Assembly (NCBI RefSeq): GCF_016900095.1
Contig: NZ_JACJJP010000019.1
Location: 1 to 58,595 of the forward strand
Reading direction: 5' to 3'
DNA from: Gemmiger formicilis
Lineage (GTDB): Bacteria; Bacillota; Clostridia; Oscillospirales; Ruminococcaceae
Length of the DNA: 58,595 nt
Shown: piece by piece, positions 1 through 58,595 of the stretch
Numbering within the stretch: the stretch's first letter is position 1
Layout: the number at the start of each line of letters is the position of its first letter
Program-made: the position numbers and the translations under genes
Notes under the pieces: model-generated
What the model was told of the DNA's origin: nothing
The model's input: the letters and a program-made list of their open reading frames with translations, nothing else
Databases searched by the model: none

Positions 1-113
1 GGTGTGGGCGCCGGGGTTGGGGCGGGGTCCGGTGCAGAGGATTCACCGGTGCAGGCACACAGCAGCAGCCCGGCGGCAAGGGTCAGGGACAGGCAGGCAA
101 GGCGGGCGCGCAT
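1..113 (-). CDS. Lipoprotein, N-terminal fragment (truncated by window edge)
   Basis: Only the first 37 or so codons are inside the window. They begin MRARLACLSLTLAAGLL and reach a lipobox-like L-C-A-C at residues 18-21. This is followed by a Ser/Pro/Ala/Thr-rich stretch typical of the spacer after a lipidated cysteine. The pattern is a type II signal peptide, so the product should be anchored to the outer face of the membrane. An AGAGGA ribosome site lies about 7-8 bases before the ATG at 113. The mature domain is outside the window, so the function cannot be stated; a substrate-binding lipoprotein or a small sensor are both possible. Confidence 0.6.
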   Translation of the reverse strand, partial: MRARLACLSLTLAAGLLLCACTGESSAPDPAPTPAPT

Positions 114-178
114 GGGACATTCCTCTTTTCCCGGCTGCTCCTGCAAGGACAGCGGGACAGCCTTTGTTTCTTATCCCC

Positions 179-184
179 AGTATA
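179..184 (-). promoter_or_regulatory. Extended -10 for the lipoprotein gene
   Basis: On the minus strand the sequence TGCTATACT gives an extended -10 (TGnTATACT) about 65 bases before the lipoprotein start. No good -35 is visible. It lies directly downstream of the hairpin that ends the rqcH unit. Confidence 0.4.
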
Positions 185-188
185 GCAT

Positions 189-238
189 AAAGCGCGTTCC
201 TTTCCCACCAAAAGACGAGAAAAGAACGCGCTTTTTTA
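189..238 (-). terminator. Intrinsic terminator after rqcH
   Basis: Arms AAAGCGCGTTC and GAACGCGCTTT pair across a loop of about 24 bases, with T-rich flanks on both sides. Read on the minus strand it follows the rqcH stop at 267. Confidence 0.75.
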
Positions 239-266
239 CAGATGTATCCTACTTGTATCCGGTTGC

Positions 267-2024
267 CTATTTCACCCGCAGCTGTTCTTCCAGACCGGGG
301 CGCGGGGTGACATACACGGTGGTATACACCTCATACAGAACCATGCCCGGCTTGGCGCCGTTGGCCTTCCAGATATTTTTCACCTCGGTGGTATCCACCG
401 GCACCTTGGCCCCGCCGTTCTGGCTGGAATGGAGCACCGCCAGTTCGGCCGCCTCCTCCTTGGTGGTGTCGGGGATGTCCTCGCCCCGGCTCATGACCAC
501 GGCATGGCTGCCGGGGGCTTTCTGCACATGGAACCACAGGTCCTTGCCCCGGGCGGTGTGCAGGGTGAGCTTGTCATTCTGGGTATTGTTGCGGCCCACC
601 AGGATTTCAAAGCCGTCGCTGGAGCGGTAGCGCAGGAAATCGGCGGGTTTCTGCCGCTTGTCCCGCTGTTTGAAGTATTTCAGGTAGCCCTGGCTCTTCA
701 GTTCGGCCCGGATCTCATTGAGGGCCTGCTCCCCGGGGGCGGATTCCACCTCATACAGCACAGTGGCCAGATACTCGATCTCGGTTTCCCCTTCCACCAG
801 CAGTTTTTTCAGCATTTCGCCGGCGGTCTGCTTCTTCTTATAGTCCTTGAAGTACTTCTGGGCGTTTTCGTTGGGCCCCAGGCGGGGGTCCAGCCGGATG
901 GTCATAGGCTCCCCGGTGTAGTAGTTTTCCACCGTGGCCTCCCGGTCTCCCTTGTGGATGGCCCACAGGTTGGCCTGGAGCAGTTCGCCGCACAGGCGCA
1001 GGGTATCGGCCTTCTGGCTCTGGGCCTGCTCCTCCCGCCGGGCCGCCTGTTTGCGCACAGCACGCTCGTACATGTTGTGCACCGCCTTGTACAGTTCCCG
1101 GCTCTTCTGGCGCAGGCGCTCGGCCCGGTCCTTGGTGGCGTAGTAATCCTCCAGCATGACGCTGTAGGAAGGGTACTGGGTCAGCTGGGCCTTGCCGCCG
1201 TACTGCTGCGGCGCAAAGAAGCTGAACTCCACCGGCTTGAGGGAACCGTCCGCCTGGGGCAGCCGCACCGCCGTGGGGTGTCCCCCGGCGGCGTGCTCGG
1301 CTTTGAGGTCATCCAGCGCAGCACACAGGGCCTGCCGCTGCTCCTCGTTCAGGTCACAGGCGGCCAGGGCGGTCTCGCCGCCGAAGGCACGCCAGGCGGC
1401 CTCCCGCAGCACCACCGGGCCCACGCCGCCCACCGACTTGCCCAGGGCCTGGGCCACGGGCAAGTCGGTCCGGCAGGCAGCCTCCACCACGGCTGCCCCG
1501 CTCACCGCCAGAAAATCCGGCTTGTTGGGCTTGGGCGGCAGAGTGTAGGGCAGGCCGGGCAGCAGCTGGCGGATCTCGCTGTCCTCAAAGTCCACCCGTT
1601 TGAGGGCGTCCACGATTTTGCCGTCCCGGAACAGCACCAGGTTGGAATACCGGCCCATGAGCTCGGCGGCCAGGGTGTTCACCACTAGGTCCCCCATCTC
1701 GTTGGTGCAGCGGAAGTCGAAGAAGACGACGCGGTCTCCCGGTTCCCGGCGCAGATCGATGAGGCGACCGCCTGTAAGGTGCTTGCGCAGCAGCATGCAG
1801 AAGCCCGGCGGGGTAAGGGGATTTTCAAAGGTTTCCTGGGTCAGGCAGACCCGGGCGGACCCGCTGCGGGCCGACAGAAGCAGACGATAGGTCTCGGTGC
1901 GGGTGCGCAGGGTGATGAGCACCTCGTCCCGGGTAGGTTCAAAGATCTTGTCGATCTTGGCATCCAGCAGCTTGTCCCGCAGCTCGGCGGCGACCAGGTC
2001 CAGGGTTGCGGCATCCAGTGCCAT
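267..2024 (-). CDS. rqcH: Ribosome quality control protein RqcH (NFACT/FbpA family)
   Basis: The 585-residue protein has the full NFACT layout: an N-terminal NFACT-N domain (MALDAATLDLVAAEL and onward), a central helical and coiled-coil region around residues 290-430, and a C-terminal NFACT-R domain with the signature DLWFHVQKAPGSHAVV. RqcH binds stalled 50S subunits carrying peptidyl-tRNA and recruits tRNA-Ala to add C-terminal alanine tails that mark the chain for degradation. Older annotations call it fibronectin-binding protein A. An AAGAGGAG ribosome site precedes the ATG at 2024. It is the last gene of the DUF1858-trmK-nif3-rqcH run, with only 54 bases after nif3 and no visible promoter there. 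Confidence 0.92.
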   Translation of the reverse strand: MALDAATLDLVAAELRDKLLDAKIDKIFEPTRDEVLITLRTRTETYRLLLSARSGSARVCLTQETFENPLTPPGFCMLLRKHLTGGRLIDLRREPGDRVVFFDFRCTNEMGDLVVNTLAAELMGRYSNLVLFRDGKIVDALKRVDFEDSEIRQLLPGLPYTLPPKPNKPDFLAVSGAAVVEAACRTDLPVAQALGKSVGGVGPVVLREAAWRAFGGETALAACDLNEEQRQALCAALDDLKAEHAAGGHPTAVRLPQADGSLKPVEFSFFAPQQYGGKAQLTQYPSYSVMLEDYYATKDRAERLRQKSRELYKAVHNMYERAVRKQAARREEQAQSQKADTLRLCGELLQANLWAIHKGDREATVENYYTGEPMTIRLDPRLGPNENAQKYFKDYKKKQTAGEMLKKLLVEGETEIEYLATVLYEVESAPGEQALNEIRAELKSQGYLKYFKQRDKRQKPADFLRYRSSDGFEILVGRNNTQNDKLTLHTARGKDLWFHVQKAPGSHAVVMSRGEDIPDTTKEEAAELAVLHSSQNGGAKVPVDTTEVKNIWKANGAKPGMVLYEVYTTVYVTPRPGLEEQLRVK

Positions 2025-2078
2025 GGTTGTTCTCCTCTTTCCAAAAGACGGTTTTGCCCGGATGGCCAGGCAGATGAA

Positions 2079-2828
2079 TCAAAGATAGGCAAACGGGTCG
2101 GTGTCGGCCAGGGACAGGGTGATGCGCACCTCGTCCGGCAGGGCGGCGGCCAGATGTTCGGCCAGCACCCGGGTGACCGGATGTTCGGTGGCCCAGTGTC
2201 CGGCCACCACCAGGCCGATGCCCTTCTGATGGGCCAGCAGGGCGATGTGATGGGCGGCCTCCCCGGTGACCAGGCAGTCGGCGCCCAGGTCGATGGCCTC
2301 CTGCAGGTAGCTGCCCCCTGCCCCGCTGACTTCCGCCAGGCGGGTCACGGGGTGATCGGCTTCCACATACTGGGGATGGGCTCCCAGGCGCCGGGCACAC
2401 AGCTCAGCCAGTTCGGCGGCGGTGGTGGACTTTACGGTGCCGATGCGGCCGCAGCCTTCGGCAAAGGATTCGGTATCTTCCATGCCCAGAATTTCCGCCA
2501 GGGTATCGTTGACGCCGCCGGCGGTGGCATCCAGGTTGGTGTGCATGCAGATGGCGGAGATGCCATTTTTCAGCAGCAGCGCCGGCACATCGTCGGCGCC
2601 GATCTGCTTGAGAGGATTGAAGATCACCGGGTGGTGGGACACGATGAGGTCACAGCCGCTGTCGGCAGCTTCCTTCACCACATCGGCGGTGATGTCCAAC
2701 GCCACCGCCACGGCGCTTACCGGACGGCCGGCATCCACCAGCAGGCCCACATTGTCCCAGCTGCAGGCCAGCTCCGGGGGTGCGAATTCTTTGAGAATCT
2801 GCAAAACTTGCTGTACGGTCACGGCCAT
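2079..2828 (-). CDS. Nif3-like dinuclear metal center protein
   Basis: 249 residues from the ATG at 2828 (MAVTVQQVLQILKEFAPP). A longer reading from 2981 would run through trmK and is rejected. Nif3/YqfO hallmarks are visible: SWDNVGLL near residue 25, VSHHPVIF around residue 65, CMHTNLDA around residue 98 and GHWATEHP near the C-terminus, which supply the two-metal ligands. The biochemical role of the family is unsettled; GTP cyclohydrolase I type 2 is an unreliable legacy name. The gene overlaps the end of trmK by 10 bases, and Nif3 proteins are very often encoded next to TrmK, which supports both calls. Confidence 0.9.
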   Translation of the reverse strand: MAVTVQQVLQILKEFAPPELACSWDNVGLLVDAGRPVSAVAVALDITADVVKEAADSGCDLIVSHHPVIFNPLKQIGADDVPALLLKNGISAICMHTNLDATAGGVNDTLAEILGMEDTESFAEGCGRIGTVKSTTAAELAELCARRLGAHPQYVEADHPVTRLAEVSGAGGSYLQEAIDLGADCLVTGEAAHHIALLAHQKGIGLVVAGHWATEHPVTRVLAEHLAAALPDEVRITLSLADTDPFAYL

Positions 2829-3505
2829 TTTCCTGCCTCCACTTCTGCAATTAGGGCGTCCACCCCGTCGGCTTCCGGGCCGTCGGGCAGGCCCCTGCGG
2901 TATTTTTTCAGCTTTCCGGCCTGTTGGGCGCGGTATTCTTCGGCACCGGGCTGGCCCTGTACCAATCCGCACAGGCACCACAATCCGGTGGGGGTATGAG
3001 GGTTGCCGGTATAGCGGGCGTTCATAACGGCATACCAGCGCCCGGCGGCGTGGGCCAGGGTTTCCCCCTGCAGGGTAAAGCCTTTCACAGCCAGCCAGCG
3101 GCGCAGCAGGCTGTGTTTGGTGGCGGGCACCAGCACCAGGTTGTAGGCCGGATCGAAAACCCAGGGGGCGGCTTCCAGAATCTCCATGATGGTCTGGGCC
3201 CCCATACCGGCGATGACGATGTCGGTGACCTCCCCGGGGCGCAGCACCTCCAGCCCGGACCCCAGCCGGAACTGTACCTTGTCCCCGTAAGGGGCACAGG
3301 CACGGCGGGCCTTAGACAGCGGGTCGGGGCGAAGATCACATGCAAAAACCAGCGGGCAGCGTCCGCTGCCCACCAGCCATGCACTGAGTTTGCCGTGGTC
3401 ACACCCGATATCCGCCGCAATGCCGCCGGGGCGGACGAATTCCGCCGCCGCCGACAGCCGGGCGTCCAGGTGCGGTACCGACTTACTGCTTGGCAAAGTA
3501 TTCAT
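2819..3505 (-). CDS. trmK: tRNA (adenine(22)-N1)-methyltransferase TrmK
   Basis: A class I SAM-dependent methyltransferase of about 228 residues. Motif I is ADIGCDHGKL near residue 32 and the TrmK signature IVIAGMGAQTIMEIL follows near residue 95. TrmK methylates N1 of adenine 22 in bacterial tRNAs. The family normally begins just before a (K/A)RL-A-A-x-x-V segment, seen here as DARLSAAAEFV, so I place the start at the ATG at 3505, inside the end of the DUF1858 gene. A TTG at 3496 is an alternative. Neither has a clear ribosome site, which suggests translational coupling to the upstream gene. Readings that begin further upstream give a low-complexity N-terminus from the wrong frame. Confidence 0.87.
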   Translation of the reverse strand: MNTLPSSKSVPHLDARLSAAAEFVRPGGIAADIGCDHGKLSAWLVGSGRCPLVFACDLRPDPLSKARRACAPYGDKVQFRLGSGLEVLRPGEVTDIVIAGMGAQTIMEILEAAPWVFDPAYNLVLVPATKHSLLRRWLAVKGFTLQGETLAHAAGRWYAVMNARYTGNPHTPTGLWCLCGLVQGQPGAEEYRAQQAGKLKKYRRGLPDGPEADGVDALIAEVEAGKWP

Positions 3506-3689
3506 TGAGCTGGGCGACCAGAGTGTCGGGGTCCAGGCCATGGACGGCGCAGGCCTGCTCCACGGTTTCGCCGTGGGCAGCCATGCAGCCCAGGCAATGC
3601 ATGCCGGCGTTCTGGAAGATGGGCACACAGCCCTGGGCGGGGTCGTTCTTCAGGATGTCGATGATGATGGTATCTCTCTGAACAGTCAT
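3483..3689 (-). CDS. DUF1858 domain protein (redox-disulfide type)
   Basis: A 68-residue protein made of a single DUF1858 domain. It has the MHCLGCMAAHGETVEQA motif, with a CxxC pair near residues 32-35, and the closing phrase DTLVAQLNEYF. This small family, also called the hybrid-cluster-protein-associated redox disulfide domain, is common in anaerobes and is presumed to take part in thiol-disulfide or metal chemistry; no reaction is established. An AAAGGAA ribosome site precedes the ATG at 3689. It heads the unit with trmK, nif3 and rqcH and overlaps trmK by about 23 bases. Confidence 0.85.
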   Translation of the reverse strand: MTVQRDTIIIDILKNDPAQGCVPIFQNAGMHCLGCMAAHGETVEQACAVHGLDPDTLVAQLNEYFAKQ

Positions 3690-3706
3690 GGTAAATTCCT
3701 TTCCTG

Positions 3707-3726
3707 CAGCCGGGATTTCCCGGCTG
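3707..3726. other. Perfect hairpin in the DUF1858 leader
   Basis: CAGCCGGG and CCCGGCTG pair across four bases, just upstream of the ribosome site of the DUF1858 gene. It could protect the mRNA 5' end or affect ribosome access. Confidence 0.55.
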
Positions 3727-3734
3727 GATGTTTG

Positions 3735-3740
3735 ATTGTA
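3735..3740 (-). promoter_or_regulatory. Candidate extended -10 of the DUF1858-trmK-nif3-rqcH unit
   Basis: Minus-strand TGATACAAT is an extended -10 roughly 45 bases before the DUF1858 start. The -35 region is poor. Confidence 0.4.
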
Positions 3741-3778
3741 TCAGAACCGGCACAAGGCCGGATTCCGGCATAAAAAGA

Positions 3779-6094
3779 TCAGGTCATCTGCCACTGGGCA
3801 TACAGCCCGGCGCCCTGCAGCAGTACCAGCGAGGTGAGGCAGACGGTGGCCATCACGGCGGGCCGGGCCACGCTGCGGCGCACCGCAAAGGTGCGGGTAC
3901 CGCCCAGCAAGATCAGGGCCAGGGGCAAAACCGGCAGCCAGTACCGCCCCTGCACGCCGAAGATGGTGGTGTAGTTGATGGGGGTCCAGCTGAGGGCCGC
4001 GAAGAAGGTCAGCCCCACCACCAGGGCCACGATGACCCAGCCCCCGGCGCGCACACGCCCCGGCAGGGACGGCGCATCGGTGTGGGGCAGGCAGGCTGCC
4101 AGCAGGGTCAGCACAAGGCCCACGCCCAGCAGCCAGCTGACCGTGATGGGATAGACGATGGGTTCGCCCAGCGCCGTGCCCAGCAGGCCCTGCAGCCAGG
4201 AGGCGCCCTCCGCACTCACCGAGCGCAGCAGCAGCTTGATGGTGCCGGGCAGGTTGCGGCAGATATAGCCGGCGGAGTAGGTGTAGATGGAATCGCCGTT
4301 GGCCTGGACGCTGTCCACCAGCTGTTCGGGGGTCAGGCCGCCCCACATGTGGGTCAGCCGCCAGAACATCACCGGAACGGCCACACACAACCCCACCGCC
4401 AGCACGCCATAAAAGACCTTGCGCAGGCGGGGGCTTCTGTGTATTTTCCAGTATACAAGGGCCAGCAGGGCGGCGGCAATGACCACGGCAACGGCAGCGC
4501 GGGTCAGACCCACGTTGTCCACGTCCCGGGTGGCATACACCAACGCGCCCAGGTTGAGGTTCACCCAGCCCAGCACCGCCAGCGCCAGAGCCAGCACCTT
4601 GACGAGGATGCCCGGGCGCACCTGCCATCCGCCCAGCGCCACGGTGGGCGCAGCGGGATGGCGGCGGGGGTCCAGATGGGCCGCCGGCACCATGAGCACC
4701 AGGGCGGGCACCGGCAGATAGATGGCCTTGGCCGGGCCGATGAGGAAGGCCAGAACCGCCAGCAGCACCAGTTCGGCACGACGGGCGGGACGCTGGCGCA
4801 GAGCGAAGCAGAGGGCGGTGAAGCAGAAGACCAGCCCCAGCACGGTGGCGTCGGCGGAAAAGCTGGCTCCCAGCTGCAAGGTCTGGGGCAGCAGGCTCAC
4901 ACAGGTCAGAAGGCCTTTCCAACGTTTGGGAGCCAGGGCCACAGCCAGTGCCGCCAGAATCAGGTAGACCAGCAGATTGCCCAGGCGCCCTGCCAGCAGC
5001 ATACCGTGGAAGCCGCGGCCCAGCAGACGCGCCAGGGCCACCCCCAGGGTCTGCCCCAGGTACAGGGTATGGTTGAAACTGCCGCCCACGGTGAACTCAC
5101 TGGAAGTATCGGGCAGGTTTGAAGCAGTTGTATCCCCCAGGTGGGAGAGATATTCCTTATAGGCAAAGATACCAATATCCCCGCTCTGGGCCGCGAAATA
5201 CGGGGCGTCGCAGGAACGGACCAACAGCCGCCAGCCGTCCTCTTCCCCGTTGGTCAGGGGCTGGCCCAGCAGCTCACTGGCTGCCTGGTAGCTGTTGGCC
5301 AGATGGGTGTATTCGTCGGGGCCCACCAGAGGCGGCGTCACCACGCTGAACGCGCCGCCCAGCAGCAGGCCGCCCACCAGCACCACGGCCCAGAAGGCCC
5401 GATGCCGCACCAACAGCGCAAAGGCCAGCATCACCGCCGCAAAGAGCAGCCCCCCCAACACGGCGGACAGGGTGCGGGACCAACGGCCGGAATAATCCAC
5501 CACATACTGCACCGCCGCCGTGGCGTCCAGATTTTTGCCGGTATCGTACTCTTGCAGGGGCATGGCGCCGGACAAACCGGAATCTTCGGCGGGGGCGGCG
5601 ACGGTTTCACTGACCCACAATCCGATGGGACAGCCGGCATCGTCGCCGATTGTGCCCTCATACCACACATGCAGATACAGTGTTCCCGGATCGGCGGGGG
5701 TATACGCCCGGTCAAAAATCACCGCGGCAAAGGTATTGTCCTTGAGGGTGATGCAGTCCAAAGCACCCTGGGCCAGAACCTGGCCGGCTTCATCGGTCAG
5801 CTCTGCGCACAGTTGTCCGGTGGCAAAGGCATGGTTGTAGGTGGTCAGGTTCAGGCGCACACCGTACAGCTCCTGGCCTGCCTGCACCGGCAGGGCCTGT
5901 ACCAGGCCGTCCGGTTGCGGCAGTTCCACCGTCCGGCTGTAATCGTCGTTGACGATTCGGTACACCGGCTGATCATCCACCCGCTGGGACAGGTCATACC
6001 CCGCCCAGGCCAGCACCAGCACTGTCACAATCGCCAGCAGGAGCCTTGCCAACACAAGGCGGTGCCCGGCGACAAACTCTTTGATTTTTTGCAA
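3779..6094 (-). CDS. DUF2142 family polytopic membrane protein
   Basis: About 771 residues, starting at TTG 6094 (LQKIKEFVAGHRLVL). One membrane segment lies near the N-terminus, followed by a large extracytoplasmic domain of about 200 residues and then around ten further hydrophobic segments. The DUF2142 signature VVTPPLVGPDEYTH sits just after the second membrane segment. The family resembles GT-C glycosyltransferases, where an acidic pair in the first outer loop (here PDE) binds the lipid-linked sugar donor; actual substrates are unknown. I prefer the TTG because a consensus promoter places the transcript start close to the ATG at 6157, while the TTG has a GGAAAGGA site about 10 bases upstream. 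A second DUF2142 gene lies at 28090-29754. Confidence 0.82.
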   Translation of the reverse strand: MQKIKEFVAGHRLVLARLLLAIVTVLVLAWAGYDLSQRVDDQPVYRIVNDDYSRTVELPQPDGLVQALPVQAGQELYGVRLNLTTYNHAFATGQLCAELTDEAGQVLAQGALDCITLKDNTFAAVIFDRAYTPADPGTLYLHVWYEGTIGDDAGCPIGLWVSETVAAPAEDSGLSGAMPLQEYDTGKNLDATAAVQYVVDYSGRWSRTLSAVLGGLLFAAVMLAFALLVRHRAFWAVVLVGGLLLGGAFSVVTPPLVGPDEYTHLANSYQAASELLGQPLTNGEEDGWRLLVRSCDAPYFAAQSGDIGIFAYKEYLSHLGDTTASNLPDTSSEFTVGGSFNHTLYLGQTLGVALARLLGRGFHGMLLAGRLGNLLVYLILAALAVALAPKRWKGLLTCVSLLPQTLQLGASFSADATVLGLVFCFTALCFALRQRPARRAELVLLAVLAFLIGPAKAIYLPVPALVLMVPAAHLDPRRHPAAPTVALGGWQVRPGILVKVLALALAVLGWVNLNLGALVYATRDVDNVGLTRAAVAVVIAAALLALVYWKIHRSPRLRKVFYGVLAVGLCVAVPVMFWRLTHMWGGLTPEQLVDSVQANGDSIYTYSAGYICRNLPGTIKLLLRSVSAEGASWLQGLLGTALGEPIVYPITVSWLLGVGLVLTLLAACLPHTDAPSLPGRVRAGGWVIVALVVGLTFFAALSWTPINYTTIFGVQGRYWLPVLPLALILLGGTRTFAVRRSVARPAVMATVCLTSLVLLQGAGLYAQWQMT

Positions 6095-6166
6095 CGGTCT
6101 TTCGTCCTTTCCTGTCTTGCGTTGCCCGTCTGTGCGGGCGAAAAAGGATGGTTGCATACGGGTTTT

Positions 6167-6195
6167 ATTATATCCCAAAACCGGGCAAAGCGCAA
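6167..6195 (-). promoter_or_regulatory. Vegetative promoter of the DUF2142 gene
   Basis: TTGCGC, 17 bases, TATAAT on the minus strand. The predicted transcript begins near 6160, which argues against the ATG at 6157 and for the TTG start at 6094. Confidence 0.75.
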
Positions 6196-6206
6196 CCGCA
6201 CCGCAC

Positions 6207-6253
6207 ACAAAAAGCCGCGCCCCACCGGGGACAGCCCCGGCAGGGCGCGGCTT
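6207..6253 (-). terminator. Terminator of the hrcA-grpE-dnaK-dnaJ operon
   Basis: AAGCCGCGCC pairs with GGCGCGGCTT, with an inner CCGGGG/CCCCGG stem, followed on the minus strand by TTTTTG. Confidence 0.85.
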
Positions 6254-6265
6254 GGCGCTTATGGG

Positions 6266-7441
6266 TTATTTGTTGAAGCGATCGCGCAGGTTCTTGAAGA
6301 AGCCCTTGCGCTTTTCGTAGTTGTCGTCCTTGAGGGAATCATCAAAGGCTTTCAGGGCGTCGCGCTGGGCGCGGGTCAGCTTCTTGGGGATTTCCACTTC
6401 CACGATGACATACTGGTCACCGCGGCCGCGGCCGTTCAGATACTGGATGCCCTGGCCGCGCAGACGGAAGCGGGTGCCGCTCTGGGTGCCTTCGGGGATG
6501 CGCTGGGAAACCCGGCCGTCCACGGTGGGCACTTCAATCTCATCGCCCAGCACCGCCTGGCTGTAGGTAATGGGCACACGCACGGTCACATCGTAGCCGT
6601 CCCGCAGGAAGATGGGGTCGGGCTTGACGGTCACATGGACGATCACATCACCGGCCGGGCCGCCGTTGGAACCGGCATCGCCCTGGCCGCGCAGCGCGAT
6701 GTTCTGATCATCGTCGATACCGGCGGGAATGTTGACTTCCAGCGTCTTGCGTTTGCCCACCTTGCCGGTGCCCCGGCAGGTTTTGCAGGGGTCCTTGATG
6801 ACGGTACCGCGCCCGCCGCAATGGGGGCAGGGCTGCTGGCTCTGCATCACACCGAAGGGGGTGCGCTGCTGGGTCACCACATACCCGCGGCCGTTACACT
6901 GGGGGCAGGTTTCGGGGCTGGTACCCTTGGCGGCACCGGTGCCCTGACAATCGGGGCAGGATTCCTGCCGGTTGATGGTAACCTTCTTGGCGCAGCCGTG
7001 GGCCGCCTCCTCAAAGGTCAGGATCACACTGGCCTGGATGTCGTGGCCCTTGCGGGGCGCATTGGCGCGGGTACGCCCGCTGCCGCCGCCGAAACCGCCG
7101 AAACCACCGAAGCCGCCGCCGAAGATATCGCCGAAGATATCACCCAGGTCCACGCCGCCAAAGCCGCCCGCGCCGCCGAAACCGGCGCCGCCGTTGGCCG
7201 CGGCATAGTTGGGATCCACACCGGCAAAGCCAAACTGGTCGTACCGCTTACGCTTTTCCGGGTCGGACAGAACGTCGTTGGCCTCGTTGACCTCTTTGAA
7301 CTTTTCCTCGGCGGTCTTGTCGCCGGGGTTCAGGTCGGGGTGGTACTTTTTGGCAAGCTTGCGGTAGGCACTTTTGATCTCGGCTTCGCTGGCATTCTTG
7401 CCGACGCCCAGGACCTCGTAGTAATCTCTTTTGTCTGCCAT
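6266..7441 (-). CDS. dnaJ: Co-chaperone DnaJ (Hsp40)
   Basis: 391 residues with complete type I architecture. The J domain (residues 1-70) carries the HPD motif in [13 protein letters not shown] Gly/Phe-rich linker spans about residues 75-125. Four CxxCxGxG-type zinc repeats follow, beginning with CPDCQGTG and ending with CKTCRGTG, then the C-terminal client-binding beta domains. DnaJ delivers unfolded clients to DnaK and stimulates its ATPase. It is the last gene of the heat-shock operon, 100 bases after dnaK, with a hairpin in between and a strong terminator after it. Confidence 0.98.
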
Positions 7442-7473
7442 AGAATCACACCTTTATTTCTGTACAAGCCCCA

Positions 7474-7511
7474 CAATGGCCGCCGCCGGAAATCCCGGTG
7501 GCGGCCCAATG
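7474..7511. other. Hairpin between dnaK and dnaJ
   Basis: CAATGGCCGCCGCCGG pairs imperfectly with CCGGTGGCGGCCCAATG. There is no T-run, so this is more likely an mRNA-processing or stability element than a terminator. It could help set the dnaK to dnaJ ratio. Confidence 0.55.
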
Positions 7512-7541
7512 GGAACTTACTGGATTTTGATTTTGGACAGA

Positions 7542-9377
7542 TCAGACTTCATGGAAGTCGGCGTCAACGGCGCCGTCATCCGCCTGGCCGTTGTTGGGAG
7601 CCTGCTGGCCGGGGTTCGGCTGGCCCTGGGCGCCCTGCTGCTGGGCAGCCTGCTGATAAACCTTCTCGCTGATGGCGTAGAAAGCCTTCTGCAGGTCGTC
7701 CTGCTTGGCCTTGATGTCATCGATGGTGCCGGACTTCAGGGCTTCCTTCAGGGCGGACAGCTTGGTCTCGACTTCGCTCTTCTCAGAGGCGGAAACCTTG
7801 TCGCCCAGCTCGTTCAGGGCCTTCTCGGTCTGGAAGACCATCTGGTCGGCGTTGTTGCGGGTGTCGACCTCTTCGCGGCGCTTCTTGTCCTCGGCGGCAT
7901 ACTGCTCGGCGTCCTTGACAGCCTTGTCGATGTCGTCCTTGCTCATGTTGGTGGAAGCGGTGATGGTGATGCTCTGTTCTTTGCCGGTGCCCAGGTCCTT
8001 GGCGCTTACGTGCACAATGCCGTTGGCATCGATATCAAAGGTAACTTCGATCTGAGGCACGCCACGGGGAGCCGGAGCGATGCCGTCCAGGTGGAAGGTA
8101 CCCAGGCTCTTGTTGTCGCGGGCAAACTCACGCTCGCCCTGCAGGACGTTGACTTCCACGCTGGGCTGGTTGTCGGCAGCGGTGGAGAAGATCTGGCTCT
8201 TCTTGGTAGGAATGGTGGTGTTGCGGTCGATGATCTTGGTGCAGACACCGCCCAGGGTCTCAATGCCCAGGCTCAGCGGGGTGACATCCAGCAGCAGCAG
8301 GCCCTTGACGTCGCCCTGCAGAACACCGCCCTGGATGGCAGCGCCCACAGCGACACATTCATCGGGGTTGATGCCCTTGAAGGGTTCGCAGCCCAGTTCC
8401 TTCTTCACGGCGTCATAGACAGCCGGGATACGGGTGGAACCACCGACCATCAGGACCTTCTTCAGGTCGCTGGCCTTCAGGCCGGCATCGGCCAGAGCCT
8501 TGCGGACAGGGGTCATGGTGCGGTCGACCAGATCGGAGGTCAGTTCGTTGAACTTGGCCCGGGTCAGGGTCATATCCAGATGCTTGGGGCCGTTGGCGTC
8601 AGCGGTGATGAAGGGCAGGTTGATGTTGGTGGAGGTAGCGCTGGACAGCTCGATCTTGGCCTTCTCAGCGGCTTCCTTCAGACGCTGGGCAGCCATCTTG
8701 TCCTGACGCAGGTCGATGTTGTTCTCGCGCTTGAAGTCCTCGGCCATCCAGTCGATGATGCGCTGGTCGAAGTCATCGCCGCCCAGGTGGGTATCACCGT
8801 TGGTGGCCAGAACTTCGGTCACGCCGTCGCCCATCTCGATGATGGAGACATCGAAGGTGCCGCCGCCCAGGTCGTAGACCATGATCTTCTGGTCGGCTTC
8901 CTTATCGATGCCGTATGCCAGAGAAGCGGCCGTGGGTTCGTTGATGATACGGCGCACGTTCAGGCCGGCGATGGTGCCGGCGTTCTTGGTGGCCTGACGC
9001 TGGCTGTCGTTGAAGTAGGCAGGCACAGTGATGACGGCCTCGGTGACAGGCTCGCCCAGGTAAGCTTCGGCGTCGGCCTTCAGCTTGCTCAGGATCATGG
9101 CGCTGATCTCTTCGGGGGTGTAGTCCTTGCCGCCGGCATGAACCTTTTCGGCAGTGCCCATCTTACGCTTGATGGAAGAAATGGTGTTTTCGGGGTTGGT
9201 GATGGCCTGGCGCTTTGCCACCTGGCCCACCAGACGTTCGCCGGTCTTGGTGAAACCGACAACGGAAGGCGTGGTGCGGGCGCCTTCGGAGTTGGCAATA
9301 ACGACGGGTTCGCCGCCTTCCATAACGGCGACACAGCTGTTGGTAGTACCAAGGTCAATACCGATGATCTTACTCAT
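7542..9377 (-). CDS. dnaK: Chaperone DnaK (Hsp70)
   Basis: 611 residues, the usual DnaK length. The N-terminal ATPase begins [18 protein letters not shown] and contains the phosphate loop [13 protein letters not shown] and the adenosine motif [10 protein letters not shown]. The substrate-binding beta domain follows ([12 protein letters not shown]), then the helical lid and a disordered Gln/Gly/Pro-rich tail ending in ADFHEV, which corresponds to the conserved acidic C-terminal tail. It works with the neighbouring GrpE and DnaJ in ATP-driven folding. An AAGGGAG ribosome site lies 9 bases before the ATG. A paralogue without this tail is encoded at 52444-54234. Confidence 0.98.
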
Positions 9378-9510
9378 AGTGTAAAACTCCCTTCAATTAT
9401 CTTTCCCTTTGCCCTCTTGTCAGGGTCTGGGGTTGTTGTTTTGTTTATGGTTCGATGATGATTGGAAATATCTGATTTATCTGAAACGGGCTTTGCACCC
9501 GGTTCATGCT

Positions 9511-10152
9511 TTATTCGGCCACAACCACCGTGGCGTGGCGGATGATCTTGTCGCCGATCTTGTAGCCTTTCTGGAAGACCCGGACCACGGTGCCGCTCTC
9601 CTGCCCTTCTTCGGGCGGAACCTGCTGCACGGCGTTCATGAACTGCGGGTCAAAGGGCTTGCCCAGGGCTTCGATCTCCACAATGTGGAGGGTATCCAGG
9701 GCTTTGGCGGCTTTGTCCAGCGTCATCACAACGCCCTTCTTGTAGTTTTCGTCGGTGCAGTCGGCGTTGGCGGCCATATCCAGGGTATCCAGGATGGCCA
9801 GGATCTGGGTGACGGCGTGGCTGACACCGTCGTTGAACTTCATATCAGCTTCCCGGGCGGTGCGCTTGCGGTAGTTGTCATATTCGGCCGCGGTGCGCAG
9901 CAGCTGGTCTTTCAGCTCCTTGTTCTTGGCTTCGGCCGCTTCCAGCTTGGCCTGGGCGGCTTCCAGCTCCCGGTTCTTCTTGCCGAACCAGTCTTTCTTT
10001 TCTTTTTCCGGCTTGGCATCTTTGTCTGCCTTGGGGGCGGTGTCCTCGGCGTTGGGCTCAGCGGCGGGTGCCGTGTCAGCCGGAGCGCTCTGGGCTTCCG
10101 CCGCGGGTTCGGCCGCGCCGTTGGGCTTCTTGGTTTCGTTTGTAGAGCTCAT
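9511..10152 (-). CDS. grpE: Nucleotide exchange factor GrpE
   Basis: 213 residues. The first 65 or so are Ala/Glu/Lys/Pro-rich and likely disordered. A long coiled coil (about residues 65-110) ends in the GrpE signature YDNYRKRTAREAD. The C-terminal beta domain carries NAVQQVPPEEGQESGTV and the closing KIIRHATVVVAE. GrpE releases ADP from DnaK and acts as a thermosensor. The start codon overlaps the hrcA stop (ATGA), so the two are translationally coupled. The 133 bases between grpE and dnaK hold only a weak stem. Confidence 0.97.
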   Translation of the reverse strand: MSSTNETKKPNGAAEPAAEAQSAPADTAPAAEPNAEDTAPKADKDAKPEKEKKDWFGKKNRELEAAQAKLEAAEAKNKELKDQLLRTAAEYDNYRKRTAREADMKFNDGVSHAVTQILAILDTLDMAANADCTDENYKKGVVMTLDKAAKALDTLHIVEIEALGKPFDPQFMNAVQQVPPEEGQESGTVVRVFQKGYKIGDKIIRHATVVVAE

Positions 10153-11174
10153 GTCTGCTCCTCCTGCTTTTTTCCGGACATCTGCTGCCCGAGTTTGGTT
10201 GCAAAATATTCAAGGATGGGAATCATCTGCTGGAAATGCATCCGGTTGGATCCGATGAGAGCCACCGTGCCGGTAAGCCCACCGCCCGCCAGATACCGTT
10301 TGCTGACCACGCAGACACCCGGCATTTCGGGGCGGACATCCTCACCCAAAGTGGCGGTGAGTTTGTTGCCATGGGGTTCGATGAGGGTGCGGGCCGCTTC
10401 GCTGTCGGAGAAAATCTCCAGAAGCAAGCCCAGATTTTTGCGCACATCGGTCATCTGGGCCAGATGCTGCGCACCTTCAAAATAGACCCGCGGTGTGGTG
10501 CGCACCAGCGCTTCGGCGGCGCGGACCACCGGAGCCAGGCGCTGCCCGGCTGCCAGCAGCAGCTCGGCGCTCAAGGTCTCGGTCACGTCCTCCGGCACCA
10601 CAAAGGTCAGGTTGCAGTTGAGCTGGGTGGCCAAAGTCTGGGCGTCGGCGCGGGAGAACCCGTCCGCCACGCGGGCCACCCGGGTCCGCACGCCGCCGGC
10701 GCTGGTCACGGCCAGCACAGCCGCGGTGTAGCGCCCCACCTGTACCACCTCAAAGTGGGCGATGCAGAGGTCGTCAGACCGGGGCGTGGTGACCGCCGCC
10801 GCCAGGCCGGTGGTCTCGGCCAGGGCGCGGGCTGCGCTCTGGGCCAGCTTTTCCGGCTCAGCGTCCATGGCGGCAAAAAGCTCATCAATGTGTTCGCGGT
10901 CCTGTTGGGGCAGCTCGGTGACGCCCGGGGCCCCCAAAAGATGATCCAGATAATAGCGGTAACCCTGTGCGCTGGGCACCCGGCCCGCACTGGTGTGGGG
11001 CTGTTCCAGCAGCCCCAGCTTGGTCAGGGCGGCCATCTCGTTGCGCAGTGTGGCGCTGGAGAGGGCCATGTCGAAATAATTGGCCAGCAGGCCGGAACCG
11101 ACCGGTTCCCCGTCGGCCCCGTACAGGGCGACGACGGCTTCCAGAATGCGCTGCTTGCGCCGGTCCATTGCCAT
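10149..11174 (-). CDS. hrcA: Heat-shock repressor HrcA
   Basis: 341 residues from the ATG at 11174. A GTG nine bases upstream lies inside the ribosome-site region (AAAGGAAG) and is less likely. An N-terminal winged helix (DRRKQRILEAVVALYG, then ALSSATLRNEMAALTKLGLL) is followed by the family phrase PHTSAGRVPSAQGYRYYLD and a GAF-like dimerisation domain ending near VALIGSNRMHFQQMIPILEYF. HrcA binds CIRCE and represses the heat-shock operon, with its activity set by GroEL. A CIRCE element sits directly upstream, which closes the autoregulatory loop. Confidence 0.97.
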   Translation of the reverse strand: MAMDRRKQRILEAVVALYGADGEPVGSGLLANYFDMALSSATLRNEMAALTKLGLLEQPHTSAGRVPSAQGYRYYLDHLLGAPGVTELPQQDREHIDELFAAMDAEPEKLAQSAARALAETTGLAAAVTTPRSDDLCIAHFEVVQVGRYTAAVLAVTSAGGVRTRVARVADGFSRADAQTLATQLNCNLTFVVPEDVTETLSAELLLAAGQRLAPVVRAAEALVRTTPRVYFEGAQHLAQMTDVRKNLGLLLEIFSDSEAARTLIEPHGNKLTATLGEDVRPEMPGVCVVSKRYLAGGGLTGTVALIGSNRMHFQQMIPILEYFATKLGQQMSGKKQEEQT

Positions 11175-11199
11175 GCCGCCCACTTCCTTTCGTTCTCGT

Positions 11200-11226
11200 T
11201 TAGCACTCTCTATCTCCGAGTGCTAA
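11200..11226. promoter_or_regulatory. CIRCE operator (HrcA binding site)
   Basis: A perfect match to the canonical element: TTAGCACTC, nine bases, GAGTGCTAA. It lies between the -10 box and the hrcA ribosome site, so bound HrcA would block transcription initiation. Confidence 0.98.
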
Positions 11227-11230
11227 GTCT

Positions 11231-11258
11231 ATTATAGCTCACCTTCCCCCGCTGTCAA
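11231..11258 (-). promoter_or_regulatory. Vegetative promoter of the hrcA operon
   Basis: Consensus TTGACA and TATAAT separated by 16 bases on the minus strand, immediately upstream of CIRCE. Confidence 0.93.
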
Positions 11259-11298
11259 GAGTTTTTGTAGAAAAGTTTGAAAGTTTAACAGTTTTGAC

Positions 11299-11346
11299 AC
11301 AAAGCGACCCGCGGACACTTCCCGATGCAGGGTCGATCCGCGGGTC
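11299..11346 (-). terminator. Probable terminator after spoVT
   Basis: GACCCGCGGA and TCCGCGGGTC form a 10-bp stem directly after the spoVT stop. The following minus-strand tail is only modestly T-rich. Confidence 0.6.
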
Positions 11347-11352
11347 ATGGGG

Positions 11353-11895
11353 TCATTCTTCCATCCATTTTGCCAGAAATGCCGCCGCTATGGCAATGGA
11401 CGCGGCAGTGTGCTCGTCCGGAGCGGGGTCCTTGGCGGTTCCCAGCAGCAGCACGCCGCCTTCCACGTCCCCGTGGGCCACAATGGGGGCCGCGCACAAA
11501 ATCTGGCGGTCGCTGCGTTCCAGTGCGCGCATGCGCCGTTCGGGATCATCAGGGGCGGTGTAGGGGGTGCGCATGGCCAGCAGTTTCTGCATGGCATCGG
11601 ACACCGGACGGCCTTTCAGTTCCCCCTTGTTGGGGCCGGTGGCCGCCACAATGGTATCCCTGTCGCACACCAGCACCGGACGGCGCAGGTTTTTGGACAG
11701 CACATCGGCGTACACCCCCGAGATCTGTCCCAGCTCCACCAGGGGGGAATATTTCTTGAACACCACTTCCCCGCCGGAGTCGGTAAAGATTTCCAGCGCG
11801 TCGCCCTGGCGGATGCGCTGGGTGCGGCGGATTTCCTTGGGGATGACCACCCGGCCCAGCTCGTCAATGCGGCGCACGATTCCTGTTGCTTTCAT
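11353..11895 (-). CDS. spoVT: Stage V sporulation regulator SpoVT (AbrB + GAF)
   Basis: 180 residues from the ATG at 11895, with an AAGGAG site 7 bases upstream. The AbrB swapped-hairpin DNA-binding domain (MKATGIVRRIDELGRVVIPK) occupies residues 1-50. The GAF domain fills the rest, ending in HTAASIAIAAAFLAKWMEE. Length and layout match SpoVT, which in Bacillus modulates late forespore genes under sigma G. Related non-sporulating gut Bacillota also keep this gene, so it does not prove sporulation. An upstream TGCATA resembles a sigma-G -35, but the matching -10 is poor. Confidence 0.92.
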   Translation of the reverse strand: MKATGIVRRIDELGRVVIPKEIRRTQRIRQGDALEIFTDSGGEVVFKKYSPLVELGQISGVYADVLSKNLRRPVLVCDRDTIVAATGPNKGELKGRPVSDAMQKLLAMRTPYTAPDDPERRMRALERSDRQILCAAPIVAHGDVEGGVLLLGTAKDPAPDEHTAASIAIAAAFLAKWMEE

Positions 11896-11987
11896 ATCGA
11901 TTCTCCTTGAACTTCTGCTTTTGGTATTTGCTTCCTTGGCTGTTGGTATTGTCTGCATCCCCAGCCAAATTATGCAAGCAAAGACAT

Positions 11988-12016
11988 TTGACCCTTGCCG
12001 GGCAGCGTGGTAAGAT
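11988..12016 (+). promoter_or_regulatory. Promoter of the NUDIX hydrolase gene
   Basis: TTGACC, 17 bases, TAAGAT, about 30 bases upstream of the start codon. Confidence 0.65.
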
Positions 12017-12046
12017 GGAGAAAATCATCCTACCGGGAGGCGTAGT

Positions 12047-12523
12047 ATGGAGTTGTTGCAGACCACCCTGTGTTATCTGGAGAAAGACGGGCAGTACCTG
12101 ATGCTGCACCGGGTGAAAAAGGAGCAGGACGTGAACAAGGACAAGTGGATCGGCGTGGGCGGCAAGTTCGAGCCCGGGGAGGATGCGGTGGCTTGTGCCC
12201 TGCGGGAAGTGTGGGAAGAGACCGGCCTGACCATGCACACGCCGCTGTACCGGGGCATTGTGGACTTTTTCTGTCCGCCCTGGCCTGCCGAGCGGATGCA
12301 CCTGTTTACCTGCATCGATTTTTCCGGTGAGATGCGTTCCTGTGACGAAGGCGACCTGGAATGGGTGGACAAAAACGCCGTTCCTTCCCTGCCCATCTGG
12401 GAGGGCGACAAGATTTTCTTTGACCTGCTGGCCAAGGATGAGCCCTTCTTCCATCTGGCACTGCACTATGACAAGGACGTCCTGGTGCGTGCCTGCCTAA
12501 ATGGCCAGGACCTGCCCCGGTGA
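12047..12523 (+). CDS. NUDIX hydrolase, MutT/8-oxo-dGTP diphosphatase type
   Basis: 158 residues. The NUDIX box fits GX5EX7REUXEEXGU exactly, from GKFEPGE through REVWEETGL (residues 38-60). The phrase WIGVGGKFEPGEDA and the short single-domain form are typical of MutT-like enzymes that hydrolyse oxidised dNTPs. Substrate cannot be read from the box alone, so the 8-oxo-dGTP assignment is likely but not certain. The gene has its own promoter and terminator, is divergent from spoVT, and is unlinked in function to its neighbours. Confidence 0.88.
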   Translation: MELLQTTLCYLEKDGQYLMLHRVKKEQDVNKDKWIGVGGKFEPGEDAVACALREVWEETGLTMHTPLYRGIVDFFCPPWPAERMHLFTCIDFSGEMRSCDEGDLEWVDKNAVPSLPIWEGDKIFFDLLAKDEPFFHLALHYDKDVLVRACLNGQDLPR

Positions 12524-12555
12524 TTTTTCTTATTCCTTATATATAAAATAAAAGC

Positions 12556-12605
12556 GAAAACAGCCCCGCACGGTGTTGCATCCGCGCGGGGCTGTCTGTT
12601 TTCTG
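12556..12605. terminator. Bidirectional terminator
   Basis: ACAGCCCCGC pairs with GCGGGGCTGT. T-rich tails follow on both strands, serving the NUDIX gene from the left and the anchored acidic protein gene from the right. Confidence 0.85.
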
Positions 12606-12607
12606 AT

Positions 12608-13603
12608 TTAATCGGAGGTCGCCGTGGAGGTGGCCGGTTCGTCGGTGGATTCTGCGGAAGAATCGCCGCCGTCGCCGCCATCGCCGGTTTCGTCCCCGGT
12701 ATTGTCCTCGGTGGGCGTCTCTTCTCCGGTGGTTCCGTCCCCGGTGTTGCTTTCGTCGGTATTTTCTTCCGGCACCAGCTCTTCGGAGGCAGTGTCGCTG
12801 CTGTTGGCGGCATCGGTCATGGTGGAATCCAGCTGTCCCTGCACCATCGCCTGGGGATCATCCACCGAGCTGGTGGGAGCCGGTGTGGCGGAATCCTGGG
12901 TCTCCACCTGCATTTCGCTTTCCTGCAAAGCGGTCAGGTACCACTGGCGGTTCTCGCCGCGGCTGAACACAAAGTCCATGTACTTGGTGGGCTCGGTGGG
13001 TGCCGTCAGGGAAAGTTCCCCTGTGGAGCTGTTGCTGATGGTAGGAATGTAACCCACGGTGACGTAGGTCTTGCCGGACTGGGTCCAGATTTTTTCCACT
13101 TCCGGGGTGTACAGGCCCACGGCGCCGGTAACCGGCACCAGATAGCCCTGGCGGTCGGCATCATAGTTGTAGATGAACTCTTCGGTTTCGAAGCTGCCCT
13201 CTTCCAGGGGGTAATCCGGTCCCAGAAGGTTGGTCAGGTAGGTGTCGATCTCCAGCTGGGGCAGGATCAGCGATCCGGTCTCGGTATCGCGCTCGTAGTC
13301 GTCCAGTGTACCGTCCTTCTGGGCCTGGTAGACGGTGCCCCAGATAGCTGCCTGACGGAACACGGTGGAATCCACCGCCGAAACATCATCAAAGGGCAGT
13401 ACGTCGAACATAACCAGGCCGTAGACACGGTCGGCAAAGCGTTCACGGCGGTCAGAATCGTCCAGCGCGGCGCGCAGGGCAGCCACACACCAGTTCAGGA
13501 CGGTGAACAGACCGATCACAACCAGGACAAGCGCCACAGCGCCCAGCATCTGGCGGGCCAGACGGCGGCTGTTGCGCAGTTGTTCCTCACGAGAATTTGC
13601 CAT
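12608..13603 (-). CDS. Membrane-anchored protein with acidic low-complexity tail, unknown function
   Basis: 331 residues. A short basic N-terminus is followed by one membrane segment (about 20-45, GAVALVLVVIGLFTVLNW). An extracytoplasmic globular region comes next (about 55-235, with phrases such as YTPEVEKIWTQSGKTYVTVGY). The last 85 residues are almost entirely Asp, Glu, Ser, Thr, Gly and Pro. The topology is N-in with the tail outside. I do not recognise the central domain. The tail resembles flexible, wall-penetrating or ion-binding stalks of surface proteins. A clear AAGGAG site lies 8 bases upstream. It is a single-gene unit with its own promoter and terminator. Confidence 0.75.
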   Translation of the reverse strand: MANSREEQLRNSRRLARQMLGAVALVLVVIGLFTVLNWCVAALRAALDDSDRRERFADRVYGLVMFDVLPFDDVSAVDSTVFRQAAIWGTVYQAQKDGTLDDYERDTETGSLILPQLEIDTYLTNLLGPDYPLEEGSFETEEFIYNYDADRQGYLVPVTGAVGLYTPEVEKIWTQSGKTYVTVGYIPTISNSSTGELSLTAPTEPTKYMDFVFSRGENRQWYLTALQESEMQVETQDSATPAPTSSVDDPQAMVQGQLDSTMTDAANSSDTASEELVPEENTDESNTGDGTTGEETPTEDNTGDETGDGGDGGDSSAESTDEPATSTATSD

Positions 13604-13680
13604 GTAGGGGTCTCCTTATAGATCAATCAACAGAAATACCAAAAGCGGGCGGCAGATTGCCGCCGCGTGTCATATGTTGC

Positions 13681-13709
13681 AGTATACCACAAACGCCGCC
13701 GCTTTGCAA
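13681..13709 (-). promoter_or_regulatory. Promoter of the acidic-tail protein gene, embedded in the rfb terminator
   Basis: TTGCAA, 17 bases, TATACT on the minus strand. The -35 lies in the loop of the rfbB terminator hairpin and the spacer in one of its arms. Confidence 0.6.
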
Positions 13710-13729
13710 AGAGCCGCGGCGGCGTTTTT
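13692..13729. terminator. Terminator of the rfbA-rfbD-rfbB operon
   Basis: AACGCCGCCGC pairs with GCGGCGGCGTT. On the minus strand the T-tract is short (TTTGTGG); on the plus strand TTTTTA follows. Confidence 0.75.
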
Positions 13730-13745
13730 AGGGTATTTGAAAATT

Positions 13746-14810
13746 TTACTTGTTCTTGTACATCTGCTCGTAGTATTTCTGGTAATCACCGCTGGTGACA
13801 TGTTCCATCCACTCGGGGTTGGCCAGATACCAGTCGATGGTCAGCACAATGCCCTTCTCGAAGGGAGTTTCGGGGTACCAGCCCAGATCATTCTTGATCT
13901 TGGTGGGGTCGATGCCGTAGCGGCGGTCATGGCCCAGGCGGTCGGCCACATGGGTGATCAGCTCTTCGCTGATGCCCTCATCCTTCAGGCGGTCGTGCAG
14001 CTGGGCAATGACGGTCTTGACGATGAAGATGTTGGGGCGCTCGTTGTGGCCGCCCACGTTGTACACCTCGCCCACCTTGCCGTCGGAAGCCACCATGTCG
14101 ATGGCCTTGCAATGGTCCATGACATACAGCCAGTCACGCACCTGCATGCCGTCGCCGTAGACCGGCAGGGTCTTGTGATGCTTGGCGTTGTTGATCAGCA
14201 GCGGAATCAGCTTTTCGGGGAACTGATAGGGGCCGTAGTTGTTGGAGCAGCGGGTGATGTTCACCGGCATGCCGTAGGTGTCGTGGAAGGCCATGACGAA
14301 CATGTCGGCGCTGGCCTTGGAGCTGGAGTAGGGGCTGTGGGGGCACAGCGGGGTGGTCTCGGTGAAGTAGCCTTCAGGGCCCAGGGCGCCGTAGACTTCG
14401 TCGGTGGAGACCTGCAGATACTTCTTGCCTTCCTTCCAGGTGCGGGCGTCGGCATCATACCAGGCGTTCTTGCAGCACTGCAGCAGGTTCACAGTGCCCA
14501 GAACATTGCTTTCCACAAAGATTTCGGGGTTCTTGATGCTGCGGTCCACATGGCTTTCGGCGGCGAAGTTGATCACGTAGTCGGGGTCATACTCTTCCAT
14601 CAGCCGGTTGACCAGTTCGCGGTCGCAGATATCGCCCTGCACAAAAATGTGGCGGGGGTCCCCCTCAATGTCCTTGAGGTTTTCCAGGTTGCCGGCGTAG
14701 GTCAGCTTATCCAGGTTGACCAGGCGGATATCCTCATGCTTTTCCAGCATGTAGTGCACAAAGTTGGAACCGATAAAACCGGCACAGCCGGTGACAAGAT
14801 AGGTTTTCAT
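13746..14810 (-). CDS. rfbB: dTDP-glucose 4,6-dehydratase RfbB
   Basis: 354 residues of extended SDR type. The NAD-binding loop is TGCAGFIGSNFV at the N-terminus. The catalytic region contains VSTDEVYGALG and, further on, the Tyr-x3-Lys motif in SPYSSSKASADMF. It converts dTDP-glucose to dTDP-4-keto-6-deoxyglucose, the second step toward dTDP-L-rhamnose and other 6-deoxy sugars of surface glycans. It is the last gene of rfbA-rfbD-rfbB, starting 3 bases after the rfbD stop, which implies coupled translation. Confidence 0.96.
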   Translation of the reverse strand: MKTYLVTGCAGFIGSNFVHYMLEKHEDIRLVNLDKLTYAGNLENLKDIEGDPRHIFVQGDICDRELVNRLMEEYDPDYVINFAAESHVDRSIKNPEIFVESNVLGTVNLLQCCKNAWYDADARTWKEGKKYLQVSTDEVYGALGPEGYFTETTPLCPHSPYSSSKASADMFVMAFHDTYGMPVNITRCSNNYGPYQFPEKLIPLLINNAKHHKTLPVYGDGMQVRDWLYVMDHCKAIDMVASDGKVGEVYNVGGHNERPNIFIVKTVIAQLHDRLKDEGISEELITHVADRLGHDRRYGIDPTKIKNDLGWYPETPFEKGIVLTIDWYLANPEWMEHVTSGDYQKYYEQMYKNK

Positions 14811-14813
14811 AAA

Positions 14814-15725
14814 TTATTCTCCATCCCAGTTTTTGAAAAAGTCATTGATGGCGTCTTTCCAGTCCCGCATATCGTCGCCCACGGTGCAGCGCAGAGCCCG
14901 GTTTTCCAGGGCGCTCCAGGCCGGGCGGTTGGCGCTTTCGGGGTGCGCAGCCGCATATTCGGCGCTGGTGCAGGGTTTGACGGTGCAGGGCAGGTTGGCC
15001 AGACGCATGATCTCGGCGGCAAAATCATACCAGCTGCAAACCCCGTTGCAGGTGCAATGGTAGGTGCCATAATCATGGCTGATTGCCAGTTTCAGCATAT
15101 GATAGGCCAGGTCCACCGCATTGGTGGGGTTGCCCAGCTGATCGTTGACCACCGTGACTTCGCTGTGGGTCTTGCCCAGGTTGACCATGGTCTTGACAAA
15201 GTTCTTGCCGTGGTAGCCGTACAGCCAGGCGGTGCGCACGATAAAATGGCGGCGGCAGAACCGCTGCACATACTGTTCGCCCAGCAGCTTGGTCTGCCCA
15301 TAGGCCGAGACCGGCGCGGGCACACAGCATTCATCCAGCGGGGTATGGCCGTCCGGACCGTTGGGGGTGCCGGGAAAAACATAGTCGGTGGACACGTGGA
15401 TCAGGCGGGCGTTGATCTTGTCGCAGGCAATGGCCAGATTCCGCGGGCCCAGGGCGTTGACCTTGAAGGCCGCATCCCGGTTGGTCTCGCAGCCATTGAC
15501 ATTGGTGAAGGCCGCACAGTTGATGACGGTATCCGGCTGGTGGCGGCGGATATAGGCCACCGTGGCTTCCCGGTCGGTGATGTCCAGGTCGTCAATGTCC
15601 ACGGGAATGACCGTCGCCTTGCGAAGACGTTCGGGCAGTGGCCCCAGCACGCAACCTTCGGCGCTGAGCTGCCGCTGCAGTTCGGTGCCAAGCTGCCCGC
15701 GGCAGCCAGTGATCAGAATTTTCAT
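14814..15725 (-). CDS. rfbD: dTDP-4-dehydrorhamnose reductase RfbD
   Basis: 303 residues. The N-terminus MKILITGCRGQLGTELQ is the nucleotide-binding glycine motif, followed by the RfbD phrases DITDREAV and HVSTDYVFPGT and the YGQTKLLGE Tyr-x3-Lys motif near residue 140. It reduces dTDP-4-keto-L-rhamnose to dTDP-L-rhamnose with NAD(P)H. It lies between rfbA and rfbB. The 3,5-epimerase RfbC, needed to make its substrate, is not encoded in this window. Confidence 0.95.
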   Translation of the reverse strand: MKILITGCRGQLGTELQRQLSAEGCVLGPLPERLRKATVIPVDIDDLDITDREATVAYIRRHQPDTVINCAAFTNVNGCETNRDAAFKVNALGPRNLAIACDKINARLIHVSTDYVFPGTPNGPDGHTPLDECCVPAPVSAYGQTKLLGEQYVQRFCRRHFIVRTAWLYGYHGKNFVKTMVNLGKTHSEVTVVNDQLGNPTNAVDLAYHMLKLAISHDYGTYHCTCNGVCSWYDFAAEIMRLANLPCTVKPCTSAEYAAAHPESANRPAWSALENRALRCTVGDDMRDWKDAINDFFKNWDGE

Positions 15726-15746
15726 CCGGTAGATGTTCCCCCACTC

Positions 15747-16631
15747 TCAATACTTGAGCTTGTCATCGGCCACATTGCGCAGGTGGGCGCCGTACGGGCT
15801 CTTGCCGTAACGTTCGGCGCTTTCCAGCAGCTTGGCGCGGCTGATCCAGCCATATTTATACGCGATTTCTTCCGGTGCGGAAATCTTGATGCCCTGACGC
15901 TGTTCGATCATCCGCACAAAGTCGGCCGCTTCCACCAGGCTGTCCATGGTGCCGGTATCCAGCCAGGCATAGCCACGGCCCAGCAGCTGCACATCCAGCA
16001 TGCCATCCTTGAGGTACATTTCATTCAATGTGGTGATTTCCAGCTCACCGCGGGCGCTGGGCTTGACCTTCTTGGCCCGCTCCACCACGTCGTTGCTGTA
16101 GAAATACAGACCGGTGACCGCATAGTTGCTCTTGGGATGAGCGGGCTTTTCCTCGATGGAAGTGGCCCGGCCATCGGCGTCAAAGGCAACAACGCCGAAC
16201 CGTTCCGGGTCGTTGACAAAATAGCCGAACACGGTGGAACGGCCGGCCTCCGCGTTGGCGGCGGCGGCTTTCAGCCGCTTGGAGAACCCGGCCCCGTAGA
16301 AGATATTGTCCCCCAGCACCATGGCGCATGCATCCCCGGCAATGAACTCCTCCCCCAGCAGGAAAGCCTGGGCCAGGCCGTCCGGAGAAGGCTGCACCTT
16401 ATACTGCAGATGCAACCCGTACTGGGACCCGTCCCCCAGCAGCTGTTCAAACCGCGGGGTATCGGTGGGGGTGGAGATGATCAGGATGTCCTGGATGCCG
16501 GCCAGCATCAGGGTGGACAGCGGATAGTAGATCATGGGCTTGTCGTACACAGGCAGCAGCTGCTTGGAAGTGACCATGGTCAGGGGGTACAAGCGTGTAC
16601 CGGCGCCGCCGGCAAGGATGATACCTTTCAT
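15747..16631 (-). CDS. rfbA: Glucose-1-phosphate thymidylyltransferase RfbA
   Basis: 294 residues, the usual length. The N-terminal nucleotidyltransferase signature [18 protein letters not shown] is followed by [16 protein letters not shown] and the metal-binding region VLGDNIFYG. It joins dTTP and glucose-1-phosphate into dTDP-glucose, the entry step of the pathway. First gene of its operon, with a consensus promoter and a leader of about 70 bases. The next gene upstream, the AraC regulator, is divergent. Confidence 0.96.
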
Positions 16632-16706
16632 AGTTACAACTCCTGTTTCGCAGTGCGCCCGCCCATCCCAAAGGGGCAGAAATCGGCACAGTAATTATTT
16701 CTAATG

Positions 16707-16735
16707 ATTATAACGTAAATTCATGGCCATGACAA
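16707..16735 (-). promoter_or_regulatory. Vegetative promoter of the rfb operon
   Basis: TTGTCA, 17 bases, TATAAT on the minus strand. Confidence 0.82.
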
Positions 16736-17054
16736 GGGCCACCACAAAAATATCCCCTCACATTAGGTAAAGATGAATAAAACTCCCGCGTCAAAAGTAT
16801 ATGGGTTTGCATATTTCGTACATTTTTGGTAAAATATAGAATATAAAACATTGATCAGTATCCAAAAGCATACTCCCCTTTAGGGAATGGGTTATGGATT
16901 TTGTAAAATATTCTGTCGCACTTTACCCTCAACATGGCACAACCAGAATGTTTCCGCTATAGGAAGCTTTCTGTTTTTGTGAATATTCTGCTTGCGATGA
17001 GCACGGAACAGCGCAGCCGCGCACATCGTATGCGGGAAGGAAGTGATTGGGAAA
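16736..17054. other. AT-rich divergent intergenic region (rfbA / araC-type gene)
   Basis: This stretch is clearly lower in GC than its neighbours. It holds the AraC-gene promoter and then about 210 bases of untranslated leader. The motif AATATTCTG occurs twice in direct orientation, near 16910 and 16982, and might be a regulator site. A small open frame starting at 16934 runs out of frame into the AraC gene, and I do not regard it as real. Confidence 0.5.
16807..16835 (+). promoter_or_regulatory. Promoter of the AraC-family gene
   Basis: TTGCAT, 17 bases, TAAAAT. The predicted leader to the ATG at 17055 is unusually long, about 210 bases. Confidence 0.6.
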
Positions 17055-17918
17055 ATGTTGACCTTCAACATGGACGTGGAACCGCGCAGCCGGTGGCTTC
17101 GGACCACGCCCGGTGCCGCGGCGCTGGCCCAGCCATATTTCTGCACCGAAGCCGGCCAGTTTTTCGGCCGGGCCAGGTTTGCCACCGCCCGCACCGACAA
17201 GGAATGCTTTCTTCTGCTCTATACGGTAGAAGGCGCGGGCCTGATTGAGCAGAACGACACGCAGGTGACCCTGGGGCCGGGATGCGCGCTGCTCCTAGAC
17301 TGCCGGACACCGCAAAACTACGGCACTGCTCCGGGCCACGACGCCTGGCACCATTACTGGGCCCAGATCGAAGGCAGCGGCGTACATGCCCTGGCATCGA
17401 TTCTGTGCCCGGAAAAGCGCCCCGAACCGGTGGAACTGGCCCCGGATACGGCCCTGGAATCCTTTGGCACCCTGCTGAACTGCCTGGAGACCGAAACCGC
17501 CGCCAGTGCCGTAACCGCCGCATTGGCCCTGCACAACCTGCTGGCCGCCATGGCGCAGCGCCAGCTGGCTGCCGACTCGGCCGCGGCAAACCGCCGGATG
17601 ATTGACGAGGCGGTGGCACATATCCGTACCCATTACGCCGAATCTCTCTGTCTGGATGAGCTGCTTGCCAGCGCTCACATCAGCAAGAGTTATTTTCTGC
17701 GCCTGTTCCGCCAGTACATGGGCACGACGCCGTATAACTTCCTGCTGTGCTACCGCATCACCAAGGCCAAGGAACTGTTGGCCCAGACGGATCTGCCTGT
17801 GGGTGCCGTAGCTCATCAGGTGGGGTTTGGGGATGAAAGCAACTTTTCCACCCGTTTCACCGCCATGGTGGGGCAAAGCCCGCTGCGGTACCGGAAAAGT
17901 ACATTGCGCGCCAGATAG
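17055..17918 (+). CDS. AraC-family transcriptional regulator
   Basis: 287 residues. The N-terminal 150 or so form a cupin-like sensing domain (VTLGPGCALLLDCRTPQNY, HYWAQIEGSG). The C-terminal 100 contain the two AraC helix-turn-helix units: LCLDELLASAHISKSYFLRLF and then GAVAHQVGFGDESNFSTRF with the conserved closing GQSPLRYRK. Such proteins usually sense a sugar or related small molecule and activate nearby catabolic genes, but no obvious target lies beside it. I chose ATG 17055 because the GTG at 17043 touches its own ribosome site. Confidence 0.9.
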   Translation: MLTFNMDVEPRSRWLRTTPGAAALAQPYFCTEAGQFFGRARFATARTDKECFLLLYTVEGAGLIEQNDTQVTLGPGCALLLDCRTPQNYGTAPGHDAWHHYWAQIEGSGVHALASILCPEKRPEPVELAPDTALESFGTLLNCLETETAASAVTAALALHNLLAAMAQRQLAADSAAANRRMIDEAVAHIRTHYAESLCLDELLASAHISKSYFLRLFRQYMGTTPYNFLLCYRITKAKELLAQTDLPVGAVAHQVGFGDESNFSTRFTAMVGQSPLRYRKSTLRAR

Positions 17919-17943
17919 GACATTGCCATGCATACAACAAATA

Positions 17944-17993
17944 CCCCGCAGGGTCGTGGAGCTTTCCACGGACTCTGCGGGGGTTCCTTTTTT
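17944..17993. terminator. Bidirectional terminator
   Basis: A long stem from CCCCGCAG and CTGCGGGG with an inner CGTGGA/TCCACG stem, followed on the plus strand by a run of six T. It separates the convergent AraC and asparaginase genes. Confidence 0.88.
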
Positions 17994-18005
17994 ATAGGCC
18001 GCATT

Positions 18006-19001
18006 TTAGACCACGTCAAACTGTACGGGGGTCAGGAACAGGCGGGATACCTCCGCCCTGTCACAGGACTGCCCCAGTGCCCACATCAGTTTGACGGCGG
18101 CGGCTTCGGGGGTCATGTCCCGGGCTTCCAGCACGCCGGGCAGTGCCTTGGCGGCGCGGCCCACTTCATACACGCCCAGGTCACTGCCCTCGTGGGGGAC
18201 CTGGGTGGTAAACACCACCAGACGGCCTGCCGCGCACCAGTCCCGGACCGCCGCGAACAGTTCCCCGTCGTCCCCGCCGGGCAGTCCCCCTACCCCGAAG
18301 CTTTCCAGAATCAGGGCTTTGCAGTGGTCGGCCAACAGCGGAATGATGTCCGCCCGCATACCGGGAATCAGGCGCAGCACAAACACCGAGGGATCCAGCT
18401 TTTCATAAAAGCGGACCTGGCCGTATTCCGCCGGTCGGGGCAGAAACGGGATCAGCCGCAGGTCCCGGAATTCGGCGGTGTTGGGATAGTCAATGCTGGA
18501 AAAGGCGTTGAAGCTCTTGGTGCGGGTCTTGCGGGCCCTGGTCCCCAGAATCACCTTGCCGTCAAACACCAGCTGCACGCCCCAGGCCGTGTCGTGGCAG
18601 GCATACAGCACCGCCCGGTACAGATTGTTGCGGGCGTCGGTATCCCGGTTGTAAATGGACTTCTGGCTGCCGGTGAGCACCACCGGTTTGGGGCTCTGCT
18701 GAATCATGTAGGACAGTGCCGCGGCGGTATAGGCCATGGTGTCGGTGCCGTGGGTGATGACGAAACCGTCGTAATCGTCATAACGGCGGCGGACCTCGGC
18801 GGCGATCTGTGCCCACTGTGCGGGCCCCACGCTGGTGGAATCCAGATTGAACAGCTGGACCGCGTCCATATGGCACACACCGGCCAGTTCCGGCACACAG
18901 GCCAGCAGCTCGTCCGAGGTGATCATGGGGGCCAGCCCCCCCGCCGCAGTGGGACGGCTGGCAATGGTGCCGCCGGTGGCAAGTAACAGAATACGTTTCA
19001 T
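18006..19001 (-). CDS. ansA: L-asparaginase, type I (AnsA-like)
   Basis: 331 residues. Both threonine motifs are present: TGGTIAS near residue 10 and HGTDTMAYTA near residue 85, with the lysine that completes the second catalytic triad probably in VVLTGSQKSIY. It hydrolyses L-asparagine to aspartate and ammonia. No signal peptide is visible, so it is cytoplasmic as expected of type I. An AAGGAG site precedes the ATG. It is monocistronic, has an extended -10 promoter, and is divergent from the blaI-like gene. Confidence 0.93.
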   Translation of the reverse strand: MKRILLLATGGTIASRPTAAGGLAPMITSDELLACVPELAGVCHMDAVQLFNLDSTSVGPAQWAQIAAEVRRRYDDYDGFVITHGTDTMAYTAAALSYMIQQSPKPVVLTGSQKSIYNRDTDARNNLYRAVLYACHDTAWGVQLVFDGKVILGTRARKTRTKSFNAFSSIDYPNTAEFRDLRLIPFLPRPAEYGQVRFYEKLDPSVFVLRLIPGMRADIIPLLADHCKALILESFGVGGLPGGDDGELFAAVRDWCAAGRLVVFTTQVPHEGSDLGVYEVGRAAKALPGVLEARDMTPEAAAVKLMWALGQSCDRAEVSRLFLTPVQFDVV

Positions 19002-19034
19002 GGATGACTCTCCTTAGTTGGTTGCTCTTGTCCG

Positions 19035-19063
19035 ATTATAGCACAACCATGTCCGCTTGGACA
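19035..19063 (-). promoter_or_regulatory. Asparaginase promoter with overlapping inverted repeat
   Basis: Minus-strand TGCTATAAT forms an extended -10 at 19035-19040. A perfect inverted repeat TGTCCGCTTGGACA occupies 19050-19063 in the spacer and -35 area, with another TTGTCCG half-site at 19028-19034, a layout that suits a repressor or activator site. Confidence 0.55.
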
Positions 19064-19095
19064 GCCAGTTTTTTCGCTTTTTCGGCAGGGCGGTC

Positions 19096-19124
19096 TTGAC
19101 AGGTCAATCCGGGCATGCTACAGT
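19096..19124 (+). promoter_or_regulatory. Promoter of the blaI-like / M56-M23 operon
   Basis: TTGACA, 17 bases, TACAGT. The -10 overlaps TACAGTGTTA, which resembles the TACAnnTGTA core bound by BlaI/MecI repressors. Confidence 0.78.
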
Positions 19125-19138
19125 GTTAGCAAGCAAAA

Positions 19139-19154
19139 GTCTATTGTAATAGAC
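19139..19154. promoter_or_regulatory. Palindromic operator candidate for the BlaI-type repressor
   Basis: GTCTATT and AATAGAC form perfect 7-bp arms around two central bases, starting about 15 bases after the -10. The position suits autorepression. Confidence 0.6.
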
Positions 19155-19230
19155 CAGCCAAAACAAACCGGTCTGCGCCGGAAATTGTTGAGCAGACACG
19201 GTTCACCATCACGAAACGAGGTCAACTTTC

Positions 19231-19611
19231 ATGGAAAAGATGCTGCGCCTGGCCGAAGGCGAATACCGCTTTGCTACCCTTGTATGGGAGAACGAGCCCC
19301 TGCCCAGCGGGCAGCTGGTACGTCTGGCGGCCGACGCTCTGGGCTGGAAGAAAAGCACTACCTACACCGTTCTGAAAAAGCTGTGTGAGCGGGGCATCCT
19401 GTGCAACACCGACGGTGTGGTGACCTCGCTGGTGAAGCAAAGCGCCGTACAGCAGCAGGAGAGCACTGCCGTGGTGGACCGGACCTTCGGGGGCAGCCTG
19501 CCCCGCTTTGTGGCCGCCTTTTTGAATGAGAAGCCCATCTCCGAGGCCGAGGCCGCCGAGATCCGGGCCATGCTGGATGCGGCCCGCACCGAACAGGAGG
19601 ACAACCAATGA
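19231..19611 (+). CDS. BlaI/MecI-type transcriptional repressor
   Basis: 126 residues. An N-terminal winged helix (EYRFATLVWENEPLPSG, then KKSTTYTVLKKLCERGIL) matches the BlaI/MecI/CopY family. The C-terminal 45 residues form the helical dimerisation arm (GSLPRFVAAFLNEKPISEAEAAEIRAML). In the classic pair the repressor is cleaved or displaced when the M56 sensor is activated. Here the sensor gene starts inside its stop codon (ATGA overlap), and a candidate palindromic operator sits in the leader. The ribosome site is GAGGT, 8 bases before the ATG. Confidence 0.93.
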   Translation: MEKMLRLAEGEYRFATLVWENEPLPSGQLVRLAADALGWKKSTTYTVLKKLCERGILCNTDGVVTSLVKQSAVQQQESTAVVDRTFGGSLPRFVAAFLNEKPISEAEAAEIRAMLDAARTEQEDNQ

Positions 19612-21581
19612 ATGAACTGGTAAGGTCTCTGCTGACAGCAGGGATCGGCGGCGCGGCGGCGGCCCTGGTTGCCTGGGCTGTGTGCGCCCTGCTTCGACGG
19701 GCCCGGGCCCCGGGTTGGCTGTTGTGTGCCCTGTGGCTGGCGGTGGGGCTTCGGTTTGCGGTGCCGGGCGGGATTCTTCCCGTCACCATCCCCCAGCCGG
19801 AAAGCGAAAGCCTGCAGCACCTGGCCGTTGTGGCCGAGACGGTGCGGGATACCGCCCCCGAGCAGGCAGCCGCCCAGGCGGTACAGGCGCTGGACCTGGC
19901 GGGGCTGGAGCTGACCACCGCGGAGGAAACCGCCTTTACCGTCAACTGGGTCCTGTGGGCCGGGGTTGTATGGGCTGCGGGCGCCCTGTTCTGCCTGGGC
20001 CGGGCGACCCTGGCCGGTCTGCGGCTGCGCCGTCGGGTGGCCCTTGCCTGCAAAACGGAGGACGGCTGCTACACCTGCGCCGAGGTGCACGCTCCCTTCA
20101 CCCTGGGATTCCTGCACCCGCGGATTTATCTGCCCGCCGACTTGCAGGGAGAAGCCCGCCGGGCGATACTGCTTCATGAGCGCACCCACATCCGCCGGGG
20201 CGACTGCCTGACCAAACCTTTGTATTATCTGGTAGTTTGTCTGCACTGGTGGAATCCGTTGGCCTGGCTGGCCTTCGCCCAGTTTGAGCACGCCATGGAA
20301 TGTGCCTGCGACGAGGCCGCGTTGGGCGGCTGTACCGCCGCCCAACGCGGGCTGTATTGTGAAAGCCTGCTGCGCTACGCCACCCGACGGGTTCCGGGCG
20401 GTGCCCTGGCCTTCGGCGCGCCGGGCGCAGGGCAGCGCATCCTGCACGCGCTGCGCTACCGGGCCCCCGGCAAGGTGATGCTGGGCCTGTGCGTGGCGGT
20501 GGCCACACTGGCCGCAGCCGTGCTGCTGGCGCGCCCCACCCTGGCCCAGGAAGCCCCCGCCGACACGACTGATACCGCGCAGACTTCCCTTCCGGCAGCC
20601 AGTGTCCCCGCAGGGACGGAAGACACACCGGAAGAGGCCCCCCACACCGAAGAGGCGCAAAGCCTTTCTGTTTCGGGGGACGCCGTGAGCAACGACCGGT
20701 TTGATCCGGTGGGCGGCTTCATCCTGCCGCTGGAAGAGTACAAGTACTACTCCCGCAAGATGAGCTACTACCACAAGGGGGATGACCTGGCCGCAGAGGC
20801 GGGCACACCCGTGCTGGCCGCCGCCAACGGCGTGGTGACCTTTGCCCAGTTCCATTACAGTTACGGAAACTGCATTCTCATCGACCACGGTATAGATGCA
20901 GACGGCCGGCATTGGTACACTTTGTACGCCCATCTGCGGGACATGGCCGTGGCAGAAAATCAAGTGGTGACCCAAGGCCAGCAGATCGGCACGGTGGGCA
21001 GCACCGGAAATGCCACCGGCAACGCCCTGCATTTTGAGCTGCGCTGCGACGATACCCTGCTGGCACCCACCATGTACCTGCCCTACACCCAGACCGTGCC
21101 GGTTCTGGCGGCGGAGGAAGGTTTGCTGCTGCCCGACATGCTGGAGGATTCCACCATCCACAACGCCATCGCCAAGCGGGCCATCGACAGTCCGGCCCCG
21201 GACCATCTGGCCTATCCCCTGCCTGAAACCACCTCCGTCACCGTCAAATACGTGGCTTACGATCATGCCGGACTGGACCTGCGCGCCGACGAGGGCACCG
21301 ATGTACTGGCCGCCGCCGACGGTATGGTCCTTTATGTCGGCCAGGACCGTGTCAACGGCTGGACGGTGATTCTGGGCCACGGAAGTGACAGCGCCGGCCG
21401 GCCCCTGACCACCATGTATTCCCACCTGCAAGAGAAGCCGGAGGTGCTCATGGGGCAGCTGGTGACCGCCGGGCAGGTGATTGCCCAATCGGGCAACACC
21501 GGCAATTCCACCGGCCCGCACCTGCACTTTGGCGTCTATCTGGACGGCAGCGCCGTGGACCCGCAATCCTGGCTGAACTGA
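19608..21581 (+). CDS. BlaR1-like M56 sensor peptidase fused to two M23 (LytM) domains
   Basis: 657 residues. Residues 1-310 are an M56 module: membrane segments near 10-30, 37-57, 112-133, 203-225 and 289-308, with the cytoplasmic zinc motif HERTH at 190-194 and the BlaR1-like FEHAMECACDEAAL at 226-238. After a Pro/Thr/Glu-rich linker (about 311-365), two LytM/M23 domains replace the penicillin-binding sensor of BlaR1. In the first (about 370-490), H389, D393 and H442 are present but the HxH motif reads A473-L-H475. In the second (about 535-657), H553, D557, H606, H638 and H640 are all present. By analogy the ectodomain reads cell-wall state and the M56 part relieves the BlaI-type repressor encoded just upstream. 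Confidence 0.9.
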   Translation: MNELVRSLLTAGIGGAAAALVAWAVCALLRRARAPGWLLCALWLAVGLRFAVPGGILPVTIPQPESESLQHLAVVAETVRDTAPEQAAAQAVQALDLAGLELTTAEETAFTVNWVLWAGVVWAAGALFCLGRATLAGLRLRRRVALACKTEDGCYTCAEVHAPFTLGFLHPRIYLPADLQGEARRAILLHERTHIRRGDCLTKPLYYLVVCLHWWNPLAWLAFAQFEHAMECACDEAALGGCTAAQRGLYCESLLRYATRRVPGGALAFGAPGAGQRILHALRYRAPGKVMLGLCVAVATLAAAVLLARPTLAQEAPADTTDTAQTSLPAASVPAGTEDTPEEAPHTEEAQSLSVSGDAVSNDRFDPVGGFILPLEEYKYYSRKMSYYHKGDDLAAEAGTPVLAAANGVVTFAQFHYSYGNCILIDHGIDADGRHWYTLYAHLRDMAVAENQVVTQGQQIGTVGSTGNATGNALHFELRCDDTLLAPTMYLPYTQTVPVLAAEEGLLLPDMLEDSTIHNAIAKRAIDSPAPDHLAYPLPETTSVTVKYVAYDHAGLDLRADEGTDVLAAADGMVLYVGQDRVNGWTVILGHGSDSAGRPLTTMYSHLQEKPEVLMGQLVTAGQVIAQSGNTGNSTGPHLHFGVYLDGSAVDPQSWLN

Positions 21582-21594
21582 GAGAATGCACCTT

Positions 21595-22833
21595 ATGAAA
21601 CACAAATTTTTCAACGGCACCGCCCGGCTGGCGGCGGTGCTGGTTTTTTGCATCCTTTTTTCCCTGTTCGGCAGCTGTTTTGCCGTTTTTGCCGCCACCC
21701 AGCAGGAACTGCAGCAGCAGTTGGATGCCGCCAAAGAGGCCTACGACGACGCGGCCCAGAAGCAGGAAGACCTGGAAAAGCAGGCAGAGCAGACACAGGA
21801 ACAGATTGGGGAACTGAACGACCGGACCGAACAGATTACCGCCCAGCTGAGTTCGGTATACAGCGCCCTGGTGGACGCCCAGACCCAGCTGGATGCCGCC
21901 CAGGGAGAGGCCGACGCTGCCCAGGCAGCTCTGGAGCAGAAGCAGGCGGAATACGACACCCGCTGGGACGAGGCCAAAGAACAGCTGGCCGCCATGCAAA
22001 TGCTGCATTACAGCGGCAGCCTTTCGATTCTGAGCCAGGTGACCGATCTGTTCCAGCTGCTGAACTTTGCTCGGGCCCTGACCGACATCAACGATAAGAA
22101 CACCGAGGTCCTGACCCGTCTGAACGACGAAGCCGCCGCCCTGGAGGAGACCCGGAACCAAGCCCAGGCCGCTGCCGAAAAAGCGGAGGCAGCCCGGGAC
22201 GAATTGCAGACACAGCAAGAGAATCTGCAGGCCACTTCCGACCAGCTGGCCCAGGCCCTGATGGAAGCCAACGCCAACCTGGATGAGCAGCAGGCCGAAG
22301 CCGAAGCCCAGGCCCAGATCACCGAGGAGGCAAAAAAAGCCTATCAGCAAGCCACCGCCGAGCTGGATGCCTTTGCCAAGAGCCAGAACAGCAAGTATAC
22401 CTCCGCCACCCTGTACTGCAGTCTGGATTTCGGCTGTGCCCTGACCCCTGGTATGAGTATCAGCTGCAACTTCGGGGATCCGGACGGCATCGACGGTTCT
22501 CCTCACGGCGGCACCGATTTTCCGGCCGCCAAAGGTACGCCCATCTATGCAGTGGCGGACGGGGTGGTCAGCGCCGCCCGGGCCATGTCCAGTTACGGCA
22601 ACTGTGTGCAGATCAGCCACGGCACCGCCGACGACGGCAACAACTACGCCACCCTGTACGCCCACATGTCCTCCATTGCCGTGAGCGAAGGTCAGACCGT
22701 GACCAAAGGGCAGGTCATCGGGTATGTGGGCAACACCGGTGCTGTCAGCGGCAAAAACGGCGGGTATCACCTGCATCTGGAACTGCGCATCAACGGAACC
22801 CGCACCAACGCCATGAACTACATTCCTCACTGA
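21595..22833 (+). CDS. Secreted coiled-coil M23 peptidase (EnvC/PcsB-like)
   Basis: 412 residues from the ATG at 21595; an in-frame ATG nine bases earlier touches the GAGAGA ribosome site. A signal peptide ending near SCFAVFAA is followed by about 215 residues of Gln/Ala/Glu-rich coiled coil. The C-terminal M23 domain (about 290-412) carries all metal and catalytic residues: HGGTD (H304, D308), LYAH (H357) and YHLHLEL (H392, H394). M23 enzymes cut peptidoglycan peptide bridges, and the coiled coil is usually a regulatory arm that holds the catalytic domain inactive until a partner such as FtsEX engages it. It starts 13 bases after the M56-M23 sensor gene, so it is probably in the same BlaI-controlled operon. 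Confidence 0.9.
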   Translation: MKHKFFNGTARLAAVLVFCILFSLFGSCFAVFAATQQELQQQLDAAKEAYDDAAQKQEDLEKQAEQTQEQIGELNDRTEQITAQLSSVYSALVDAQTQLDAAQGEADAAQAALEQKQAEYDTRWDEAKEQLAAMQMLHYSGSLSILSQVTDLFQLLNFARALTDINDKNTEVLTRLNDEAAALEETRNQAQAAAEKAEAARDELQTQQENLQATSDQLAQALMEANANLDEQQAEAEAQAQITEEAKKAYQQATAELDAFAKSQNSKYTSATLYCSLDFGCALTPGMSISCNFGDPDGIDGSPHGGTDFPAAKGTPIYAVADGVVSAARAMSSYGNCVQISHGTADDGNNYATLYAHMSSIAVSEGQTVTKGQVIGYVGNTGAVSGKNGGYHLHLELRINGTRTNAMNYIPH

Positions 22834-22847
22834 GTTTCCGCGCCGCA

Positions 22848-22915
22848 CTTAACGATATTCGGTCTTTGCCTTTACCTTTTACAAAAACTGTGGTACAATA
22901 CCGAATATCGTTAAG
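22848..22915. promoter_or_regulatory. 16-bp perfect inverted repeat bracketing the Lrp-type gene promoter
   Basis: CTTAACGATATTCGGT at 22848-22863 and its exact reverse complement at 22900-22915 flank 36 bases. Those bases contain the promoter TTTACC (22871-22876), 17 bases, TACAAT (22894-22899) with a TG extension. The right arm begins immediately after the -10. This is a strong candidate for cooperative binding by the Lrp-type protein encoded just downstream, or for a long mRNA stem if transcription starts further upstream. Confidence 0.75.
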
Positions 22916-22938
22916 CCGCACCGGGAGGGATTGCTGGG

Positions 22939-23394
22939 ATGGACCATATTGACCGTAAGATCATTGATATTTTGCAGCGGGATGCCCGCGCACCGCTGAA
23001 ACAGATTGCCGACCAGGTGTTTTTGTCTTCCCCGGCGGTGTCTGCCCGCATCGCCCGGCTGGAGAAGGATGGCTGTCTGACCGGGTATCAGGCCCAGGTG
23101 GACCCGGTGAAGATGGGATATCTGGTCAAGGCGTTCATCAATCTGGACATGGACCCCCAGCGCAAGCCGGAGTTTTACCCCTATATCCAGGCCTGCCCCC
23201 AGGTGGTGGAATGCTGCTGCGTCACCGGAGATTACAGCATGCTGATTGAGGTGCTGTTTGCCACCACCCAGGAGCTGGACACCTTCATCAACCAGCTGCA
23301 GCAGTACGGGCGCACCCGCACCCAGATCGTCTTTTCCACCCCGGTGGAACATCGGGGTGTGCCGGTCAGCCGCCCGGAAGAAGAAACCGAATAA
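22939..23394 (+). CDS. Lrp/AsnC-family transcriptional regulator
   Basis: 151 residues. The N-terminal helix-turn-helix MDHIDRKIIDILQRDARAP and VFLSSPAVSARIARLEKDG is followed by the RAM (ACT-like) effector domain with VECCCVTGDYSMLIEVLF. The family binds amino acids or related metabolites and assembles as octamers on paired DNA sites. The promoter in front of it is enclosed by a perfect 16-bp inverted repeat, which points to autoregulation. It is a single-gene unit with a strong terminator; no target is evident nearby. Confidence 0.93.
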   Translation: MDHIDRKIIDILQRDARAPLKQIADQVFLSSPAVSARIARLEKDGCLTGYQAQVDPVKMGYLVKAFINLDMDPQRKPEFYPYIQACPQVVECCCVTGDYSMLIEVLFATTQELDTFINQLQQYGRTRTQIVFSTPVEHRGVPVSRPEEETE

Positions 23395-23398
23395 AGCC

Positions 23399-23434
23399 AA
23401 AGCCCTCTGCCAACTTTCGGCAGAGGGCTTTTTG
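23399..23434 (+). terminator. Terminator of the Lrp-type gene
   Basis: AAAGCCCTCTGCC and GGCAGAGGGCTTT form a 13-bp stem with T-rich tail TTTTTG. It may serve the convergent membrane-protein gene too. Confidence 0.9.
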
Positions 23435-23439
23435 TGTTG

Positions 23440-24180
23440 TCAGGGCAGGGCGTCCACCTCCGCGGCGGTCAGCGGCCCCAGGTTGATGTCATTTTCGTAT
23501 TTTTTCCCGCCGGAATATATCAGGTCCACTCTGTAATAGGCAAGGTCCAGCCCGGCGGCGTCAAAGGCGGCTTTGGCATTTTTGAGCAGGGCGTTGGCGT
23601 CGGCCTCGGTGGGCAGGCGGTCGGTGTAGACCAGGTAGAAACTGGCAGTGAGGGGCGGCAGGTTACCGGGATCATAGGGCATATCCAACGTAAGGCCCCA
23701 ATCCTCCGGAGTGCCCTCCCAGCTTTTGCCGGGCTGCACATCCAGCCAGTCCGGGTTCATCCCTGCATTGTTCAGCGCCGTGGTCATGTCCTGCTTGGCG
23801 GCTGCAATGATGCGCACCCGGGTGTTGTTCAGATTGGTCACATCCTCCTCATAGGTAGTGCTGCGCACCACACCCCAGGAAAGAATCACCGTAAAGCTGG
23901 TATCCTGGCTGGTCATGGACTGCACCCGCACCCAGTAGCTATACCCTGTATCATACCAGGCAGAGACGGCAGTAAAGTTGTTGCCGGGCCACTGTTCGTC
24001 GGCATATTCCACTGCGTGGTGCCGGGCCCAGGCCAGGCTGATGGGATCTCCCAGCGCATACCCGGCCGCAAACAGGATCAGCAGCACGATGAGGATGCCG
24101 CCCGCCAGAGCAGCGGCGCGGCGGCTTCTGGTGTGGGGACGATCAGCGGTCCTGACGGATGTCTTCTTCCCATGCATCAT
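23440..24180 (-). CDS. Single-pass membrane protein of an ECF sigma operon, unknown function
   Basis: 246 residues. A basic cytoplasmic N-terminus (about 1-24) leads into one membrane segment (ALAGGILIVLLILFAAGYAL). The following 200-residue extracytoplasmic region contains phrases such as WPGNNFTAVSAWYDTGYSYW and ending GPLTAAEVDALP. I do not recognise the fold; it is vaguely like small YfjL-type proteins of Bacillota, but that is only an impression. It begins within the last 38 bases of the anti-sigma gene with its own AAAGGAGG site, so it is coupled to the sigma / anti-sigma pair and may be a co-sensor or a target. Confidence 0.75.
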   Translation of the reverse strand: MMHGKKTSVRTADRPHTRSRRAAALAGGILIVLLILFAAGYALGDPISLAWARHHAVEYADEQWPGNNFTAVSAWYDTGYSYWVRVQSMTSQDTSFTVILSWGVVRSTTYEEDVTNLNNTRVRIIAAAKQDMTTALNNAGMNPDWLDVQPGKSWEGTPEDWGLTLDMPYDPGNLPPLTASFYLVYTDRLPTEADANALLKNAKAAFDAAGLDLAYYRVDLIYSGGKKYENDINLGPLTAAEVDALP

Positions 24181-24739
24181 GGGGTTCCTCCTTTCTCAGT
24201 GCATAGCGGAACAGGGCGGCAGCCAATGCACCCAGGGCACACAGAACCGCATACAAAAAGCCGCACAGGATTCCCAGGCTCAGGCCATCGAAAAAGTTGT
24301 ACCAGTCCCCCTGTGCCAGACGGCCGGCCAGATACTGTCCGCTGGGCCACAACATCACGGCTGTGGTCAGGACCCAGACCAGCAGGGGCAGCCACCGCGC
24401 CCGCCGGGGAGACAGCCACTGCACCCCGGCCCCCAGCACCGGCAGCAGGAGGATGTTGTAGCCCGCCTGGCCGGTGTTGGCCAGGGCCATTCCCAGAATG
24501 AGTCCCGCGGCGGTCATGGCCCCCTGCCAGGCATACAGGCGGCGGCGAATACGTCCCAGCACCCGGTCCCGGTGCAGGGACGGCGGCGGGGCTTCCTCGC
24601 CCCAGAGCTCGCGGCAGGCCGCACAGTGGGCCACATGTTCCTCCACCGCCCGGCGGGATGCCTCGCTGGCCACGCCGTCCCGCACCAGGGGCAGCAGGTC
24701 GCGGCAGATGTCACAGGGCAGGTCATATTCGTGGGTCAC
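24143..24739 (-). CDS. Putative zinc-finger anti-sigma factor with membrane segments
   Basis: 198 residues starting at GTG 24739. The N-terminus carries a zf-HC2/ZAS-like motif: CDICRDLLPLVRDGV, then HVAHCAACRELW, giving H-x3-C-x2-C as in zinc anti-sigma domains. About four hydrophobic segments follow (around 70-90, 95-110, 117-135 and 150-175). Its start overlaps the stop of the ECF sigma gene (GTGA), the usual arrangement for a cognate pair. It should hold the sigma factor at the membrane until a signal arrives; the signal is unknown. Confidence 0.82.
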   Translation of the reverse strand: MTHEYDLPCDICRDLLPLVRDGVASEASRRAVEEHVAHCAACRELWGEEAPPPSLHRDRVLGRIRRRLYAWQGAMTAAGLILGMALANTGQAGYNILLLPVLGAGVQWLSPRRARWLPLLVWVLTTAVMLWPSGQYLAGRLAQGDWYNFFDGLSLGILCGFLYAVLCALGALAAALFRYALRKEEPHDAWEEDIRQDR

Positions 24740-25224
24740 AGCAACCCCTCCTTTCGCAATGTATCCTTGAGCCAGTGGCGGGCCCGGCAGTCGATGACCC
24801 GGGCCGACCCAGGGCTGATGCCCAGCTCGGCGGCGATGCGGTCATAGGGCACACCCTGCACCCGCAGGGCCACCACCCGCCGGGTGCGCTCATCCTTCCG
24901 GGCCAGCAGCGCCCGGATGCGTCCCAACAGTTCCCGCTGCACGGCGGTGTCGGGCAGAGTGTCCTCCACATACAGTCCCAGCAGGTCATCATAGCTGACG
25001 GTGGGGCGCCGCCTTCGCAGATCCTGCAGCCACAGATGCCGGGCAATACCGAAAAGCCAGGTTTTCTCCCCTGACCGGGCTTCGTACCGGTCGATGCTCT
25101 GCAAGGCCTGCAGAAAGGTTTCGCTGAGCAGGTCCTCCGCCCAGGCCGGGTCATGGGTCAGGCTGACCAGATAGCGGTAGACGTCGTCACGGTAGGCGGC
25201 GTACAGTTCTTCCATCATCTTCAC
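24736..25224 (-). CDS. ECF-type RNA polymerase sigma factor
   Basis: 162 residues with regions sigma 2 and sigma 4 only. Region 2 runs LYAAYRDDVYRYLVSLTHDPAWAE with ETFLQALQSIDRYEARSGEK and WLFGIARHLWLQDLRRRR. Region 4 is RTRRVVALRVQGVPYDRIAAELGISPGSARVIDCRARHWL. Start chosen is GTG 25224, with GGAAGGA 7 bases upstream; ATGs at 25218 and 25215 are alternatives. It heads a three-gene overlapping operon with its anti-sigma factor, and an ECF-like promoter lies just upstream, suggesting positive autoregulation. Confidence 0.92.
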   Translation of the reverse strand: MKMMEELYAAYRDDVYRYLVSLTHDPAWAEDLLSETFLQALQSIDRYEARSGEKTWLFGIARHLWLQDLRRRRPTVSYDDLLGLYVEDTLPDTAVQRELLGRIRALLARKDERTRRVVALRVQGVPYDRIAAELGISPGSARVIDCRARHWLKDTLRKEGLL

Positions 25225-25259
25225 GGCGGCGTCCTTCCTCCTTTCCGGTCATCTGCCTA

Positions 25260-25288
25260 TATGTCCGCTTTTGGGCCCTGTTGTTACA
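25260..25288 (-). promoter_or_regulatory. Candidate ECF-type autoregulated promoter
   Basis: TGTAAC at 25283-25288 and CGGACATA at 25260-25267 on the minus strand, 15 bases apart. The TGTAAC/CGxxATA form resembles ECF promoters, and no vegetative -35/-10 pair fits this gap. Confidence 0.5.
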
Positions 25289-25296
25289 GATTTTTG

Positions 25297-25336
25297 CAAA
25301 AAAAGCCGGGCCCGCCATCTTCCAGCGGGTCCGGCC
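25297..25336 (-). terminator. Terminator of the DUF2142 / GT-C surface-glycan unit
   Basis: GCCGGACCCGC and GCGGGCCCGGC pair with one mismatch on the minus strand, followed by seven T. Confidence 0.88.
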
Positions 25337-25351
25337 GAAGGGTATTCAGAT

Positions 25352-26020
25352 TTACACGCCGCGGAAGATCTGACGCAGCACAGAGAGAAAACCTGCCGCC
25401 ACCGCCGGGGCAAACAGCAAAAGAATCCACTGTCCCCCGTCCGGCACAAAGCGCAGATACCAGGGGGTGGGCGGGTTCAGTTCCACCCCGGTGAGCAGGG
25501 TTGGCACGCCGCCCACGCTGTCGGGGTCGATGCGCAGTCCGGTGACGGTGACCCCGCCCAGGTCAAAGACATAACTGCCGTCGCTGTCCTGCCAGGCGTA
25601 GACTTTCTGGGTTTCCCGGTAATCGATCTGGCCTGGTTTGAGGTAGTACAGCGTCACACTGCCCGGGGGCAACAGCTGTTCCACCTGCAGGTGGACCTGC
25701 TCCAGGTAGATTTCCCCTTCCCACAGGATGTGGGGATCGTTGTCGGTGGAAAGATACCAGTTTTCCCGGTCATCGGGGGCGGTGCTCCAGGGGTCTTCCC
25801 GGTAGTTCAGGAAGCTCTCATAGGTCAGGTCCTGGGGCGTCAGAGTCATCTGACGCAAAGACCCGTCCATCTTGTGGTTGAGCATGAGGGCACTGTCCAC
25901 CAGGGCATACACCAGCCACAGCATCACCGCCAGGGCGTAGCAAAGGCCCAGCAACCGCACGGGACGGAAAACCAGGTTCCAGCGGGAATGCCCGCCTTTA
26001 TGGGAAGACACGCGTTTCAT
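25352..26020 (-). CDS. Small two-segment membrane protein in a glycan cluster, unknown function
   Basis: 222 residues. One membrane segment near the N-terminus (PVRLLGLCYALAVMLWLVYAL) and one near the C-terminus (QWILLLFAPAVAAGFLSVL) flank an extracytoplasmic beta-rich domain of about 145 residues. That domain contains a VTLYYLKPGQ segment and Asp/Tyr-rich loops. The start overlaps the stop of the GT-C-like gene (ATGA), which implies a dedicated partner of that enzyme. I recognise no family. Confidence 0.72.
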   Translation of the reverse strand: MKRVSSHKGGHSRWNLVFRPVRLLGLCYALAVMLWLVYALVDSALMLNHKMDGSLRQMTLTPQDLTYESFLNYREDPWSTAPDDRENWYLSTDNDPHILWEGEIYLEQVHLQVEQLLPPGSVTLYYLKPGQIDYRETQKVYAWQDSDGSYVFDLGGVTVTGLRIDPDSVGGVPTLLTGVELNPPTPWYLRFVPDGGQWILLLFAPAVAAGFLSVLRQIFRGV

Positions 26021-28041
26021 TGTACCACCCCGCTTTCCGCCACAGCCACCGGTACAAAGGAGTACGCGGCGTCACGGCCCATGAATTTGTACAGGGTGGC
26101 AGGCTGGTCGGCGGTGATGCCTCCCTCAAACCGGTCGCTGAAGTCCCGTTCCAGGTAATCATCCGCCCGGTCCAGCACCAGATAGGTGCAGCCCTTCTCC
26201 TCCATATAAGCTTCCAGCGAATTCACCGAGCAGACCGCCTCGTGCTCATACAGTTCCCAGTTCAGGCTTTCCACCAGGTTCATGAAATCCGAATCCCAGC
26301 GGTTGGAGTAATCGCCGTCGCCCCACCACACGCCGCCGTAGCCGTTGACCACCTTGGCGGTGAGTTCGTACTTGTAATAGTACCAGCGGGTGGCGTCATC
26401 CCCCTGGCTGATCACCAGCACCCGGTCACCCCAGTCCAGCACCTCGTTCATCACAGCGGCGCGGGATTTCACGTCCGCCCGGGTGGTGTACACGCTGTCC
26501 GCGCGGGTCCAGAACCCGGCGGTGGGCACACCCCGCCAGGCAAAGATCCCCAGCACCCCGGCCGCGGCCAGGGCCAGCATTCCGGCCCCCGCACGGCGCT
26601 GCCAGGCACGGACGGGAATGGCGCTGCTCGCCTGCCCCAGCAGGCAGAAGGTGGCCAGCACCCAGCCCTGCAGGTAGGGGGTGAGGTAGCGCTCGTAATC
26701 CTTGAGGGCGCTGCCTTCTTCTTCCGAGAAATTGTAGAAGTACAGAATCAGATGGAACACATACAGCGCCGCAAAGCAGAAAGCCAAAGCCAGGAAGGCC
26801 GCCACCACCCGGCGGCGGGCATGGCCCTTGGGGGCGCTGACGGCGGCCGCCAGGGTGAGCACCAGAACCAGGGCCACCACCATGACCGGAGCCCCGACAA
26901 GGCAGACCTTGCGGGTAAAGAATGCCTGGCCCATAGCCTGCATGATCTGGGCAAAGCGTTCTTCCCGCCCGATGCCCAGCAGCTGGCGGATACCGCCGGA
27001 AAGTACAGCGCCGTAGCCCATCTGGCCGCTGCCCACGGTGGCGGCGCCGGAATCGGGGGCCATGGCGGCGGTGTAGCGGCTCCAGCTGAGGAAAACCGCC
27101 AGCACCGGCACGGCCAATACGGCGGTGCGCAGAAAACGGCCGCCCACATGGCGGGGCGTGACGCCTTCCGCCGGCCAGGCCGTACCGAAAAGCTGGTCAA
27201 TGCCGATGACAAAGACCGCGATGAGACCATAGGCCAGACCAATGTCCTTGGTCATGGCCAGCATAGCCAGTGGCAGGGCCGTGGCATAAAAGCAGGTGCG
27301 GCGCCCGCCACCGGCGTAGTACAGGCACAGGCTGCCGCCGAACAGAGCGGCCAGGGGCAGGTCGGCCATGGCGTTCTGGTAGACGGTACTGGCGGTGCCC
27401 GCCGGGGCCGTGCTGAAGAAGAAGGGCAGCACCGCCCCCACCGCAAACACCAGAATGCCTTGTCCCCAGCGGGCCCGGGGCAGCACGGTGGCGGGGGCCA
27501 GGGCGGCCAGGGCCAGAATGTCGATGGCGGCCATACACTGCCATTCGGAGAATTGCCCCGGCGTGCGCTGGAACAGGTAGGACAGCAGGCTGGTGGCCGG
27601 ATAGGTGAAGGAAGCGGTCAGATTGACCGGGTCAGCCACATACAGGGCGGCCCGTTCCGCCACCATCTTGGGGGCCAGGCCCCAGGCGGTGAACTCGTCC
27701 CACTGGGTGAACATGGGCTGCAGGATGCCGAAGAGCACCCACAGGAAAGCGGCGCCCCCCAAGAACAGCCAGAATCCGGCGCTGCCCATGGCGTCCCGGA
27801 CGGCCCGGGCACCGGCGCGCACACCGCAGTACACCCCCGTTGCCAGCAGAATGGCCAGCACCAGAAACAAGCCCACGTGCAGCATGCCCGGCAAAGCCGA
27901 GATGTACAGCACCACCACCGCACCGCTCAGGGTGGGCAGCGGCAGCAGGGCGGCATCATACCGGGTGCAGGCTGAAAAGCAGAGGCAGAACGCGCCCAGA
28001 AACGCCAGCACAAGCAGGCCGGTCAGAATGGGTATCAGCAT
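26017..28041 (-). CDS. Polytopic GT-C-like membrane glycosyltransferase candidate
   Basis: 674 residues with about twelve hydrophobic segments over the first 500 and an extracytoplasmic C-terminal domain of about 170 (TRADVKSRAAVMNEVLDWGDRVL region). After the first few membrane segments comes MFTQWDEFTAWGLAPKMV. An acidic pair in the first long outer loop is the donor-site hallmark of GT-C enzymes, which take sugars from polyprenyl-phosphate carriers on the outer face of the membrane. Substrate unknown. It overlaps the small partner gene downstream and follows the DUF2142 gene by 48 bases. Confidence 0.72.
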   Translation of the reverse strand: MLIPILTGLLVLAFLGAFCLCFSACTRYDAALLPLPTLSGAVVVLYISALPGMLHVGLFLVLAILLATGVYCGVRAGARAVRDAMGSAGFWLFLGGAAFLWVLFGILQPMFTQWDEFTAWGLAPKMVAERAALYVADPVNLTASFTYPATSLLSYLFQRTPGQFSEWQCMAAIDILALAALAPATVLPRARWGQGILVFAVGAVLPFFFSTAPAGTASTVYQNAMADLPLAALFGGSLCLYYAGGGRRTCFYATALPLAMLAMTKDIGLAYGLIAVFVIGIDQLFGTAWPAEGVTPRHVGGRFLRTAVLAVPVLAVFLSWSRYTAAMAPDSGAATVGSGQMGYGAVLSGGIRQLLGIGREERFAQIMQAMGQAFFTRKVCLVGAPVMVVALVLVLTLAAAVSAPKGHARRRVVAAFLALAFCFAALYVFHLILYFYNFSEEEGSALKDYERYLTPYLQGWVLATFCLLGQASSAIPVRAWQRRAGAGMLALAAAGVLGIFAWRGVPTAGFWTRADSVYTTRADVKSRAAVMNEVLDWGDRVLVISQGDDATRWYYYKYELTAKVVNGYGGVWWGDGDYSNRWDSDFMNLVESLNWELYEHEAVCSVNSLEAYMEEKGCTYLVLDRADDYLERDFSDRFEGGITADQPATLYKFMGRDAAYSFVPVAVAESGVVQ

Positions 28042-28061
28042 AAGGCAGGTCCTTTCTTGAC

Positions 28062-28086
28062 AAGGCCGCCGGAAACCGGCGGCCTT
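28062..28086. other. Perfect GC hairpin between DUF2142 and GT-C-like genes
   Basis: AAGGCCGCCGG and CCGGCGGCCTT pair with a 3-base loop. No T-tract follows on either strand, so it is a stability or pausing element more than a terminator. Confidence 0.6.
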
Positions 28087-28089
28087 GCC

Positions 28090-29754
28090 TTACAGCTGAA
28101 TGGTATAAAGTGGTCCCACAAAATAGTGCTGGAACAGCAGCACTGCCCCGAACAGGGCATGGGCGCCGAACAGCGGCACCGCCCATCTTTCGGCCCGGTC
28201 CGCCGGAACCGACGGTGCCAGCATCCGGCGCAGCACCGGGACGGCCAGCAAGGTGAAGATCAGGAATACCGGCAGGAAGTACCGGGCCTGCAACCCCACC
28301 ACCCGCACCATAGCCACCGGGGTGTAGGTGATATACATGGCGGCGATGGCTCCCAGGGCATAGACGACGGCAAAGACACCCAGCCCGGCCCCGCGGCGGC
28401 GGTCCAGTGCGGCAGGCTGGGGGGCACACAGCAGGGCGGCAACCAGCAGGAACACCGGCCCCACCAGGTTCAGCGCCTGGATGGGCATGTCCTTCCAGCC
28501 AAAAACACCAAGCTGACCCAGGAAAAACTCGTTTTCGCACAAGGTGCCCCAGAAGGTGGCCACACTGCGCAGCGGGTTGGCCAACAGAAAGGCCAGCTGC
28601 TGCCCGCCGTTCACCGCTTCCCCGCCCTGCCGGGCAATGACGGGATAGTTGGCCCGCAGCACCCGGGCATAGGTTTCGGTGGCCATGATCACGGCCCAGG
28701 CTCCCGCCAGACCGCCCAGGCTCCACCACCAGCGGCGCCCCCGGGCCTGCCAGGTGCGCAGCGGCACCAGCAGAAGCAACACAACCCACAGCAGGTTCAG
28801 ATAAGGCTTGGCCACATTCACATACAGGCAGGCCGCCAGGTAGAGAACTGCGGTTTTGGTGGTCCAGTTTTCCCGCAGCAGCAGGGCGATCATGAGATAG
28901 TAGCAGGCCAGCAGGGTGGCGTCGTAGCTGAGGGAAGCCCCCATGAACAGGGACAGAGGCAGCAGCATGACGCCCAGCAAGACCGGACGACAGCGCCGGG
29001 TCTGCCGCAGGGCCAGCCAGCAAAGGGCGGTGTAAGCCAGCAGATTGCCCAGTCGGCCGCCGTACAGGCATCCCAGGGCGCCCAGTCCCACCAGCCGGGC
29101 CAGGGCCATGCCCACAGCCCCGGGCAGGAAGGGCAGAATCAGAAAGCTCACCGGCTCGTGCACCGGTTCTTCGGCCGGGGTATCCCTGTGGGCAAAATAG
29201 TCGGCAAAGCTGTCGGCAATGCTCTGGATGGCGCCGTCACTGCCCACCTGTTTGAGGGCATAGCCAGCGGAATCGTAGGGCTTTTCCTCCCCGGTATCGG
29301 GGTCGGTTCCCACTCCCACCGAGGTGTGGGCGTTCACCCACCCGCCGGGGAAGGCACTGACCAACGCTGCCACATCATCGGGATAGGTGCGGTTGTAATC
29401 GAAATCGAACCGGCCCGTGGAGATGGCATAGGTGCGCAGGTAATGATCGGTCTCATCGGGGGTCTGCAGCGGCGGATTGGCAAAGCAGAACAGTATGCCG
29501 CAGAGCAGCAGACACACCGCCCCTTTGGCGGGCAGGGTGCGCAGGCGGCGCAGGACCGCCGCGGCCGCCACCACCCCCAGGCACAGGGCCACACAGCCCA
29601 GGGTGGGCACCAGCGGGGAGCCCCGGCTGTCCAGGTAAAAGAAGACCCGCCAGTAGTATGCCCACAGCACACCGACCACAACCGCCACAGCGGCGACCAG
29701 GCCCCAGCGCAGGGCAGGATGGGCCGGAATACGGAAGGGTTTGTTTTCCTTCAT
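28090..29754 (-). CDS. DUF2142 family polytopic membrane protein
   Basis: 554 residues from the ATG at 29754; a TTG one codon earlier is possible. About ten membrane segments are spread over the length. After the third lies NPPLQTPDETDHYLRTY, the DUF2142 signature with the GT-C-like acidic pair, followed by a long outer loop. It is a shorter homologue of the protein at 3779-6094. Its place between a nucleotide-sugar dehydratase and a GT-C-like protein supports a role in surface glycan assembly. An AGGAG site lies upstream. No promoter is visible between it and the terminator-like structure after the dehydratase gene, so read-through is assumed. Confidence 0.82.
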   Translation of the reverse strand: MKENKPFRIPAHPALRWGLVAAVAVVVGVLWAYYWRVFFYLDSRGSPLVPTLGCVALCLGVVAAAAVLRRLRTLPAKGAVCLLLCGILFCFANPPLQTPDETDHYLRTYAISTGRFDFDYNRTYPDDVAALVSAFPGGWVNAHTSVGVGTDPDTGEEKPYDSAGYALKQVGSDGAIQSIADSFADYFAHRDTPAEEPVHEPVSFLILPFLPGAVGMALARLVGLGALGCLYGGRLGNLLAYTALCWLALRQTRRCRPVLLGVMLLPLSLFMGASLSYDATLLACYYLMIALLLRENWTTKTAVLYLAACLYVNVAKPYLNLLWVVLLLLVPLRTWQARGRRWWWSLGGLAGAWAVIMATETYARVLRANYPVIARQGGEAVNGGQQLAFLLANPLRSVATFWGTLCENEFFLGQLGVFGWKDMPIQALNLVGPVFLLVAALLCAPQPAALDRRRGAGLGVFAVVYALGAIAAMYITYTPVAMVRVVGLQARYFLPVFLIFTLLAVPVLRRMLAPSVPADRAERWAVPLFGAHALFGAVLLFQHYFVGPLYTIQL

Positions 29755-29783
29755 CAAACGGAAACTCCTATTACGACAGAATC

Positions 29784-29856
29784 AAAAACCGGGCCGGCGG
29801 AAGCGCTGCAGCAGGCCGGCATGGCCGCCGCGCCCCAGGCCCCGCCGGCCCCGGTA
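29784..29856 (-). terminator. Terminator-like structure after the dehydratase gene
   Basis: On the minus strand CCGGGGCCGGCGG pairs with CCGCCGGCCCGG across a structured loop and is followed by TTTTTGATT. The next gene has no visible promoter, so this may only attenuate. Confidence 0.6.
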
Positions 29857-29865
29857 TGCGGACAG

Positions 29866-30849
29866 TTACAGGATGTACTGTCCGATCTTATACGAATCCA
29901 GATGACCGCGCAGAAACTCGATGGTTTCGGCCAGGCCCTGCTCAAAGGTATACTTGGGCGCCCAGCCGGTGAGCTGGCGCAGCTGGGTGGAATCGCCCAG
30001 CAGCCGGTTGACCTCGCTCTTTTCGGGGCGCAGGCGCTCGGCCTCGCAGACGATCTTGGCATTGGGGTTGATCTGGGCAATGAGCTCGTGGGCCAGATCC
30101 CCGATGGAGTGCTCCACGCCGGTGGCAATGTTCAGTTCCCGGCCGATGGCGGCGTCACAGTCCGCAATGGCCATAAAGCCGGCGGCAGTATCCTTGACAT
30201 AGTTGAAGTCCCGGGTGGGGGTCAGGTTGCCCAGACGGATTTCGGTCTGGCCTGCCAGCAGCTGGGTGATGATGGTGGGGATGATGGCCCGGCCGGACTG
30301 ACGGGGGCCGTAGGTGTTGAAGGGACGCACAATGGACACCGGCAGGTTGAAGCTGCGGTAGAAGCTTTCAGCCAGGCGGTCGGCGCCGATCTTGGTGGCA
30401 GAATAGGGGCTCTGGCCCTGGAAGGGATGCTTTTCATCAATGGGCACATACTGGGCGGTGCCGTAGACCTCGCTGGTGGAGGTGACCATGACACGGGCGG
30501 TGTCCAGCTCCCGGGCGGCGTTGAGCACGTTCAGGGTGCCTTTGATGTTGGTGTCCACATAGCTGTCCGGGCTGTGGTAGGAGAAGGGAATGGCGATGAG
30601 GGCGGCCAGGTGGAACACCCGTTCCTGCCCGCGCATGGCGGTGCGCACACCGTTGGGGTCCCGGATGTCCCCCATGAAGATATCCATCTCGTTTTTGATC
30701 TCCGGCGGCAGGGTGTCGATCCAGCCCAGGCTGCCGAAAGAGTTGTACAGGCAGAAGGCACGGACCTTTTCGCCCTTCTTGACCAGTTCTTCGGCCAGGT
30801 GGCTGCCGATAAAACCGTCGGCGCCGGTAACCAGAACAGTATGAGACAT
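29866..30849 (-). CDS. Nucleotide-sugar 4,6-dehydratase, LegB-like extended SDR
   Basis: 327 residues from ATG 30849, with AAAGGAGA 8 bases upstream. The NAD loop is TGADGFIGSH, the catalytic segments are TSTSEVYGTAQYV and QSPYSATKIGADRL (Tyr-x3-Lys), and RPFNTYGPRQSGRA closes the substrate pocket. The sequence strongly resembles the family of LegB-type dehydratases, which start legionaminic acid-like pathways from nucleotide-activated N-acetylglucosamine. No other legionaminic genes are in the window, so the end product is uncertain. A different nucleotide-sugar substrate is possible. Confidence 0.85.
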   Translation of the reverse strand: MSHTVLVTGADGFIGSHLAEELVKKGEKVRAFCLYNSFGSLGWIDTLPPEIKNEMDIFMGDIRDPNGVRTAMRGQERVFHLAALIAIPFSYHSPDSYVDTNIKGTLNVLNAARELDTARVMVTSTSEVYGTAQYVPIDEKHPFQGQSPYSATKIGADRLAESFYRSFNLPVSIVRPFNTYGPRQSGRAIIPTIITQLLAGQTEIRLGNLTPTRDFNYVKDTAAGFMAIADCDAAIGRELNIATGVEHSIGDLAHELIAQINPNAKIVCEAERLRPEKSEVNRLLGDSTQLRQLTGWAPKYTFEQGLAETIEFLRGHLDSYKIGQYIL

Positions 30850-30922
30850 AAAACAGTTCTCCTTTGTAAAAGAGGCGCGGGCGGCAGGCGCCCGGCACAG
30901 GTATTCCAATATATTACAAATT

Positions 30923-30951
30923 AGTATACCCGATTGGGCGCTCAATTTCAA
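30923..30951 (-). promoter_or_regulatory. Vegetative promoter of the dehydratase unit
   Basis: TTGAAA, 17 bases, TATACT on the minus strand, with a leader of about 70 bases. Confidence 0.78.
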
Positions 30952-30977
30952 CCTTGGGGACGCATTTTGCCCCTTGC

Positions 30978-31006
30978 TTGACACTGTGCTCCTTTTGCAG
31001 TATAGT
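30978..31006 (+). promoter_or_regulatory. Vegetative promoter of the attenuated CorC-like gene
   Basis: TTGACA, 17 bases, TATAGT. The predicted transcript begins near 31013 and runs through a hairpin, a tiny ORF and a full intrinsic terminator before the CorC-like gene. Confidence 0.85.
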
Positions 31007-31031
31007 AATAGATGTTCTATTCAGATGCGCC

Positions 31032-31052
31032 GCGGGGCGTTCGCCGCTCCGC
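31032..31052 (+). other. Leader 5' hairpin with TTCGC loop
   Basis: GCGGGGCG and CGCTCCGC form an 8-bp stem (one G-T pair) around TTCGC at the 5' end of the CorC leader RNA. Confidence 0.6.
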
Positions 31053-31077
31053 CATGCAGAAAGGAAATTCGAGTTTT

Positions 31078-31131
31078 ATGAACGCCGACGGTGACAGTAA
31101 CCCGCGACGAAAGGTGAATCAGCGAGAATAA
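31078..31131 (+). CDS. Putative 17-residue leader peptide of the CorC-like gene
   Basis: The reading MNADGDSNPRRKVNQRE then stop lies between the promoter and the terminator that precedes the CorC-like gene. An AAGGAA site is about 11 bases before the ATG. An in-frame ATG at 31054 would add eight residues but lacks a ribosome site. The peptide begins acidic with Asp and Asn, then has Pro-Arg-Arg-Lys, recalling leaders that stall or destabilise ribosomes to sense Mg2+ or polyamines, such as MgtL. The stop is five bases before the terminator stem, so a ribosome here would overlap it. That it is translated is inferred. Confidence 0.5.
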   Translation: MNADGDSNPRRKVNQRE

Positions 31132-31133
31132 CA

Positions 31134-31180
31134 AAGGCAAAGCCTGTGCCCTCTGCGGCATTGGGCTCTGCCTTTTTTTG
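31134..31180 (+). terminator. Leader terminator (attenuator) before the CorC-like gene
   Basis: GGCAAAGCC pairs with GGCTCTGCC (one mismatch), enclosing a TGCC/GGCA inner stem, and is followed by seven T. It lies 55 bases upstream of the CorC-like start with no second promoter visible, so expression must depend on read-through. Confidence 0.85.
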
Positions 31181-31235
31181 CTGCGTCATCCCCTGTCGCA
31201 CCTATGTTTCAACCATTTGAAGGAGTGTTTTTTTC

Positions 31236-32642
31236 GTGGAAAATCTTCCCGCCCAAATTCTGCTGCAGGTGGTTTTCATCCTGCTCAACGCGTTCTTTGC
31301 CGGGTCCGAGATCGCGTTTCTTTCCCTGTCCCCCATCAAGCTTTCCAAACAGGCCGAGGACGGTGACAAGACCGCCGCTGCCCTGTTGAAAGCGGTGGAA
31401 AATCCCAACAGCTTTCTTTCGGGCATCCAGGTGGCCATCACCCTGTCCGGCTTCCTGTCCGCCGCCTTCGGTACCGAAAACTTCTCCGGTTATCTGGACC
31501 GGTTCCTGCTGGAGACGCTGGCCCTGCCTTTGCCCGCCGGGGTGGCTTCGGTGATTTCCACCGTGGTGGTTACCATCATCATTTCCTTCTTTTCCATCGC
31601 CTTCGGCGAGATGGTCCCCAAGCGGGTGGCCATGCAGAAGCCCATGATGTTTGCCGTGCCCGCCATCAAGGTCCTGCGGGTGGTCAGCGTGGTTTTTGCT
31701 CCCATGACTGCCCTGCTGGACCTGTGCACCAACGGGTCGCTGCGGCTGCTGGGCATGAAGACCGAAGCCGAGGACGGTGTGGCCAGCGAGGAAGACCTGC
31801 GCCTGATGGTGGAGTCCAGCGGCGAGCAGGGCACCATCGACCAGGACGAGCAGGAATGGATCGAGAACGTGTTCGACTTCGGGGACACCACCGCCAGCAA
31901 TGCCATGACCCCCGAGCCCGACGTGACCGCCTTCTCCCTGGAAGACAGCGACCAGGAGATCATGGAGACCATCCGCCGCACCGGCCTGAGCCGGTATCCC
32001 GTGTACGAAGAGGACATCAACGACATCTGCGGCATCCTGAACGCCCGGGACTTTCTGCTCAACCTGCAGGAGGAATCTCCCCGCCCGCTGAAGGAGCTGC
32101 TGCGTCCCGCCTATTTTGTGCCGGAAAGCGTCCACGCCGACCAGCTGTTCAAGGACATGCAGTCCCAGAAGCAGCATCTGGCCGTGGTGGTGGATGAGTA
32201 CGGCGGCACCGCCGGCATCATCACCATCGAAGACCTGCTGGAAGAGATTGTGGGCGATATCTTTGACGAGTTTGACCCCGCCGAGCCCCAGGACCTGACC
32301 CAGGTGGGCGACGGTGTCTGGCGGGTGGCCGGCTCCATGCGGGTGGAAGATTTTGCGGAGGAAGTGGACTTCGACCTGCCGGAGGACCGGGATTATGACA
32401 CGGTGGCCGGCATGATCCTGAGCTGCCTGCCCAGCATTCCCGAAGATGGCGCCACCCCCACCGTCCAGGTGTGCGGGCTGCAGTTTGATGTGCAGACCAT
32501 TGAGGACCGGAAGATCCTGTGGGCCATTGTGCGCAAGGTGACGCCGGAACCCACCCCCGAGGAGGAGGACGCCCGCCGCAAACGCCGCAAGCGCGACCGC
32601 AGCGAGGAAGAAGACAAGAGCGAACACACCGAAAAAGAGTGA
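31236..32642 (+). CDS. CorC/HlyC-family (CNNM + CBS) divalent cation transport protein
   Basis: 468 residues starting at GTG 31236, with AAGGAG upstream. Residues 1-150 form the CNNM membrane domain (FILLNAFFAGSEIAFLSLS, then SIAFGEMVPKRVAMQ). Two CBS repeats follow (MTPEPDVTAFSLED and RYPVYEEDINDICGIL). The C-terminal CorC_HlyC domain includes VVVDEYGGTAGIITIEDLLE, and the tail is Lys/Arg/Glu-rich. Family members such as Bacillus MpfA export Mg2+; haemolysin is a historical label. The gene is preceded by a promoter, a tiny ORF and an intrinsic terminator, so its expression is probably attenuated, plausibly in response to a cation. Confidence 0.92.
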   Translation: MENLPAQILLQVVFILLNAFFAGSEIAFLSLSPIKLSKQAEDGDKTAAALLKAVENPNSFLSGIQVAITLSGFLSAAFGTENFSGYLDRFLLETLALPLPAGVASVISTVVVTIIISFFSIAFGEMVPKRVAMQKPMMFAVPAIKVLRVVSVVFAPMTALLDLCTNGSLRLLGMKTEAEDGVASEEDLRLMVESSGEQGTIDQDEQEWIENVFDFGDTTASNAMTPEPDVTAFSLEDSDQEIMETIRRTGLSRYPVYEEDINDICGILNARDFLLNLQEESPRPLKELLRPAYFVPESVHADQLFKDMQSQKQHLAVVVDEYGGTAGIITIEDLLEEIVGDIFDEFDPAEPQDLTQVGDGVWRVAGSMRVEDFAEEVDFDLPEDRDYDTVAGMILSCLPSIPEDGATPTVQVCGLQFDVQTIEDRKILWAIVRKVTPEPTPEEEDARRKRRKRDRSEEEDKSEHTEKE

Positions 32643-32648
32643 CAAGAG

Positions 32649-32680
32649 AAACCGGGAGGCCTGCGGGTCTCCCGGTTTTT
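32649..32680 (+). terminator. Terminator of the CorC-like gene
   Basis: AACCGGGAG and CTCCCGGTT followed by a T-run. Confidence 0.88.
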
Positions 32681-32743
32681 GTGTGCGGCCACGTTTTTTC
32701 CCGGTAGAGGGTGTGAATATTCCACCGGACCCTGTTTTTTGGT

Positions 32744-32793
32744 GGAAAAAGGCCCCGCGCCCTGCCGGCAAAACCGGTCATGGCGCGGGGCCG
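32744..32793 (-). terminator. Terminator of the PfkB kinase gene
   Basis: GGCCCCGCGCC and GGCGCGGGGCC form an 11-bp stem with an inner CCGGTTTTGCCGG hairpin, followed on the minus strand by TTTTTCC. Confidence 0.9.
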
Positions 32794-32809
32794 CAGCGCC
32801 GGGATGCTC

Positions 32810-33898
32810 TCAGCGCTTGATGTCGTAGTTCATGTTCATCAGGTTGCGGATGCTCTTGGCATCGTCGGTGATGTTGGCGTCGCCGTGGATGGTGTGCTTG
32901 ATGGCGCTGGATGCCACCGCAAAGTTGATCATGTCCATGGGGCGGTACTGGTGCATCATGGCGTAGATCAGACCGCTGGCAAAGGCATCGCCGCCGCCCA
33001 CACGGTCCAGAATGTTGAAGGTGAAGAGTTTGCTCTCGAAGGTATGGCCTTCGTACCACATGAAGGCTTTCAGGCTGTTTTCGGAGCCGGAATGGGCATA
33101 GCGCACATGGCGGGCCAGGCACTTGATGTTGGGATAGCGATCAATGAAATGCTGGAATACCTCGTCCTGCTGCTCATAGCTGGGCTGCAGGGGCACACCG
33201 TCCTTCCAGTCGCCCTTGGAGTGGTCCTCCTCATCCTTCCACAGATGATAGGGCTCAATGCCGAAGAGCACATCCACATACGGCAGGCACTTGGTGCAGA
33301 AGTCCCGGGCTTCTTCCCAGGTCCACAGGCTGCTGCGGAAGTTGCCGTCAAAGCTGACGGTCAGCCCCTTCTTCTTGGCGGCTTCCAGGCAGCGCAGCAC
33401 AAAGTAGGCACAGTTGTCGCACAGAGCCGGAGTGATGCCGGACAGGTGCAGCCAGTCGTAGCCTTCCAGCAGTTCATCCACATCCACCTTGGTCAGGTCA
33501 TATTCGGTAAAAGCGCTGTGTTTGCGGTCATAAGTAACCTTGCTGGGGCGGATGCCGTACCCGGTTTCCAGATAATAGGTTCCCAGGCGATGGGTGGGGG
33601 TTTCTTCCGGGGTGGAAAGAATCATGGGGGTGCAGTGGACGTCGTTGGAACGCAGCCAGCGCACCGCACTCTTGCCCAGGGAGTTGTTGGGCACCACACT
33701 GAAGAAGGTGCTGTCCACCCCCAGATTGGCCAGAGCCAGGGCAATATTGGCTTCGCTGCCGCCGTAGCTGGCTTCGAAGCTGGTGGCCATGCGGATTTTT
33801 TCGTAGTTGGGCGGGGTCAGCCGGAGCATGACCTCGCCGATGGTGATAAACTTGGCCGGGCTTTCGTTATCCACCAACAGCGGATTATAATTTTCCAT
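32810..33898 (-). CDS. kdgK: PfkB-family sugar kinase, 2-keto-3-deoxygluconate kinase type
   Basis: 362 residues of ribokinase fold. The N-terminal signature ITIGEVMLRLTPPNYEKI and SYGGSEANIALALANLG match the KdgK group. The C-terminal ATP and catalytic-base motif is LDRVGGGDAFASGLIYAMM. KdgK phosphorylates 2-keto-3-deoxygluconate in hexuronate and pectin breakdown. The substrate is inferred from N-terminal similarity; other keto-sugar acids are possible, and no aldolase partner is next to it. It is a monocistronic gene with its own promoter and terminator. Confidence 0.85.
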   Translation of the reverse strand: MENYNPLLVDNESPAKFITIGEVMLRLTPPNYEKIRMATSFEASYGGSEANIALALANLGVDSTFFSVVPNNSLGKSAVRWLRSNDVHCTPMILSTPEETPTHRLGTYYLETGYGIRPSKVTYDRKHSAFTEYDLTKVDVDELLEGYDWLHLSGITPALCDNCAYFVLRCLEAAKKKGLTVSFDGNFRSSLWTWEEARDFCTKCLPYVDVLFGIEPYHLWKDEEDHSKGDWKDGVPLQPSYEQQDEVFQHFIDRYPNIKCLARHVRYAHSGSENSLKAFMWYEGHTFESKLFTFNILDRVGGGDAFASGLIYAMMHQYRPMDMINFAVASSAIKHTIHGDANITDDAKSIRNLMNMNYDIKR

Positions 33899-33957
33899 AG
33901 CGTCCCTCTTTTCCGCCGGTACGGCTGGGCACCGGCTCTTGTTTGTTCGTCTCTTTC

Positions 33958-33986
33958 ATTGTATTCGATTTTATCGGAGATTTCAA
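33958..33986 (-). promoter_or_regulatory. Promoter of the PfkB kinase gene
   Basis: TTGAAA, 17 bases, TACAAT on the minus strand. Confidence 0.78.
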
Positions 33987-34064
33987 CGGAAAATTGCGGC
34001 TGTTTTCGTAAAAACCGTGCAATATGACCCTGTTTCGCCAAATTGTCCGCCGGGCGGTTTTTCC

Positions 34065-34093
34065 TTTACACAGAGCGAAAAAAAAGGTATAAT
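34065..34093 (+). promoter_or_regulatory. Promoter of the surface-polysaccharide/hflX operon
   Basis: TTTACA, 17 bases, TATAAT, about 45 bases before the MBOAT gene. Confidence 0.82.
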
Positions 34094-34139
34094 GTTTTGA
34101 TAGTATGTCACTAATTCAGTGGGAAAGGAGCCCCCTTAC

Positions 34140-35630
34140 ATGGGCTTGCAAACCATCCAGTATATGTTCTTCCTGGCCGTGGTGGCCGGGGTCTACCTGC
34201 ACCTTCCCCGCCGTGCCCAGCCGGTGTTGCTGCTGGCGGCTTCCTGGGTGTTCTACGCCCTGACCGCCGGGGGATATCTGGCTGTCACCCTGTGCATCGG
34301 CGCCTTCACCTATCTGTGCGGGCTGGGCATTGCCCGCAAGGACGGCGCCCACAAACAGGCCTTTGTCCGTCTGGGCGTCATCGGCAGTGTAGCCATCCTG
34401 GCTTTCTTCAAATACTTCGGCTTTCTCAACGCGGTGCTGCCCGCGCCCTTCCAAATCATCATGCCCCTGGGCATCAGCTTCTACACCTTCGCCGCCATTT
34501 CCTACCTCATCGATGCGGGGCGGGGCGACTGCGAGGTGGAATGCAGTCCGCTGTACTATCTGCTGTTTCTCACCTTTTTCGGCACCGTGACCCAGGGTCC
34601 CATCCCCCGGGCCGGGGCTCTGATCCCCCAGCTGCGGGCCGAGCACCGCTTTGACGCCCAGCGCACCGTGCGGGCTTTGCGGCTGTACGCCCTGGGCCTG
34701 TTCAAGATGGTGGCGGTGTCCGACGTGCTGGGCATGGTGGTGGACGAGGTTTTCGGCTCCTGGCAGAACTACGGCGGCGGAATGCTGATTCTGGCGGCGG
34801 TGTTCTACACCTTCCAGCTGTACTTCAACTTCAGCGGCTATTCCGAGCTGGCCCGGGCCACCGGCCTGGTCCTGGGCCTGGAACTGGCCGAAAACTTCAA
34901 GACACCCTTTTTCGCCACCAACTTTTCGGGATTCTGGAGCCGCTGGCACATCAGCTTTTCCTCCTGGCTGCAGGATTATCTGTTCATGCCTCTGGCCTGG
35001 GCCGACACCGAGCGCCTGACCGGCGGACGTCTGCGCCGGTTGCCTCCGGAAGTCTGCGTCTTCATCGTCTTCTTCGTGTCCGGTTTCTGGCACGGCAACA
35101 CCCTGCCCTTTGTGGTGTGGGGTCTGCTGCAGGCACTGTACCGGGTGGGGGAAGAACTTTTGCACCGCCGCCTGGGCAAGCCCAAAAAGAAGGCTCCCGC
35201 CCAGGTGCTGTGGGGCAAACGGGCAGGCGTGTTTGTGCTGTGGACCCTGAGCATGGTCTTTTTCCGCATGGGGTCCGGCAACGGCACCGTAGGCGCCTGT
35301 TTCGGGTATCTGGCCGGCATGGTGCGGGGGCTTTCCCCCGTCCGGTTTGCCGGTGATGTCTACACCGCCGCGTACAACGGATTCTATGCCAACACCATGA
35401 TGGTGGGAGCCTACTACGCCTTTGCGGCGGTGGTGCTGGCCCTGGCCCTCTTCCTCGACTACCGCCGCTGCTTCGGGTTCAAGAACAAGGGGTCCGAAGT
35501 GATGGTGGCGGCCATCCCCGGCGTTCGGCGCCAGGCGCTGTATCTGGTGCTGGTGACCCTGATTCTCATCGGCTACATCCTGCAGAACGGCGGGTTTGCG
35601 GCCGGTCTGGGCATGTATGCGGGGTACTGA
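34140..35630 (+). CDS. MBOAT-family O-acyltransferase (AlgI/DltB-like)
   Basis: 496 residues from ATG 34140 with AAAGGAG 9 bases upstream; a GTG at 34119 overlaps that site and is rejected. About ten membrane segments. Family landmarks are FYTFAAISYLID, FNFSGYSELARATGLVLG, NFSGFWSRWHISFSSWL and the catalytic-histidine segment VSGFWHGNTLPFVVWG. MBOAT proteins of this type move acyl groups from cytoplasmic donors across the membrane to surface polysaccharides, working with an SGNH-like partner. The next gene, 2 bases away, encodes just such a partner, so O-acetylation of an exported glycan is the likely job. Confidence 0.93.
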   Translation: MGLQTIQYMFFLAVVAGVYLHLPRRAQPVLLLAASWVFYALTAGGYLAVTLCIGAFTYLCGLGIARKDGAHKQAFVRLGVIGSVAILAFFKYFGFLNAVLPAPFQIIMPLGISFYTFAAISYLIDAGRGDCEVECSPLYYLLFLTFFGTVTQGPIPRAGALIPQLRAEHRFDAQRTVRALRLYALGLFKMVAVSDVLGMVVDEVFGSWQNYGGGMLILAAVFYTFQLYFNFSGYSELARATGLVLGLELAENFKTPFFATNFSGFWSRWHISFSSWLQDYLFMPLAWADTERLTGGRLRRLPPEVCVFIVFFVSGFWHGNTLPFVVWGLLQALYRVGEELLHRRLGKPKKKAPAQVLWGKRAGVFVLWTLSMVFFRMGSGNGTVGACFGYLAGMVRGLSPVRFAGDVYTAAYNGFYANTMMVGAYYAFAAVVLALALFLDYRRCFGFKNKGSEVMVAAIPGVRRQALYLVLVTLILIGYILQNGGFAAGLGMYAGY

Positions 35631-35632
35631 TC

Positions 35633-36607
35633 ATGACAAACAGAAAGGCGGGTGCCCACGGCATGCTGCATATCCTCAAACGCCTTGCCCTGCTGCTGAT
35701 TCCGGTATATCTGTGGCTGGCGTTCTTTGTGGCGTTTGAACCCAACAACTATTTCGGCCTGAAAGAAGACACCGATTCTTCCCAGCCGGTGGCCCGGGTG
35801 CGGGCCTACCAGCAGGCCCCCGGCGACCGGCTCATCATTGGAGACAGCCGCCTGGCCCACTTTGACATGGACCTGGTCCGCGAAGTGTCCGGCCAGGAAT
35901 GGCAGAACCTGGCTTTCGGCGGCGCCAGCCTGCGGGAAAGCCTGGACCTGGCGGACTTTGTGCTGGATTCCGGCAACGGGGTGGATGCCATCCTGTTTGA
36001 GCTTTCCTTTTACACCGTCAACGCCAACTATGACACCGACCGCTTCTCCACGCTGGAGGAGACGCTGCGCAATCCCCTGGCCTACTGCCTGAATCTGGAA
36101 TACAACGTCAACGCCCTGACCATGTTCATGAACATGGTGAACAACACCCCGGACAGCATCGAGTCCGGCGACTGGGGGCCGGCGGATTATTTCGACGCCG
36201 ACGGCAACCCCATTCCGGTACACCGCAAGCTGTACGAGTATCCCGGGCTGATCGACGAGAAGTGCCGCAGCTGGTCGGTGAACGAGGAAGAGCTGGTGCG
36301 CCTGGGTGAGCTGGCCCGGCGCTGCAGCGAAGAAGGCGTGGAGCTGACCATCGTGCTGCCCCCCATGGCGGACCTGGTGCGCACCGAAGTGTGCGTGCCC
36401 TACCGTATCGACGAGAGGATGCAGCAGGAAGTCCTGCCGCTGCTGGCGGACTGGAGCGAGGAGTACGGCTGCACCGTGCTGGATTACGAGTGGGGCGGCA
36501 GCTGCATCACCGACGACGACACCCAGTTCTTTGATGGATTTCACCTGGACGAGAAATACGGTCTGCCGGACTGGACCCGGCAGCTGTTCACCGAGATGGG
36601 CGCCTGA
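35633..36607 (+). CDS. SGNH/DltD/AlgJ-like acyl-transfer partner, membrane-anchored
   Basis: 324 residues. One membrane segment near the N-terminus (LALLLIPVYLWLAFFVAF) is followed by an extracytoplasmic SGNH-type domain. Block I is LIIGDSRLAHFD near residue 68, with the serine nucleophile in GDSR. FGGASLRESLDLADF follows, and DGFHLDEKYG near residue 302 supplies the Asp/His pair. With the MBOAT protein encoded immediately upstream this forms a two-component O-acyltransferase in which the SGNH unit completes transfer to the glycan. The start almost touches the previous stop and has only a weak ribosome site, consistent with coupling. Confidence 0.85.
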   Translation: MTNRKAGAHGMLHILKRLALLLIPVYLWLAFFVAFEPNNYFGLKEDTDSSQPVARVRAYQQAPGDRLIIGDSRLAHFDMDLVREVSGQEWQNLAFGGASLRESLDLADFVLDSGNGVDAILFELSFYTVNANYDTDRFSTLEETLRNPLAYCLNLEYNVNALTMFMNMVNNTPDSIESGDWGPADYFDADGNPIPVHRKLYEYPGLIDEKCRSWSVNEEELVRLGELARRCSEEGVELTIVLPPMADLVRTEVCVPYRIDERMQQEVLPLLADWSEEYGCTVLDYEWGGSCITDDDTQFFDGFHLDEKYGLPDWTRQLFTEMGA

Positions 36608-36632
36608 GCGGCCCCGGTAAGGAAGCATAAAT

Positions 36633-37952
36633 ATGGCCTTGGATTTTTTGATTTTATATGAGCACACCGTGCGGGAATACGAAAGCGACCTGCTGCTGAA
36701 GCTGGAGCTGGAACGCCGCGGGTATTCTGTGGAGATCCGCCAGCTGCTGGACCCCAAACACCTGCGCCTGTTCGGGCGGGACAAGCCCGAAGTGCTGGTG
36801 GCCAGCTGCATGTATGACAACGAAGCCATCAACAGCCATGTGTACAACAACATCGGCCGGTGCAACAAGATCGTGAACCTGCACTGGGAGCAGATGCTCT
36901 CCGACACCCAGGAGGAGGGCGACTGGTTCAATATGAACGGCAACGCCAAGCGCTGTGTGCAGACCTGCTGGGGCAAGCGCACCGCCGCCCGGCTGCAGGC
37001 CCACGGCATGGAGGCCAAGAACACCCCCGTGACCGGCGCCGTGATGATGGATTTTCTGCGCCCGGAATTCAAAGGCTACTTCAAGGACAAAACCGCTCTG
37101 TGCCGGGAATTCGGCCTGGATGAGCACAAGCACCTGCATCTGTATATTTCCAGTTTCGGTTACGCCAGCATGTCCGACGCCGAGGTGGCCGAACTTTCCA
37201 AGATGGCGGGCACCGATTTCACCGGCTTTGCCCGCACCAACCGGCTTTCCATGGCCGAAACCCTGGACTGGTTTGACCGGTATCTGGCCGAGCACCCGGA
37301 GGTGGAACTGGTTTACCGCCGCCATCCCAGCGAATGGAACAGCCCCGCCCTGGACGCGCTGGCCAAAAAGCGCCCCAACTTTCATGTGATCTTTGCGGAC
37401 AGCGTAAAGCAGTGGATTGTGGCGGCGGATTCCATCTCCATCTGGATGAGCACCTCCATTGCGGAGGTATACATGGCAGGCAAGAGCTGCCACATCCTGC
37501 GTCCCACCCCCATCGAGCACGAGTACGACCCGGTGATCTACAAGGGCGCCCGGTATGTGACCGATTACGACGGCTTTGTGGCCGCCATGGCGGAGGAGAA
37601 TCCCCCCTTCCCCATTCCGCGGGAAGTGATCGAAGGATACTTTGACCCCAGCCAGCGCCCGGCCTATCTGCGCATGGCCGACCTGCTGGAGAATGTGTAC
37701 AAGAACCCGCCCCGGGATACCCCCATGGGCGAAGGTTTCAAGCCCCACTTCAATCTGCTGAAATTCGTGGCCCTGTGGGGGGTACATCTGTTGTACCGCC
37801 ACGGGTGGGAGCCCAAAAAGGTCTTTGCCTTCTGCCCGCCTCTGGCCAACTTCGCCCAGCGCATCTACGGTTATGTGGACAAGGCCCACGTCACCCCTGA
37901 ACAGGTCGAGGCCATGACCGCGCGCATCCGCCCCTACGTGACCGCCCGCTGA
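36633..37952 (+). CDS. Surface carbohydrate biosynthesis protein (GT-B-like)
   Basis: 439 residues, cytoplasmic. It resembles proteins labelled surface carbohydrate biosynthesis protein, which share the fold of CDP-glycerol glycerophosphotransferases and GT-B glycosyltransferases. Recognisable segments are LILYEHTVREYESDLLL at the N-terminus and VYRRHPSEW near residue 228. WIVAADSISIWMSTSIAEVYMAGKS near residues 258-282 corresponds to the donor-binding region. It presumably adds a sugar or polyol-phosphate unit to a lipid-linked glycan before export by the flippase encoded next. Exact substrate unknown. Confidence 0.75.
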   Translation: MALDFLILYEHTVREYESDLLLKLELERRGYSVEIRQLLDPKHLRLFGRDKPEVLVASCMYDNEAINSHVYNNIGRCNKIVNLHWEQMLSDTQEEGDWFNMNGNAKRCVQTCWGKRTAARLQAHGMEAKNTPVTGAVMMDFLRPEFKGYFKDKTALCREFGLDEHKHLHLYISSFGYASMSDAEVAELSKMAGTDFTGFARTNRLSMAETLDWFDRYLAEHPEVELVYRRHPSEWNSPALDALAKKRPNFHVIFADSVKQWIVAADSISIWMSTSIAEVYMAGKSCHILRPTPIEHEYDPVIYKGARYVTDYDGFVAAMAEENPPFPIPREVIEGYFDPSQRPAYLRMADLLENVYKNPPRDTPMGEGFKPHFNLLKFVALWGVHLLYRHGWEPKKVFAFCPPLANFAQRIYGYVDKAHVTPEQVEAMTARIRPYVTAR

Positions 37953-37985
37953 CCCGTCCCCACCCTTGCACCAAAGGAGCATACC

Positions 37986-39422
37986 ATGCCCGACACACCC
38001 AAAAAGCAGGAATCCTTTCTCGGCAGCCTGATGAAATATTCGGTGGCCACCTATCTGGGCTTTCTGATCAGCGGCGCCGCCCTGGTGGTCAAGGGCGTTC
38101 TGCCCCCCGACCGCTACGCCGTGCCCGCCTCCTTCATGGCCTACACCACCTCGCTGATGAACGTGGGCATGCTGGGGTTGGACCAGGGACTGCTGCGCTT
38201 TTTCCGGGAACCGCCGGAAGGCGCCACCGGCCGGGGCATGTTTGCCGCCAGCACCCGCCTTTCTCTGCTGGTCATGGCGGTGGTGGGGCTGGTGGGCTCC
38301 GCTTTCTTTGCCGAACCCCTGTCCGCCGCCTTCGGCCTGGGCCAGAACGGGGCCATCCTGGTGCCGTTTTTGTTCCTGAACGCCGCGCTGTACATGCTGG
38401 TGCGGTATCTGAACGTGCTGCTGCGGCTGGAAAACAACGTCCGGGCCTACACCGCCGAAACCCTGTGGATGCAGGCCTGTCTGAACCTGCTGTATCTGCT
38501 GCCGGGATTTTTCACCAGCAAAACCTGGGTGTTCATTGCGGCGGCTGTGGCCAGCTTCGGCTGCGTGGCCATCGCCTTCTGGTTCAAGGCCAAGGCCCCC
38601 ATCCGGGCGGGCAAGGTTCCTTACAAGGCGGTGTATCGCCAGATGGTCCCCTACAGCATTGCCCTGGCCCCCGCCGCCGTGCTCACCCCGCTGTTTCAGT
38701 CCGTCTGTCTGTCCTTCCTGGCCAGCAACACCTTCTCCCAGGGGTTGTTTGCCTTTGCCTACCAGCTGTCCATGCTGGTGACCACCGTACAGGCCGGTTT
38801 TTCCACCTACTGGGGCCCTTACGTGTTTGCCCATTACCGGGACGAGCAGGCCCGCATCGGACGGATTCACGACCTTCTGAACTTCCTGATTTTCGGATTT
38901 TTCTGCCTGCTGGTCATGTTTGAGGACATCATCTTCCTCATCTTCCCCAGCAAGGAACCCTGCATGCGGTTCTTCCCGCTGATGATGCTGGCCGCGGTGT
39001 TCCTGATCCTGATGGAAGGCACCGTCTACGGCAACGCTATCGCCCGCCGCCCCCACCACGACACCATCGGTGTGGCGGTGGGTGTGGGCATCGAGCTGGT
39101 GCTGTGCATCTGGCTGGTGCCCCATTACTCGGTGACCGGGGCCGCAGCGGCGCTGGTGGCCGGCAATGCGGTGATGTTTTTGTACCGCACCGTTACCGGG
39201 CAGTACTACTACCGTACCATCCCCAGCTACCCCCGCACCATCTCCGGATTTCTGCTGGCTTTGGCCGCCGGCGCCGTCGGGGTTGTATTTTACCAGCATT
39301 TTGTGGTAAAGTTTGTGCTGGTGGGAGCGATTCTCTTTATCTACTGCACCCTGTACCGTCCCCAGCTGCAAAAGCTGTGGCAGCTGGGAATGGGCCTGCT
39401 GCGCAAGCTGGCCCGCCGCTGA
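37986..39422 (+). CDS. Wzx-type polysaccharide flippase (MOP superfamily)
   Basis: 478 residues with about 12-14 membrane segments. The N-terminal phrase FLGSLMKYSVATYLGFLISGAALVV and the mid-protein QMVPYSIALAPAAVLTPLF match oligosaccharide flippases. These proteins move undecaprenyl-linked repeat units to the outer face of the membrane. AAAGGAG lies upstream of the ATG. Position after the glycosyltransferase-like gene and with the MBOAT/SGNH pair supports export of an acylated surface polymer. Confidence 0.88.
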   Translation: MPDTPKKQESFLGSLMKYSVATYLGFLISGAALVVKGVLPPDRYAVPASFMAYTTSLMNVGMLGLDQGLLRFFREPPEGATGRGMFAASTRLSLLVMAVVGLVGSAFFAEPLSAAFGLGQNGAILVPFLFLNAALYMLVRYLNVLLRLENNVRAYTAETLWMQACLNLLYLLPGFFTSKTWVFIAAAVASFGCVAIAFWFKAKAPIRAGKVPYKAVYRQMVPYSIALAPAAVLTPLFQSVCLSFLASNTFSQGLFAFAYQLSMLVTTVQAGFSTYWGPYVFAHYRDEQARIGRIHDLLNFLIFGFFCLLVMFEDIIFLIFPSKEPCMRFFPLMMLAAVFLILMEGTVYGNAIARRPHHDTIGVAVGVGIELVLCIWLVPHYSVTGAAAALVAGNAVMFLYRTVTGQYYYRTIPSYPRTISGFLLALAAGAVGVVFYQHFVVKFVLVGAILFIYCTLYRPQLQKLWQLGMGLLRKLARR

Positions 39423-39435
39423 GGAGGTGGCCCTG

Positions 39436-40026
39436 ATGGAACACCTGGGCACCGTGCCCCTGTCCACGCCGCGGCTGAACCTGCGGCGACTGACCTTTGA
39501 TGATTGCCGCACCATGTTCGACAACTGGGCCGGAGACCCGCTGGTGACCCGGTATCTGCGCTGGGACGCCCACCGGGACTGGACCGTCACCGCCGAGTAT
39601 CTGTACGAGGTGGAAAAGCATTATTGCGACCCCACCTTTTACAACTGGGGCATTTGCCTCAAGGACGGCACCCTCATCGGCACCATCGGTGTGGTGCCGG
39701 CGGAGCGGATTGCCGCCGAAGGCTGGCAGACCCTGCCCGCCGATCTGTGCACCACCGATATCTGGGAGCCCGGGTACGCCCTGGGCCGCACTTGGTGGGG
39801 GCATGGATATGCCACCGAAGCCATGGCGGCGGTGCTGGATTTCTGGTTTGCCCGGGTGGGTGGACCCTGGCTTTCCATCTGCCACGCCATCGAAAATCCC
39901 GCCAGCGGCCGGGTGATTGAAAAATCCGGCTTTACCTATGACCACGACGCGGTATACCACAAGTATGACGGCACACCCGTGCCCTGCCGCGCGTATTATA
40001 AAAACAACCCAAACAAGGAGATGTAA
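39436..40026 (+). CDS. GNAT-family N-acetyltransferase (RimJ/RimL type)
   Basis: 196 residues from ATG 39436 with GAGGAGG 8 bases upstream. The N-terminus LSTPRLNLRRLTFDD is the RimJ/RimL-like opening, and the acetyl-CoA loop is YALGRTWWGHGYATEAMAA. CHAIENPASGRVIEKSGF is the final conserved segment. It may acetylate a protein N-terminus, an antibiotic or a nucleotide sugar. Its place in the polysaccharide operon makes sugar N-acetylation an attractive guess, but sequence alone does not show it. The stop codon is directly followed by the hflX start. Confidence 0.88.
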   Translation: MEHLGTVPLSTPRLNLRRLTFDDCRTMFDNWAGDPLVTRYLRWDAHRDWTVTAEYLYEVEKHYCDPTFYNWGICLKDGTLIGTIGVVPAERIAAEGWQTLPADLCTTDIWEPGYALGRTWWGHGYATEAMAAVLDFWFARVGGPWLSICHAIENPASGRVIEKSGFTYDHDAVYHKYDGTPVPCRAYYKNNPNKEM

Positions 40027-41346
40027 ATGGACGACTTTACTCTGGATTTCACATCCGACCCTCTGAGTACCCTGGACGATCTGGACCCCTTCCCTTCCGA
40101 CCCGGAAGAGGAACACCACGCCATTCCGGTGGTTCTGCTGGCCCTGGACCAAGGAAAGTTTGATGCCCAGCGCAGCCTGGATGAACTGGCGGCCCTGGCC
40201 GAAGCCAATGGCATGGAAGCCGTGGCCACCGTTACCCAGAAGCGCTCCACCCCGGAGGCCGCTACCATGCTGGGCGAAGGCAAGGTGGCCGAAGCCCGGC
40301 TGGTGTGCATGAACACCCGGGCCGAAGCGGCCATCTTTGACGGCGAGCTTTCGGGCAGCCAGATCCGCAACCTGTCCGCCGCTTTGCAGGTGGAGGTGCT
40401 GGACCGCACCATGCTGATTCTGGAAATCTTCAAATCCCGGGCTTCCACCAACGAAGGCAAGCTGCAGACCGAACTGGCCATGCTGCGCTATCAGCTGCCC
40501 CGCCTGCAGGGGCTGGGCGAAGCGCTGAGCCGCCAGGGCGGCGGCGGTGGCGGTGGCGGCGGTGCCCGCCGCGGCGCCGGCGAGACCAAGCTGGAACTGG
40601 ACCGGCGGCACCTGCACCATCGCATCGAGCACCTGGAAGGACGGCTGAAGGAGCTGGAGAAGCGCCGGGGCGAAACCCGCCGTGCCCGTCAGAAGAACAA
40701 TGTGCCGGTGGTGGCCCTGGTGGGCTACACCAACGTGGGGAAATCCAGCCTGATGAACGCCCTGTGCGGGGCGGAAATCTTTGAGGCTGACATGCTGTTT
40801 GCCACCCTGGACCCCACCGCCCGGCGCCTGACCCTGCCCAGCGGTCTGACCGTGGTGCTGGTGGACACCGTCGGCTTTGTGAGCCGCCTGCCCCACCATC
40901 TGGTGGATGCTTTCAAGAGCACCCTGGAGGAAGCCGCCTACGCCGATGTGATTCTGAAGGTGGCAGATGCCAGCGACAACGAGGCCGCGGCCCAGCTGGC
41001 CGTGACCGATGAGGTATTGGAATCCCTGGGGTGTTCGGACATTCCCCAGATCGTGGTGTACAACAAGTGCGACAAGCCCGGCGCCGTCTCCTTTGACCCG
41101 GCGGTGCTGCTGACCAGCGCCAAGACCGGCCGTGGTCTGGATGAACTGCTCAAGCGTCTGGATGAGACCCTGTCCCATCGGGTGCGCACCATCGAGGTGC
41201 TGCTGCCCTACGACAAGCTGTCCTTGGCGGATATCCTGCGCAGCCGCGGCAGCGTGGCCGAGGAGGAATACCGCGCCGACGGCGTGTACTACAAGGGTAC
41301 CGTGAAGATTGACGATCTGCACCGGTTTGAAGAGTATATGCTCTGA
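40027..41346 (+). CDS. hflX: Ribosome-associated GTPase HflX
   Basis: 439 residues. The N-terminal HflX domain includes ATVTQKRSTPEAATMLGEGKV and LDRTMLILEIFKSRASTNEGKLQ. A nine-Gly run precedes ARRGAGETKLELDRR and a coiled coil. The G domain has GYTNVGKSS (G1), FATLDPTARR (G2), VDTVGFV (G3), YNKCD (G4) and LTSAKTGRG (G5). HflX splits stalled or hibernating 70S ribosomes. An AAGGAG site overlaps the end of the GNAT gene, so it is co-transcribed with the polysaccharide genes, an unrelated housekeeping rider. Confidence 0.96.
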   Translation: MDDFTLDFTSDPLSTLDDLDPFPSDPEEEHHAIPVVLLALDQGKFDAQRSLDELAALAEANGMEAVATVTQKRSTPEAATMLGEGKVAEARLVCMNTRAEAAIFDGELSGSQIRNLSAALQVEVLDRTMLILEIFKSRASTNEGKLQTELAMLRYQLPRLQGLGEALSRQGGGGGGGGGARRGAGETKLELDRRHLHHRIEHLEGRLKELEKRRGETRRARQKNNVPVVALVGYTNVGKSSLMNALCGAEIFEADMLFATLDPTARRLTLPSGLTVVLVDTVGFVSRLPHHLVDAFKSTLEEAAYADVILKVADASDNEAAAQLAVTDEVLESLGCSDIPQIVVYNKCDKPGAVSFDPAVLLTSAKTGRGLDELLKRLDETLSHRVRTIEVLLPYDKLSLADILRSRGSVAEEEYRADGVYYKGTVKIDDLHRFEEYML

Positions 41347-41357
41347 TTATCTTATAT

Positions 41358-41405
41358 AAACGGCGGGCCCGCCGTACCGTGATGGTACGACGGGCCCGTT
41401 TTTTT
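41358..41405. terminator. Bidirectional terminator between hflX and the SPFH gene
   Basis: CGGGCCCGCCGTACC and GGTACGACGGGCCCG pair (one mismatch) and are followed by seven T on the plus strand. Confidence 0.92.
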
Positions 41406-41426
41406 GTATTTTGTATAAAATTGGGG

Positions 41427-42341
41427 TTACTTGCCGGCGGCACCGCTGGTGTCCCCCGCCACCGCCTTGATGGCGGAAACGGTGGCAGCCATGTCCTGCA
41501 TGTTGCTGGGCACAATGATCTTGGTGGCCTTGCCGTCCGCCACCCGCTCCATGGCTTCCATGCTGCGCAGGGCCAGCATGTTCTCGGAGGGGGCGGCTTC
41601 GTTGATCAGGCGGATGGAGTCGGCCTTGGCCTTCTGCACCAGCAGCAGGGCCTGGGCCTGGCCTTCGGCCTCCCGGATCTTCTGTTCCTTGACGGCCTCG
41701 GCCCGCAGAATGGCACTTTCCTTCTCGCCTTCGGCGCGGGTGATGGCGGCCTGCTTCTCGCCTTCGGCCAGCAGAATGCTGGCGCGCTTTTCCCGGTCGG
41801 CCTTCATCTGCTTTTCCATGGCGGTGCGGATTTCCTGCGGCGGCTCGATGTTTTTCAGCTCAATGCGGTTGACCTTGATGCCCCAGCGATCGGTGGCTTC
41901 GTCCAGGGTGGCGGTGATCTTGGTGTTGATCAGGTCACGGCTGGTCAGGGTTTCATCCAGGGACATGGAACCGATGATATCACGCAGGGTGGTGGCGGAC
42001 AGGTTTTCGATGGCGGCGATGGGCCGGGTCACGCCGTAGGCGTAGGCCTTGGCGTCAAACACCTGGAAGAAGACCACCGTGTCGATCATCATGGTGACAT
42101 TATCCCGGGTAATGACCGGCTGCGGGGGAAAGTCGGCCACCTCTTCCTTGAGAGAAACCCGGCGGGCGATGCGCTCGATGAAAGGCACCTTGATGTGCAG
42201 GCCGGCGTCCCAGGTTTCTTTATAGACGCCCAGCGATTCGATGACGTAAGAGTTGGATTGCGGAACAATGACGATGCAGCGCACAATCACCACCAGTGCA
42301 ACCACCAGCAGGATGGCGACGAGAATGACTCCCCAGGGCAT
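41427..42341 (-). CDS. SPFH/stomatin-like (QmcA/HflK type) membrane protein
   Basis: 304 residues. An N-terminal membrane anchor (WGVILVAILLVVALVVIVRC) leads into the SPFH/Band 7 domain (IVPQSNSYVIESLGVYKETWDAGLH through TLDEATDRWGIKVNRIELKNI). A long Ala/Glu/Lys-rich coiled coil follows (about 185-245, repeated A-E-G-E-K units), then a C-terminal oligomerisation region (SENMLALRSMEAMERVADG). Such proteins form large membrane rings or cages that organise microdomains and regulate membrane proteases. It follows an NfeD gene by 79 bases, the standard stomatin operon. Confidence 0.93.
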   Translation of the reverse strand: MPWGVILVAILLVVALVVIVRCIVIVPQSNSYVIESLGVYKETWDAGLHIKVPFIERIARRVSLKEEVADFPPQPVITRDNVTMMIDTVVFFQVFDAKAYAYGVTRPIAAIENLSATTLRDIIGSMSLDETLTSRDLINTKITATLDEATDRWGIKVNRIELKNIEPPQEIRTAMEKQMKADREKRASILLAEGEKQAAITRAEGEKESAILRAEAVKEQKIREAEGQAQALLLVQKAKADSIRLINEAAPSENMLALRSMEAMERVADGKATKIIVPSNMQDMAATVSAIKAVAGDTSGAAGK

Positions 42342-42420
42342 GAGATTACCTCCTTCTACTTTGAAAAAATGCTATTTTTCGCCAAAGCGGCGCCAAAACA
42401 GGGGCGCGCCGCCGGCATGC

Positions 42421-42861
42421 TTATACGGTTTCTTCCACAGGCGCGGCGCACACCGTCAGGATGGCGCCGTCGGCGGCGGTCACCAGGCAGCGGGTGCCCT
42501 GGGGCAGAGCTTCCTCCGCCCGGGCCTGCCAGTCCAGGCCGTCCACCCGCACCCGGCCGATCTCTCCGGGCAGAATGGCCTGCAGCACCACACCCCGCTT
42601 GCCCACGCTGAGGGCCGAACCGTTGGTGACCGGGGCTTTTTTGTTGCGGCGGCGGGCCGCCAGGGTGGGAACCATGATGGCCAGGGTCACGGCGGACACC
42701 ACCGCAAACACCAGGAACTGAACGGGCAGCGAATTGGTGAACAGACTGACGATCAAAGCCACGGCCGCCCCCACCGCAAACCAGATGGAAATCAAGGCGG
42801 TTGTGGCGGCTTCGGCAGCCACAAAGACGATGACGGCGATGAGCCATATAATGCTATCCAT
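42421..42861 (-). CDS. NfeD-like membrane protein
   Basis: 146 residues, the short NfeD form without the protease domain. Two or three membrane segments fill the N-terminal half (WLIAVIVFVAAEAATTALI, then LPVQFLVFAVVSAVTLAIM). The C-terminal OB-fold domain reads GKRGVVLQAILPGEIGRVRVDG with a closing GTRCLVTAADGAILTV. NfeD partners with SPFH proteins and stabilises their microdomains. First gene of a two-gene operon with a good promoter upstream. Confidence 0.92.
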   Translation of the reverse strand: MDSIIWLIAVIVFVAAEAATTALISIWFAVGAAVALIVSLFTNSLPVQFLVFAVVSAVTLAIMVPTLAARRRNKKAPVTNGSALSVGKRGVVLQAILPGEIGRVRVDGLDWQARAEEALPQGTRCLVTAADGAILTVCAAPVEETV

Positions 42862-42894
42862 AGCTTCGAATCCCTCCTTCTGCTATCTGGCATA

Positions 42895-42923
42895 ATCTTA
42901 ACAGCCGGGGATTGTAAAGTCAA
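42895..42923 (-). promoter_or_regulatory. Promoter of the nfeD-stomatin operon
   Basis: TTGACT, 17 bases, TAAGAT on the minus strand. Confidence 0.75.
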
Positions 42924-43028
42924 TATACCCCCTTGTAAAATTGTGAAAGCTTTGCCGGGCGGTTCCTGTCGCTGCGCAAAAAATGCCTTGCCCTTCCCAG
43001 AATATGGCACTGCCTGGCCCCGGATGCA

Positions 43029-43066
43029 AAAAAACGACCGCTGCCCCAATGGACAGCGGTCGTTTT
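43029..43066 (-). terminator. Terminator after the GH13 gene
   Basis: AAAACGACCGCTG and its complement form a long stem that ends in TTTTTTTG on the minus strand. Confidence 0.92.
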
Positions 43067-43067
43067 C

Positions 43068-44918
43068 TCAGTAGATTTTGAAGTAGCCCACATTCCGGGG
43101 ATGGTTGTCCTCCACCAGAATGGTGAACCCGCCGGGATTGACCTCGGCGGATTTGCCGAAGGCCTGGGTGCACAGCAGGTGCGGGCCGCGGTTCAGGATG
43201 ACTTCGGCGGTCTGGGTTTTGCCCACGCGGCGGAAGTGCAGCACATCCTCCGCTGCCTCCACCAGCTCGATGCTGCCGCCGTCGAACGCGTCGCAGCTGC
43301 GGCGCAGGTTGGCCAGGTTGGCCAGCGGGCCGCGCAGACGCTTTTCGGTGCTGTTCCAGTCGTAGAACGCCCGGTTGAAGGGATCGCGGTACCCCTGCAT
43401 GGCAATCTCGTCCCCGTAATAGACGCACGGCACACCGGGCAGGGTGTAGATCAGGGCGTAGGCCAGCAGCAGACGGCGGATGGCGTCCTCCATCCGGGCA
43501 GCCGGGATACGCCGGCCGCTCTGCCAGAAGCGGTCCCGCCCGTTGGCGGGCTCGTCCGCAATGGCGGTGATGGCCCGCTCGGTATCATGGGTGGACAGGA
43601 AGTTCATGGCACAGTCCAGCGCCGGTTTGGGGTAGTTTTCGCAGATGGAAAGGATGCGGTCGGCAATCTCCTCCGCCTTGGCGCCACAGACAAAATCAAT
43701 GGCGGCGTTGCGGAAGGGATAGTTCATGGTGGTGTCCAGGCCGTGGCCACGCAGGTAGGTGCGGCGGTGACCGAAGCCTTCCTTGGTGGTGGCGTCCTCC
43801 CACACTTCCCCGATGAGGAGTTTGTCCTCGCCATGGGATTTGACGGCAGCACGAATCTTTTCTATGAAATCATCGGGCAGTTCGTCGGCCACGTCCAGCC
43901 GGAAGCCGGAAGCCCCCAAATTGAGCCAGGTATCGATGACACCGCCCTTGCCGCAGACGAACTCGGTGTAGGAGGGGGAATCCTCCTGCACTTCGGGCAG
44001 GGTTTCGAAGCCCCACCAGCTGCGGTAGCCGCACTTGTAGCCGGAGTCGAAATCGTACCAGCCGCGGTAGGGCGAGTGGCGGTCACGATAGGCACCGCCG
44101 GGGCCGTAGCGGCCTTCCCGGTTGAAATAGCGGGAATCCGAACCGGTGTGGCTGAACACGCCGTCCAGAATGATGCGGATGCCGTACCGCTTGGCCTCGG
44201 TGCACAGATCGGCAAACTGCCGGTTGGTACCCAGCAGCGGATCGGCTTTCAGATAGTCGGCGGTGTTGTACCGGTGGTTGGAATGGGCCTCAAAGATGGG
44301 ATTGAGGTAGATGCAGCTGATGCCCAGCCTTTGCAGGTAGGGCAGTTTCTGCTGGATGCCCACAAAGTCGCCGCCGTAATAGTCCATATTCAGGTAGCCT
44401 TCGGGCTGTTCGGTGGGCCAGAAATAAGGTTCGCCGGTCTTGTCCGGGCGGTAGATGCGGTCGGCAAAGGGCATGGGCTTGTTGGGCACGCCCTCGCAGA
44501 AGCGGTCGGGGAAAATCTGGTACATGGTGCCGTTCTTGATCCAGTCCGGTGTTTTGAAGTCCGGTTCATAGACGGTCAGCTGCCAGCAATCCCCTTCCAC
44601 CCAGGTCAGTTCGCCCTCGGCATTGGCGCCGCGGCAGATTTTGCGGAAGTCGGTATACAGATCAAAATAATAGAAATACAGGCCCGACGTGGTGGGCTTC
44701 ACCGTGACCGAGAAATGGTTGGAGCCCTGGTCCTGCCCGTCAAAGTCCATGCGGTAGTGCACAGGGTCTTCCCGGTCTTTGGTCAGCACCAGATGGGGGT
44801 CCACATAGCCGTAGTCCTGGGGCACATCCAGGTGCAGGGTGACCGCCGTGCCCGCCGGCACGGCCCCGAAGGGGGTCTTGAATTGGGGCAGGCGGCTGTT
44901 GAAAAAGGTATGCGACAT
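43068..44918 (-). CDS. GH13 alpha-amylase family hydrolase (neopullulanase/maltodextrinase type)
   Basis: 616 residues without a signal peptide, so cytoplasmic. An N-terminal beta-sandwich of about 120 residues precedes the catalytic barrel. The four GH13 regions are ILDGVFSHTG (I), GFRLDVADE (II, Asp nucleophile), LIGEVWED (III, Glu acid/base) and FLSTHDTER (IV, His-Asp). The extra N-terminal domain is typical of cyclodextrinase, neopullulanase and maltogenic amylase types, which cut short maltodextrins. It lies directly downstream of glycogen phosphorylase in the same direction, so the pair probably degrades glycogen or imported maltodextrins. Confidence 0.92.
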   Translation of the reverse strand: MSHTFFNSRLPQFKTPFGAVPAGTAVTLHLDVPQDYGYVDPHLVLTKDREDPVHYRMDFDGQDQGSNHFSVTVKPTTSGLYFYYFDLYTDFRKICRGANAEGELTWVEGDCWQLTVYEPDFKTPDWIKNGTMYQIFPDRFCEGVPNKPMPFADRIYRPDKTGEPYFWPTEQPEGYLNMDYYGGDFVGIQQKLPYLQRLGISCIYLNPIFEAHSNHRYNTADYLKADPLLGTNRQFADLCTEAKRYGIRIILDGVFSHTGSDSRYFNREGRYGPGGAYRDRHSPYRGWYDFDSGYKCGYRSWWGFETLPEVQEDSPSYTEFVCGKGGVIDTWLNLGASGFRLDVADELPDDFIEKIRAAVKSHGEDKLLIGEVWEDATTKEGFGHRRTYLRGHGLDTTMNYPFRNAAIDFVCGAKAEEIADRILSICENYPKPALDCAMNFLSTHDTERAITAIADEPANGRDRFWQSGRRIPAARMEDAIRRLLLAYALIYTLPGVPCVYYGDEIAMQGYRDPFNRAFYDWNSTEKRLRGPLANLANLRRSCDAFDGGSIELVEAAEDVLHFRRVGKTQTAEVILNRGPHLLCTQAFGKSAEVNPGGFTILVEDNHPRNVGYFKIY

Positions 44919-44953
44919 AGATTGATCGTCCGTCCCTTCAGGGTGAGTTTACC

Positions 44954-44990
44954 CGAAAAGACCGCCGCACAAAAACGGCGGCGGTCGGGT
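44954..44990 (-). terminator. Probable terminator after glgP
   Basis: ACCGCCG and CGGCGGT pair, extended by ACCCGA/TCGGGT-like outer pairs. CTTTTC follows on the minus strand. Its weak tail could allow read-through into the GH13 gene. Confidence 0.6.
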
Positions 44991-45015
44991 TTCGGAAAGT
45001 CAGTTTACGGGCGGC

Positions 45016-47421
45016 TCAGCGAACCGGGGTGGCGCCCCAGATATCGCGGGCGTAATCCATCACCGAACGGTCGGCGGAGAAGATGCCGGCGTTGGCGATG
45101 TTCATCAGGCTCATGCGGTTCCAGGTTTCGCGGTCACGATACAGCTGCTGCACAGTGGCCTGGGCACGGCGGTAATCCTTGAAGTCGGCCATGACCATAT
45201 AGGGGTCGCTGTTGCGCAGGTTGTTGGTGATCTCGCTGAAGTTTTCGCCGTTCCAGCCCTTCTCCAGCAGATCCAGCACCGCCATGGCAATGTTGTCGTC
45301 GGAGATATAGGCCTGGGGATGGTAGCCCATGCCCTTCAGAGCGTTGACCTCGGGGGTCAGCATGCCGAAGATGATTTCGTTCTCATGACCGGCGGCATCG
45401 GCGATCTCCACGTTGGCGCCGTCCAGGGTGCCCAGGGTGATGGCGCCGTTGAGCATGAACTTCATGTTGCCGGTGCCGGAAGCTTCGGTGCCGGCCAGAG
45501 AAATCTGCTCGGACACTTCGGAGGCGGGCATCAGCTGTTCGGACAGGGTGACGCAGTAGTCTTCCAGATAGACGATGCGCAGCTTGCCCTGCACAGCGGG
45601 GTCGGAATCAATGAGCTGGCCCAGCTTGCAGATCATGCGGATCATCTGCTTGGCCATATAGTAGCCGGGGGCCGCCTTGGCGCCGAAGATATAGGTCTTG
45701 GGGATGAAGTCGGCGTTGGGGTTGGCCTTCAGGTACAGGTACTCGGCCGCGATGTTCAACGCGTTCAGGTGCTGGCGCTTGTACTCATGCATGCGCTTGA
45801 CCTGGCAGTCGAAGATGGAATCGGGGTCAATGAGCTGGCCGGTGGCGCGCTCCAGATAGTTGGCGAACTGCACCTTGTTGGCCCGCTTCACGCCGTCCAG
45901 CTTCTTCAGGAAAGCCTTGTCGTTGGCGAACTTTTCCAGCTTCTTGAGCTGGGAAGCGTCGGTCTTGAAGCCGTCACCGATGCTCTCGCTGAGCAGATCG
46001 GTCAGGCCGGGGTTGGCGCACAGCAGCCAGCGGCGGTAGGCAATGCCGTTGGTGACGTTCTTGAAGGCCTTGGGCTTGTACAGGAAGTAGTCGTGGAAGA
46101 CGCTGTCCTTGATGATCTCGCTGTGCAGCTTGGAAACGCCGTTGATGGAATGGCAGGTGTAGGCGCAGATGTTGGCCATGCGGACCTGGTTGTCGCCCAG
46201 GATGGCCATATAGTCGATCTTGCCCTGGTCGCCGGGGAAAGCCTTGGCCAGGTCGGCGCGGCAGCGGCGGTCCATCTCGCAGACGATCTGCCAGATGCGG
46301 GGCAGGGTGGAACGGAAGATGTCCACATTCCACTTTTCCAGAGCCTCGCTCATGACGGTGTGGTTGGTGTAGGCAAAGACCTTCTGGCAGATGGCGAAGG
46401 CATCTTCCCAGCTGTAGGAGCACTCATCCAGCAGGATGCGCATCATTTCGGGGATGGCCAGGGTCGGATGGGTATCGTTCAGCTGGATGGCCACCTTGTC
46501 GGGCAGGTTGTCCAGGGTGCCGTACTGGTTCAGATGGTTGCCCAGGATATCGGCCACAGAGGCGGCGGAGAAGAAGTACTGCTGACGCAGACGCAGGATC
46601 TTGCCTTCGGTGTGGTTATCGTTGGGGTACAGGATCTTGGAGATCAGTTCGGCGGAAGCGCTCTGGCTGATGGCGGTGTTGTAGTTGCCGGCGTTGAAGC
46701 TGCTCATATCGAAGCTGGGCGCCTTGGCCTGCCACAAACGCAGCTTGGCCACGCCGGACGTGCCGTAACCGGCCACATACATATCGTTGGGCACAGCGAT
46801 GACGCTGTTGTAGTTTTCGTACTTGACATGGTGGAAGCCGCCGTCCCAGGTCTCGATGGCCTGGCCGTCAAAACGGATTTCCTGGGCCTGGTCGGGATGG
46901 CTCTTGATCCAAACCTGGCCGCCGGGCAGCCAGTTGTCGGCAGTTTCCTGCTGCCAGCCGTCCACGATCTTCTGCTTGAAGATACCGTACTCGTACAGGA
47001 TGGAATAACCGGTGCCGGGGATGCAGTCGGTGGCCATACCGTCCAGGTAGCAGGCCGCCAGACGGCCCAGACCGCCGTTGCCCAGACCGGCATCCGGTTC
47101 CTGGTTGTAGATGCTGTCGATGTTGACGCCGGCCTTTTCCAGAACAGCCTCGGCCACTTCGTTCAGGCCCAGGTTGAACAGGCTGGTGCGCAGGCTGCGG
47201 CCCATCAGGAATTCCATGCACAGGTAGTAGACCTGCTTTTTGCCTTCGCCCAGGGTGCGGGCCTGGAATTTCTTCTGCTGATCGGACATGATCTGGCGCA
47301 CGATGGCGGCCATGCAACGGTAGATCTGATCCACCGAGGCAACGTCCAGCGTGACGTTGCACTCGCTCATCAGGGTATCCTTGAGCAGCTTATCGAACTC
47401 TTTTTCCGTATATTTCACCAA
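45016..47421 (-). CDS. glgP: Glycogen/maltodextrin phosphorylase (GT35)
   Basis: 801 residues, normal for the family. The N-terminal half contains YLCMEFLMGRSLRTSL and EPDAGLGNGGLGRLAACYLDG. The PLP-binding region is EASGTGNMKFMLNGA, where the lysine holds pyridoxal phosphate, followed by TLGTLDGANVEI. It releases glucose-1-phosphate from alpha-1,4-glucan with inorganic phosphate, which can feed RfbA and glycolysis. The start is TTG 47421, 9 bases after AAGGAG; the GTG one codon later (47418) is almost as good. A consensus promoter lies about 110 bases upstream. Confidence 0.96.
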   Translation of the reverse strand: MVKYTEKEFDKLLKDTLMSECNVTLDVASVDQIYRCMAAIVRQIMSDQQKKFQARTLGEGKKQVYYLCMEFLMGRSLRTSLFNLGLNEVAEAVLEKAGVNIDSIYNQEPDAGLGNGGLGRLAACYLDGMATDCIPGTGYSILYEYGIFKQKIVDGWQQETADNWLPGGQVWIKSHPDQAQEIRFDGQAIETWDGGFHHVKYENYNSVIAVPNDMYVAGYGTSGVAKLRLWQAKAPSFDMSSFNAGNYNTAISQSASAELISKILYPNDNHTEGKILRLRQQYFFSAASVADILGNHLNQYGTLDNLPDKVAIQLNDTHPTLAIPEMMRILLDECSYSWEDAFAICQKVFAYTNHTVMSEALEKWNVDIFRSTLPRIWQIVCEMDRRCRADLAKAFPGDQGKIDYMAILGDNQVRMANICAYTCHSINGVSKLHSEIIKDSVFHDYFLYKPKAFKNVTNGIAYRRWLLCANPGLTDLLSESIGDGFKTDASQLKKLEKFANDKAFLKKLDGVKRANKVQFANYLERATGQLIDPDSIFDCQVKRMHEYKRQHLNALNIAAEYLYLKANPNADFIPKTYIFGAKAAPGYYMAKQMIRMICKLGQLIDSDPAVQGKLRIVYLEDYCVTLSEQLMPASEVSEQISLAGTEASGTGNMKFMLNGAITLGTLDGANVEIADAAGHENEIIFGMLTPEVNALKGMGYHPQAYISDDNIAMAVLDLLEKGWNGENFSEITNNLRNSDPYMVMADFKDYRRAQATVQQLYRDRETWNRMSLMNIANAGIFSADRSVMDYARDIWGATPVR

Positions 47422-47533
47422 AACGACTCTCTCCTTCTACAGAATTTCGCGTTTTTGTCAAGCCGACACAATGGCGGCTTCTGGGTCCTGAGGCAGGCGG
47501 TTTGACACATGTTTAGCAAACCACTTGATTTTT

Positions 47534-47562
47534 ATTATAGTAAAAATCTTCCTATTTAGCAA
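47534..47562 (-). promoter_or_regulatory. Promoter of glgP
   Basis: TTGCTA, 17 bases, TATAAT on the minus strand. A later TTGACA nearer the gene lacks a matching -10. Confidence 0.72.
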
Positions 47563-47628
47563 GGGTTTTTGCCCTCATCGCGTGAATTTTGCATTTTTAC
47601 ACAAAAGGGCTTTTTCTCGGCCCGGTTT

Positions 47629-47647
47629 TATACTATAATATAGTATA
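47629..47647. promoter_or_regulatory. Palindrome at the zapA operon promoter
   Basis: TATACTATA and TATAGTATA flank a single central A. The element contains the best -10 for the zapA operon (TATAAT, 47634-47639); the -35 is weak. A perfect palindrome centred on a -10 suggests an operator. Confidence 0.5.
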
Positions 47648-47712
47648 CCTGTGAACAATAGCGTAGAGTCTGATTTTCCAGAAAGATTTTTATGCAGCAA
47701 AGGAGTTTCAGT

Positions 47713-48081
47713 ATGCCTACTTCCAAAGTACGTTTGAATATTTGCGGGTCCAGCTATGTGATTGCCACCACCGAGAGTGAAGACTATATGCAGAACCTGG
47801 CGGACCGCCTGAACCTGGATATGAACGAGCTGATGTCCTCTTCCAACACGGTGTCCATCACCACCGCCGCTGTCATGACCGCCCTGAGCTACCGTGACGA
47901 GCTGGAAAAGGCCAGCGGCAGCGCCGACAACATGCGCCGCCAGATCAAGAATTACCTGGAGGACGCCGCTTCCGCCAAGATGGCCGCCGAGGAACTGCGC
48001 CGGGAAAACGACGCCCTGCGCAAGCAGGTGGACGACCTGCGCCGCCGCCTGAACCTGCGGGACACCGCCCTGAACGGATGA
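47713..48081 (+). CDS. zapA: Cell division protein ZapA
   Basis: 122 residues from ATG 47713, with AAAGGAG 7 bases upstream. The N-terminal ZapA globular domain (KVRLNICGSSYVIATTESEDYMQNLADRL, then NTVSITTAAVMTALSYRDEL) is followed by a coiled coil ending in LRRRLNLRDTALNG. ZapA bundles FtsZ filaments and stabilises the division ring. The stop overlaps the start of the U32 gene (ATGA), a pairing common in Bacillota and useful confirmation. Confidence 0.92.
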   Translation: MPTSKVRLNICGSSYVIATTESEDYMQNLADRLNLDMNELMSSSNTVSITTAAVMTALSYRDELEKASGSADNMRRQIKNYLEDAASAKMAAEELRRENDALRKQVDDLRRRLNLRDTALNG

Positions 48082-50156
48082 GCATGGCCCACAAGATTCC
48101 GGGGCCGGAGATCCTGGCCCCGGCCGGAAATGCACAAATGCTGAGCGCCGCTGTTTACAGCGGCGCTGATGCTGTTTATCTGGGTCTGACCGGGTACAAC
48201 GCACGGCGCAGCGCCGGCAACTTCACGCCGGAGGAACTCTGCGACGCCGTGCGCTTTTGTCATGCCCGGGGGGTGCGGGTCCATGTGACCCTGAACACCC
48301 TGGTGTTCGGCAACGAACTGTCCGGTCTGGCCGATGCGGTGCGGGCCGTGGCTGAAGCCGGGGCCGACGCGGTGATTGCGGACGACCTGGCCGTGGCGGC
48401 CTTGGTCAAGCAGATCGCCCCCGGACTGCACCTGCACGCCTCCACCCAGATGACCATCCACACCCCCGAGGGGGCCCGGCAGATGGCTGAGATGGGCTAT
48501 GACCGGGTGATCCTGGCCCGGGAGCTTTCCCTGGAGGAGATCCGGGCGGTGGTCAAGGCCAGTCCCATCGAGGTGGAAGTTTTCATCCACGGTGCCATGT
48601 GCATGGCGGTGAGCGGCCAGTGCATGATGAGTGCCTTTCTGGGCGGACGCAGCGGCAACAGGGGCGCCTGTGCGGGCCCCTGCCGCCTGCCCTTTGACGC
48701 CACCCCCGGGCTGCGGCCCGGCCAGCCGGGCACAGCCTGCCATCTGAGCCTGAAAGACATGGACCTGGTACCCCATATGGCGGCCCTGATGGACGCCGGG
48801 GTGGCCAGCGTGAAGATTGAGGGACGGCTGCGCACCCCCGAGTACGCGGCCGCCGCCGTGGCCGCCTGCCGGGCCGCCCGGGAAGGCAAGGCCTACGATG
48901 AGACCCTGCTGCGGGACATCTTCTCCCGCTCTGGCTTCACCGACGGTTATCTGGTGGGACGCAACGACAAAAACATGTTCGGTGTACGCACTCAGGCAGA
49001 CGCCGACGCCACCCGGGCGGCCACACCCAAGGCCCGGGAGCTGTTCCGCCGGGAACTGTCCCGGATTCCGGTGACCTTCTCGGTGGAAGTGCTGCCCGAC
49101 AGCATTGCCCTGACCGCCGCCGACGCCGAAGGCCGCACCGCCCGGGCGGTGAGCCGCACTGCGCCCCAGCCCGCCCAGAAGGACCAGAGCGAGGCCATCA
49201 CCCGGGCGCTGTCCAAGACCGGCGGCACCCCTTTCTGTGTGGGAGACATCCAGCTTCCGGAGGAAGCCCGCACCGCCTTCCTGCCGGGCAGCGAATGGAA
49301 CGAGCTGCGCCGGGAAGCGCTGGAGCGCCTGCTGGAATTCCGCAGCGCGCCGGCCCCCAAAGAGGTACATCCCTGTTCCCTGCCCGTCTGGACGCCCCGC
49401 CGTCCCGGTCTGCCCAAGCTGGCCGCCCGCTTTGAGCGGGCCGAGCAGATTCCCGCAGACCTGGCCGACAAGCTGGCTTTTCTGGTTCTGCCGGTGGGAC
49501 AGGCTGCCAAACTGCCCGAACCGTTGCGTTCCCGCACCCTGCTGGAACTGCCCCGGGTATGCTTCGGCGCCGGTGAGGAAGCCGTCAAGGCTGCCCTGGC
49601 GGCCTGTGAGGGCCAGGGCTACAGGGGTGTGGTGCTGAACAACCCCGCCCATCTGCGGTATGCCACTTCCCTGCCCCAGTACGGCGGCATGGGCCTGAAC
49701 GTGACCAATCCCGTATCTGCCGGGCGCTGGCGGGACCTGGGCCTGCAGGGGATGCTGGTTCATCCCGAAACGCCCCTGCCCGCCATGAGCCTGATCGACC
49801 CGGGCCTGCCCACCGCCGCCCTGTGCTACGGCCACATGCCCCTGATGCTGACCCGGGCCTGTCCGCTGAAAAACGTGCGGGACTGCAAGGGCTGTTCCCG
49901 CAGCGGCAGCCTGCGGGACCGCAAGGGCCGGGATTTTCCGGTGCGGTGTTCCGCCCCTGCCATGGCCGGCATCCGCACCGTCTACAATCCGGTGCCGCTG
50001 TACATGGGAGACCGTCTGAAGGAATTGCCAGTGGATTTTGCTCTGGCCGCCTTCACCCTGGAAGATTCCGACCGGGTCCACCAGATTTTGGAGCTGCTGC
50101 TGGCGGGCCGTGGATTTGACAGCGAGTTCACCCGCGGATTATACTATACAGGTTGA
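48078..50156 (+). CDS. U32-family peptidase / RNA hydroxylation protein
   Basis: 692 residues. The U32 core begins EILAPAGNAQMLSAAVYSGADAVYLG and contains the signature EVFIHGAMCMAVSGQCMMS with SGNRGACAGPCRLPF, whose cysteines are expected to bind an iron-sulfur cluster. The C-terminal half has a further Cys set (RACPLKNVRDCKGCSRSG and FPVRC), matching the long form with a DUF3656-type extension. Long U32 proteins such as RlhA and TrhP hydroxylate a pyrimidine in 23S rRNA or tRNA; peptidase is a legacy name. Which RNA this one modifies cannot be told here. It is coupled to zapA. Confidence 0.9.
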   Translation: MSMAHKIPGPEILAPAGNAQMLSAAVYSGADAVYLGLTGYNARRSAGNFTPEELCDAVRFCHARGVRVHVTLNTLVFGNELSGLADAVRAVAEAGADAVIADDLAVAALVKQIAPGLHLHASTQMTIHTPEGARQMAEMGYDRVILARELSLEEIRAVVKASPIEVEVFIHGAMCMAVSGQCMMSAFLGGRSGNRGACAGPCRLPFDATPGLRPGQPGTACHLSLKDMDLVPHMAALMDAGVASVKIEGRLRTPEYAAAAVAACRAAREGKAYDETLLRDIFSRSGFTDGYLVGRNDKNMFGVRTQADADATRAATPKARELFRRELSRIPVTFSVEVLPDSIALTAADAEGRTARAVSRTAPQPAQKDQSEAITRALSKTGGTPFCVGDIQLPEEARTAFLPGSEWNELRREALERLLEFRSAPAPKEVHPCSLPVWTPRRPGLPKLAARFERAEQIPADLADKLAFLVLPVGQAAKLPEPLRSRTLLELPRVCFGAGEEAVKAALAACEGQGYRGVVLNNPAHLRYATSLPQYGGMGLNVTNPVSAGRWRDLGLQGMLVHPETPLPAMSLIDPGLPTAALCYGHMPLMLTRACPLKNVRDCKGCSRSGSLRDRKGRDFPVRCSAPAMAGIRTVYNPVPLYMGDRLKELPVDFALAAFTLEDSDRVHQILELLLAGRGFDSEFTRGLYYTG

Positions 50157-50179
50157 ACCTGCCCCCAAAAGGAGACAAT

Positions 50180-50629
50180 ATGGAACGCAAGACCGTGAAA
50201 TTCAAGCGGCTGAATCCTGCCGCCAAGGCTCCCGCCTACGCCACCGCCGGCGCGGCGGCCGCCGACCTGTGCGCCCTGCTGGACGCGCCCCTGACCGTGG
50301 AACCCATGCAGCGGGTGCTGGTGCCCACCGGGCTGGCCATCGAACTGCCCGGCCCCGAGTGTGTGGCCCTGGTATATGCCCGCAGCGGGCTTTCCATCAA
50401 GCACGGCCTGTGCATGGCCAACGGTGTGGGCGTGGTGGACAGCGACTACCGGGGCGAATTGAAGGTGCCCATGGTGAACCTGGGCACCGAGGCCTATACC
50501 ATCGCCCCCGGCGAGCGGGTTGCCCAGCTGTGCATTGCACCGGTGTGGCAGGCCGATTTCGTGGCCGCCGATACCTTGGGCGATACCGCCCGGGGCGAAG
50601 GCGGGTTCGGGTCCACCGGCCGGGGCTGA
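50180..50629 (+). CDS. dut: dUTP diphosphatase
   Basis: 149 residues from ATG 50180 with AAAGGAG upstream. All five trimeric dUTPase motifs are visible: I (GAAAADLCAL), II (ARSGLSIKHG), III (GVGVVDSDYRGELKVPMVN), IV (GERVAQLCIAPV) and V (GEGGFGSTGRG). It removes dUTP and yields dUMP for thymidylate synthesis. It starts 23 bases after the U32 gene. Confidence 0.96.
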   Translation: MERKTVKFKRLNPAAKAPAYATAGAAAADLCALLDAPLTVEPMQRVLVPTGLAIELPGPECVALVYARSGLSIKHGLCMANGVGVVDSDYRGELKVPMVNLGTEAYTIAPGERVAQLCIAPVWQADFVAADTLGDTARGEGGFGSTGRG

Positions 50630-50688
50630 GAATCCCCCCCTTGCGGCCGGAAAGCTAAATTTCGCCAGGATTTGATTCCGCAACGCTA

Positions 50689-50694
50689 TATAAT
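50689..50694 (+). promoter_or_regulatory. Possible -10 before maf
   Basis: TATAAT lies 23 bases before the maf ATG, with no convincing -35. It may be a weak internal promoter or chance. Confidence 0.3.
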
Positions 50695-50716
50695 AGCCAA
50701 CGAAAGGAAACATCCC

Positions 50717-51277
50717 ATGTCATTGATCCTTGCATCCGGCAGCCCCCGCCGCCGGGAACTGCTTGCCCTGATCACCAAGAACTTCACCGTCTGTGCCAGC
50801 GACGTGGACGAAAGCAAGATTGCGGCGGACTGCCCCGCCCATCTGGCCCAGGCGCTGGCCGTGGCCAAGGCCCGGGCGGTGGAGGTGCAGCACCCGGAGG
50901 ACATCGTTCTCGGGTGCGACACGGTGGTGGAATGTGACGGCGAGGTTTTCGGCAAGCCAAAAGACGAAGCCGACGCGGCCCGCATGCTGCGGGCACTGTC
51001 CGGTCGCACCCACCTGGTACATACCGGGGTGTGCGTCTGCGGCGGCGGCAAGGCCGCCTACTGTGTGGAAACCTCCCGCGTTCACTTTGCCCCCATCGCG
51101 GAGGAGGATCTGCTGCGCTATGTGCGCACACCGGAGCCTTACGACAAAGCCGGAGCGTACGCCATTCAGGGCCACGCCGCGCTGTGGTGCAGCGGCATTG
51201 AGGGATGTTATTACAACATTATGGGTCTGCCCGTCCATCGAACGGCACAGCTGCTGAGCCAGTTTATGGCACTGTGA
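50717..51277 (+). CDS. maf: Maf nucleoside triphosphate pyrophosphatase
   Basis: 186 residues from ATG 50717 with AAAGGAA 7 bases upstream. Maf hallmarks are LILASGSPRRRELL at the N-terminus, VLGCDTVVECDGEVFGKP in the middle, and YDKAGAYAIQGHAALWCSGIEG for the last catalytic loop. Maf proteins hydrolyse dTTP, UTP and modified nucleotides, and their genes are classically linked to mreB in Bacillota, as here (mreB follows by 40 bases). Confidence 0.95.
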   Translation: MSLILASGSPRRRELLALITKNFTVCASDVDESKIAADCPAHLAQALAVAKARAVEVQHPEDIVLGCDTVVECDGEVFGKPKDEADAARMLRALSGRTHLVHTGVCVCGGGKAAYCVETSRVHFAPIAEEDLLRYVRTPEPYDKAGAYAIQGHAALWCSGIEGCYYNIMGLPVHRTAQLLSQFMAL

Positions 51278-51317
51278 TCGCTCCTGGCGCCGGGAGCCCG
51301 GCGCAAAGGAGAGCACA

Positions 51318-52391
51318 ATGGCAAATTTTCTGACCCGATTTTTTCACAGCATCAGCGAGGGACTGCACAACATGTTTACCAAAGATATCGGCATTGACCT
51401 GGGCACCGCCAACACCCTGGTGTACATGAAGGGCCGGGGCATCATCATGCGGGAACCCAGCGTGGTGGCGGTGGACACCCGCACAGATGAACTGCGGGTG
51501 CGCAGCGTGGGCCACGAAGCCAAGGCCGTCATCGGCCGGGCACCGGGCTCCATCGTGGCGGTGCGGCCCCTGAAAGACGGCGTCATCGCCGACTTTGACA
51601 TCACCGCCGCCATGCTGCAGAGCTTCATCCGCCAGGCCTGCGGCAAAAGCCTGTTTGCCAGGCCCCGGGTGGTCATCTGCGTGCCTTCCGGCGTGACCGA
51701 GGTGGAACGCCGGGCTGTACGCCAGGCGGCCGTGCGGGCCGGCGCCAAGCAGGTCACGGTGGTGGAAGAACCCATGGCCGCCGCCATTGGCGCAGGGCTG
51801 CCCACCACCGACCCTGTGGGCAGCATGATCGTGGATATTGGCGGCGGCACCGCCGAGGTGGCCGTGATCAGCCTGTCCGGCATTGTGGCCAGCCGCAGCG
51901 TGCGCTGCGCCGGCGATGCCCTGGACCAGAGCATCATCGCCTTCATCAAGCGCAAATACAACCTGCTGGTGGGCGAACGCACCGCCGAGCAGATCAAGAT
52001 CGAGATCGGTTCCGCCTGTCCCCAGGACCCCGAAACCTCCATGGAGATCAAGGGCCGCAACCTGGTGGACGGTCTGCCCAAGGACATTCTGGTCCGCTCC
52101 GAAGAAGTCCGGGAGGCCATGAGCGAATGCCTGATGCGCATTGTGGACGCCATCAAGGACACTCTGGAATGCACCCCGCCGGAACTGTCCAGCGATATCA
52201 TTGACCGGGGCATCATGCTTTCGGGCGGCGGCGCTTTGCTGCGCGGGCTGGACACCCTGATCCAGAACGAGACCGGCATCGAGGTACACATTGCCGAAGC
52301 GCCCCTGGACTGCGTGGCCCTGGGCGCCGGTGCGGTGCTGGACCGTCCTTCCCTGGCCGGACAGCGCCGGGAAGAACCCAGCTATCTGTAA
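51318..52391 (+). CDS. mreB: Rod-shape protein MreB (or MreB paralogue)
   Basis: 357 residues, actin-like. Phosphate 1 is DIGIDLGTANTLVYMKGRG, phosphate 2 is SMIVDIGGGTAEVAVISL and the adenosine motif is IMLSGGGALLRGLD. The first 18 residues (NFLTRFFHSISEGLHNMF) form an amphipathic membrane-binding helix. MreB filaments steer the peptidoglycan elongation machinery. AAAGGAG precedes the ATG. The usual followers mreC and mreD are absent: a terminator and a convergent dnaK paralogue come next, so this could be Mbl or a second MreB. Confidence 0.93.
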   Translation: MANFLTRFFHSISEGLHNMFTKDIGIDLGTANTLVYMKGRGIIMREPSVVAVDTRTDELRVRSVGHEAKAVIGRAPGSIVAVRPLKDGVIADFDITAAMLQSFIRQACGKSLFARPRVVICVPSGVTEVERRAVRQAAVRAGAKQVTVVEEPMAAAIGAGLPTTDPVGSMIVDIGGGTAEVAVISLSGIVASRSVRCAGDALDQSIIAFIKRKYNLLVGERTAEQIKIEIGSACPQDPETSMEIKGRNLVDGLPKDILVRSEEVREAMSECLMRIVDAIKDTLECTPPELSSDIIDRGIMLSGGGALLRGLDTLIQNETGIEVHIAEAPLDCVALGAGAVLDRPSLAGQRREEPSYL

Positions 52392-52402
52392 CCCAACAAA
52401 CC

Positions 52403-52436
52403 AAAAGAGGCTTCCCGCTGTGGGAAGCCTCTTTTT
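52403..52436. terminator. Bidirectional terminator between mreB and dnaK2
   Basis: AAAGAGGCTTCCC and GGGAAGCCTCTTT form a 13-bp stem with a T-tract on the plus strand and an A/T flank on the other. Confidence 0.93.
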
Positions 52437-52443
52437 CCTTGAT

Positions 52444-54234
52444 TTATTGTGCCGCGGTGCGCTGTTCGCTTTCCCAGGCAGCCAGCAGGGATGCCGCTGC
52501 CTGTTCCAGCTGTTCCCGGGCCTCCACCACCGCCTGGGTGTCCACCGGGGTCATGGTTTCGGCCTTCTTGCGGCGGGTCTGCTTTTCCAGCGCTTTCTCC
52601 GCCTCCTTGATGTGGTTCTTGCTCTCCCGGTCCAGGGCTTTGCCCGCCTTGCTGCCCAGAGCCGTGTTCACCCGGTAGAGAGCGCTTTCCGCCGCGTTCA
52701 ATGCCTCGATGGCGGCTTTGCGTTCCTTGTCCTGCCCGGCATACATGGCCGCGTCCCGCATGGCCCGCTGGATTTCCTCCTCGCTGAGGTTGGAAGTGCC
52801 GGTGATGGTGATGCTCTGATGCTTGCCGGTCTCCAGGTCCTTGGCGCTGACCGTCACAATGCCGTTGGCGTCGATGTCAAAGGTGACCTCGATCTGGGGC
52901 ACACCAGCCCAGGCCCGCTTGATTCCCTTGAGGGTGAAGGTGCCCAAAAGCTTATTATCCCGGGCGAACTCCCGTTCCCCCTGCAGCACTTTGATTTCCA
53001 CGGTGGACTGGAAGGGAGCCGCCGTGGTGAAGATCTTGGAAAACCGGGTGGGGATGGTGGAATTGCGCTCGATGAGGTGGGTGGCCACACCGCCCACCGT
53101 CTCGATGGACAGGGTCAGGGGGGTCACATCCATGAGCAGCAGGCTCTCTCCGCCGCTGGCCAGCACCTCGCCCCCCAGCCGTCCCCCCTGCACGGCGGCT
53201 CCCAGGGCCACGCATTCGTCGGGGTTCAGCGTCTTGGAAGGCTCCAGATCGATCATCCGCATCACCTTGGCCTGCACCGCCGGAATGCGGGTGGAACCGC
53301 CTACCAGCAGTACCTGATCCAGGTCGTTGGCGGCCAGCCCCGCATCCCGCAGGGCGTTCTTCACCGGCAGGGCGGTGCGCTCCACCAGATCGGAGGTCAG
53401 TTCGTCGAACTTGGCCCGGGTCAGGGTGGTTTGCAGATGCACCGGTCCGTTGGCCGTGCTGGCCAGGAAGGGCAGGTTGATATCGGCCTGGCGGGCGCTG
53501 GAAAGCTCCTTCTTGACCTTTTCCGCCTCCTCCCGCAGGCGCTGTACCGCCACCGGGTCGTTATGCAGGTCCACACCATGCTCGGCGCGGAAATTTTCCA
53601 TCAGCCAGTTGGCGATGCGCTCGTCAAAGTCGTCGCCGCCCAGGTGGTTGTCGCCGCAGGTGGCCAGCACCTGCACGATGCCGTCCCCGATCTGGATCAG
53701 GGAGACATCAAAAGTACCGCCGCCCAGGTCGTACACCATGACGGTCTGGGCCTTGCCGTTGTCCAGCCCGTAGGCCAGGGCTGCGGCGGTGGGTTCGTTG
53801 ATGATGCGCCGAACATTCAGCCCTGCAATGCGCCCGGCATCCTTGGTGGCCTGGCGCTGGGCATCGTTGAAATAGGCCGGTACGGTGATGACCGCCTCGG
53901 TCACCGGTTCGCCCAGGTAGGCCTCGGCGTCCGCCCGCAGTTTTTGCAGGATCAGGGCACTGATCTCCTGCGGGGTATAGCACTTTCCGTCGATGGGAAT
54001 GCGGGCGTCACTGCCCATCTTGCGCTTGACGCTGCAGACAGTGCGGGCCGCGTTGGTGACCGCCTGGCGCTTGGCCGGGTCGCCCACCAGTCGTTCCCCC
54101 GTTTTGGTAAAGGCCACCACCGACGGGGTGGTGCGCTGCCCTTCCCGGTTGGGAATCACAACCGGGCGGCCGCCCTCCACTACCGCCACACAACTGTTGG
54201 TGGTGCCCAAATCAATTCCGATGATTTTGCCCAT
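52444..54234 (-). CDS. Second Hsp70 (DnaK paralogue)
   Basis: 596 residues from ATG 54234 ([22 protein letters not shown]), with GAAAGGAA upstream. All ATPase motifs are intact ([29 protein letters not shown]) and the substrate-binding domain is recognisable ([34 protein letters not shown]). The C-terminal lid differs from the operon DnaK: it is Lys/Glu/Ala-rich, with repeated [13 protein letters not shown]-like charge, and ends [10 protein letters not shown], without the Gln/Gly-rich linker and acidic tail. No grpE or dnaJ is adjacent and no CIRCE is upstream. It probably serves specialised clients and borrows the main co-chaperones. Confidence 0.93.
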
Positions 54235-54407
54235 TGCGTATAAGTTCCTTTCCGAAAAAAGCCGGCCCGCAATGCCGGTTAGGCACAGAAATCCCGCTTT
54301 CCGCGCCCTGTTTACATTTATTTTAGCGCGAGGGTCGGGAAAATGTGTTGCCAAATCGTAAACAGTATGCGAAAATTGCGGGACGGCCGCCGCGGCGCCC
54401 CTTTGGG

Positions 54408-54448
54408 TTGACGATGCCGCACGGGAATGGTATATTTTGTACTATACC
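54408..54448 (+). promoter_or_regulatory. GntR-gene promoter with overlapping palindromic operator
   Basis: TTGACG (54408-54413), 17 bases, TATATT (54431-54436). GGTATA and TATACC form a 6-bp inverted repeat with 8-base spacing (54429-54448) that covers the -10 and the start site, well placed for repression by the GntR protein itself. Confidence 0.65.
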
Positions 54449-54483
54449 TGAACGGGTGTAATCGTAGAACAGGAGCCATTTTC

Positions 54484-55206
54484 GTGACGCAGAATTATAC
54501 AAGTCGTGATATTTATAACCAATTATACAACGAGATCATGTCTCTGCAGCGCAAACCCGGTGCGGTGCTGCGGGAAAACGCCCTGTGTGAGGAATTCGGC
54601 GTTTCCCGCACCCCCATCCGCAGCGTGCTGCAGGAGCTGCGCATCGCCGGTCTGATCGAGGTCACCCCCTACAAATCCACCCACGTGACCCGACTGGACT
54701 TTGATACCATCAGCCAGCAGATTTATCTGCGGGTGGCGGTGGAAACGGCGGTATTGCTGGATTTCTGTGAGCTGTGCACCCCCGAACAGATGGAACAGCT
54801 CCACACCCGCAACAACGCCCTGCGCCGTCTGACCCTGCAGCCGGACCCGGCGCCGGAAGCCTTTTACCATCTGGACGGCTGTCTGCACGAATATTGGTTC
54901 ACCGCCACCGGCAAGGACCAGCTGTGGGAGCTGATCCAGACCAACCAGAACAGCTATTCCCGCTTCCGGATGCTGGATCTGGTGGAAGCCCGCAACTTTG
55001 ATGAGATTGTCAGCGAACACGACGATCTGCTGCGGGCCATTGCCGCCAAGGACACCGCCCAGGTACGTGACCTGTGTTCCAAGCATTTGTACGGCGGCGT
55101 GACCCGCCTGGGTCAGGAACTGCCCACCAAATTTGCGGATTATTTTGTGCCGGGAACCCACTGGCCGGACCCCGTGCACAAAAAGGAGGAGGCCGGCCAG
55201 GCATAA
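54484..55206 (+). CDS. GntR/FCD-family transcriptional regulator
   Basis: 240 residues starting at GTG 54484, with CAGGAG 8 bases upstream. The N-terminal winged helix runs SRDIYNQLYNEIMSLQRKPG, then ENALCEEFGVSRTPIRSVL with LRIAGLIEVTPYKSTHV. The C-terminal FCD effector domain includes FYHLDGCLHEYWF and EHDDLLRAIAAKDTAQVRDLCSKHL, with the histidines that usually hold a metal for carboxylate ligand binding. Ligands of this class are often organic or amino acids. It heads a run with hisB, glyA and a threonine aldolase 13-36 bases apart, which are its probable targets. Confidence 0.9.
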   Translation: MTQNYTSRDIYNQLYNEIMSLQRKPGAVLRENALCEEFGVSRTPIRSVLQELRIAGLIEVTPYKSTHVTRLDFDTISQQIYLRVAVETAVLLDFCELCTPEQMEQLHTRNNALRRLTLQPDPAPEAFYHLDGCLHEYWFTATGKDQLWELIQTNQNSYSRFRMLDLVEARNFDEIVSEHDDLLRAIAAKDTAQVRDLCSKHLYGGVTRLGQELPTKFADYFVPGTHWPDPVHKKEEAGQA

Positions 55207-55219
55207 GGAGGGGACGCAT

Positions 55220-55807
55220 ATGGGACGTTCGGCTACGGTGACCCGCCAGACCCGGGAAACCTGTGTGACCGTGACCATCGATCTGGACGGCACGGGGCGC
55301 GCCGACCTGCACACCGGCATCGGGTTCTTTGACCACATGCTGGACGGGTTTGCCCGCCACGGGCTGTTTGATCTGACCGTGAAGTGTGAGGGCGATCTTT
55401 TCGTGGACAGCCACCACACCATTGAGGACACCGGCATCACCCTGGGCATGGCCATCGCCAAAGCCCTGGGGGACAAGGCGGGGATTGTGCGCTACGGCAG
55501 CTGTCTGCTGCCCATGGACGAAACCCTGGCCCTGTGTGCCGTGGACCTGGGCGGGCGGCCGTACTTTGTGTACGACGCGGCCTTTGCTTCCCAGAACTGC
55601 GGCGGTATGGACACCCAGATGGCCCGGGAGTTCTTTTACGCGGTATCCTACACGGCGGCCATGAACCTGCACCTGAAGGTGCTGTACGGCGAGAACGACC
55701 ACCACAAACTGGAAGCGATGTTCAAGGCCTTTGCCAAGGCACTGGACGCCGCCACCCGCCGCGACCCCCGCATTGAAGGGGTACTTTCCACCAAGGGCAG
55801 CCTGTGA
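55220..55807 (+). CDS. hisB: Imidazoleglycerol-phosphate dehydratase HisB
   Basis: 195 residues from ATG 55220 with AAGGAGGGG upstream. Both His-rich manganese motifs are visible: DSHHTIEDTGI near residue 62 and NDHHKLEAMFKAFAKAL near residue 162, plus the opening GIGFFDHML. It is the monofunctional form, which dehydrates imidazoleglycerol phosphate in histidine synthesis. No other histidine gene is in the window, so it is separated from any his operon and sits in a glycine/threonine context. Confidence 0.95.
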   Translation: MGRSATVTRQTRETCVTVTIDLDGTGRADLHTGIGFFDHMLDGFARHGLFDLTVKCEGDLFVDSHHTIEDTGITLGMAIAKALGDKAGIVRYGSCLLPMDETLALCAVDLGGRPYFVYDAAFASQNCGGMDTQMAREFFYAVSYTAAMNLHLKVLYGENDHHKLEAMFKAFAKALDAATRRDPRIEGVLSTKGSL

Positions 55808-55842
55808 GCGCCCGCTCTGACAGATGAAAGGAGAGAAGAACC

Positions 55843-57096
55843 ATGTACAAGGACATGATGAACACCATCGGCTTTGTGGAAGCCGCGGACCCAGAACTGG
55901 GCGCCGCCATGCAGCGCGAACTGGGGCGCCAGCGCCAGAACATTGAGCTCATCGCCAGCGAAAACATCGTTTCCCCCGCCGTTATGGCGGCCATGGGCAG
56001 CGTGCTGACCAACAAGTACGCCGAGGGCTACCCCGCCCACCGCTACTACGGCGGCTGCCAGTATGTGGACGAGGTGGAGAACATTGCCATCCGCCGGGCC
56101 TGCGAGCTGTTCGGCGCCAAGTACGCCAACGTGCAGCCTCATTCCGGCGCCCAGGCCAACCTGGCCGTCTACTTTGCCCTGCTCAACCTGGGCGATACCG
56201 TCATGGGCATGGATCTGTCCCAGGGCGGTCACCTGACTCACGGGTCCCCGGTGAACATGAGCGGCAAGAACTACAACTTCGTCTCCTACGGCGTGGACGA
56301 AAACGGCTTCATCGATTACAACGCCCTGGCCAAGCAGGTGGCCAAGGTCCGCCCCAAGCTGCTGGTGGCGGGCGCCTCCGCCTATCCCCGGGCCATCGAC
56401 TTTGAGAAGCTGGGCGAGATTGCCCACGGCTACGGCGCCATGCTCATGGTGGACATGGCCCACATTGCCGGTCTGGTGGCCGGCGGCATGCACCAGAACC
56501 CGGTGCCCTACGCCGACGTGGTGACCACCACCACCCACAAGACCCTGCGCGGCCCCCGGGGCGGCCTGATCCTGACCAACAACGAATACATTGCCAAGCG
56601 GATCAATTCCGCCATCTTCCCCGGCACCCAGGGCGGCCCGCTGGAGCACGTCATCGCCGCCAAGGCGGTCTGCTTCGGCGAAGCCCTCTCCCCCGCTTTC
56701 AAGGAGTACGCCCACAAGATCGTGGAGAACGCCGCGGCCCTGGCCGACGGCCTGACGGCCCGCGGGGTGAAGCTGGTTTCCGGCGGCACCGACAACCATC
56801 TGATGCTGATTGACCTGACCGATGTGGACTGCACCGGCAAGGAGCTGGAACACAATCTGGACGAGGTGCACATCACCGCCAACAAGAACACCGTTCCCGG
56901 CGAGAAGCGCAGCCCCTTCGTGACCAGCGGCGTGCGTCTGGGCACCCCCGCCGTGACCACCCGCGGCATGGGCCCCGCCGAAATGAAGATCATCGCCGAC
57001 TGCATTGCCGACTGCATCTTTGACTTTGACAACAAGAAAGACGAAGTGGCGGCGCGGGTGGCTGATCTGACCGCGCGGTTCCCTCTGTATGAATAA
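55843..57096 (+). CDS. glyA: Serine hydroxymethyltransferase GlyA
   Basis: 417 residues, the expected length. Key segments are [33 protein letters not shown] and the PLP-lysine motif [28 protein letters not shown] precedes it. It converts serine and tetrahydrofolate into glycine and methylene-tetrahydrofolate, the main one-carbon source. AAAGGAG lies 9 bases before the ATG. It is flanked by hisB and a threonine aldolase in the same direction, suggesting a small glycine/one-carbon module. Confidence 0.97.
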
Positions 57097-57118
57097 AAAG
57101 TGAGGCGTATACTCTGTT

Positions 57119-58165
57119 ATGATTCGTTTTGAGTGTGACTACGGCGAGGGCGCAGCAGCTCCGGTTCTGGACGCTCTGTGCCGCACCAATCTGGAACAGA
57201 CCCCCGGCTACGGGGAGGACACCTACTGTGACCAGGCCCGGGACCGCATCCGCGCCCTGTGCGGCACGCCGGAAGCGGAAGTGCAGTTTCTGGTGGGTGC
57301 CACCCAGGCCAACTTTACGGTGATTGACGCCGCCCTCAAGCCCTGGCAGGGCGTGCTGTGTGCCGACAGCGGCCACATCCATGTGCACGAGACCGGCGCC
57401 GTGGAGGCCACCGGCCACAAGTGCCTGACCCTGCCCGGCCATGACGGCAAGATCACCGCCGCCCAGGTCCAGGCCGCCGTGGACGCCCACTGGGCCAATC
57501 CCAGCCATGAGCACGAAGTCCAGCCCGGCATGGTGTACATCTCCAACCCCACCGAATGGGGCACCCTGTACAGCAAAAGCGAGCTGACCGAGCTTTCCCG
57601 GGTCTGCCGCGCCTGCGGGCTATACCTGTTTGTGGACGGCGCCCGCATGTCCTACGGCCTGGCCAGTGATGCCAACGACCTGACCTTGAAGGATTACGGC
57701 GCTCTGTGCGACGCCTTCTATCTGGGCGGCACCAAGTGCGGCGCTCTCTTCGGCGAAGCCCTGGTACTGACCCACCCGGCCCTGGCCAAGGATTTCCGCT
57801 ATGCCATCAAGCAGCACGGCGGCATGCTGGCCAAAGGCCGCCTGCTGGGGCTGCAGTTTCTGGCCCTGCTGGAGGGCGAAGGCGACGCCATGCCCTACCT
57901 GGCCCTGGCCAGAAAGGCGGACGCCCAGGCCATGCGCATCCGGGACGCTTTTGCGGCCAAGGGATGCCATATGCTGTATGACTCCCCCACCAACCAGCAG
58001 TTCCCGGTGCTGCCCGAAGCCTGGATTCAGACGCTGGAACAGAAGTACAGCGTCAGTGAGATGAGCGCTGTGGAACCGGGCCTGCGGGTGGTGCGGTTCT
58101 GCACCAGCTGGGCCACCCGGGACGAGGACGTGGATGCCCTGCTGGCAGACATCGCCGCCCTGTAA
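57119..58165 (+). CDS. Low-specificity threonine aldolase / beta-eliminating lyase
   Basis: 348 residues of fold-type I PLP enzyme. The N-terminus FECDYGEGAAAPVLDALCR is followed by GYGEDTYCDQARDRI. The PLP lysine lies in DAFYLGGTKCGALFGEALV, with LFVDGARMSYGLASDAND before it. These match bacterial low-specificity threonine aldolases, which split threonine or allo-threonine into glycine and acetaldehyde; a related beta-eliminating lyase cannot be excluded. It follows glyA by 22 bases with only a weak ribosome site. Both enzymes produce glycine, consistent with common regulation. Confidence 0.9.
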   Translation: MIRFECDYGEGAAAPVLDALCRTNLEQTPGYGEDTYCDQARDRIRALCGTPEAEVQFLVGATQANFTVIDAALKPWQGVLCADSGHIHVHETGAVEATGHKCLTLPGHDGKITAAQVQAAVDAHWANPSHEHEVQPGMVYISNPTEWGTLYSKSELTELSRVCRACGLYLFVDGARMSYGLASDANDLTLKDYGALCDAFYLGGTKCGALFGEALVLTHPALAKDFRYAIKQHGGMLAKGRLLGLQFLALLEGEGDAMPYLALARKADAQAMRIRDAFAAKGCHMLYDSPTNQQFPVLPEAWIQTLEQKYSVSEMSAVEPGLRVVRFCTSWATRDEDVDALLADIAAL

Positions 58166-58180
58166 AAAAGCAATGACAAA

Positions 58181-58224
58181 CACAAACCCCCGCCTTCCAT
58201 ACCTACGGAAGGCGGGGGTTTGTG
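58181..58224 (+). terminator. Terminator after the threonine aldolase gene
   Basis: CACAAACCCCCGCCTTCC and GGAAGGCGGGGGTTTGTG form an 18-bp perfect stem around an 8-base loop. Confidence 0.88.
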
Positions 58225-58225
58225 T

Positions 58226-58513
58226 TGCTTGCGATTTTGAGGGGGAATGTATATGTAAAACCGGTTGGGGACCGGTGTTGTTGGTTGTCTGGCCTTTGCC
58301 GGATCTTTGGCCGCGATTGCGGCCGGTCCTCGCATGGCAAAGGGCGCAGTGGGTATTTTCGGCGTTTGAGCCTTGTCGTTTGTTTTGCTGTTCCTTTTGA
58401 CAGTTATAAGTATACCGGCAGATTGTGGCAAACGTATAAAAGGCATTTGAAGAATTTGGTAACAATATTTGAACGAATTGTGTCCGACAGAATCTGCCAT
58501 GCCAGACTAATCA
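58226..58513. other. Non-coding stretch, no gene recognised
   Basis: No convincing coding region on either strand. The right half is AT-richer than the chromosome around it. On the minus strand TTGCCA, 17 bases, TATAAC (near 58400-58430) could be a promoter, but nothing recognisable lies downstream of it. Confidence 0.4.
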
Positions 58514-58588
58514 AAACCACCCGTTGAACGGGTGGTTTGAACAGGCCCTATAAGGGCCTATCTCCTGTGGTCGCTCCCTAAAGGGAGC
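58514..58588. mobile_element. Three tandem hairpins, probable end of an IS200/IS605-type element
   Basis: AAACCACCCGTT-G-AACGGGTGGTTT (58514-58538), AGGCCCT-ATA-AGGGCCT (58543-58559) and GCTCCCT-AA-AGGGAGC (58573-58588) follow one another at the window edge. Closely spaced perfect imperfect-loop hairpins without coding sequence are characteristic of the subterminal ends of IS200/IS605 transposons. The transposase or TnpB gene, if any, is beyond the window, so the call rests on structure and general recollection of such ends. Confidence 0.5.
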
Positions 58589-58595
58589 CCCGAAA

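Follow-up and report, generated by a model that had tools for sequence, protein, structure and literature searches.

A probable BlaI/M56 signalling operon with an M23-bearing sensor and its predicted M23 hydrolase targets in a Gemmiger relative

In a 58,595-nucleotide stretch of DNA from a Gemmiger relative (the window), we found a BlaR1-type M56 protease fused in one frame to two M23/LytM domains and encoded directly behind a BlaI-type repressor gene. Fairly probably, the genes form a BlaI/M56 signalling operon that regulates itself, and its M23-bearing ectodomain would sense M23-cleavable cross-links and derepress M23 peptidoglycan hydrolases. The fusion, the operon, the operator and its distribution, the residue losses and the conservation are all indicated by sequence. 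Signalling of the BlaR1 type has been described for antibiotics and, among cyanobacteria, for copper; here the sequence evidence links it, in gut bacteria, to the regulation of enzymes that cut the wall, and sensor and targets share one fold. According to PMC7299342, the balance of wall cutting in cells is still poorly understood, and the system described here is small and testable, with a single repressor and a single receptor, a defined operator and no more than two or three target genes. The M56-M23 architecture has already been mentioned in a review; our literature search found no description of an M56-M23/BlaI circuit.

Sensor gene, operon and BlaR1-type modules

The sensor is encoded by a single open frame (19608..21581, + strand, ATG start, 657 aa). 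The preliminary description had read this frame as an M56 module with a HERTH motif joined by a Pro/Thr/Glu-rich linker to tandem M23 domains, and coupled to a BlaI-type repressor. The open reading frame and Pfam bear out both points: the best Peptidase_M56 stretch covers residues 8-260, two Peptidase_M23 stretches were found (E 4.6e-57 for the whole protein), HERTH occupies residues 190-194, and the BlaI gene overlaps the sensor gene by 4 nt, with a common ATGA at the sensor start (Table 1). The third gene begins 4 nt past the sensor stop, and the N-terminus of its product is hydrophobic (by eye). Hydropathy peaks at about residues 4-31, 34-62, 109-138 and 286-314 suggest a sensor with four membrane helices; considering these predicted helices and the analogy with BlaR1, the HExxH domain would be placed inside and the M23 domains outside.

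Table 1. Features of the operon in the window and the evidence for each
Feature	Position	Strand	Evidence
Sigma-70-type promoter of the operon, TTGACA-17-TACAGT	19096..19124	+	Consensus scan, 10/12 matches; a match alone is not proof of function
Weaker palindrome TGCTACAGTGTTAGCA over the -10, possible second, degenerate operator	19117..19132	+	By eye
Predicted BlaI operator GTCTATTGTAATAGAC, directly 3' of the -10	19139..19154	+	Pattern GTYTA-N4..7-TARAC
blaI-type repressor, 126 aa	19231..19611	+	PF03965, E 3.1e-17
M56 module, sensor residues 1-313, four predicted helices	19608..20546	+	PF05569, E 2.4e-37
Pro/Thr/Glu-rich linker, sensor residues 314-364	20547..20699	+	Sequence; dN/dS 0.40-0.98
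M23 domain 1, sensor residues 365-497	20700..21098	+	Pfam, residue tables, AlphaFold2, Foldseek
M23 domain 2, sensor residues 536-657	21213..21578	+	Pfam, residue tables
Third gene, predicted output hydrolase with a coiled-coil-like middle part and an intact M23 domain	21586..22833	+	PF01551, E 2.2e-30

We then looked for the architecture elsewhere. The M56-M23 frame is present in 24 of the 35 same-genus genomes, and a 25th (G011) has a truncated one; this recurrence rules out a sequencing or assembly error joining two genes. The gene before the fusion encodes BlaI in all fusion loci with flanks (36/36). We rejected plasmid-borne relatives: comparison of the sensor with plasmids by tblastn returned no record in which a single place covers 80% of the protein, and of 912 records, the 20 places that were listed correspond to its M23 part. 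A scan of the approximately 150 extra C-terminal residues of two single-M23 fusions found no Pfam domain.

The M56 module retains the residues expected of a BlaR1-type protease. H190, E191, H194, E231 and D235, which form the HExxH...ExxxD signature, are invariant in 34 M56 sequences; H190, H194 and E231 are the predicted zinc ligands, and the His-to-Glu spacing of 41 residues is the same as for His201-Glu242 in BlaR1. D199, Y250 and R277 are also invariant in the 34 sequences and are counterparts of BlaR1 Asp210, Tyr261 and Arg294, whose roles are given in PMC9834060; a profile alignment to BlaR1 lines up the Asp, the Tyr and an Arg. A profile search matched the M56 module to BlaR1 (8EXS, E 4.2e-18), and phmmer with the M56 part returned no solved structure at E 0.01. 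BlaR1 has a self-cleavage loop with Phe at P1'. In the M56 loop containing A268-F269, F269 is at least 90% conserved, but in the HMMER alignment it falls two residues away from the position of Phe284.

The repressor has the Penicillinase_R fold (PF03965) and the cleavage-site Phe of the BlaI family. Alignment to MecI places its A96-F97 at N101-F102, where the BlaI cleavage site lies, and A96 and F97 are each at least 90% conserved in 34 BlaI sequences. By analogy with BlaR1, the sensor may cleave and release BlaI. The Pfam scan of the sensor showed only M56 and M23 and no penicillin-binding or beta-lactamase domain; as a penicillin-binding sensor domain is missing, the sensor is filed as an M56/BlaI system and not as BlaR1. 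The same result led us to reject a classical beta-lactam resistance sensor with an unusual ectodomain, to which we give next to no chance even though its BlaI and M56 modules are the ones known from BlaR1/MecR1.

Operator sites and M23 hydrolase genes

As in the BlaI family, the operon carries a predicted palindromic operator in its own promoter (19139-19154), and this palindrome, GTCTA-N6-TAGAC, matches a published BlaI operator. In a number of relatives, two sites occur in the same promoter region. Of the 79 loci with 170 nt available, 64 have the pattern GTYTA-N4..7-TARAC upstream of the BlaI domain (mean of 0.22 in shuffles). This count is not independent, since the operator was first spotted in blaI promoters; the M23 promoters are independent.

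In this genome, the strict operator GTCTAYNNNNRTAGAC was found once, at this operon only, and on this ground we rejected a broad regulon. The looser zero-mismatch pattern adds only a second M23 hydrolase gene (G000:C4:62781-64346, + strand; here the C4 hydrolase), which lies near an operator match and whose product is probably membrane-anchored. Both results also argue against the beta-lactam sensor considered above.

Scanning the genus gave 42 strict sites, 26 upstream of blaI, 15 upstream of M23 genes and 1 elsewhere; in G012, a strict site falls within an unrelated frame (L191). When the pattern was reversed as a control, these genomes gave 23 matches; this comparison is of numbers of sites, which by themselves are therefore weak evidence. 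Allowing one mismatch at most, the operator was found no more than 250 nt from the start of C4-type hydrolases in 9/9 loci holding the start, and of remote orthologues of the third gene in 9/9 cases (nine other genus genomes), while under the same settings it was found at 0/2 third-gene orthologues from fusion-free genomes and 0/9 paralogues.

The fusion and the operator also occur together. When the truncated G011 is counted as a fusion, 24 genomes have both the fusion and the strict operator, 9 have neither and each is found alone in 1; the C4-type hydrolase is present in 20/25 fusion genomes vs 1/10 of the others. G001 (83% complete) has the operator at an M23 pair, and no fusion was found in it. 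In a second genus with the fusion, a remote operator site is located at an M23 hydrolase in both genomes (2/2), and none of the 4 remote sites examined in genomes where the examined M56 carries a different ectodomain is at an M23 hydrolase. Against the circuit, a scan for GTCTA-N6,7-TAGAC found no site in five non-genus fusion genomes (G091, G065, G160, G147 and G042); in a sixth, G108, both sites lie ahead of a blaI that goes with another M56 gene. Overall, the sequence evidence supports a regulon of M23 hydrolase genes, at whose sites BlaI would bind.

Catalytic and zinc residues of the fused M23 domains

Domain 1 retains the zinc ligands H389, D393 and H475, as well as H442, and Ala473 replaces the first His of HxH. 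The full set of an active M23 enzyme (HxxxD, HxH and a His about 30 residues before HxH) is present in domain 2 only (H553, D557, H606, H638 and H640), which could cut peptidoglycan. In all complete tandem sensors of the genus (10/10), one M23 domain has the zinc ligands and lacks one catalytic His. Loss of a catalytic His with zinc ligands kept was found in 18/48 fused vs 1/53 free M23 domains, a difference whose Fisher p of 3e-6 overstates independence, since the losses cluster on the tree that takes in all M23 domains (8 changes vs 17.8 in shuffles). Of the 27 single-M23 fusion domains in which the site is visible, 18 have the complete catalytic set, and loss of cutting is therefore not general among these sensors.

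In the alignment, the counterpart of Ala473 is the Ala engineered into Pgp3 H247A, a mutant crystallised with a pentapeptide and with a cross-linked tetra-tri peptide bound at the zinc. The natural substitution in domain 1 thus corresponds to a published substrate-trapping mutant. The zinc-keeping, His-less domains together with the Pgp3 complexes make peptidoglycan sensing through LytM folds, as put forward in the preliminary description, more plausible. Domain 1 keeps the M23 fold: AlphaFold2 modelled it alone with a pLDDT of 89.2, and Foldseek matched the model to LytM folds, with DipM and Csd1-Csd2 among the top matches. Prediction of the full-length sensor, from a five-sequence alignment, was poor (mean pLDDT 43.5) and no conclusion rests on it; an ectodomain alignment that mixed the two M23 domains was left out of the analysis.

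These residues bear on what the ectodomain does. The protein may be mainly a membrane-tethered M23 hydrolase under M56/BlaI control, with the ectodomain as effector and the signal coming from elsewhere, for example the extracellular loop that joins helices 2 and 3, or a dipeptide from the wall that binds BlaI in the cytoplasm. We regard this as unlikely, considering that (i) catalytic losses concentrate in fused domains, in the proportions given above, and (ii) domain 1 is better conserved than domain 2 and is the one to which the lone M23 domain of other fusions aligns. In its favour, all catalytic residues are present in domain 2 and in 18/27 single-domain fusion entries, and PMC3305447 reports that a cytoplasmic peptidoglycan dipeptide directly binds BlaI/MecI in B. 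licheniformis.

Loss of the catalytic His with the zinc ligands kept would also be consistent with an extracellular zinc sensor, whose occupancy reports whether zinc-dependent M23 hydrolases can work and lets BlaI adjust them, and the copper response of the BlaI/BlaR1-family pair PetR/PetP in cyanobacteria (PMC7896320) points the same way. This has a slim chance in our estimate: purifying selection extends across the whole of domain 1, beyond the ligands, and the examined operator sites are, as far as the nearby genes were annotated, at blaI or M23 genes.

Neutral decay of a dispensable ectodomain, with a circuit that senses nothing through it, appears very improbable. Domain 2 does show a dN/dS of 0.80 against the L010 relative, whose domain 2 has lost the H606-equivalent residue. 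On the contrary, domain 1, without the catalytic His in the window, has a dN/dS of 0.16-0.40 (below that of M56 in 3/4 comparisons and slightly above in 1/4), and the losses spared the zinc ligands in the 10 complete tandem sensors of the genus.

Proposed circuit and known systems

We infer the ligand and the direction of response of the favoured cross-link-sensing circuit as follows. At low signal, BlaI on GTCTA-N6-TAGAC would keep the sensor, the third gene (21586-22833) and the C4 hydrolase low. The ectodomain would bind the peptide cross-links that M23 enzymes cut, with domain 1, its zinc kept and its catalytic His gone, holding the peptide without cutting it. As in BlaR1, binding would be signalled through the membrane; the M56 protease would then cut BlaI near A96-F97, and hydrolases would be produced until cross-links drop. 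The preliminary description had proposed a BlaR1-like circuit responding to peptidoglycan structure or wall damage; the M56 residue counterparts, the coupled BlaI and the predicted BlaI-type operator in the promoter agree with the circuit, but the regulon fits the availability of M23-cleavable cross-links better than wall damage as the signal.

More generally, we suggest, tentatively and as a little short of an even chance, that an M23 endopeptidase became a non-cutting receptor several times independently, by losing the His and keeping zinc, and that, fused to M56, it reads wall cross-links and sets active endopeptidases of its own family via BlaI. The His loss in domain 1 and the predicted operator sites suggest that the bacterium senses its wall through an inactivated version of the enzyme that it goes on to produce. 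If the more general reading is true, it would give WalRK a counterpart in the form of a one-piece protease, and a general route for building a sensor from the enzyme under its control.

The nearest known systems include BlaR1/MecR1-BlaI/MecI of Staphylococcus aureus and Bacillus licheniformis, which share the M56 gluzincin active-site residues, the four-helix topology, a repressor gene adjoining the sensor, an operator in its own promoter and a sensor domain related to a wall-chemistry enzyme (class D beta-lactamases for BlaR1, according to PMC9834060). However, the window sensor has M23 domains instead of the penicillin-binding domain, and its apparent regulon is M23 hydrolases, not beta-lactamase or PBP2a.

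WalRK of Bacillus subtilis controls wall endopeptidases homeostatically by sensing their extracellular work (PMC7299342), and the window system may work like it without sharing its parts. WalRK is a two-component kinase and response regulator acting on D,L-endopeptidases whose cleavage products are sensed (same source), whereas the window system has a one-piece M56 protease receptor with BlaI and involves M23 enzymes; its control of endopeptidase genes is predicted from the operator sites at M23 hydrolase genes. The degenerate LytM factors EnvC, NlpD, DipM and Csd2 likewise combine an M23 fold, lost catalysis and a new regulatory role (PMC9662197), but they act through protein contacts in the envelope, and the available part of that source describes no M56 fusion.

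PetR/PetP of Synechocystis is another BlaI/BlaR1-family pair beyond beta-lactams with a small regulon, but responds to copper and switches electron carriers (PMC7896320). BlaI_0696 of Clostridium thermocellum has a small, self-regulated regulon (PMC8457756), but its members are BlaI, two BlaR1 proteins and one hypothetical protein. The authors interpret it as a response to beta-lactams, and no M23 sensor is described in the part of that report available. The operator of BlaI_0696 consists of inverted GTCTAT repeats, and the window operator resembles this DAP-seq/EMSA motif.

Operon architecture and distribution of the fusion

The preliminary description had joined an M56 module and two M23 domains in one frame and coupled them to a BlaI-type repressor; Pfam confirmed the former, and the repressor gene indeed lies upstream, sharing an ATGA overlap with the sensor gene. 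The third gene of the operon (gene 3) starts 4 nt past the sensor stop and encodes a coiled-coil-like protein whose C-terminal M23 domain is intact. Hydropathy, read by analogy with BlaR1, would place the M56 active site on the cytoplasmic side and both M23 domains outside. An Lrp/AsnC-type regulator with its own promoter-like match directly follows gene 3, and a row of genes for an ECF-like sigma factor, an anti-sigma-like protein and a YfjL-like protein lies downstream.

Positions of the operon, its surroundings and related features of the same genome (G000)
Feature	Position	Strand	Remarks
Predicted BlaI operator	window 19139-19154		GTCTATTGTAATAGAC; downstream of TTGACA-17-TACAGT
BlaI-type repressor gene	window 19231-19611		
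M56-M23 sensor gene	window 19608-21581		657 aa
Gene 3	window 21586-22833		
Promoter-like match	window 22871-22899		before the Lrp/AsnC-type gene
Lrp/AsnC-type regulator	window 22939-23394	+	
Sigma-70-family (ECF-like) sigma factor, zinc-finger anti-sigma-like protein, YfjL-like protein	window 23440-25224	-	
Second operator site	C4:62724		
Second M23 hydrolase gene	C4:62781-64346		521 aa
Short frame with M23 domain	L157:1628-2070 (C14:4627)		
Second M56 gene	L011:1767-4514 (C28)		915 aa

A fusion created by assembly or sequencing error is refuted, as the M56-M23 frame is present in 24 of the 35 genus genomes and, truncated, in a 25th (G011). Eleven genus fusions are of the tandem type, with two M23 domains (10 complete), and the remainder carry one. 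We also checked whether the BlaI neighbour is conserved, and BlaI precedes the sensor in all 36 fusion loci fetched together with their flanks (24 genus loci and 12 of the wider family). Among the fetched loci, M56 genes with a different ectodomain almost always adjoin BlaI as well (none within the stretch in L083 and L100); therefore, BlaI-M56 coupling as such is general.

Several variants were observed. Eight single-M23 sensors of the genus extend about 150 residues beyond the M23 domain, and this extension (residues about 475-650) had no Pfam match in the two that were scanned (L025, L028). In L115 and L116 a second M56 paralogue lies directly behind the first, that of L116 being also M23-fused, with Leu at the catalytic His position, and in L047 (G221) the stop codon TAG breaks the M56-M23 gene into two frames.

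The predicted operator and its putative hydrolase regulon

A consensus scan found a promoter match upstream of blaI, followed by the predicted operator. The general pattern, GTYTA-N4..7-TARAC, was found at 98 sites, spread over 64 of 79 loci, at most 170 nt from the BlaI domain (shuffled-sequence mean 0.22), a count that is a description and not a test, because the pattern was picked from the same sequences. The putative hydrolase regulon is an independent test of the operator. GTCTA-N6-TAGAC occurs twice in the window's genome, at the blaI promoter and 57 nt upstream of the second M23 hydrolase gene, while the stricter GTCTAY-N4-RTAGAC occurs once. This hydrolase has a hydrophobic stretch near its N-terminus and is probably membrane-anchored.

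Across the 35 genus genomes, the strict operator has 42 sites: 26 in blaI promoters (assigned by position), 15 in promoters of M23 hydrolase genes and 1 inside an unrelated frame. A reversed control pattern matched 23 times in these genomes. All 12 remote loci were fetched, and 11 of them were M23 promoters. Fusion and strict operator occur together in 24 genomes (truncated G011 included) and are both missing in 9; the operator of the fusion genome G030 has diverged, and in G001 (83% complete) the operator stands at an M23 pair and the fusion was not found.

Gene position and orthology were considered as well. In each of the 10 tandem loci with enough sequence downstream, the sensor is followed by gene 3; in eight single-M23-sensor genomes and G001, gene 3 is found at a remote place together with an orthologue of the second hydrolase gene (C4-type gene), with operators upstream. 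In G027 and G012 the gene after the sensor is an M23 gene. A C4-type hydrolase, matched over most of its length, is present in 20/25 fusion genomes versus 1/10 others (G001). The orthology scan started from 60 loci, of which 31 were dropped (gene inside an operon, start outside the stretch, or start misplaced by a second M23 match). An operator (at most 1 mismatch, within 250 nt) was found at 9/9 C4-type genes with their start inside the locus and at 9/9 remote gene-3 orthologues, always paired, and at 0/2 gene-3 orthologues of fusion-free genomes (G022, G015) and 0/9 paralogues, in agreement with the motif scan at C4-type and remote gene-3 genes. A one-mismatch operator also lies 56 nt upstream of a short frame in the window's genome (L157), whose M23 domain lacks its first zinc-ligand region; this frame may have belonged to the regulon and decayed, or the match could be chance.

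Outside the genus, a second fusion-bearing genus (G046, G163) has a remote operator upstream of an M23 hydrolase in both cases examined, a third G046 site close to a further M56 gene not being counted. Where the M56 examined in a genome has a different ectodomain, none of four examined remote sites (L197, L204, L207, L208) precedes an M23 hydrolase; four further sites (G126 C8, G052 C11, two at C15) are outside this count. No such site occurs in five other fusion genomes beyond the genus; the BlaI of the two that were aligned has diverged far (22% and 32% identity), which makes a different operator probable in these genomes. In a sixth, G108, both sites precede a blaI that belongs to another M56 gene.

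Catalytic residues of the sensor M23 domains

Besides their three zinc ligands, M23 enzymes require two more His; the roles of these residues are described in a review (PMC9662197). Domain 1 of the sensor keeps the ligands H389, D393 and H475 as well as H442, the first of the two extra His, with Ala473 replacing the first His of HxH, while domain 2 has the complete set. Each of the 10 complete tandem sensors in the genus has exactly one domain that lacks exactly one catalytic His, with all zinc ligands kept. The altered domain is domain 1 in eight (Ala, Ser or Gly); L019 and L020 have a complete domain 1 and, in domain 2, Gln or Ala in place of the other His. The pattern is looser outside the genus (L049, both domains altered; L138, two complete and one degenerate). 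Among distinct domains of the fetched loci that keep their zinc ligands, a catalytic His is lost in 18/48 fused versus 1/53 free ones (Fisher p 3e-6, the sequences being related and not independent). The losses are clustered on the tree (8 changes versus 17.8 in shuffles), and 8 changes still mean several separate loss events. Retained ligands would also suit an ectodomain that senses zinc, a reading we consider improbable.

An ectodomain simply decaying after such losses is more doubtful still. The dN/dS of domain 1 against four relatives (0.16, 0.23, 0.35, 0.40) is near that of the M56 part (0.18, 0.25, 0.32, 0.51) and below that of domain 2 (0.24, 0.33, 0.40, 0.80), arguing that selection keeps domain 1. 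Its AlphaFold2 model (pLDDT 89.2, 38-sequence alignment) matched LytM folds, DipM first and Csd1-Csd2 next, the latter a pairing of a complete with a degenerate M23 protein (PMC9662197).

The best PDB sequence match was Pgp3 of Campylobacter jejuni, window GNALHF aligning with GPALHF of the H247A mutant. Pgp3 H216A and H247A were designed to impair catalysis, and crystals of H247A show the zinc site occupied by a pentapeptide or by a cross-linked tetra-tri peptide (PMC6978369). Going by the alignment and an inferred constant shift of 19 in the numbering, the His positions changed naturally in M56-linked domains are the two mutated in Pgp3. The idea that domain 1 may hold a cross-link without cutting it finds its main support in these complexes and shared positions. 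Among the 27 single-domain fusion entries in which the site can be seen, 18 have a complete catalytic set, and this speaks against a sensor that as a rule does not cut. The sensor could then be a tethered enzyme under BlaI control, which we regard as unlikely, if less so than zinc sensing.

Protease, repressor and putative circuit

The M56 residues named for the BlaR1 structure in the accessible text of PMC9834060 all have counterparts in the sensor (H190, E191, H194, D199, E231, D235, Y250 and R277), and none of these varies among 34 aligned M56 domains, whose profile matched BlaR1 (8EXS, E 4.2e-18). The alignment to MecI sets repressor A96-F97 against N101-F102, where the bond cut by BlaR1 in BlaI lies (PMC9834060). 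A268-F269 as the sensor's matching self-cleavage bond is only a guess, because the alignment to BlaR1 puts F269 two residues off.

Taken from sequence, these parts suggest a feedback circuit. BlaI would repress the sensor and the hydrolases; cross-links bound by the ectodomain would activate M56, which would cut BlaI, so that M23 hydrolases would be made and cross-links lowered. The nearest functional parallel appears to be WalRK of B. subtilis, which senses cleavage products (PMC7299342), whereas the proposed circuit would sense cross-links.

The name 'M23/M56 family metallopeptidase' presumably exists as an NCBI product name. Among the matches listed from the open-licence literature (most subscription papers being outside its scope), no description of an M56-M23/BlaI circuit was found, nor M23, BlaI and LytM together or the phrase M23 M56 family; M56, BlaR1 and M23 came together only in the review PMC9662197. 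Its accessible text names M56 peptidase as one of the further catalytic domains that accompany M23, which jointly make up under 1% of hits, and states that an M56 role in peptidoglycan cleavage is not demonstrated. The architecture was thus known in passing, since the review mentions M56 with M23, and the circuit and regulon appear undescribed in the literature searched. We filed the system as a variant of the BlaI/M56 kind.

The second M56 gene of the window's genome has a large ectodomain with no Pfam family above cut-off and no GTCTA-N6-TAGAC site at its locus, and its BlaI gene comes after, not before. Other M56 sensors of the family (L052, L057) carry DUF4825 in the ectodomain, together with BlaI and a 17-nt version of the GTCTA operator.
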